Shown here: one piece after another, positions 1 through 26,037 of the stretch | How the letters are laid out: each line of letters starts with the position of its first letter | Position numbering within the stretch: position 1 is the stretch's first letter | Source of the DNA: a virus | Virus record (IMG/VR): IMGVR_UViG_3300023103_000012 | Span: 1-26,037 of that record | DNA: 26,037 nucleotides | Reading direction: 5' to 3' (one strand) | Program-made: the position numbers and the translations under genes | Notes under the pieces: model-generated | What the model was told of the DNA's origin: nothing | Database searches by the model: none | The model's input: only the letters and a program-made list of their open reading frames with translations

Positions 1-223
1 TAATATGACTTCACCGACTAAAACTGGGGGCGGTTATGGCATCATCACGGACTCTGCCACCGGCCAAACGTATACGACTGGCAATGTCCCCAATGGGGCT
101 TTGCCACAAAATATTAATATTACTGTCTCAACCAACGATGCTTTCTTGGATGTCGTTAAAGATACTGTGACTAAAACAGTCACTGAAGCTGCAGTTGTTG
201 ACCCCGCTAAATTTGGAAGATAA
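1..223 (+). CDS. Tail tape measure protein, C-terminal part (continues from 24621 across the window ends)
   Basis: This is the last 74 codons of the tape measure gene that begins at 24621 and runs off the window end; it is not a separate gene. Bases 1-126 are identical to 25910-26035, and the ATG at 5 corresponds to an internal Met codon at 25914, which lies in frame with the start at 24621. Joining the ends gives 503 residues. This tail segment is polar, with a Gly-rich stretch (TKTGGGYG) and a short helix-forming end (DVVKDTVTKTVTEAAV). In the full protein it would be the tail-tip-proximal end. The stop at 221-223 is 11 bases before the next gene, which has an AAGGA ribosome site. The ATG at 5 has no upstream Shine-Dalgarno in the joined sequence, which supports reading it as internal. 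Confidence 0.85.
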   Translation, partial: NMTSPTKTGGGYGIITDSATGQTYTTGNVPNGALPQNINITVSTNDAFLDVVKDTVTKTVTEAAVVDPAKFGR

Positions 224-234
224 AAGGATTCACC

Positions 235-852
235 ATGGCATTATCAGATTTAAGTTTTAAGCTTTATACCGATGCAGGGCTCACGACACTCTTTAGTGGC
301 ACTTATCAGCTGACCCACTCCACCACTTTAAGTGATAACCCTCAGGATTTTGTCCTTTATTTCGGCTCTAATGCCACCGATACTCAGCTGCAGGCCGTTT
401 CAAGTCCTGGCGTGGATGACATCGTCTTAACCCCAACCGACATCGTTTCTAATTGGGCGGCCTCAACTGCCTATAGCCTAGGACAAGTTAGAGAGCCTTC
501 CACCCCCAATGGTCGCGTCTATCAAGTGACAGTCGCAGGGACCTCCTCTGGCACTGAGCCGACTTGGCCCACATCAGGAATTGGCAGCACCGTCACAGAT
601 GGTTCGGTGACTTGGCGTTATTTAGGTCCTCGACATGAAGTGACCGAAATCACCTTAGGGTTATCGGCCCCTGACTTAGACACTAATACCCCAGGGGCGC
701 CTTTAGCATTGGGTCCGACGATATTAAGTGGTGTTGCCAATGCGGTGGAAGTGCATATTCGGATTGATAATGCGGTGACGAATGTTCGAAATACCGTTGG
801 TCACCCTGAGATTGGCATCTTCATAAATGAAGTGATTGAAACAGGGGTATAG
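235..852 (+). CDS. Tail-tip structural protein with an inserted carbohydrate-binding-like module
   Basis: This 205-residue protein follows the tape measure, where distal tail and adhesin proteins usually lie. Residues about 1-65 and 135-205 form a beta-rich body. Between them, about residues 70-132, is a compact module with the pattern W..ST.YSLGQ, then NGRVYQV, GTSSGTEPTWP, and DGSVTWRYLG. This aromatic/Gly pattern (W, then EP.WP, then DG.V.W) recurs in phage tail proteins and resembles small chitin/cellulose-binding modules. From this I infer a role in the tail tip, perhaps contacting surface glycans. The start ATG has AAAAGGA just upstream. The family of the body is not recognised and the function is inferred from position and the module. 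Confidence 0.6.
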   Translation: MALSDLSFKLYTDAGLTTLFSGTYQLTHSTTLSDNPQDFVLYFGSNATDTQLQAVSSPGVDDIVLTPTDIVSNWAASTAYSLGQVREPSTPNGRVYQVTVAGTSSGTEPTWPTSGIGSTVTDGSVTWRYLGPRHEVTEITLGLSAPDLDTNTPGAPLALGPTILSGVANAVEVHIRIDNAVTNVRNTVGHPEIGIFINEVIETGV

Positions 853-855
853 GAA

Positions 856-1701
856 ATGGCAACTGGAGAGCGTGGGTATTTAAATAACTTTAGAACTGTT
901 TTAACCGAGAGCGTTAATAGCGCCGATACGGCTTTTGATATTGCCAGCACCACAGGTCTGGCTACTTTGCTGGGAACTAAGGACTACATCGCTTTAACTT
1001 TAGATGACGGCATTAATATCGAGATTATCCATGTAACGGCGGTAGCAGGCAGTGAAATCACGGTTGATAGAGCACAAGAGGGCACCACAGCGGCTGATTT
1101 TGAGATTGATACCATCGTGGAGTGTCGCCCTACTGCGGCGTCCTTTGATGTTTCAGGCGGTGGGGGCGGTGGAGGACTGTGGGAGCGCATTTCGACAATT
1201 ACGGTTTCAAGCGATGTCACTGAGATTAAGTTTGAAGACTTAGAGGGTGTGTACGAGATAGAGATTCAAAATCTTAATGTGGACAGCGCCAGTGATAACG
1301 TGGCTTTAAAGCTTCAAATTGGCACTGGCGACCCCACCAGTTACTCAACTGTGGCTTACTCTTGGGAAAATGCGCGTTGGGACTCTTCCTTTGATGGTCC
1401 AGCAGTAGCACGTTCAGGCTCTACCAGCTCAATTGACCTTCTCACCTATGTATATCGAGATGCAGGGGACGGGGTAAATGGTAAAATTGAGTTTGGGTCG
1501 CTTTCCGATGAAACCAAACGTAGGAGCTTTCGCTTTGTTCTCTGGCAGCAGCATGTATCCAGTTCACAGCAGCACGTAAAAAGACATGACGGGTCAGGCA
1601 TATGGAATGCCGGCAATGCAGTCACTGGGATTCGAATCTTTGTCACTGACGGCGTGATGAAATCAGGGAGTCAATTTCACTTACTGAAACGGACGTACTA
1701 A
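856..1701 (+). CDS. Putative tail fibre / tail-tip adhesin
   Basis: The 281-residue product has two parts separated by a poly-Gly linker of seven glycines near residues 100-106. The N-terminal part (about 1-97) carries a pattern common near the N-terminus of phage tail proteins: a hydrophobic YIALTLDDG strand, EIIHVTAVAGSEITVDRAQEGTTA, then a final VECRPTA strand, ending before the linker. The C-terminal part (about 107-281) is a beta-rich, Trp/Tyr-containing domain that could be the receptor-facing module, but I do not recognise it. The start codon is three bases after the preceding stop, with AGGA overlapping that stop, so translation is probably coupled. The role as a fibre or adhesin is inferred from architecture and position. 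Confidence 0.55.
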   Translation: MATGERGYLNNFRTVLTESVNSADTAFDIASTTGLATLLGTKDYIALTLDDGINIEIIHVTAVAGSEITVDRAQEGTTAADFEIDTIVECRPTAASFDVSGGGGGGGLWERISTITVSSDVTEIKFEDLEGVYEIEIQNLNVDSASDNVALKLQIGTGDPTSYSTVAYSWENARWDSSFDGPAVARSGSTSSIDLLTYVYRDAGDGVNGKIEFGSLSDETKRRSFRFVLWQQHVSSSQQHVKRHDGSGIWNAGNAVTGIRIFVTDGVMKSGSQFHLLKRTY

Positions 1702-3756
1702 ATGTTAAACGGTTATGCCTTAAATACGGTTGTTCTAAATGGGGCGGGAGAGCCGCCAGAGCCAGTCCTGATTGGGGCAGGCTTACTCATTGCCTTTGAG
1801 CAAGATGTCGTAGAGCAGATAACGGGAGAGGGCTTGCTCATTGCTTTTGAGCAAAGAGTCGGCTTAACAGGGTCAGGCGCACTGATTACTATTGAGCAAG
1901 ATGTCATTTTAAGGATAACCGGCAGTGGACAGTTAATTGAGATAGGGCAAAGTGTTGGGGCCAGTGGGCAAGGCAGGCTCATTGTGTTTGAGCAAGACAT
2001 TGTCGCCCCCAGCGCAGCGATTCCCCCACATTTAGAGCGCACAGATTGGGATGTCACTATTTTACTTGGGGGCGTCATGGTCTCCAGGGACCAAATTCAT
2101 GGCATCATCACGGTTGAACGTACTGAGAGTGCGGCGGCGATTGCCAGTTTTACCCTGGTATATCAGCCGGGCTCAGGTTTACAGGTGGTGGAGGCTTTAG
2201 CGGGCAAGTCGGTGACCATTGATATTAGGGTCACGGCAGGGATACATCGGATTTTCACCGGCATCGTGGATGTACCGGTTATCGATTTGATTCAAAAGAA
2301 GATAACCTTAAATTGTACGGATAGACGCCTTGAGTTGATTAACGCCCAGCTTAAGGGCAGTCTCCCTGGGATTGGCTTTTATTCAAAGATTATTTTCCCG
2401 GAAGCTAAGGATACGGCGGAGGAATTAGAGCAAAGATTGACGACAATTCCTTGGGCAGTGGACTTTGATGCTTTTGGCAATTATAGCTTTGTCCCTTTAA
2501 GAGCAAAGGCCAGCGCTGATTTTACTTTACCTGATTCCCAAGTTTATGACCGCCAGCCTTCGGTGAGTTATACCTCTAGAGCGCAGGTCACCAATACCAT
2601 CGATATTGATTTTAAGTATCGTTTTCCTAGATTGCATCACGTTGAGCGCAAGTTTACCTGGACCTCTCCCATTACACAGTCTCTGTGTTTGGTGTTAACT
2701 GAAGGCTATACCTTAGCGCAAAGAAACATGATTGCTGGGGCGGTGGATTCAACTCCTTGGGTCGTGAGGGGGAAAATTAACTACACTGAAATTCAGCCTG
2801 GGGGCGTTTATCGGTGTGGCAGTTTAACCCCACCGATTATTTGGAGCACGATTCAGTATTCTGGCAGCACGAGCTCTAAAGTAGATGAGAGCGGCGCACC
2901 TGTTCTAGACACTAAAGGCAATCAGCAAACTGAAACCCGCATTACGGGGGGGACGGACTTTAGGGCAGTTTTTGCCAATGGCGCGAATTGGCAGTACACC
3001 TTTCGCTGGGTGCAAACGGTGGTAGAGGGCTATGGTTTAAAAGTGATTGCACCGCAATCGGTAAGTCAATACGGTCCGGTGAGTAGCACTAACCAATATT
3101 CAGCCGAAGATGATGCTGATACCAGTCAATGGGAAAATTATAAGGAGTACGATAATCCCTACAATCAGAGCGCCCCGACCTACCATATTGATTTAGCCAC
3201 TAAACGCATTGACGTGAATGCAGCCATTTTGACGGCGCTTAATATTGCTAAGACGACGATATTGAACTCGCATCGGGATACACAGGTCACGTTTACTCGG
3301 TTCATCTGGCCGCAAATTGATTTAAAGCATACGGTTGCGCTCAGTACCGGGATTTTAAATGCGCAAGGTAAAGCCTTTAATATCCGTCATGAGATAAACA
3401 ATGGGACAACTGAAGCTAAAACTACGGTGGTGCTGGCATTGTCCCGTGCACTAGGCTCTGGCACTAATTCGCCCTTGACTGTGCCTGCTGTGCCTATCGA
3501 TAACGTGAACTTACCGACTGGCGATGTGGTATTGGGCAATCACTATGGTGTCGATCCGGCGACGGCACCTGACATTGACACCTGGAGTGGTCGCGTGGGT
3601 AATAAGAAGGTGGGTGGACTTGCTACACAGTATGCCGAACAATTTATAGTTAAAACACCGACCATTGATAAAGCATTGACGGATGACAAAGACAAGACGG
3701 TCGCTGCCATTTATCAAGTTGCCATTCCCAATGACTTACTAGAGGTAGTATTTTAA
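1702..3756 (+). CDS. Large tail-tip / baseplate hub-like protein with N-terminal repeats
   Basis: At 684 residues this is the largest tail-tip gene. After a short leader it has five degenerate repeats of 14-17 residues (residues about 24-101) built on G-x-G-x-L-I-x-x-E-Q, annotated separately. From about residue 112 it becomes a mixed beta-rich protein with segments such as SFTLVYQPGSG, VTIDIRVTAG and FTGIVDVPVI, followed by ITLNCTDRR. These resemble the domains of tail hub proteins that close the tail tube (gp27/gpD-like), an assignment made from pattern and gene order. It starts directly after the previous stop with only a weak GGA upstream. It lies between the putative fibre and an unrecognised structural gene. 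Alternative: a receptor-binding tail protein without a hub role. Confidence 0.6.
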   Translation: MLNGYALNTVVLNGAGEPPEPVLIGAGLLIAFEQDVVEQITGEGLLIAFEQRVGLTGSGALITIEQDVILRITGSGQLIEIGQSVGASGQGRLIVFEQDIVAPSAAIPPHLERTDWDVTILLGGVMVSRDQIHGIITVERTESAAAIASFTLVYQPGSGLQVVEALAGKSVTIDIRVTAGIHRIFTGIVDVPVIDLIQKKITLNCTDRRLELINAQLKGSLPGIGFYSKIIFPEAKDTAEELEQRLTTIPWAVDFDAFGNYSFVPLRAKASADFTLPDSQVYDRQPSVSYTSRAQVTNTIDIDFKYRFPRLHHVERKFTWTSPITQSLCLVLTEGYTLAQRNMIAGAVDSTPWVVRGKINYTEIQPGGVYRCGSLTPPIIWSTIQYSGSTSSKVDESGAPVLDTKGNQQTETRITGGTDFRAVFANGANWQYTFRWVQTVVEGYGLKVIAPQSVSQYGPVSSTNQYSAEDDADTSQWENYKEYDNPYNQSAPTYHIDLATKRIDVNAAILTALNIAKTTILNSHRDTQVTFTRFIWPQIDLKHTVALSTGILNAQGKAFNIRHEINNGTTEAKTTVVLALSRALGSGTNSPLTVPAVPIDNVNLPTGDVVLGNHYGVDPATAPDIDTWSGRVGNKKVGGLATQYAEQFIVKTPTIDKALTDDKDKTVAAIYQVAIPNDLLEVVF
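1771..2004 (+). repeat. Five in-frame degenerate repeats encoding G-x-G-x-L-I-x-x-E-Q
   Basis: Five consecutive units of 14-17 codons encode GAGLLIAFEQDV, GEGLLIAFEQRV, GSGALITIEQDV, GSGQLIEIGQSV and GQGRLIVFEQDI. The first two are also close at the nucleotide level, both reading through 'ctcattgc.tttgagcaa', which points to recent unit duplication. The pattern would suit a repeated beta-hairpin or a beta-solenoid rung at the protein N-terminus. Confidence 0.85.
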
Positions 3757-4944
3757 ATGGCCAATCAAATTGCAGATGCGATAAGAAGGATTGTTGGCTT
3801 TGACCCGACACGCGACCCTTTAGCCCCTGGGGGTGAAAAAGGTCAGATTTTAGGAAGCACTGGTATTGGTTATCTCTATCCAGACCAATCTTCGGTGGGT
3901 AAATCCAATACTGGCGGGACCTCTCCGGTCAATAATGCGCCTGCTGATGATAAAATTATCACACCTGACACTGGCAAGCCTGCTTACCAAACCGGTGGCA
4001 ATAGAGTGGATTCTAAAGATCCAAGCCAAGCTATCCATACTGTCAATGATGGCGTCTATACGGCCTCTGAAGTCATCACCCCCACGACCGATAAAACCAT
4101 TACCTTAAAAGATACCAAAAAATATGAAAGTGGCTTAGGCGGCTTAACCGATGCAGCCTCTGGGGGCGGCACCTTAAATGGTTTAACCGACATTTATGAT
4201 TGCGATGATGGCACTGCTATTGATATTCGACTTGACGGTTACTTTGTGCCACCAGCAGGGTGGGAGAATGCCGAAACACCCCCACCTCCTAACCCCGATG
4301 ATGTTTGGGTACAAGGATTTGCCTGGGGCGCCACCATGGGCAGCAACCCCATCAAGTATGCCAACAAATCAGGGGCCATGGCCTATGCGCAAGCGACTGC
4401 CGAGGCGACATTTGGGTTTGACCCAGATGATATGGAGCTTTCCTACATGGCATTTGAAGATGCCCCCCCACAATTTCTCGAAGGGGCAAGTACTTTCCAA
4501 GTCCGGGTAAAGCGCATCTCAACCGGTGATATCTTTTTCTTTGGGGTTATTGGTCTACAAGATTGTAGCAATCCATTTTATGGCAGCGCCTATTGCCCCA
4601 CTGAAGACCCGACTCCGCCGCCTAAATGGCCAGCTGATGGCAAAATGCAGCTGATTCGCACCCCAGAAGGTACTTTAGTCGCCTCACCCTATGAGCCAGA
4701 AGAAGATATGTCCTGGAATTATGCCGACGGCCAACAAAGCACCATTAATTTCTGCTTTGAAGGTGACCGCAAAGGGGTGCTTGAGCCCACCAATGATGGC
4801 GGCTATATGATTTATGAAACGGTAGCCGGTTTCGGGCAGGGTATTTATAAAATCTTTGGGATGAATAATAGAGTGATAGGGTATACGGACGCAGCAGGAG
4901 CGGAAGCTTATCGACCGCTACCTCCAAATCCGACTACCCCATAA
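3757..4944 (+). CDS. Virion-associated tail-tip protein of unknown function
   Basis: I do not recognise this 395-residue protein. It starts at the base after the hub gene's stop, with AGAGG about 11 bases upstream. The first ~130 residues are Gly/Pro/Thr-rich and probably extended (for example PDTGKPAYQTGGN). A Pro-rich hinge (TPPPPNPDDVW) sits near residue 170. The middle and C-terminal parts look folded and are rich in aromatic residues, with five scattered cysteines and another Pro run (DPTPPPKWP). The last ~70 residues resemble a small beta domain (MIYETVAGFGQGIYKIFGMNNRVIGY). Being the last gene of the tail block, it may be an adhesin or a tail-tip accessory factor. That role is positional inference only. 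Confidence 0.45.
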   Translation: MANQIADAIRRIVGFDPTRDPLAPGGEKGQILGSTGIGYLYPDQSSVGKSNTGGTSPVNNAPADDKIITPDTGKPAYQTGGNRVDSKDPSQAIHTVNDGVYTASEVITPTTDKTITLKDTKKYESGLGGLTDAASGGGTLNGLTDIYDCDDGTAIDIRLDGYFVPPAGWENAETPPPPNPDDVWVQGFAWGATMGSNPIKYANKSGAMAYAQATAEATFGFDPDDMELSYMAFEDAPPQFLEGASTFQVRVKRISTGDIFFFGVIGLQDCSNPFYGSAYCPTEDPTPPPKWPADGKMQLIRTPEGTLVASPYEPEEDMSWNYADGQQSTINFCFEGDRKGVLEPTNDGGYMIYETVAGFGQGIYKIFGMNNRVIGYTDAAGAEAYRPLPPNPTTP

Positions 4945-4967
4945 ATTAGTCTCTCATAAGGATGTGA

Positions 4968-5468
4968 ATGAGCATTGAAGCCAAACAAGTATTGGACCTA
5001 ATCATCAGGCCGACCCTTAACCTGCTCGAGATGCAAAGTTTAAGTGCGCAAAAGCTCATGCTGATTACCGGAATGCTAGAGACGGGCTTTGATTACCTAA
5101 AACAACATCCAGAAGGTCCTGCACTAGGCTGGTGGCAAATGGAGCCGGCCACTTTCTTACATCTATGTTCTTACATTAGAAGAAAGAAAGCCTTACACCA
5201 GAAGGTCCTCTCAATCATCTTTACAGATATGTTGCTGCCTTTTGAAGCGTTAGTATGGAACATCAGATATGCTTGTATCTTAGCGCGTATCCAATATTGG
5301 CAGCATGAAGAACCCTTACCTGCTCACACTGATATGAATGGCTTAGCTAGCTATTACCTAAAGTATTACAATGGGGGCGGGAAAGGGACCAAAGCTAGGT
5401 TCCTAGAAATGGCCAATCTGGTAGATGACCTCTTTTTACCTGCGCGGCCTCTTATCATCATCACTTAA
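4968..5468 (+). CDS. Putative lysozyme/transglycosylase-like protein
   Basis: This 166-residue protein carries an SLT/lysozyme-like core: MLETGFDYL near residues 36-44, with Glu38 as the candidate catalytic acid, then GPALGWWQMEPATFLHL at about 50-66. Phage proteins with a GPALG..QMEPAT motif form a recognisable group that I associate with a lysozyme-like fold. A later LASYYLKYYNGGGKGT segment would be the rest of the fold. No signal peptide is visible, so if it is the endolysin it needs a holin, and two small membrane proteins downstream (6906 and 7037) are candidates. It could instead be a virion-associated muralytic protein, because it directly follows the tail genes. The start has AAGGA about five bases upstream. 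Confidence 0.5.
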   Translation: MSIEAKQVLDLIIRPTLNLLEMQSLSAQKLMLITGMLETGFDYLKQHPEGPALGWWQMEPATFLHLCSYIRRKKALHQKVLSIIFTDMLLPFEALVWNIRYACILARIQYWQHEEPLPAHTDMNGLASYYLKYYNGGGKGTKARFLEMANLVDDLFLPARPLIIIT

Positions 5469-5479
5469 GGAGAAATCAC

Positions 5480-5563
5480 ATGGCATCAGGAAATCTAACC
5501 TCAGCGGGAAACAGAAAAGGTGGTCGTGGCGGCTGTAAAGGTTGCGGTAACGGCGGTCGCTAA
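5480..5563 (+). CDS. Tiny Gly/Arg/Cys-rich ORF (27 aa) with a CKGC motif
   Basis: A 27-codon ORF starts 12 bases after the preceding stop with a strong AAGGAG Shine-Dalgarno at 5467-5472, seven bases from its ATG. The product begins MASGNLTSAGNRKGG and ends in a Gly-rich tail with a C-x-x-C pair (GGCKGCGNGGR). The two cysteines might bind a metal or form a disulfide, and the Arg/Lys content might suit nucleic-acid contact. I know no family for it. A terminator-like hairpin follows seven bases after its stop, so it closes the tail/lysis transcript. The optimal ribosome site and the position before a terminator are the evidence that it is a real gene. Confidence 0.55.
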   Translation: MASGNLTSAGNRKGGRGGCKGCGNGGR

Positions 5564-5569
5564 TTAATT

Positions 5570-5600
5570 GGGCTTTCTGACCTGAAGGCCCTATCTATTT
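5570..5600 (+). terminator. Probable Rho-independent terminator after the tail/lysis block
   Basis: GGGCTTTC (5570-5577) pairs with GAAGGCCC (5584-5591) over an 8-bp stem with one G-T pair and a 6-base loop (TGACCT). A pyrimidine-rich, T-containing tract (TATCTATTTTCC) follows. It sits just after the tiny ORF and before the recombinase gene. Confidence 0.6.
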
Positions 5601-5790
5601 TCCATTCTCAATTAACCCCCAAAATAAGCCCACCAAAACAAAGCTTGTCAGCTGAGCAATGATTTCAATTAAATACGTGGAATGTTTCAATACTGATTAA
5701 AACAGATTAGAATCGGCATCTTCTGTGGTTATGGAAGCTAACTTGAAAGGATTTCTAAGAATAATAAAGAATATATTGTAGGAGTCAGTC

Positions 5791-6435
5791 GTGTCGCTTC
5801 TAAAGCAAGCTAAGATGTATAGCCCCGCCCAACACAAGATGATTTTATCATACCTTGATACTACACGCGACCCAGTTCGTAATCGAGCGCTCTTTTTAAT
5901 GTCCACCAAACTAGGTCTTCGTGCCTGTGAAATTGCCGCCATCTGTTGGAACAACGTCTTAAACGATTACAACAATGCCGTCGGTGACACTGTTCGCATC
6001 ACGAACGATTTTGCCAAGGGTGCGGCCGGTGGAAGAGAGTTCTACATGGGGGATGAGGTCAAGGCTGCCTTGCAAAGATTATACGAAGAAACCGTGGGGG
6101 CGTATGTTGAGCACCAGAACTTCTACTTTGAGCCGATTGACCACAACAATTTTTACTACGACCGCATTATCTTAAATCAATTTGGCGATGGCTTTAGTGC
6201 CAATGGCATTTCAAGACTGTTTTATTATTGGTTTAAAGAAGTGATGGGGATTGAAGGTTTCTCCTCACACTCAGGTCGTCGCACCTTTATTACCAACTGC
6301 GCCCGAAAAGTTTCCACCGTCGGGGCAAGCTTATATGACGTACAAAAGATGGCAGGGCATCGCTGCCTTTCTTCGACACAGCGGTACATCGAAGAAAATG
6401 CTGATGCACAAAGAAAATTAGTGAACTTAATTTAA
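5791..6435 (+). CDS. Compact tyrosine recombinase (phage integrase family)
   Basis: This 214-residue protein has the complete catalytic set of the tyrosine recombinase family: Arg44 (LGLRACEIA), Lys76 (NDFAKGAAGG), His160 and Arg163 (SSHSGRRTF), His190 (MAGHRC) and the nucleophile Tyr199 (STQRYIEE). The protein is much shorter than typical phage integrases (about 300-400 residues). The core-binding domain is reduced to about 25 residues and the arm-binding domain is missing. It may therefore resolve genome dimers or act at a simple Xer-like site rather than perform regulated lambda-type integration. The GTG start has TAGGAG about seven bases upstream. A terminator separates it from the tail block, and about 200 bp of non-coding DNA upstream could hold a recombination site, though none was recognised. 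Confidence 0.9.
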   Translation: MSLLKQAKMYSPAQHKMILSYLDTTRDPVRNRALFLMSTKLGLRACEIAAICWNNVLNDYNNAVGDTVRITNDFAKGAAGGREFYMGDEVKAALQRLYEETVGAYVEHQNFYFEPIDHNNFYYDRIILNQFGDGFSANGISRLFYYWFKEVMGIEGFSSHSGRRTFITNCARKVSTVGASLYDVQKMAGHRCLSSTQRYIEENADAQRKLVNLI

Positions 6436-6444
6436 GGATGTTTT

Positions 6445-6873
6445 ATGGCTAACAAACCTGTATCTCCCATCGAGGAAGTCGTGGTCGCACCCGATGTCGC
6501 ACCATTACCCGCCGCGGTAACTAACATACCCAAACCTAAAGCCCCACCTAAACCTAAATCTCCGCCCGTTAAAACACCCCCAGTGAAAAAAGCCCCGCCG
6601 CCACCGGCTAAGAAAATACCCTCAACAGTTGCTAAAGCCGCGATGGCAGATAAAACCATCGGTCTAGCGCAACCAAAATCACCGGTTCATCAAAACTTAG
6701 TCGGTGTTCATGCCATTGAATATCAGGTGGTCTCTAAGTTTAATTTGCAAGACCTAAGCTATGAGGTGGCTAATTTGCTCAATGAACAAATTCCCTGGCA
6801 GCTCAGTGGTGGTGTGGCATTCGCGGAAAGGCCAGGTGTTTGGGTGCAAACGCTCATACGACATAAAATGTAA
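6445..6873 (+). CDS. Proline/lysine-rich protein with a C-terminal DUF1737-like domain
   Basis: The 142-residue product has two parts. Residues about 1-75 are low-complexity Pro/Lys/Ala/Val (KPKAPPKPKSPPVKTPP), like a periplasm-spanning or flexible tether. Residues about 88-142 resemble DUF1737: IEYQVV, then LQDLSYEVANLLNE, a WQLSGGVAF turn and a final VWVQTLIRHK strand, matching the family layout 'Y.vv...L...V......W.l.GG.......Q.....'. The function of DUF1737 is unknown. Two other DUF1737-like ORFs lie at 11954 and 12109. The gene starts nine bases after the recombinase stop with AAGGA upstream, so the two may be co-transcribed. No signal peptide is seen before the Pro-rich stretch. Confidence 0.6.
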   Translation: MANKPVSPIEEVVVAPDVAPLPAAVTNIPKPKAPPKPKSPPVKTPPVKKAPPPPAKKIPSTVAKAAMADKTIGLAQPKSPVHQNLVGVHAIEYQVVSKFNLQDLSYEVANLLNEQIPWQLSGGVAFAERPGVWVQTLIRHKM

Positions 6874-6905
6874 GGTAGGCATTTAATTGATAGGGAGGTC
6901 AGAAC

Positions 6906-7040
6906 ATGGTTCACTTAAGTTTATTTGCAACGGCCTTTATGGGGGCGTTTATAGGGACATTTTTTCTCAGTGCCTTAAAATCGGCAAGCAGTCGGGTTAA
7001 AAAGCAAAACAATATTGAAGATGGAGACTTATTTTTATGA
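6906..7040 (+). CDS. Small single-span membrane protein (44 aa), holin candidate
   Basis: A 44-residue ORF starts behind a GGGAGG ribosome site (6893-6898). Residues about 4-24 form one hydrophobic span (LSLFATAFMGAFIGTFFLSAL), followed by a basic segment (KSASSRVKKQ) and an acidic end (EDGDLFL). The stop overlaps the next start as ATGA (7037-7040), so the two small membrane proteins are translationally coupled. The pair could form a holin or holin-antiholin system for the lysozyme-like protein upstream. Size, topology and location support this, but no holin family was recognised. Confidence 0.6.
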   Translation: MVHLSLFATAFMGAFIGTFFLSALKSASSRVKKQNNIEDGDLFL

Positions 7041-7267
7041 ACGATGCTAAAAAGAAAGGAATACTGACCGCACTGGCGCTCGCACTCGTTGGGGGCGTCG
7101 GTTATCTGGCTTCGGTCATTACCAAAGACGATGATGGCTATATTGAGGAAACTGCTGAAGACATTATCGAGAATCAGCTCGAAGAGTCTTTAAAGCTACC
7201 CCCAGGAAGTCGTAAAGGCACGATAGATTTAACGCCTAAATCCAAAGAGCGTTTAGCCACGGTATAA
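7037..7267 (+). CDS. Small membrane-anchored protein (76 aa)
   Basis: The product starts with a short basic N-terminus (MNDAKKKG), one Ala/Leu/Gly-rich hydrophobic span at about residues 9-28 and then an acidic helix (YIEETAEDIIENQLEES). A polar C-terminus (PGSRKGTIDLTPKSKERL) follows. The topology suggests an inner-membrane anchor with a soluble C-terminal part. It overlaps the preceding membrane-protein gene by four bases and probably belongs to the same lysis or envelope module. It ends one base before the end of the convergent minus-strand cassette, with no terminator between them. A holin-like or spanin-like role is possible but unproven. No lipobox is visible. Confidence 0.6.
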   Translation: MNDAKKKGILTALALALVGGVGYLASVITKDDDGYIEETAEDIIENQLEESLKLPPGSRKGTIDLTPKSKERLATV

Positions 7268-7268
7268 A

Positions 7269-7478
7269 TTATTGCAGTGTTGATAAATCAAAAGAAAGAG
7301 AAAAGGTTCTACCAATACTGCCCTCTGTAATTTCATATCCTGCAGATTCAATTTTAAAACCTTTTCTGTCATTGATAAAAGATTCTTCGGTAAGGATAAA
7401 ATGTAATTTATCGGTAGGGGCTAAATCTTTTTCTTTAATTAAATTTAATAAGTCTGCAATGGTTTCGATTTTGTTCAT
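7269..7478 (-). CDS. Small hypothetical protein of the minus-strand cassette
   Basis: This is a 69-residue acidic protein that I do not recognise. Its N-terminal half looks helical (IETIADLLNLIKEKDL) and the second half looks like beta strands (KLHFILTEESF, GFKIESAGYEITEG). The start is preceded on the minus strand by AGAGGAA at a good distance, which supports it as a real gene. It is the last gene of the four-gene minus-strand cassette and ends one base from the convergent membrane-protein gene. Confidence 0.55.
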   Translation of the reverse strand: MNKIETIADLLNLIKEKDLAPTDKLHFILTEESFINDRKGFKIESAGYEITEGSIGRTFSLSFDLSTLQ

Positions 7479-7497
7479 AATAATGTTCCTCTATCAA

Positions 7498-7692
7498 TTA
7501 CTGACTGACGTTATCAGCTTTGTTCAAAATGGCAGATAATGCAGCTGGGCTTTTTTCCACTAGGTTTTTAAGCGCTTGGGTATCCGCGGTATCTGCATAA
7601 CGTTCTACTAATGCTTCGTTAGCAACATCGATGACTTCACCTAAGATAGAAAGTTCTAAATTGCTAAATTGATTAAAGATTGTATTACTCAT
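7498..7692 (-). CDS. Small hypothetical alpha-helical protein with a hairpin-masked ribosome site
   Basis: The 64-residue product is acidic and predicted largely helical (LELSILGEVIDVANEALVERY, then TQALKNLVEKSPAALSAIL). No family is recognised. Its ribosome site (AGAGGG on the minus strand) lies in one arm of a 9-bp inverted repeat at 7698-7739, so translation may be repressed until the hairpin opens. It sits 19 bases upstream of the 69-residue gene and is probably co-transcribed with it. Confidence 0.55.
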   Translation of the reverse strand: MSNTIFNQFSNLELSILGEVIDVANEALVERYADTADTQALKNLVEKSPAALSAILNKADNVSQ

Positions 7693-7697
7693 ATTTT

Positions 7698-7739
7698 CTG
7701 CCCTCTTTTTTCTTCATAACTATTAGAGTCAGAGGGCAG
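7698..7739 (-). promoter_or_regulatory. Inverted repeat likely to sequester the ribosome site of the 7498-7692 gene
   Basis: CTGCCCTCT at 7698-7706 is the perfect reverse complement of AGAGGGCAG at 7731-7739, with a 24-base loop. In the minus-strand transcript the second arm (AGAGGGCAG) contains the Shine-Dalgarno of the gene starting at 7692, about eight bases from its ATG. No U-tract follows the hairpin on either strand, so it does not look like a terminator. A translational switch is the better reading. Confidence 0.5.
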
Positions 7740-7781
7740 GGATTAGTTCAATCAAATTTAAATTATTAATTTTCAACAAAA

Positions 7782-8141
7782 TCAACAGATTAAATTAAGC
7801 TCATTGGCTTTAGTTAAAAATCTATGCGCAACTCTTTTAGCTTTACTCTTAACAATGGATTCATATTGACTGTAAACATAAATAGCAGGAACGGAAACCT
7901 GATCGACCACCTCGCCCCCATCTATATATTTGACCAGTAATTGTGGGCCTTTCCCTTGACCATCTTTGGATATCATCCCGCGAGGAAGTTTCACTTTAAC
8001 TTCAATCACCAAACTATCATCGAGCTGGGGGGACCAAGAAAAATCTGCAGATTGTTGAACAATCTCTTTAAGCTGCTCGGTCATCGACGCTTTTACTAAT
8101 TTGGCAAAATGTACTCGCGCACTGGCTTCTTTATTTTCCAC
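7782..8141 (-). CDS. Hypothetical protein of the minus-strand cassette (119 aa)
   Basis: I do not recognise this 119-residue protein. It begins with a helical, charged segment (ARVHFAKLVKASMTEQLKEIV), continues with strands around residues 35-90 (LVIEVKVKLPRG, PQLLVKYIDGG, QVSVPAIYVYSQYE) and ends with a basic helix (KSKAKRVAHRFLTKANEL). The start is GTG at 8141, with AAGGA about nine bases upstream. It overlaps the end of the ribbon-helix-helix gene by 11 bases, so the two are translationally coupled. A partner or effector role for that DNA-binding protein is possible. Confidence 0.55.
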   Translation of the reverse strand: MENKEASARVHFAKLVKASMTEQLKEIVQQSADFSWSPQLDDSLVIEVKVKLPRGMISKDGQGKGPQLLVKYIDGGEVVDQVSVPAIYVYSQYESIVKSKAKRVAHRFLTKANELNLIC

Positions 8142-8412
8142 TATTATTCATCCTTAAAATATTGGGCATTACATCTTCAAAGTGAGTAGTTCCCTTTTTT
8201 GCATTATCACCCTTAATTACCTTGATTGCCGCTTTAACCGCCTCCTGCGCCATAAATGTGCTCACTCGCAAGGATTTAAGCCCGGCTGCATGGAATAAAA
8301 TATCGTGCTCGGCGGTACTAAAGCGAATAGGAATAATTTGGCATCTAGGCTCGGGGGAGCGCTGACGGGAATGCTCTTTTCTATAAACCCCATCTGCATC
8401 TGGATATTTCAT
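8131..8412 (-). CDS. Ribbon-helix-helix-like DNA-binding protein, putative regulator
   Basis: In this 93-residue protein, residues about 25-70 fit a ribbon-helix-helix layout: a strand IIPIRFS, helix 1 TAEHDILFHAAGLKSL, then RVSTFMAQEAVKAAIKVI as helix 2. This resembles MobC/DUF1778-type proteins ('vRft..E...i..aA...g.s.s.fir.aa...a'). The basic N-terminus (YRKEHSRQRSPEPRC) could add DNA contacts. It is the first gene of the minus-strand cassette and faces the recombination genes across an 82-bp divergent promoter region, the normal place for a regulator controlling both directions. No CI-type repressor was recognised elsewhere, so this is a candidate for the lysogeny or early-gene switch. 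An accessory nicking or antitoxin role cannot be excluded. Confidence 0.55.
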   Translation of the reverse strand: MKYPDADGVYRKEHSRQRSPEPRCQIIPIRFSTAEHDILFHAAGLKSLRVSTFMAQEAVKAAIKVIKGDNAKKGTTHFEDVMPNILRMNNSGK

Positions 8413-8494
8413 ATTTAAAATCCTAACTCAATTAATTGATGACTATTATAACGTAGAACCGTATAATATGCGTAATAAATCTGGGGGGTAAGTT
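8413..8494. promoter_or_regulatory. Divergent, overlapping promoter/operator region
   Basis: The 82 bp between the two divergent genes hold a TATAAT on the plus strand at 8462-8467 and a TATAAT on the minus strand at 8444-8449. The two boxes form an imperfect palindrome (ATTATAACG / CGTATAAT around TAGAAC), so polymerases from the two sides would compete. The -35 boxes are weak: TTGATG at 8436-8441 is 20 bases from the plus -10. An activator or repressor binding the palindrome is plausible. The plus gene has a GGGGGG ribosome site. Confidence 0.5.
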
Positions 8495-9199
8495 ATGGGC
8501 GAAATCAATACGACATCAGCATTGGATAAGGCAGTCATTGGGGGTGATTTAAGCAATCTAAGTGATGCAGACAAACTCACCTTTTACAATAAAGTCTGTG
8601 AATCCATTGGTCTGAATCCCTTAACCAAGCCATTAGAGTTTATTCGCCTAAATGGCAAGTTAGTCTTGTATGCCCGTAAAGACGCCACCGAGCAACTGCG
8701 AAAGATAAATGGCATCTCGATAAAGATTATGGCCAGAGAGAAGGTCGATGATTTATATGTGGTGACCGCACAAGCCATTGATAGGCATGGTCGGACGGAT
8801 GAATCCATAGGCGCCATCTCATTAAAGGGATTAATGGGCGAAGCGGCTGCCAATGCCATTATGAAGGCAGAAACTAAAGCTAAAAGGCGCGTGACTTTAT
8901 CGGTCTCAGGTTTAGGGTTTTTGGATGAGTCTGAAGTGTCTGCCATTGCCGGTGCTAAGCCATTAGATTTTGATGTCAGTACCGGTAAGGTGAGGGACGA
9001 TAGGGAGAAAGCCCCCAGAATAAGTCATCAAGCTGAGGATATGCGAATTGCTTTACTTGAATTCCACACAAACCAGAGTGAAGTCGGCAATGAAACTGCG
9101 CTTGAACTTTGGCTAGGGTTAGATGAGGGCTTAAAGAGAGAGGTATGGGGGTGTTTAAGTACTGCTGAGCGATTTTGGCTCAAGAGTCTTAAGGCCTAG
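8495..9199 (+). CDS. Putative RecT/Redbeta-like single-strand annealing protein
   Basis: The 234-residue protein has a phage-recombination pattern: KLTFYNKVCESIGLNPLTKP, then GKLVLYARKDATEQLRKI, VVTAQAIDRHGRTDES and AETKAKRRVTLSVSGLGFLDE. I associate this layout with a phage protein group of RecT/Redbeta type, but distant homology searches would be needed to fix the superfamily. It would pair homologous single strands during recombination or circularisation. It is the first gene after the divergent promoter region, starts behind a G-run ribosome site, and is followed by an SSB gene, the usual partnership. No lambda-exonuclease-like gene is adjacent; the only other nuclease seen is the VRR-NUC protein at 12519. 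Confidence 0.6.
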   Translation: MGEINTTSALDKAVIGGDLSNLSDADKLTFYNKVCESIGLNPLTKPLEFIRLNGKLVLYARKDATEQLRKINGISIKIMAREKVDDLYVVTAQAIDRHGRTDESIGAISLKGLMGEAAANAIMKAETKAKRRVTLSVSGLGFLDESEVSAIAGAKPLDFDVSTGKVRDDREKAPRISHQAEDMRIALLEFHTNQSEVGNETALELWLGLDEGLKREVWGCLSTAERFWLKSLKA

Positions 9200-9238
9200 A
9201 AGGGATAAAACATAGTTTAGTAGCTAAGGGGTATAAAG

Positions 9239-9631
9239 ATGGGTTCAGGGATTAACAAAGTTTTCTTACTAGGCAAGATTACTTATATCGAAGTTGTGCA
9301 TACGCCTGGAGGCTTAGTGGTCGCTAATCTTTCTATTGAAACCACTGAGGAGTGGAAAGACGCTCAAAAGAAAGATAAATCCAGAACAGAGGCGCATCGG
9401 GTGATTTTTTATAACAAGAAAGCAGAGCTGATAAAGGAATCTGGCCAAAAGGGGCACTACGTACATATTGAAGGCGCACTACGTACAGAAAAGTACGAAA
9501 AGGATGGCATTACTAAGTGGGCCACTAAGATTATCGGCTCCAACATTCAATTTCTGGATATCAAGGATGATTACAGCCAACTGAAAGTCACCCCCAACAA
9601 CTATTCAACTACTATGGATGTCCCATTCTGA
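9239..9631 (+). CDS. ssb: Single-stranded DNA-binding protein
   Basis: This 130-residue protein has the OB-fold layout of bacterial SSBs: NKVFLLGKI near the start, VANLSIETTEEW, then HRVIFYNKKAELIKE, GHYVHIEGALRTEKYEKDG and a closing TKIIGSNIQFLD. The end reads MDVPF, which mimics the acidic D-D-D-I-P-F tip through which SSB recruits RecQ, RecO or PriA, although only one acidic residue remains and the linker is short (about 20 residues). It lies 39 bases after the RecT-like gene and its stop shares one base with the next start (TGATG). It should coat single strands during recombination and replication. Confidence 0.9.
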   Translation: MGSGINKVFLLGKITYIEVVHTPGGLVVANLSIETTEEWKDAQKKDKSRTEAHRVIFYNKKAELIKESGQKGHYVHIEGALRTEKYEKDGITKWATKIIGSNIQFLDIKDDYSQLKVTPNNYSTTMDVPF

Positions 9632-9909
9632 TGGCTAAACGTCGCGCCCGGCACAGCTTATCCGAGAAGTCGCCGGCTCAGCATGCCTTTGATGAATCTA
9701 ATCTGGCCCTACAAGCAGCTAATGACGCGCTCGCTCGAGAAGGGATAGTGTACCCAGTCCAGAGAAAGGGAGAAGCTTTGCTTGATTACTTAGAGCGTCT
9801 TAATGCTTATAACGCCATTCAGCTGGCTTATTACTTTAAGGCACTAAGACCTCATGACGGGATTGAAAGGGTAGGAAGGGAAGCAAGACCTAAAGCTAAT
9901 GGCTGGTAG
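9631..9909 (+). CDS. Hypothetical protein coupled to ssb
   Basis: A 92-residue basic protein begins on the last base of the ssb stop (TGATG), so its translation is coupled to SSB. It starts KRRARHSLSEKS and contains helices (AQHAFDESNLALQAANDALAR, then ALLDYLERLNAYNAIQLAYYFK). No family is recognised. Its partnership with SSB and the annealing protein suggests a DNA-metabolism accessory, an inference from the operon alone. It is the last gene of the recombination set; a CACCCCCA hairpin follows. Confidence 0.55.
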   Translation: MAKRRARHSLSEKSPAQHAFDESNLALQAANDALAREGIVYPVQRKGEALLDYLERLNAYNAIQLAYYFKALRPHDGIERVGREARPKANGW

Positions 9910-9914
9910 AGAGT

Positions 9915-9950
9915 CACCCCCACTGGGAAATTAGGAAACCACTGGGGGTG
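9915..9950. repeat. Hairpin built from an inverted pair of the TGGGGGTG motif
   Basis: CACCCCCACTGG (9915-9926) pairs with CCACTGGGGGTG (9939-9950) apart from one C-C mismatch, over a 12-base loop. There is no T-tract, so terminator activity would be weak. Both arms are copies of the genome-wide octamer TGGGGGYG. Confidence 0.6.
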
Positions 9951-10127
9951 AATGCTAGGTCTACATAATCAGGGGTACTCATCATGCTTGATAGCAAATC
10001 ATCCTATCACTGGCTTTGATTTGAATAGCAACTCACTCACGGGACTAATTATATATAAAAATATTAGTTTGATAGCTTATGAAATAAGGGAAAATAGAGA
10101 TTAAGGAGAATAGGGGCGCCGAAATAT

Positions 10128-10157
10128 TTGATCTAAATCGAATTACCGCTTTATTAT
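10128..10157 (+). promoter_or_regulatory. Candidate sigma-70-like promoter for the leader/Rep transcript
   Basis: TTGATC (10128-10133) and TATTAT (10152-10157) are 18 bases apart. They match four and five of six consensus bases. Transcription would start near 10164 and give an untranslated leader of about 200 bases including the inverted repeat at 10183-10210. There is no independent support. Confidence 0.35.
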
Positions 10158-10182
10158 GCTCTGCAAGAAATTAGACAGATGA

Positions 10183-10210
10183 GAGCCTAACTCTTTTAAA
10201 AGCTAGGCTC
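10183..10210. repeat. Inverted repeat in the presumed Rep leader
   Basis: GAGCCTA (10183-10189) is the reverse complement of TAGGCTC (10204-10210), and between them lies the 10-bp palindrome CTTTTAAAAG (10193-10202). Together they could form a nearly continuous stem. It might act as a transcript stem-loop or as a protein-binding site. There is no U-run directly after it. Confidence 0.6.
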
Positions 10211-10365
10211 CACCTAGTACTTATTTTGCCAACAAATACACAGCGTGCACTTGTCAGTTTAATAAGTTAATAAGCAAGTTATGGAACCGACGACTACTAA
10301 TGTGAAGTTCCAAAACTTAAAACCACAGCACCCTAGTCACCTAGATAAATAGGAAACAAGAATAA

Positions 10366-10407
10366 ATGGCAAATATCCCCTCCAAACAAAAGAGAGGTAA
10401 TAAATGA
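10366..10407 (+). CDS. Leader mini-ORF 1 (13 aa)
   Basis: ATG at 10366 opens a 13-codon ORF (MANIPSKQKRGNK) whose TGA overlaps the next mini-ORF's start as ATGA (10404-10407). AGGA lies 11 bases upstream of the start, a weak site. The C-terminus is basic, like the ends of the next leaders (KKGDKKQT). I read it as the first of a coupled chain leading to the Rep-like gene. It may simply be untranslated. Confidence 0.4.
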   Translation: MANIPSKQKRGNK

Positions 10408-10469
10408 TGAACTTTCCTTCACTTACTTACCCCTACCCATTCAAGAAAGGAGATAAGAAGCAAACATGA
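10404..10469 (+). CDS. Leader mini-ORF 2 (21 aa), coupled to both neighbours
   Basis: This 21-codon ORF begins MMNFPSLTYPYPF and ends KKGDKKQT. It starts inside the previous stop (ATGA) and stops inside the next start (ATGA at 10466-10469). GAGAGG lies about seven bases upstream of its ATG. Its sequence is repeated 119 bases downstream in the second half of the next leader (start at 10523), showing tandem duplication. Its likely role is translational coupling or attenuation of the Rep-like protein. Confidence 0.5.
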   Translation: MMNFPSLTYPYPFKKGDKKQT

Positions 10470-10588
10470 GTCATGAGTTCCTTTACTTACACCGCCAACC
10501 CCTTAGAGGAGTCAATGTAAACATGAATTTAGATCATTCACTTAGCTCCACCCCACTCAAAAAGAAAGGAGATAAGAGGCAAACATGA
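10466..10588 (+). CDS. Leader mini-ORF 3 (40 aa, or 21 aa from the internal start at 10523)
   Basis: ATG at 10466 follows an AAAGGAG site (10446-10452) and opens a 40-codon ORF beginning MSHEFLYLHRQPLRG. It ends LKKKGDKRQT at a TGA overlapping the Rep-like start (ATGA, 10585-10588). An in-frame second ATG at 10523 has AGAGGAG 13 bases upstream and would make a 21-residue product (MNLDHSLSSTPLKKKGDKRQT is its whole length) paralogous to leader 2. The overlap implies that ribosomes finishing this leader can restart on the Rep-like gene, as in plasmid rep leaders. Confidence 0.5.
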   Translation: MSHEFLYLHRQPLRGVNVNMNLDHSLSSTPLKKKGDKRQT

Positions 10589-11649
10589 GTTTAGTTCCTT
10601 CACTTACCGGGGCAAGTTTACGTCCCAACTCAGCTCAATGCAACCCCCATCTAACTAATTTTCACCAATCTGCTTTGCTCAAAAATAGAGCAAACAAGAT
10701 TTCTGAGCCTAAGTACCCCTATCAATCCGTCCTATTATCGGATAGCCAAAAGGAATGGATGAGCAAGATACAGACTAAGGGCTTAGACCTCCCTGAGCAA
10801 TTTAGGATTGAACCCAATCAAGCTGCTCTGGGGGCGATTGAAGAGGCAAGGGTACTTATTTCCAATCATAAGAACTCCAAGCGACGCAACCCGCTTTTTT
10901 ATATTTTAAAATATTTGGCTTCTGGGATAGTCAAACACCTCACTTATAAAGTCAGACGCAAAAAGATAGCCACTGAAATAACTAAATATGGCTTAAGGCA
11001 GCGCAATGGAAACGTTTATTCGGTTCGCCAAGTCTCACGCTGGACCAATGCATTAGAGCAAGCTGGCTTGATTAAAAAAGATGAAAAAGATAGGTATCTG
11101 ATCGTCTATCGCCTGACAGAATTGGGTGAGTTGGTCTACTGGTTGCACTGTGAGAAGAATCAGAGTCATGTTCGAATAAACGTAGATGTGGCGGGGCCTG
11201 TAGAGGACAATTTCGAAAAAATGTCCCTATTCGATGAAAAAAATGTCCCCCTATACATACATAACTCTTACAAACAAAATATAAATACCCATTTAGAGAC
11301 TATTCAGGAGCATGACTTATACCGAGAGCAAAAAAGAGCCCAATTAGAGGCCAAATCGGAGCGTGCAATTCGATCTAAAAATGGGTTTTTAGTTTCTGAA
11401 AGGGAAGGCAAGAAAAAAACATTAGAGCCAGAGCTCAATCATCGACTGAAAAAGTTCTCTCCTGCTCAGCAAGACGAGTTAAGTTTGTGTTTAAACCGCT
11501 TGAGAGCGCCTGTATGGCAGAAAAACAATCTTCTTGAGGATTTGGCCGCCTCTGTCACCACGATGGCAGGAAAGCGCATACAGGTGGCAAACATCTCAGG
11601 CCTCCTAATTGCCAAGTACAAAAAGACATTTGGTGGAATGCGCCATTAG
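10585..11649 (+). CDS. Putative replication initiator with a winged-helix domain
   Basis: The 354-residue protein contains, at about residues 100-205, a helical region and a winged-helix-like unit: FYILKYLASGIVKHLTYKV, then GNVYSVRQVSRWTNALEQAGLI and a wing KDRYLIVYRLTELGELVYWL. The middle is charged and likely disordered, and the last ~65 residues form a second helical domain (FSPAQQDELSLCLNRLRAP...). A role in replication initiation is inferred from the winged helix, the upstream inverted-repeat and AT-rich region, and the coupled leader arrangement. No helicase or primase motif is present, so it would recruit host machinery. The start has AAAGGAG upstream and overlaps leader 3 by four bases. 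Alternative: a transcriptional regulator. Confidence 0.5.
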   Translation: MSLVPSLTGASLRPNSAQCNPHLTNFHQSALLKNRANKISEPKYPYQSVLLSDSQKEWMSKIQTKGLDLPEQFRIEPNQAALGAIEEARVLISNHKNSKRRNPLFYILKYLASGIVKHLTYKVRRKKIATEITKYGLRQRNGNVYSVRQVSRWTNALEQAGLIKKDEKDRYLIVYRLTELGELVYWLHCEKNQSHVRINVDVAGPVEDNFEKMSLFDEKNVPLYIHNSYKQNINTHLETIQEHDLYREQKRAQLEAKSERAIRSKNGFLVSEREGKKKTLEPELNHRLKKFSPAQQDELSLCLNRLRAPVWQKNNLLEDLAASVTTMAGKRIQVANISGLLIAKYKKTFGGMRH

Positions 11650-11675
11650 TTAAACGACACATCAAGGAGTTAGAT

Positions 11676-11891
11676 ATGAGTGAAGACATCAAGTTAGTTT
11701 GTGGGCTTTTGATTATCCCGTTGGGGGTGAGCCTGTATTGCTTAAGCGTCATGATAGAAAGCTTAAGGCAAGCCCGTAAGGAACGGTTAAGGAATCAGGT
11801 CAGATGGGTGTACCAAGCAGATGCCAAGGAAAGATGGCAGGAGCAGAACCCTCTAAAGGCGCGATTTGTTTGTAGTAAGTACGAAATTTGA
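11676..11891 (+). CDS. Small membrane protein of unknown function
   Basis: The 71-residue product has one hydrophobic segment at about residues 7-28 (LVCGLLIIPLGVSLYCLSVMI) and then a strongly basic, Arg/Lys-rich cytoplasmic-type tail (RQARKERLRNQVRW). Its AAGGAG ribosome site is well placed. It lies 26 bases after the Rep-like gene and is probably co-transcribed. A membrane anchor for a replication or exclusion function is conceivable, but there is no family match to support it. Confidence 0.6.
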   Translation: MSEDIKLVCGLLIIPLGVSLYCLSVMIESLRQARKERLRNQVRWVYQADAKERWQEQNPLKARFVCSKYEI

Positions 11892-11933
11892 TACAATTCT
11901 TCTCGACATGAGAAAGAAGGAAGTAGTATAGCC

Positions 11934-11957
11934 ATGAAGGATAAGAATAAATCATGA
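11934..11957 (+). CDS. Seven-codon leader mini-ORF coupled to the 11954 gene
   Basis: ATG at 11934 opens MKDKNKS and ends in TGA overlapping the ATG at 11954 (ATGA). A GAAGGAAG purine tract lies about nine bases upstream. This repeats the coupling style of the Rep leader chain. It has little room for function beyond delivering ribosomes to the next start. Confidence 0.35.
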   Translation: MKDKNKS

Positions 11958-12112
11958 GTAAAGATGTCGTGGATTACAAGATACTGAAAAGCCAGAACAC
12001 AGAGATACTGTCTAACCTAGTGACCCAAGCCTTACTGGATGGCTTTGTTCCGGTGGGGGTGCCTTTTGTGTTTAACGATTATATCAATCAAACCTTAGTG
12101 TTACTGAGATGA
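11954..12112 (+). CDS. Small DUF1737-like protein (52 aa)
   Basis: This 52-residue ORF fits the DUF1737 layout: a first strand VDYKILKS, a helix with L..LVTQAL, the turn LDGFVPVGVP and a last strand NDYINQTLVLL. Its TGA overlaps the next ATG (12109-12112), and the next gene encodes a similar protein, so the pair may have arisen by duplication or may work together. The family has no assigned biochemical function. The sequence is short, so assignment rests on the pattern shared with 12109 and 6445. Confidence 0.55.
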   Translation: MSKDVVDYKILKSQNTEILSNLVTQALLDGFVPVGVPFVFNDYINQTLVLLR

Positions 12113-12300
12113 CGATTCCATTTCATGTTAAGCCAGCGGTTAGATATAACTTGATAACGGATACGATGACGCATCAGATGATTGACCGGGTAGATGAGTT
12201 AGTGAAAGACGGTTGGGAGCCTTATGGGCCACTCATCCATAACCCAGAGAATAGAAAGTTTTACCAACCCATGATTAAGTACCCTAAAACAAAAACATGA
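12109..12300 (+). CDS. Second DUF1737-like protein (63 aa)
   Basis: The 63-residue product reads VRYNLITDT, then MIDRVDELVKDGWEPYGP and KFYQPMIKY, which matches the family order 'Y.li....l...V.eL...GW...G.....yQ.M'. It is closer to the textbook DUF1737 pattern than its upstream neighbour. It overlaps the previous gene by four bases and the AlpA-type gene by four bases (ATGA at 12297-12300), forming a tightly coupled trio. The function is unknown. Confidence 0.7.
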   Translation: MTIPFHVKPAVRYNLITDTMTHQMIDRVDELVKDGWEPYGPLIHNPENRKFYQPMIKYPKTKT

Positions 12301-12488
12301 AGATGCTCAGGCTCCATGAAGTAGTAAGACGAGTTACTTTATCTCGCGCCACCATTTATAGGATGATGCACTTAGGTCGGTTCCCAAAACCTATGCGGAT
12401 AGGATTAAGAACTAAGGCATGGATAGAAGAAGAGGTAGATGCTTGGTTTAGAGAAAGAGATAGAGAAAGAAACATAACTAAAGACTAA
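12297..12488 (+). CDS. AlpA-family helix-turn-helix regulator/excisionase-like protein
   Basis: The 63-residue protein has the AlpA/MerR-like helix-turn-helix: LRLHEVVRRVTLSRATIYRMMHLGRFPKPMRIG with the characteristic S..T.Y.....G.FP.P..IG...., then W.E.EVDAWF..R. Such proteins regulate phage genes or act as excisionases for a tyrosine recombinase. The recombinase here is at 5791, on the same strand but far away, so either role is possible. Translation is coupled to the DUF1737-like gene upstream. Confidence in the family is high, in the exact role low. Confidence 0.85.
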   Translation: MKMLRLHEVVRRVTLSRATIYRMMHLGRFPKPMRIGLRTKAWIEEEVDAWFRERDRERNITKD

Positions 12489-12518
12489 GCAGTCTATTCA
12501 TGACAAAGGAATTAAAAG

Positions 12519-12914
12519 ATGACAATCAAGGAAGAGTGGCTGATTCAAAGAAATGTCATTGCCTGGTTCAACCTTCAACACCCCCAACATTCTAAGCTAC
12601 TCACCTATACCATGGGTGGCAGTCATAACTTTGGCCCAAGAAAGGGTGAGACCTTAAAAGCTATGGGACTTAAAGCGGGCATTCCAGACCTTAACCTCTT
12701 CATCGCGCGTAGTGGCTATCATGGCTTACTACTTGAGGTAAAAGGCAAAGGAGGCAAACTCAGTCCTGTACAGAAGGATTATCATCAATTGCTTAAGGCA
12801 CAAGGCTATTGCGTGAAAGTAGGTGAAGGCGCGCAGGAATGTATTGCTATCATCAAGGAATATCTTGGGGGCGGATACCCACAAAATCCTTCCCTAAATG
12901 GCCTATTAGTTTAA
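12519..12914 (+). CDS. VRR-NUC domain nuclease
   Basis: This 131-residue protein has the core of the VRR-NUC (PD-(D/E)XK) family: an N-terminal helix with Glu (IKEEWLIQRNVIAWF), the AGIPDLNLF motif with the catalytic Pro-Asp, the LLLEVKGKGGKLSPVQ motif with Glu-x-Lys, and then a helix followed by Tyr-Cys-Val-Lys-Val. Single-domain phage VRR-NUC proteins are expected to cleave branched or structured DNA. It lies just before the terminase genes. It could act as a Holliday-junction-type nuclease that resolves recombination or replication intermediates before packaging. A hairpin-free gap separates it from the small terminase. Confidence 0.88.
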   Translation: MTIKEEWLIQRNVIAWFNLQHPQHSKLLTYTMGGSHNFGPRKGETLKAMGLKAGIPDLNLFIARSGYHGLLLEVKGKGGKLSPVQKDYHQLLKAQGYCVKVGEGAQECIAIIKEYLGGGYPQNPSLNGLLV

Positions 12915-12956
12915 AAAGTAATTAAGTTAAATAACGTTTGTAATAGAGGATTGTCT

Positions 12957-13460
12957 GTGGCAAAAGGAAAGCATTACGGTGCAAAAATGAACAAAGATGA
13001 GCAAGTTTTGGAAAATGAGCGCCTTGCGTATGACCTTAGGGTTAAGGGTATGTCCCAGATGCAAATTGCCGAACGGTTGGGTCTAACTCAGCAGGCTATC
13101 TCAATCATACTTAAGCGCGCGACAAAAAAATATGCTTTACATTTTCTGAGTGACTTGGCAGTCAGTAAACATGAGCAGGTCGTTCAGTTAGAGCGGGTTG
13201 CTTCAGAGGCGATGCATGCATGGTATCAGAGCATGGAGAACTATGAGAAGACGCCAAATGGAGATCCAAGATATCTGCATGAGTTCCGTAAAGCCAAAGA
13301 AGACATCCGAAAGCTTTTAGGAATGGATTTGGTTGAGAAGGAGCTGTATGAGCACGACATCGTCAATCGAATTCAGATTGAGCTGATAGGATGCGAAATT
13401 AAACGAGAAGAGATTTCTCCTGTACAAGCTAAGGATAGCCTTGAAGACCCTATCAATTAG
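12957..13460 (+). CDS. terS: Terminase small subunit (DNA-binding)
   Basis: The 167-residue protein has a helix-turn-helix near the N-terminus (MSQMQIAERLGLTQQAISIILKRA), then an extended helical oligomerisation region and a charged C-terminus. Small terminases use this layout to bind the packaging site. I chose the GTG at 12957 because AGAGGA (12945-12950) lies six bases upstream of it; the TTG at 12951 directly abuts that site. It overlaps the large subunit gene by 20 bases, and the AAGGAT before the TTG start of the latter lies within this gene. Confidence 0.75.
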   Translation: MAKGKHYGAKMNKDEQVLENERLAYDLRVKGMSQMQIAERLGLTQQAISIILKRATKKYALHFLSDLAVSKHEQVVQLERVASEAMHAWYQSMENYEKTPNGDPRYLHEFRKAKEDIRKLLGMDLVEKELYEHDIVNRIQIELIGCEIKREEISPVQAKDSLEDPIN

Positions 13461-15327
13461 TTGTACGCCCCCACAGGCTGAGTTTCATGCCTTGCCCCAT
13501 AAGTACACGGCTTTCGTAGGAGGGATGGGTTGTGTTCGCGACAGCACCCCCATTGCTACTTCAACGGGTTATGTAGAAATCGCTGACTTATGCGCCGGAG
13601 ATGATGTTCTAAGCTGGAACGAGATAGATCAACAATTCCAGTTCGCGCCAACAAGTGGTGCGTTCCCAAAAGGTAAATCTAGTCTTTATCGAGTCGTCAC
13701 CACACAAGGAGAGTTTGTCGCAAATAGGCATCATCAAGTTCGGGCTCCAAACGGTACGTATCGACCCCTGGCCAGCTTGAAGGTTGGAAGTTGGTTAAGC
13801 GCAGGTTCAAAAGACCTTGACCTTCTCCAGTCCGGTGTGGAGATTTCTCGGATATGGTCGCACGAAGGTGATTTAAATTACTGGGAAAGACTCGCAAACT
13901 CTCTGGGTGATTATGAAGAGTTAGGCCATGAATCTGATCGAGAATTTCACCAGGCTATCCATAACGCTGTGGCTTTTGGTCAACGATTTGGGGGTGCAAG
14001 GTCTTTAGGGGTGCTACCTGTTGGCTTATTGATGCCAAAAGTGGTTACCCCCATTCAAGTTACTCGCATTGAGAGACTAAAAACCAAAGAATGGTACTGG
14101 GATATGCATGTTGCTGGAAATAATAATTATCTTACGCAAGATGGGGTGATTCATCACAATAGTGGCAAAACTGAAACCATGTGCAATCAGGCCATTATCG
14201 ACGCCTTCCATTCCCCAGACGCCTTAATCAGTCTCTATGCGCCCACATATGACCTGGTTTCCCTTATCACCGCCCCCAGGCTGCTAGAGAAGCTGGATAA
14301 ATATGAAATTGGTTATAGGTATAACAAAACTAAGAACTACATTGAGACCACCCATAAGCAAACAGGCAATTTTATCTTACGCACACTGGATAAGCCCTCG
14401 CGTATTGTCGGATATCAAGCTTATCGGTCCCATATCGATGAGATAGACACCTTAGGAATGAATCAAGCTCAAGAAGCTTGGCAAAAAATTATCGCCAGAA
14501 CCAGACAGGTTCCTGAACGAGGGAGTAATCCACACTTTAATCGCGTGTCGGTTTATACCACCCCTGAAGGATTTAAATTTACTTACGATAGATGGGTAAA
14601 AAGAAAGAGTCCTGCCTATGGGATGGTTCAAGCATCCAGCCGAACCAACCCTTACTTGCCGAGCGACTATGTTGAATCACTCCTGGAATCTTACCCACCA
14701 GAGCTGAGGTCTGCTTACATTGATGGTATGTTCGTTAACTTAACCAGTGGGACGGTCTATAAGTCTTACAATCGAGCCGCCCATAATACTAATGAGCGCA
14801 TTAAGCCTCATGAAGTGCTCTATATAGGCTGTGACTTTAACGTCACTAAGCAAGCCGCCACCATCTACGTGAGACGAGACGGTGGAAGAACTTGGCATGC
14901 GGTGGCTGAGCTCGTGAACATGTATGACACACCCGAAATGATTCAAATAATCAAAGAACGTTATCCAACTAATCGCATTATTATGTATCCAGACGCCAGT
15001 GGTCAGGCAAGAAAGACGGTTAATGCGCATTCATCTGATATTGTATTGCTCAAGCAGGCTAACTTTGAAGTCAGAGTGCGACCTACTAACCCTTCCGTGC
15101 GGGATAGAATCAATGCTATGAACACCGCGCTCTCAAGTGGAATGGTCTTCATCAATGTGAATGCCTGTCCTAATGTGGCCCAAGCTTTAGAGCAGCAAGC
15201 TTATAATGCCAATGGTGAGCCAGATAAGCAGTCGGGTAAGGACCATCAAAACGATGCGACGACTTATCCAATTGCTTACGAGATTCCCATTCGTAAAACA
15301 ATGCCTACTTTGAACGTTAGTTTTTAA
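13441..15327 (+). CDS. terL: Terminase large subunit interrupted by an intein
   Basis: The 628-codon gene encodes a 418-residue packaging motor once an intein (residues 31-240) is removed. The joined Walker A reads GGMG-SGKTE; Walker B with the catalytic Glu is HIDEID (residues 331-336). The nuclease half shows CDFNVT, then MYPDASG and a closing KDHQNDA. It translocates and cuts DNA at the portal. The TTG start overlaps the small subunit gene and has AAGGAT five bases upstream; no ATG is available before the Walker motif. Without splicing the ATP-binding loop is broken, so packaging depends on splicing. It precedes the portal gene. Confidence 0.92.
   Translation: MKTLSISCTPPQAEFHALPHKYTAFVGGMGCVRDSTPIATSTGYVEIADLCAGDDVLSWNEIDQQFQFAPTSGAFPKGKSSLYRVVTTQGEFVANRHHQVRAPNGTYRPLASLKVGSWLSAGSKDLDLLQSGVEISRIWSHEGDLNYWERLANSLGDYEELGHESDREFHQAIHNAVAFGQRFGGARSLGVLPVGLLMPKVVTPIQVTRIERLKTKEWYWDMHVAGNNNYLTQDGVIHHNSGKTETMCNQAIIDAFHSPDALISLYAPTYDLVSLITAPRLLEKLDKYEIGYRYNKTKNYIETTHKQTGNFILRTLDKPSRIVGYQAYRSHIDEIDTLGMNQAQEAWQKIIARTRQVPERGSNPHFNRVSVYTTPEGFKFTYDRWVKRKSPAYGMVQASSRTNPYLPSDYVESLLESYPPELRSAYIDGMFVNLTSGTVYKSYNRAAHNTNERIKPHEVLYIGCDFNVTKQAATIYVRRDGGRTWHAVAELVNMYDTPEMIQIIKERYPTNRIIMYPDASGQARKTVNAHSSDIVLLKQANFEVRVRPTNPSVRDRINAMNTALSSGMVFINVNACPNVAQALEQQAYNANGEPDKQSGKDHQNDATTYPIAYEIPIRKTMPTLNVSF
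13531..14160 (+). other. Intein in the terminase Walker A loop (Cys1...His-His-Asn/Ser+1), no endonuclease seen
   Basis: Residues 31-240 form a 210-residue intein. Block A begins CVRDSTPIATSTG; block B is FVANRHHQV, where the usual T..H reads N..H; block F is WDMHVAGNNNYLTQDG; block G is VIHHN, followed by Ser of the Walker motif. No LAGLIDADG or HNH endonuclease motif is visible in the ~100-residue region between B and F, which may be a remnant. Insertion inside the P-loop is typical of inteins in ATPases. The genome-wide octamer also occurs inside (13545 and 13989). Confidence 0.9.
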
Positions 15328-15338
15328 AAGGATTTGCC

Positions 15339-16841
15339 ATGACAGAGAAATCTGGGGTCTCTAGTACCCACCCGCTTTACGATGAATACTTACCTCGCTG
15401 GTTGCTCACTAAGAATGTCGTGAAGTCTGATGTCCGAGAATATATTAAAGATGTGGAGGATATGACTTCACTGACTGAGAACATGGCCCCTATTCCAAGC
15501 CATGCGACCGATGAAGAGAAAGAAGCTTACTATGCGATTCGCCATCGGCTCATCAGTGACTGTCGCAATCGAAACATTCGCTATCGAGATGATGCTCAGT
15601 TCATTAACTTTACTGCAAGGCATAAGAATTTCTTAGTGGGGGCGATTTTCAGAAAGCCATTAACCATTAGTTTGCCCACTTCGATTGACTACTTACTCGA
15701 TGACGCCACCGGCTCAGGGATTCCTTTGCAAAAACTGGCCCAAGAGGTCGCTGGGGAACTCATGCAGACAGGTCGGTATGGTTTGCTGGTGGATTACCCG
15801 CCCACCATAGAAGGTCTAACCCGTGATGATGTCGAGGATTTAAACCTTCGGGCTTACATTCTTAAGTATCCTGCTGAGCGCATCATCAATTGGCAGACAA
15901 ACAACATATATGGCGTTGAGAAGCTAGCGCTAGTGGTGTTAGAAGAGCTGATTACTCAAATTGACCCAGAAGATGGCTTTAAATGGGTGGGGACCGTTCA
16001 GTATCGAGTGCTTAGACTGGTTGATGGCGTATATGAGCAGTCTTTGTATGACGCAGAGGGTGAGCTTTTAGATACGCACACCCCCACGGACCAATCAGGC
16101 AATACCTTTAGTGAGATTCCGTTTACCTTTGTTGGCTCTGAAGATAATGATGCCGACATTGATGGCTCGCCTTTGTATGACATTGCCATGGTGAATATTG
16201 GTCATCTGCGTAACAGTGCTGACTATGAAGAATCGGTTCACTTAACGGGTTCACCCACTTTAATTATTAGTTCAGAGATGTCGGTGCAAGACTTTCAGAT
16301 GGCCAACCCTTGTGGGGTGAAGATTGGCGCAAGACGTGGACATTTCTTAGGGCCTAATGGCTCAGCGATGTTCCTCCAGCCGAATGCGAATCCATTGGCT
16401 GACCAAGCAATGAAGCGCAAGGAAGAGCAAATCACCATGATGGGGGTGAGGCCGTTAGTGCTCGGGGGTACCAATGAAACTGCTGAAGGGGTGCGCTTGA
16501 GGTTAACGGGTGAGACGTGTGAGTTGACTATTCTGGCCCTCAATCTTCAACAAGCCTTAGAACAATGCCTATGGTGGTGCGCTCGGTTTATGAATGAGCG
16601 ATGGGAAGAGGATGAGATAGGCATTAGAGTGAATACCGACTTTGTGGGCTTGCAGATTGACTCTCAACAGATGCTGACCCTCTTACAGCTTTATAATAAT
16701 GGGATATTAGCCAAGAGCGACTTACGTTTGCTGCTTAGAGAAAATGGCGACTTACCCTCATTTTTAGATCGCCCTGATGAGGATATCGATGAGGAGGTTG
16801 CCCGAGATATTCGCTTAACCAATCCCCTTGATGTGCTGTAA
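15339..16841 (+). CDS. Portal protein (DUF4055-like)
   Basis: The 500-residue protein shows the DUF4055 portal pattern: DVREYIKDVEDMTSLTENM near the start, then NFTARHKNFLVGAIFRKPLTISLP, and ELMQTGRYGLLVDYP. DUF4055 proteins occupy the portal slot between terminase and MuF-type minor head genes, as here. It would form the dodecameric DNA channel at one capsid vertex and bind terminase. The start has AAAAGGA upstream, and its stop is two bases from the next start. No intein is present here, although both neighbours carry one. Confidence 0.85.
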   Translation: MTEKSGVSSTHPLYDEYLPRWLLTKNVVKSDVREYIKDVEDMTSLTENMAPIPSHATDEEKEAYYAIRHRLISDCRNRNIRYRDDAQFINFTARHKNFLVGAIFRKPLTISLPTSIDYLLDDATGSGIPLQKLAQEVAGELMQTGRYGLLVDYPPTIEGLTRDDVEDLNLRAYILKYPAERIINWQTNNIYGVEKLALVVLEELITQIDPEDGFKWVGTVQYRVLRLVDGVYEQSLYDAEGELLDTHTPTDQSGNTFSEIPFTFVGSEDNDADIDGSPLYDIAMVNIGHLRNSADYEESVHLTGSPTLIISSEMSVQDFQMANPCGVKIGARRGHFLGPNGSAMFLQPNANPLADQAMKRKEEQITMMGVRPLVLGGTNETAEGVRLRLTGETCELTILALNLQQALEQCLWWCARFMNERWEEDEIGIRVNTDFVGLQIDSQQMLTLLQLYNNGILAKSDLRLLLRENGDLPSFLDRPDEDIDEEVARDIRLTNPLDVL

Positions 16842-16843
16842 CC

Positions 16844-18409
16844 ATGGCCAGTTACTTAACCTTCCTGCGAGACGCTTCCACCCGCCACAGTGTATTTGTG
16901 GAGCGTTTTGCCGGCGGGCAACTCAAACAAATCTTGCCCTATCTAGAGCGGGCCCGAAAAGTCACGGCAGCTGAATTGGCGGGGAAAAATATCAGCGCTA
17001 TGTCGCGTGCTAGGTTGCAAAAGATGTATGGCGAGATTGAGGACCAGCTCAATGCTGTCTATAACGCGATGGGGGTTAAGCTCACGTCGGGGCTTAAACC
17101 CTTTGCCCAGTATGAGGCTGAGTTCACTGGTCGGATGCTGGGGGAGGCGATAGATATCAATTTTGCAATTCCATCGCCAAACCAAGTTCAGGCAGCGGCT
17201 TTCTCTAGACCAATGGATTTACTGACCGATAGGATTGATGTCGAGGGGGCAATTGAAGAGTTTGGCAAGAAAAAAAGCTCTGAGATTGTCAAAGTCATCA
17301 AGAACGGCGTCATTTTAGGTAAGACATCGGCTCAGTTGGTGGATGATGTGAGCTTTGTAACCAATAAAGTGCAAAAAAATCACGCAGAGAGCTTAGTCCG
17401 CACTGTGACCGCCTTCATCTCATCTGAAGCCCGGCGGGAAGTGATTAATGCAAACAAAGATATCGTAGAGAGGGAGCAATGGGTCTCAACCCTTGATGGC
17501 CGCACGACGGCAGAATGCTTTCTGGGTGAGACGATGGTGTTTAACCCCGCAGAGACGCTGACTCTTTATCGAGCAAACTATGCCGGTGACATTGTCACGA
17601 TGACGACCAAGGAAGGTAGGGTATTAAAAGGCACCCCCAATCACCCCATCCTGACAGATAAGGGTTATGTCCCATTAGGTAAGCTCATGCTGGGTTTTAA
17701 AGTTGCCTTAGGCGTCAATGAAGTCGCTTTACCCGAAAATGTCCCCTATCAATCCTTAAAAGAGCTCTATAAACGACCGGGCAATCTAAATTTGCCCGTG
17801 CGGACGAAAAAATGTCCCTCAAATACGGATTTTGGGGGCGATGGCGCATCGATGTATGGTGAGTTAGAAGCCTATAGCAATCTAACTATGGTCCAGAGCG
17901 CAGCGCCGCTCCCCCCAACTGGAAATACATTTCAGCAGGTGGTCAGGCTAAGGCGAGAGTTTATGAATACAGAGGTCTATACCTTGAGTTCAACGTTGGG
18001 CTTTTACTTTGCCAATGGGATAGTCGTGAAGAACTGTCAGGCTTTAGATGGCCAGACGTTTGAGAAAGGTGAAGGGCCGCAGACACCATTGCACTGGGGG
18101 TGTCGCTCCACGCGTATCCCAATCGTGAGTCCTGAATATCAGCTCGATGTTGAGGGGCAGTTTACTCGGCCAGCTGTGGGGCCTGACGGTGCAGAGGATG
18201 ATGTAAAGAGCAATGCAACCTATAACTCTTGGCTCAAGACTCAACCTGCCGCATTTCAAGATGAGGTCTTGGGGGCGACTAGAGGCCAATTGTTTAGGGA
18301 CGGCGGTCTGTCAGTTAAAGATTTTGTAGATGAGAACTATCGGCAAATATCTCTTGAGGAATTAAGAGAGAAGGAAAGTATGGCCTTTGAAAGAGCGGGT
18401 CTTAAATAA
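16844..18409 (+). CDS. MuF-family minor head protein interrupted by an intein
   Basis: The 521-codon gene encodes a 348-residue host protein plus a 173-residue intein (residues 225-397). The host portion has a helical N-terminus (about 1-200) and the MuF motif STLDGRTTAE-CQALDGQTF with a later PLHWGCRST, the conserved core of SPP1 gp7/Mu gpF proteins. These minor head proteins bind the portal and DNA end or are ejected. The intein cuts this core exactly before the conserved Cys. The gene starts two bases after the portal stop, implying coupled translation. The C-terminal part after the core is Glu-rich and helical. Confidence 0.88.
   Translation: MASYLTFLRDASTRHSVFVERFAGGQLKQILPYLERARKVTAAELAGKNISAMSRARLQKMYGEIEDQLNAVYNAMGVKLTSGLKPFAQYEAEFTGRMLGEAIDINFAIPSPNQVQAAAFSRPMDLLTDRIDVEGAIEEFGKKKSSEIVKVIKNGVILGKTSAQLVDDVSFVTNKVQKNHAESLVRTVTAFISSEARREVINANKDIVEREQWVSTLDGRTTAECFLGETMVFNPAETLTLYRANYAGDIVTMTTKEGRVLKGTPNHPILTDKGYVPLGKLMLGFKVALGVNEVALPENVPYQSLKELYKRPGNLNLPVRTKKCPSNTDFGGDGASMYGELEAYSNLTMVQSAAPLPPTGNTFQQVVRLRREFMNTEVYTLSSTLGFYFANGIVVKNCQALDGQTFEKGEGPQTPLHWGCRSTRIPIVSPEYQLDVEGQFTRPAVGPDGAEDDVKSNATYNSWLKTQPAAFQDEVLGATRGQLFRDGGLSVKDFVDENYRQISLEELREKESMAFERAGLK
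17516..18034 (+). other. Intein/BIL-type Hint element in the MuF core, ending Lys-Asn before Cys+1
   Basis: The element starts with Cys225 (CFLGETMVFNP). Block B reads LKGTPNHPILTDKGY with the expected T..H. The C-terminal motif is EVYTLSSTLGFYFANGIVVKN, followed by Cys398 of the host motif. The final Asn and the +1 Cys nucleophile are intact, but the penultimate His is Lys396, a position normally His in inteins. Some natural inteins tolerate substitutions here; splicing should be possible but may be slower. No endonuclease domain is visible in 173 residues. Confidence 0.88.
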
Positions 18410-18423
18410 TTTAGGAGTTTTAG

Positions 18424-19089
18424 ATGACAGATAATGAAGATGTAGCCGTAGATGTGGCAGTAGAAGAAAAAGAACCTGCTGAAGGCACGCTCGATTACAT
18501 GAAGATGATAGAAGATAAAGAGAGAGAGATACGTTCGCTAAAAGCCCATACCCAAGAGCTGTTAGATGAAACTAAGCGCGCCAAGAAGCGGGCAGAAGAG
18601 CAGGCGATGGAGAAAGCGCGGCTGAAAGAGGAACAATTGGCTAAAGATGGTAAGTTTGAGCAGCTTTATAAATCGGCAAATGAGCGCTATGAGCAGGCGA
18701 TGGCAGAATTGCGCCTAAGGGATGAACGAACAGCTAAAGAGATAGTGAAATCAGAAGCAATTAAGTTGGCTTCTCAACTGTCAGATGGTTATAACGCAGA
18801 ATTATTAGCAGAATTCATGAAGAGTCGTATAAAATATACTGATGAAGGCTTAAAAGTCCTTGATGGTCATGGAAACGCGACGGTGTCCAGTTTAGATGAC
18901 CTTAAGAATGAGTTTGCCAATTCAGATAAATACAAATCCTTGATAAGAGGTAGCAGAGCGACTGGGGGCGGTGCCCGTGGAGCTGGCGGCGGTGCGGCTA
19001 GTGCGAGCTTAATTGATAAAGCGGTCTTTGATAGTTGGACTCCTAAACAACAAATGGAGTTTTCTCTTAAAGGTGGCAAAGTTAAATAA
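18424..19089 (+). CDS. Head scaffolding protein
   Basis: This 221-residue protein is highly charged with an acidic N-terminus (VAVDVAVEEKEPAEG), a long coiled-coil at about residues 30-125 (EREIRSLKAHTQELLDETKR, and further E/K/A-rich heptads) and a Gly/Ala-rich hinge (GGGARGAGGGAASA). It ends with a basic tail (SLKGGKVK), a typical capsid-binding end. Composition, length and its place directly before the coat gene are those of scaffolds. It would guide procapsid assembly and then leave. No protease motif is seen, and no separate head protease gene was recognised. Confidence 0.75.
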   Translation: MTDNEDVAVDVAVEEKEPAEGTLDYMKMIEDKEREIRSLKAHTQELLDETKRAKKRAEEQAMEKARLKEEQLAKDGKFEQLYKSANERYEQAMAELRLRDERTAKEIVKSEAIKLASQLSDGYNAELLAEFMKSRIKYTDEGLKVLDGHGNATVSSLDDLKNEFANSDKYKSLIRGSRATGGGARGAGGGAASASLIDKAVFDSWTPKQQMEFSLKGGKVK

Positions 19090-19116
19090 TTCGTACATTA
19101 ACGGAAAGGAGTTTCC

Positions 19117-20274
19117 ATGCCTAATACCATAACCGATTTAACCTGTGACATTTTTTGTGCCCTCGACACCGTATCGCGTGAACAGATTGGCTTTATCCCC
19201 GCAGTGACTTTAGATGCTTGCGGTACCCGCGCAGCCTTTGGACAAACTGTCCGTTCTTTCATTACGCCCCCAGTGGTTGCAACTGATATTACTTCAGGTC
19301 AATTAGGTCCAGACTTTGGATTTCAAACTATTGGCAATCGTACTATCACGATTAACAAGGCAAGGACTGTTTCTTGGATTTGGGAAGGTGAAGAATTACG
19401 TGCCCTAGATGCATGTGGCGCGGGTTCTGACAATATTTTCCGTCAGCAGACCGAACAAGCTATGCGTGCTTTAACCAATGAAATGGAAGCCGACATTGCT
19501 GCTGCTTGGACTCAAGCAACACGTGTTGTGACACCTTCTGGCACTACTTTGTTTGACGCAAACAATTATCGTGACATGGCGAACGTTCATGGTGCTTTAC
19601 TTGAAGCGGGCGCGCCACCTAATGATTTACAAATCGTTTTAAGTAACCGTGCTGCAGCTGCCCTTCGTGGTAATGCCCAGTACACTGGTTGTGATACAGC
19701 TTGTTCTGACACAATTTTGCGTCAAGGTGTTCTGCTCGACCAATTCGGCATGAGCATTCGTCAATCTGCGCAAGTTGCGACAGGCTTTGTTGCCGGAACT
19801 GCGGCCTCTGCGACCACAAATGGTACAGGGTATGCAATAGGTGCGACCAGCATTACTTTGGCTTCTGCCGGCACAGGTACGATTAAACCTGGTGATACAA
19901 TTTCATTTGGTACCGATCCAAATAAATATGTCGTATTAACCGGTGATGTAGATGTATCTAACGGCGGAACCATCGTTATCAACCAAGGATTGCGTCAAGC
20001 CATACCTGCTTCTGCTACCGCCATCACATTAACCAGTGATGCAGGTGAGAAAAACTTAGCATTCCCACGTTCTGCTATTGTTTTACTCGCTAGAGCGCCA
20101 GCGACACCCCCAATGTGTCCTGAAAGCCAATACCGTGTGGTGACTGACCCTCGTTCTGGCCTAACTTTTGAAGTTGCGATGTTCTGTGAATACAGACGTG
20201 TAAGATTCGAAGTTGCGGCAGTTTGGGGTGTTGGCGTGATGAAACCTGAACATTTGGTTATCCTCGCCGACTAA
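19117..20274 (+). CDS. Major capsid protein, P22-like HK97 fold
   Basis: The 385-residue protein resembles the P22 coat-protein family: RTVSWIWEGEELRAL and a helical NEMEADIAAAWTQA early, with a beta-rich insertion at about residues 230-310 (TNGTGYAIGATSITLAS, IKPGDTISFGTD) in the middle. This corresponds to the insertion domain of P22-type coats. The ending VAAVWGVGVMKPEHLVIL would be the last domain strand. The gene has AAAGGAG upstream and is followed by a terminator, consistent with high expression. Eight cysteines, including the repeated LDACG at about residues 31 and 95, are unusual for a coat protein and could form cross-links. Confidence 0.85.
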   Translation: MPNTITDLTCDIFCALDTVSREQIGFIPAVTLDACGTRAAFGQTVRSFITPPVVATDITSGQLGPDFGFQTIGNRTITINKARTVSWIWEGEELRALDACGAGSDNIFRQQTEQAMRALTNEMEADIAAAWTQATRVVTPSGTTLFDANNYRDMANVHGALLEAGAPPNDLQIVLSNRAAAALRGNAQYTGCDTACSDTILRQGVLLDQFGMSIRQSAQVATGFVAGTAASATTNGTGYAIGATSITLASAGTGTIKPGDTISFGTDPNKYVVLTGDVDVSNGGTIVINQGLRQAIPASATAITLTSDAGEKNLAFPRSAIVLLARAPATPPMCPESQYRVVTDPRSGLTFEVAMFCEYRRVRFEVAAVWGVGVMKPEHLVILAD

Positions 20275-20283
20275 TTCTCGATA

Positions 20284-20314
20284 GGGCCCTCATTCTTGGG
20301 GGCCTTTTCTTTCT
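20284..20314 (+). terminator. Rho-independent terminator after the coat gene
   Basis: GGCCCTC (20285-20291) pairs with GGGGGCC (20298-20304) over a 6-base loop (ATTCTT), with one G-T pair, then TTTTCTTTCT. It lies 10 bases after the coat gene stop and probably reduces transcription of the downstream head-tail genes relative to coat. Confidence 0.8.
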
Positions 20315-20335
20315 CACTGAACAGGAGTTCTATCT

Positions 20336-21337
20336 ATGCAACATACGATGTACCTCAAGCCCGGCCGGGTGATTAATCTTTCTGCTGCGAATGATATCCA
20401 AAATGGCAATTATCAAGTCATGCGTAATCCAGGCGAGCCTTCTGATGCACCAATGACCCTAGCTTCTGGCATGAAGAAACGGATTGGACCCTTTGCGCAA
20501 GGACGTTATTTAAAGCTCTGGTCTGAATTTGGAGACATTGAGTATAAAGATGGCTCTTTGGATGATGACTTTGAAGAAGGTATAGGCGAAGCGGGCGATA
20601 ACATTAATGTCGATGAGAGCAGAAACTTCTGGAAACGTTCAGTTCTAGAACTTAAAGATGCACCTGTTGAGATTAAAGATGACGCCGGCGTGGGCCAATA
20701 CGCGAGCATTAAGCTCTATCAATTCCCAAAAGGCGCAGTCTTTATTCAAGCGATAATGCTCAAAGGACAATTGCAGGCTGATACCAATGGCCAAATGTCG
20801 GATGATTTTAAGGCGCAGTTTGCTTTAGGTTCTCAAATGGCAGGAAACGGTGTCGCACTTGGGGGCGATAAAGCTGACATTATGCCAGCTAAAGATTTTG
20901 CAGCTGCGGCTGATAAAAAAGCAGATGCTGACAATATGTTGATGGATGCTAAATGGCTGGAAGCGGCTGATGAAGCTAAAGCCATATATTTAAATGTGAA
21001 GATTGATGATGCCGCAGCTCATGAAGCCGGTGACGCTAAGTTCAGTGGTCGCATAGAGATTATCTGGCTCAAGATGGGTGAAAATGATGATGGGCAAATG
21101 CAAGATGAGAATATGGATGACCAAGGTTTTAATGCCAACAGCAATCAAGGTTTAAATCTTGACCAAGTTAAACCTAACGCTGTGAAAGCTTTAAACCAGA
21201 ATGGGTTTTTAGACCAAGCAGGCAAGGATAAAGATGGTAAAGCGATGGATAACAACCCGCTTAAAATCAATGTCCCCGAGGCCAATGGTAGCCAGGTAGA
21301 TAAAGCAGTCAAAGAAGATAAAGCCGCAAAGGTTTAA
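20336..21337 (+). CDS. Acidic virion protein next to the coat gene, possible head accessory protein
   Basis: This 333-residue acidic protein has a folded-looking N-terminal ~170 residues (YLKPGRVINLSAANDIQNG, then KRIGPFAQGRYLKLWSEFG) and a long low-complexity second half rich in Asp, Ala, Lys and Asn (KADADNMLMDAKWLEAADE; NMDDQGFNANSNQG). I do not recognise a family. The position immediately after the coat gene suggests a decoration, cement or head-fibre protein. The Asp/Asn-rich tail could be a surface extension. Its start has ACAGGAG about eight bases upstream. Confidence 0.5.
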   Translation: MQHTMYLKPGRVINLSAANDIQNGNYQVMRNPGEPSDAPMTLASGMKKRIGPFAQGRYLKLWSEFGDIEYKDGSLDDDFEEGIGEAGDNINVDESRNFWKRSVLELKDAPVEIKDDAGVGQYASIKLYQFPKGAVFIQAIMLKGQLQADTNGQMSDDFKAQFALGSQMAGNGVALGGDKADIMPAKDFAAAADKKADADNMLMDAKWLEAADEAKAIYLNVKIDDAAAHEAGDAKFSGRIEIIWLKMGENDDGQMQDENMDDQGFNANSNQGLNLDQVKPNAVKALNQNGFLDQAGKDKDGKAMDNNPLKINVPEANGSQVDKAVKEDKAAKV

Positions 21338-21355
21338 TCGATGACGGATGTGAGT

Positions 21356-21375
21356 GCTGGGGAATCGCCCCCAGC
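21356..21375 (+). promoter_or_regulatory. Stem-loop between the acidic virion gene and the connector gene
   Basis: GCTGGGG (21356-21362) and CCCCAGC (21369-21375) form a perfect 7-bp G/C stem with a 6-base loop. No T-tract follows, so it may stabilise or process mRNA rather than terminate. One arm overlaps a copy of the genome-wide octamer (21366). Confidence 0.45.
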
Positions 21376-21400
21376 GGCTCATTAACATGTAAGGATAGCT

Positions 21401-21883
21401 ATGGCCATTATTGTCGAAGATGGAACCGGTGTACCGGGAGCAAACAGTTATGTTTCTGTTGCACAGCTGGAGTCGTATGCGGCGGACAGAGGCATTGAGA
21501 TTGTCGGTAACCCAGAAGTGCTACTGATTAAAGCGATGGATTATATCGAGACCATTTCTTACTGCGGACATAAAGCATCGGGCATTCAGCCTTTGCAGTG
21601 GCCTAGATATGGTGTATTTGTGGATGGCTTCTATTTGGGGGCGACCGTTATTCCGGTCAATCTAAAGCAAGCACAGATGCAAACAGCTTTATCGATAGAT
21701 GCAGGCATTGACCCCAGCTCTACATTGCCACGTGAGATTAAGAGCGCCACAGTAGGGCCAGTAAGTGTTACCTATACTGATGGCTCAGCAACAGAAATCA
21801 TTCGCAGTGTGAACAGTCAGTTACAAAAACTAATCTGCAATTATAATGCAGTCACAGAATTTAAAGTTTTTAGAGGCAGTTAA
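21401..21883 (+). CDS. Head-tail connector (adaptor), DnaT-like family
   Basis: The 160-residue protein begins with the signature of the putative 'DnaT-like ssDNA-binding' phage family (AIIVEDGTGVPGANSYVSVAQLESYAADRG), followed by LLIKAMDYIE and LQWPRYGVFVDG. In phage genomes this family occupies the adaptor slot after the coat gene. It would bind below the portal. It is preceded by AAGGA and ends one base before the next start. The family name is historic and does not imply a DNA-replication role. Confidence 0.75.
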   Translation: MAIIVEDGTGVPGANSYVSVAQLESYAADRGIEIVGNPEVLLIKAMDYIETISYCGHKASGIQPLQWPRYGVFVDGFYLGATVIPVNLKQAQMQTALSIDAGIDPSSTLPREIKSATVGPVSVTYTDGSATEIIRSVNSQLQKLICNYNAVTEFKVFRGS

Positions 21884-22243
21884 ATGGGACAATTTTCTAA
21901 TCAAATGACCCAAATTGCTTCTCAGTTGATTACCTACTTTGGTGAGTCTATTAGTTTTACCCGCAAAGCCACCTCAGGTTTTAATACTGGGACCAGTCAA
22001 GCGATTCCCGGGCAAACAACGACCTATGCCACAAGAGGTGTGCCAGAGAACTACAATATGGATGAGGTGGATAATTCACTTATTGAACGAGGCGATATGC
22101 GCGTCACTTTAAGTAAAACCACAGTGGTTCCTTTAGTGGGTGATGTTGCGACATTTAGAGGGGCCAATTGGCGGGTTATCAATGTAGAGATTATCTCAGC
22201 CCAAGGTGACAACATTGTTTATCAAGTTCAGGTACGTAAATGA
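21884..22243 (+). CDS. Head closure/stopper-like protein
   Basis: This 119-residue, beta-rich protein includes GESISFTRKATSGF, a RGDMRVTLSKTTVVPLVGD segment and FRGANWRVINVEII, the usual layout of head-closure (stopper) proteins. It sits between the adaptor and a gp10-like neck gene, starts directly after the preceding stop, and overlaps the next gene by four bases. Its function as a DNA-retaining stopper is inferred mainly from synteny. Confidence 0.65.
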   Translation: MGQFSNQMTQIASQLITYFGESISFTRKATSGFNTGTSQAIPGQTTTYATRGVPENYNMDEVDNSLIERGDMRVTLSKTTVVPLVGDVATFRGANWRVINVEIISAQGDNIVYQVQVRK

Positions 22244-22632
22244 GTTTTAAATCTGAGTTTGACCGAGCCGTTAGGATATCGGTTGATGCGGCTGAAAAGA
22301 CCATTAGAGCCACAGCGATTCAAATGTTCTCAGAAATCATTAAACAGACCCCTGTGGATACGGGTAGGCTGCGCGGTAATTGGCAAACCAGTGTCAACTC
22401 GCCGGCTTATGGGGTGATTGATGGCATCAGGCCTGAGGTGGTAGCGATTAATGAGGTCACCACGGCTGCGGTCAGTTTAAATATGGGTGAGAAGCTCTAT
22501 ATGGCCAACAACTTGCCCTATGCGTATAGAATTTCCCAGGGCTGGAGCAGTCAACGGCCTTCTGGCTGGATTGAAAACATTATTTCTACCTTCCAGGCCG
22601 CACTGGATAAAAAAGCGAGGGAGCAAAGATGA
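22240..22632 (+). CDS. HK97 gp10-like neck/tail-completion protein
   Basis: The 130-residue protein has the family pattern: a helical start (FDRAVRISVDAAEKTIRATAIQMFSEII), the KQTPVDTGRLRGNWQ motif characteristic of HK97 gp10-like proteins, and NNLPYAYRISQGWSSQRPSGW near the end. It helps to join head and tail. Its start overlaps the previous stop (ATGA) and its stop overlaps the next start (ATGA at 22629), so the neck genes are translated as one chain. Confidence 0.85.
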   Translation: MSFKSEFDRAVRISVDAAEKTIRATAIQMFSEIIKQTPVDTGRLRGNWQTSVNSPAYGVIDGIRPEVVAINEVTTAAVSLNMGEKLYMANNLPYAYRISQGWSSQRPSGWIENIISTFQAALDKKAREQR

Positions 22633-23378
22633 GCTTTGGCGCTATTCAGGCATTGCTTGATACGACTTTAAATGCAGCAGTCGATGATATCCCTGTTGCT
22701 TGGGAGAATATTAAGTTCACCCCCATTCTCGATGAGCCTTGGGTGAGACCCACTTTACTCAGTGGTACAACGACGGTTTTAGACCTTTGCGCCAACCAAG
22801 TGCCATCGGGCAGCTATCGGGTGGATGTATTTTATCCATTGGGGGCGGGACCTGGGGATGCTTTAGACTTAATCGATGTGATTACTGAAGAGTTTAGAGC
22901 CGTCAGTGTGATGTCATTATTGGACACTGTGCTGGTGATAGGGGCGATATCGCAAAGTCAGCGGTTGATTGATGATGCCTGGATGATGATGTCTTTAGAT
23001 ATTGCCTGGCAAGCTTATGAAGGCGCAGCAGAAATAAACGGCGTCAGCATGACCAATTGGGTCTCAGTGGATAGCTCTCAAATCGCCCAAAATGGCTATG
23101 CTTACTTAACAACCAACAACATTGCCCGTGTGGAGATTGAGTTACCGCTCAGTTCTAAGCGCGGTGATGGCTTTCGAGTAGCCGGCTATGGTAACGGGGG
23201 TTGGCGAATTACCCAAAATGCGGGACAAGCCATATTTATGGATGCTTCGAGCACGACAACTGGGGCTTCGGGCAGTTTGTCTTCTTTGAGCCCTCGAGAC
23301 GCTGTAGAGTTGGTATGTGTATTGGATAATTTAGAATGGCAGGTACTCTCCTCACAGGGAAATTTGTCTATCGTATGA
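22629..23378 (+). CDS. Tail terminator protein with a fibre-like C-terminal extension
   Basis: The 249-residue protein divides in two. Residues 1-140 match tail terminators (DUF4128-like): QALLDTTLNAAVDDIPVAWEN, then YRVDVFYPLGAGPGDALDLID. This part caps the tail tube. Residues ~150-249 form an extra beta-rich domain with IAQNGYAYLTTNN, GDGFRVAGYGNGGWRITQNAGQ, a TTTGASGSLSSL segment and VELVCVLDNLEWQVLSS. I associate this pattern with repeating domains in phage tail fibres. The total is nearly twice the usual ~130-150 residues. The extension is in one continuous frame with no stop. It may decorate the neck. Confidence 0.75.
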   Translation: MSFGAIQALLDTTLNAAVDDIPVAWENIKFTPILDEPWVRPTLLSGTTTVLDLCANQVPSGSYRVDVFYPLGAGPGDALDLIDVITEEFRAVSVMSLLDTVLVIGAISQSQRLIDDAWMMMSLDIAWQAYEGAAEINGVSMTNWVSVDSSQIAQNGYAYLTTNNIARVEIELPLSSKRGDGFRVAGYGNGGWRITQNAGQAIFMDASSTTTGASGSLSSLSPRDAVELVCVLDNLEWQVLSSQGNLSIV

Positions 23379-23412
23379 TTTATAAAGTTTTAGTTTAACA
23401 AGGAGAGCTGTG

Positions 23413-23817
23413 ATGGCTGTGATTATTACCCAAGGTCTAGAGTTAACGATTGAAAGCAGTTTAGGTGTCGCAACAGCGATTGATTGTATTACTTCATTAT
23501 CGGGCTTTACTGGGGAAGCAGAAGACATAGATGTGACTTGTTTGTCTTCTACGGCACGTGAATACCGTCAGGGGTTACAGGATTTTGGTGATTTGACCAT
23601 TGAGTTAATTCGTGATCCAAGACAGGCCGGACAAATCGTTTTAGAAGAAGCCAAAAATGCTCAAGCTGTTCGCGAGTTTGTGTTAACGCTACCTTCTGGT
23701 GACGTTGCCACCTTTGATGGTTACGTGAAGTCATTGTCCTTATCTGCTGATACCGGTGGCGTGGTCACAGGGACTGCGACAGTCAAGATTACGGGCGATG
23801 TTGTGTGGTCTGTATAA
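23413..23817 (+). CDS. Major tail tube protein
   Basis: This 134-residue protein has a tail-tube pattern: an N-terminal strand, TSLSGFTGEAEDIDVTCLSS, a REYRQGLQDFGDLTIELIRDP segment and a beta-rich end with a GYVKSLSLSADTGG turn. In lambda-like siphoviruses this protein polymerises into hexameric rings along the tape measure. ATG at 23413 is chosen because the AAGGAGAG site lies seven bases upstream; a GTG three bases earlier would add a single residue. It follows the tail terminator gene. Confidence 0.85.
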   Translation: MAVIITQGLELTIESSLGVATAIDCITSLSGFTGEAEDIDVTCLSSTAREYRQGLQDFGDLTIELIRDPRQAGQIVLEEAKNAQAVREFVLTLPSGDVATFDGYVKSLSLSADTGGVVTGTATVKITGDVVWSV

Positions 23818-23820
23818 ATT

Positions 23821-24006
23821 ATGGGCTCTAAATTTGCGGCAATTAAAAAATGGGTGGCGCTCGCCCCCAAAACCTTGATTGCCGAGCGTTTAGAAATCTG
23901 CAGTACCTGTCCTAATAATAAATTAGGTGTGTGTACGCAGTGCGGATGTATTTTGAAGTTTAAAACTAAGCTTGCTTCGAGCAAGTGTCCAATTCATAAG
24001 TGGTAG
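23821..24006 (+). CDS. Small zinc-ribbon-like protein
   Basis: The 61-residue protein has C-x2-C at CSTC, then CTQCGC and a last KCPIHKW, giving six cysteines with a potential zinc-ribbon set (CSTC plus CTQC) and a further Cys-x2-His pair. Short phage proteins with 'CP.......C..CGC.......KCP..KW' are found in several tailed phages, with no settled role. It lies three bases after the tail tube stop and three bases before the chaperone gene, so it is part of the tail operon. It is unusual to see it inserted in the tube-to-chaperone interval. Confidence 0.7.
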   Translation: MGSKFAAIKKWVALAPKTLIAERLEICSTCPNNKLGVCTQCGCILKFKTKLASSKCPIHKW

Positions 24007-24009
24007 AGC

Positions 24010-24360
24010 ATGTTATTGACCCGAGAACAGATTTTAAAAAGCAATGATAGAAAGCATGTAGAGATTGAGATACCGGAATGGGGCGGCAAAGTCCGAATTG
24101 GCGTGCTCTCCGGCTATGATAGAGAAAAAGCTGAAGAAGAATTCAGTAAGACTAATTTAAATGCCCAGGATAAATATAATCGTCGGGCTTTCTTTGTTGC
24201 CATCAGTGTGATTGATGAAAAGGGTAACCGCATATTTACGATGGATGATGTCAAAGCGCTGAATGAGAAAAACTGGGAAGCCTTAGACAGAATTGTGGAT
24301 AGCTCCAGATTATTGAACAAGATTGGCGATGAAGCGGTTGAGGGCTTGGCAAAAAATTAA
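24010..24360 (+). CDS. Tail assembly chaperone G
   Basis: The 116-residue product corresponds to lambda gpG-like chaperones: IEIPEWGGKVRIGVLSGYDREKAEEEF, then VAISVIDEKGNRIFTMDDV and WEALDRIVDSSRLLN. It binds the tape measure and recruits tube subunits. A slippery run (GCA AAA AAT) lies immediately before its TAA. Slipping back one base there continues into the downstream ORF to give the G-T fusion. Its position between the tube and the tape measure is the conserved one. Confidence 0.85.
   Translation: MLLTREQILKSNDRKHVEIEIPEWGGKVRIGVLSGYDREKAEEEFSKTNLNAQDKYNRRAFFVAISVIDEKGNRIFTMDDVKALNEKNWEALDRIVDSSRLLNKIGDEAVEGLAKN
24349..24357 (+). promoter_or_regulatory. -1 programmed frameshift slippery site
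   Basis: The sequence GCA AAA AAT, in the zero frame directly before the TAA stop at 24358-24360, contains the heptamer A AAA AAT of type X XXY YYZ. A -1 slip makes the reading frame continue as KKLIDRPFRRYLFSLAERMGVS... through 24620. This is the expected layout of lambda G-GT. No strong downstream hairpin was identified. Confidence 0.8.
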
Positions 24361-24620
24361 TAGACAGACCGTTTAGGCGCTATCTTTTCTCTCTTGCGGA
24401 AAGGATGGGGGTGTCTGTCAAAGAATTGCTGGGCAAGATGGACAGTCAAGAGCTGGGTGAATGGTGGGCATATGATTTAACCAAGTCTCCAGAGTTTCTT
24501 GAGCGGTATAAGCGAGAAAAAGAGGCAAAGCAGTTTGCGGCGCTATCTAGGGAAGAGATGAAACTTAAAGCAATGGCGCTTTTTTCAAATTGTGGCGCAG
24601 TCAATAGGGATAAAAAATAA
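24351..24620 (+). CDS. T part of the G-GT frameshift fusion (tail chaperone GT)
   Basis: The -1 frame is open from at least 24348 to the stop at 24618-24620. After the slip it reads LIDRPFRRYLFSLAERMGVSVKELLGKM and then LGEWWAYDL, the typical T-domain pattern of siphovirus GT chaperones. The full GT protein would be about 203 residues. The conserved RPFRRYLFSLAERMG segment lies upstream of the first ATG (24405), showing that it is translated only by frameshift and that 24405 is internal. The low-abundance GT is expected to bind tape measure and tube subunits. Confidence 0.85.
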   Translation, partial: KKLIDRPFRRYLFSLAERMGVSVKELLGKMDSQELGEWWAYDLTKSPEFLERYKREKEAKQFAALSREEMKLKAMALFSNCGAVNRDKK

Positions 24621-26037
24621 ATGGCGGTTTCAACAGTTGCAAAGCTTGTATTAGAGCTCAGTGCTAGCTCGGAAAAGCTAACAAAAGATTTATCTAAGTC
24701 CGAAAGCGCAATCTCGACATTCGCTGATAGTGCGAAAAAAAAGTTTGCTCTTATTGGAACAGCCGTGAGCGCGCTCACCTCATTAATAGCAGCCGGAGGT
24801 TTAACCGCTGCTATATTAAACAGCGTAAACAGCTTAGATAACATTGGTGATACCGCCCAATCGCTTGGCATTGCCACGAAAGAACTGCAGCGGCTGCAAT
24901 TTCAGGCTGAGCAGGCTGGCTCTTCTGCTGAGGGTATCGTTGGGGCTTTAGGTCTCATGCAAAATGCCATTGGCGAAGCAGCCTCCGGGAACGAGTCTTT
25001 AGTTAAAACTTTTGCCTCTCTAGGGCTTAATGTAGAGAGTTTAAAGAATTTAAGGCCTGAGCAGCAGTTCAGGGCAATTGCTGATGGCATCAGGAATATC
25101 AATAACCAATCCGACCAAGCCAATATTGCCCGTGGCATCTTCGGTCGAGGTGGCATTCAACAGCTTAATCTTCTTAGAAGTAACTTAGACGAGACATCTG
25201 CCACCTTTGATAGATTGGGCTTAGGGATTACAGAAAGCCAAAGTCAAAATGTCGACGCTTTCGATAAGACCAGGAATGCCTTAGATGCGGTATTTGGGAA
25301 CTTTAAAGAAACGGTGGCAGCAGAAGCCATTACTGGATTTACGGTCATTGGCGAAAGAGTTTTAGACTTAATCCAAAATATGGGTGGCTTACAGACAGTT
25401 GCTACAAATGTAGCAGCCAGCATTGTAGGTGGGCTTGCTTCAATTTCTTCAGCTTTTGATTTTGTCAGTGATAGTGTCAGTTTTTTACTTCAGACATTTA
25501 GATTAGGTCAATTAGCCGTGGGAAACTTAACGTTGGCGATCGATGAATACTCTTCAGCGGCCAGAAATGCACCGAGCCTTAATGAGATAGCAGCCATCAA
25601 TGCAAAAGCCAATACCCCTGAGAACTTGGCCAGGTCAGATTTTAATCCTCTAAAGTTTAAGCCTTATGAAGGTAAGTCCAAAGAAGAATATGCGACTGAA
25701 TTTGCCTTAAGGCGCCAAGAGATAGACCAGATTAATGAGCTGTTCACGGCCACAGAAGCGAATCGAGGCACTGGCAAATCAGGTGTTACCTCAGCATTGG
25801 AAGAGATACAGGCTAGATTAAAGGCAACAGGGGACGAAGCTAAGGCGACCAAACAAGTCTTAGATGATTTAGCTTCAAACTCTATGGCTAATTTAAGCGC
25901 CGCTAATCCTAATATGACTTCACCGACTAAAACTGGGGGCGGTTATGGCATCATCACGGACTCTGCCACCGGCCAAACGTATACGACTGGCAATGTCCCC
26001 AATGGGGCTTTGCCACAAAATATTAATATTACTGTAT
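24621..26037 (+). CDS. Tail tape measure protein, N-terminal part (continues at 1-223)
   Basis: The gene starts at the base after the chaperone stop and runs off the window end; its last part is at 1-223. The joined protein has 503 residues. Features are a polar coiled N-terminus (AKLVLELSASSEKLTKDL), a hydrophobic span at about 42-66 (LIGTAVSALTSLIAAGGLTAA) and RGIFGRGGIQQLNLL, a pattern common in tape measures. A second hydrophobic stretch lies around 265-294 and helical repeats follow. At roughly 0.15 nm per residue it predicts a short tail of about 75 nm. Identity follows from its place after G/GT and its composition. Confidence 0.85.
   Translation, partial: MAVSTVAKLVLELSASSEKLTKDLSKSESAISTFADSAKKKFALIGTAVSALTSLIAAGGLTAAILNSVNSLDNIGDTAQSLGIATKELQRLQFQAEQAGSSAEGIVGALGLMQNAIGEAASGNESLVKTFASLGLNVESLKNLRPEQQFRAIADGIRNINNQSDQANIARGIFGRGGIQQLNLLRSNLDETSATFDRLGLGITESQSQNVDAFDKTRNALDAVFGNFKETVAAEAITGFTVIGERVLDLIQNMGGLQTVATNVAASIVGGLASISSAFDFVSDSVSFLLQTFRLGQLAVGNLTLAIDEYSSAARNAPSLNEIAAINAKANTPENLARSDFNPLKFKPYEGKSKEEYATEFALRRQEIDQINELFTATEANRGTGKSGVTSALEEIQARLKATGDEAKATKQVLDDLASNSMANLSAANPNMTSPTKTGGGYGIITDSATGQTYTTGNVPNGALPQNINITV
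25910..26037 (+). repeat. Terminal overlap with bases 1-128
   Basis: Bases 25910-26035 are identical to 1-126. The next base differs (a at 26036, c at 127) and the last agrees. The difference is synonymous (GTA versus GTC). The overlap sits inside the tape measure gene, so it looks like circular assembly redundancy more than a physical end. Confidence 0.9.

Follow-up and report, generated by a model that had tools for sequence, protein, structure and literature searches.

A chain of three overlapping mini-ORFs leads into the putative replication gene at 10585–11649 of this phage, each mini-ORF ending in a TGA that lies within the ATGA of the next start. The chain is real and statistically unusual, and a duplicated coupled leader is a plausible description of it from the sequence. 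That the duplicated start region of gene 10585 gives coupled leader translation is the reading that we prefer, tentatively and with considerable doubt; a by-product of duplication without regulatory role is a close rival.

Genome context

The window analyzed here is an entire virus record of 26,037 bases. The first 128 bases (1–128) recur as its last 128 (25910–26037), with one mismatch, at position 127. Although the collection lists the record as linear, this terminal repeat makes a complete circular phage genome of about 25.9 kb probable. The closest relatives, L002 and L083, are 71% identical in the portal and 83% in the capsid, with a contig that ends before the rep region, and a further relative, L164, shares 90.6% nucleotide identity over 5.2 kb of the capsid region only. 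A portal alignment scan of genomes returned no match. The terminase large-subunit ORF (13441–15327) carries an intein inside its Walker A motif (GGMG, then C...HN, then SGKT), which gives a weak Intein_splicing match over residues 73–240. The MuF-like protein (16844–18409) holds a second, intein-like insert at about residues 234–397; its counterpart in L002 (1584–2642) lacks the insert and presents an empty site.

The region of interest follows genes for an annealing-type protein, an SSB and a further early protein. Downstream of gene 10585 lie an AlpA-like regulator, a VRR-NUC nuclease and the terminase.

8495–9199: annealing-type protein, the type judged by neighborhood and position
9239–9631: SSB (phrog_44, E 3.5e-24)
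9631–9909: early gene
9910–10365: stretch of 456 nt without a clear gene, from the last early gene to the leader; candidate origin or promoter region
10585–11649, plus strand: orphan protein of 354 aa, possibly a replication initiator with a winged helix by sub-threshold profile matches

The product of 8495–9199 has no PHROG or Pfam family match and, by its position, is probably a recombination or annealing protein. Hundreds of viral-contig relatives of this protein were found at 48–68% identity, mostly over the first ~150–200 residues. The gene-free stretch contains an AT-rich 60-mer at 10046 (82% A+T), one promoter-like site (10128–10157) and inverted repeats at 9914–9951 and 10183–10210. 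The 3' arm of the latter is common to a terminator-like stem at 10202–10218. The stretch is a candidate origin or attenuator.

The earlier note had called gene 10585 Rep-like. Its position after the annealing-type protein and SSB, together with a possible winged helix, makes it probably the replication initiator of the phage; the label itself is unproven. Replication-initiator and helix-turn-helix profiles match the 354-aa protein at E 0.007–0.06, below the curated cut-offs where these exist. No homologue was found in phages and plasmids by tblastn, in viral contigs with three different pattern sets, in genome contigs, in 55 virus records, or among all ORFs of about 200 loci (phmmer --max); pattern-based scans catch close relatives only, and distant homologues may therefore exist. 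An AF2 model built without an alignment was discarded (pLDDT 37).

A chain of mini-ORFs joined by ATGA

The three mini-ORFs, described in the earlier note from their starts and ATGA overlaps, lie exactly where it placed them.

10366–10407, plus strand: mini-ORF 1, 13 aa, MANIPSKQKRGNK then stop; TGA within the ATGA of 10404
10404–10469, plus strand: mini-ORF 2, 21 aa, MMNFPSLTYPYPFKKGDKKQT then stop; TGA within the ATGA of 10466
10466–10588, plus strand: mini-ORF 3, 40 aa, MSHEFLYLHRQPLRGVNVNMNLDHSLSSTPLKKKGDKRQT then stop; TGA within the ATGA of 10585
10506–10520, plus strand: strong SD (GAGGAG) followed 3 nt later by a start-stop, ATG TAA (10515–10520), inside mini-ORF 3

The junctions are therefore at 10404, 10466 and 10585, the last being the start of the gene, and the leader shows one of the marks of a coupled leader peptide, a short ORF with a stop that overlaps the next gene's start. 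Ordinary neighboring genes of the phage are joined by ATGA overlaps as well (12109/12297, 21884/22240 and 22240/22629). Additional starts complicate the layout. Mini-ORF 2 has two ATGs, at 10404 and 10407; mini-ORF 3 has a second in-frame start at 10523, which is also the next ATG past the start-stop, and its stretch holds a competing frame at 10473–10520. Ribosomes initiating at one of the competing starts (10473, 10515, 10523) would interrupt the chain or skip past it. Programmed -1 frameshifting from mini-ORF 3 into the gene was considered and rejected: a TAA at 10573–10575 closes the frame of the gene, and no slippery site follows it.

Repeated copies of the start region

The leader contains repeats, the best preserved of which is a 29-nt block, AAGAAAGGAGATAAGARGCAAACATGAGT, present twice at an offset of 119 with one mismatch (28/29, 97%).

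10443–10471, plus strand: 29-nt core, copy A, with SD GGAG (10449–10452) followed by ATGA 10466; 97% identical to copy B
10562–10590, plus strand: 29-nt core, copy B, with SD GGAG (10568–10571) and GAGG (10576–10579) followed by ATGA 10585
10407–10491, plus strand: duplicated block, upstream copy, with the starts 10407 and 10466 (alignment, shuffles)
10523–10608, plus strand: duplicated block, downstream copy, with the start 10523 and the gene start 10585 (alignment, shuffles)

A further repeat of 26 nt occurs at 10519 and 10581 (88% identical, offset 62), and a TTCCTTYACTTAC-type motif recurs at 10412, 10476 and 10593, with TCATTCACTTA in the 10523 copy. In pairwise tests from which the 29-nt core was left out (2,000 shuffles each), the similarity of the upstream block to the 10523 unit was reached in 13/2000 shuffles for the 5' part and 0/2000 for the whole unit, and that of the 10523 unit to the 10585 unit in 0/2000. 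The repeat reported previously as a tandem duplication of ~119 bp is thus real, with 119 being the offset and clear homology covering ~85 nt, about 10407–10491 versus 10523–10608 by alignment. Likewise, the start units are indeed repeated, in about four degenerate copies (at 10407, 10466, 10523 and 10585) and not the two first proposed, and the ATG of the first unit that is homologous to the start of the gene is 10407, not 10404.

The simplest description of the repeat is about four degenerate copies of the gene's own start region (SD, ATGA, TTCCTTCACTTAC). Three copies encode similar peptide starts, MNFPSLT, MNLDHSLS and MSLVPSLT, and the N-terminus of the 354-aa protein, MSLVPSLTG, is similar to the beginnings of the leader peptides. 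The lengths of mini-ORF 2 read from 10407 and of its copy, 10523–10588, are equal modulo 3, and both frames have stayed open.

Ribosome sites

SD tetramers are enriched in 10366–10584, where 9 occur against 3.4 expected, a count reached in 26/2000 shuffles. Predicted duplex energies at 10404, 10466, 10515/10523 and 10585 range from -7.2 to -8.7, placing these SDs in the best tenth among 598 plus-strand ATGs and about matching the SDs of the phage's genes in predicted strength. The site of mini-ORF 1 is weak (-4.2 kcal/mol, spacing ~10), and mini-ORF 2 has the SD AGAGG directly upstream (GAGG at 10394). The GGAG of the repeated core stands 13 nt from the ATG, versus a usual spacing in the phage of 4–8, and a GAGG at 5 nt from the ATG occurs only ahead of 10585. 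Strong ribosome sites in combination with ATGA junctions fit coupled translation.

Chance, unit length and a possible duplication by-product

A chain of depth 3 ending at the gene arose in 0/5,000 dinucleotide shuffles of the leader, chains of depth 2 in 20 and chains of depth 1 in 413, the shuffles disregarding the duplication. The survey set of 5.05 Mb (both strands) combined the window with related phage loci and contained 2,106 ORFs of at least 150 codons that start with ATG-A. Two of these, gene 10585 and L121, are preceded by depth-3 chains, the L121 chain sitting in an apparently coding stretch, and no second non-genic chain of this depth was found in the set.

The start-to-start distances are 38, 62 and 119, all of which equal 2 mod 3, and a frame left open between ATGA units spaced in this way necessarily runs into the next TGA. 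With starts and ATGAs held fixed, as a duplication would leave them, the chance of a single frame staying open is 38%, 31% or 12%, depending on the frame. The ATGA chain is unlikely to be due to chance, yet it is less remarkable than at first impression, because the shuffles disregard the duplication and the 2 mod 3 lengths force the junctions wherever the frames are open.

This arithmetic favors the by-product reading, in which replication slippage copied the start region, the gene initiates from its own SD, and the copies upstream of it are no more than relics or mild decoys. Unit lengths of 62 and 119, both 2 mod 3, would by themselves bring the stop of any open copy into the next ATGA. The degeneracy of the copies, which include indels, points the same way, as do the motif of the 10466 copy, which lies in another frame, shifted relative to the gene's own start, and the unexceptional RNA structure described below. 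Against it, the SD-ATGA core still matches at 28/29 positions although the adjoining parts have drifted, the three frames are jointly open in just 1.5% of cases with starts and ATGAs fixed, and the most upstream link, from 10366 to 10404, lies outside the duplication. We regard this reading as a serious possibility that, on balance, we doubt.

RNA structure and possible binding sites

The predicted fold of 10340–10640 is indistinguishable from shuffles (z = 0.08), that of 10165–10640 gives z -1.6, and local hairpins at the individual SDs do not clearly outscore shuffles. With no fold signal above shuffles, the SD of the gene is not evidently masked; given its own SDs, gene 10585 may be translated without coupling. 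An excess of C, as a Rho site might show, is modest; the C/G ratio reaches 2.9 at 10480 and 3.1 at 10620.

Replication genes often lie beside their origin, and the repeats could be DNA or RNA binding sites, an autoregulation operator or part of an origin, with the open frames incidental. The recurrence of the TTCCTTYACTTAC motif even out of frame (10476 copy) and the gene-free, AT-rich stretch upstream are consistent with this. However, the units are unevenly spaced (57/62/62), the motif is degenerate, the best-kept part is the SD-ATG and not the motif, and no DnaA-box match occurs in 9900–11700. The repeats, with degenerate units of 57–62 nt, are not the regular 17–22-bp direct repeats of ordinary iteron origins, and the binding-site reading is unlikely.

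Regulation by tap and repY rests on antisense RNA, on RNA structure that masks the rep SD and on a pseudoknot, and none of these features was found above chance in the leader. No minus-strand promoter-like site occurs in 9800–11000 by a simple sigma-70 consensus, a scan that would miss other promoter types, and the leader region has no Rfam match; by these two approaches, the antisense RNA of the R1 and IncI/IncB leaders was not found. True copy control of this type, in which the leader, unless silenced by an antisense RNA, is translated and thereby exposes the rep SD, is accordingly not supported and highly improbable, despite a layout (leader ORF overlapping the gene) like that of R1 tap-repA, IncB repB-repA and SGI1 S004-repA (PMC7826253) and one weak predicted helix inside mini-ORF 3, CUUAGCUCC/GGAGAUAAG, that would pair the gene's SD over GGAG 10568–10571 and scores no better than shuffles (z -0.13).

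Comparison with known coupled leaders

The earlier note had likened the region to the coupled leaders of plasmid replication genes. The coupled-leader design itself finds support in the ATGA junctions, the strong SDs before most starts and the duplicated start units; neither antisense control nor an SD-masking structure is evident here. Termination-reinitiation at ATGA is documented between ordinary genes (PMC6728339); the junction there is alike, but it normally joins full genes, whereas here it joins repeated mini-ORFs. In the Gifsy-1 prophage, the stop of the leader orf45 overlaps the start of anrP as AUGA; anrP translation requires the leader, and the coupling has been shown by mutation (PMC4825925). 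As here, this is a phage leader ORF with two in-frame starts and an AUGA overlap. It differs in having one leader ORF, control by the structure of the IsrK RNA and no start-site repeats, and in its downstream gene, anrP rather than a presumed replication gene.

An early stop in the SGI1 leader S004 abolishes RepA synthesis, for which R1 tap-repA is cited as a parallel (PMC7826253). Both have a short ORF overlapping the downstream gene, in the present case the putative Rep. However, both have a single leader, with a needed stem-loop in SGI1 or an antisense RNA in R1, in contrast to the three linked ORFs without significant structure described here. In Pseudomonas, the short ORF repI is likewise apparently coupled to the rep gene repJ, again as a single leader, and replication was apparently unaffected when most of the leader was deleted in frame (PMC5304414), a caution against assuming that a leader has a function. 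In the literature searched, no paper was found on a chain of such leaders derived from repeated start sites, which is weak evidence of absence. The 29-nt core, taken as an exact DNA pattern, was not found in viral contigs.

Proposed mechanism and implications

In the coupled-leader reading that we tentatively prefer, the start region of gene 10585, with its purine-rich SD, ATGA and first codons, would have been tandemly duplicated several times. Ribosomes would enter at the upstream SDs, make the short peptides, terminate at each TGA and reinitiate at the ATG that overlaps it. Leader translation would thus supply ribosomes to gene 10585, whose own translation would in part depend on it; the leader peptides themselves would probably not be needed. 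A bolder version, which we consider quite unlikely, is a multi-step ribosome relay in which the copies of the start region serve as a series of coupled leaders and together determine how much of the phage replication protein is made, with slippage in the number of ~60-nt copies tuning that dose.

If the chain is not used, it provides a caution that tandem repeats of a length equal to 2 mod 3 yield leader chains that look designed. If it is used, it would show that duplication of a gene's start region can create a coupled leader for that same gene, the ATGA junctions being a consequence of the unit length, and phages would gain a device for dosing their replication protein like that of plasmids.
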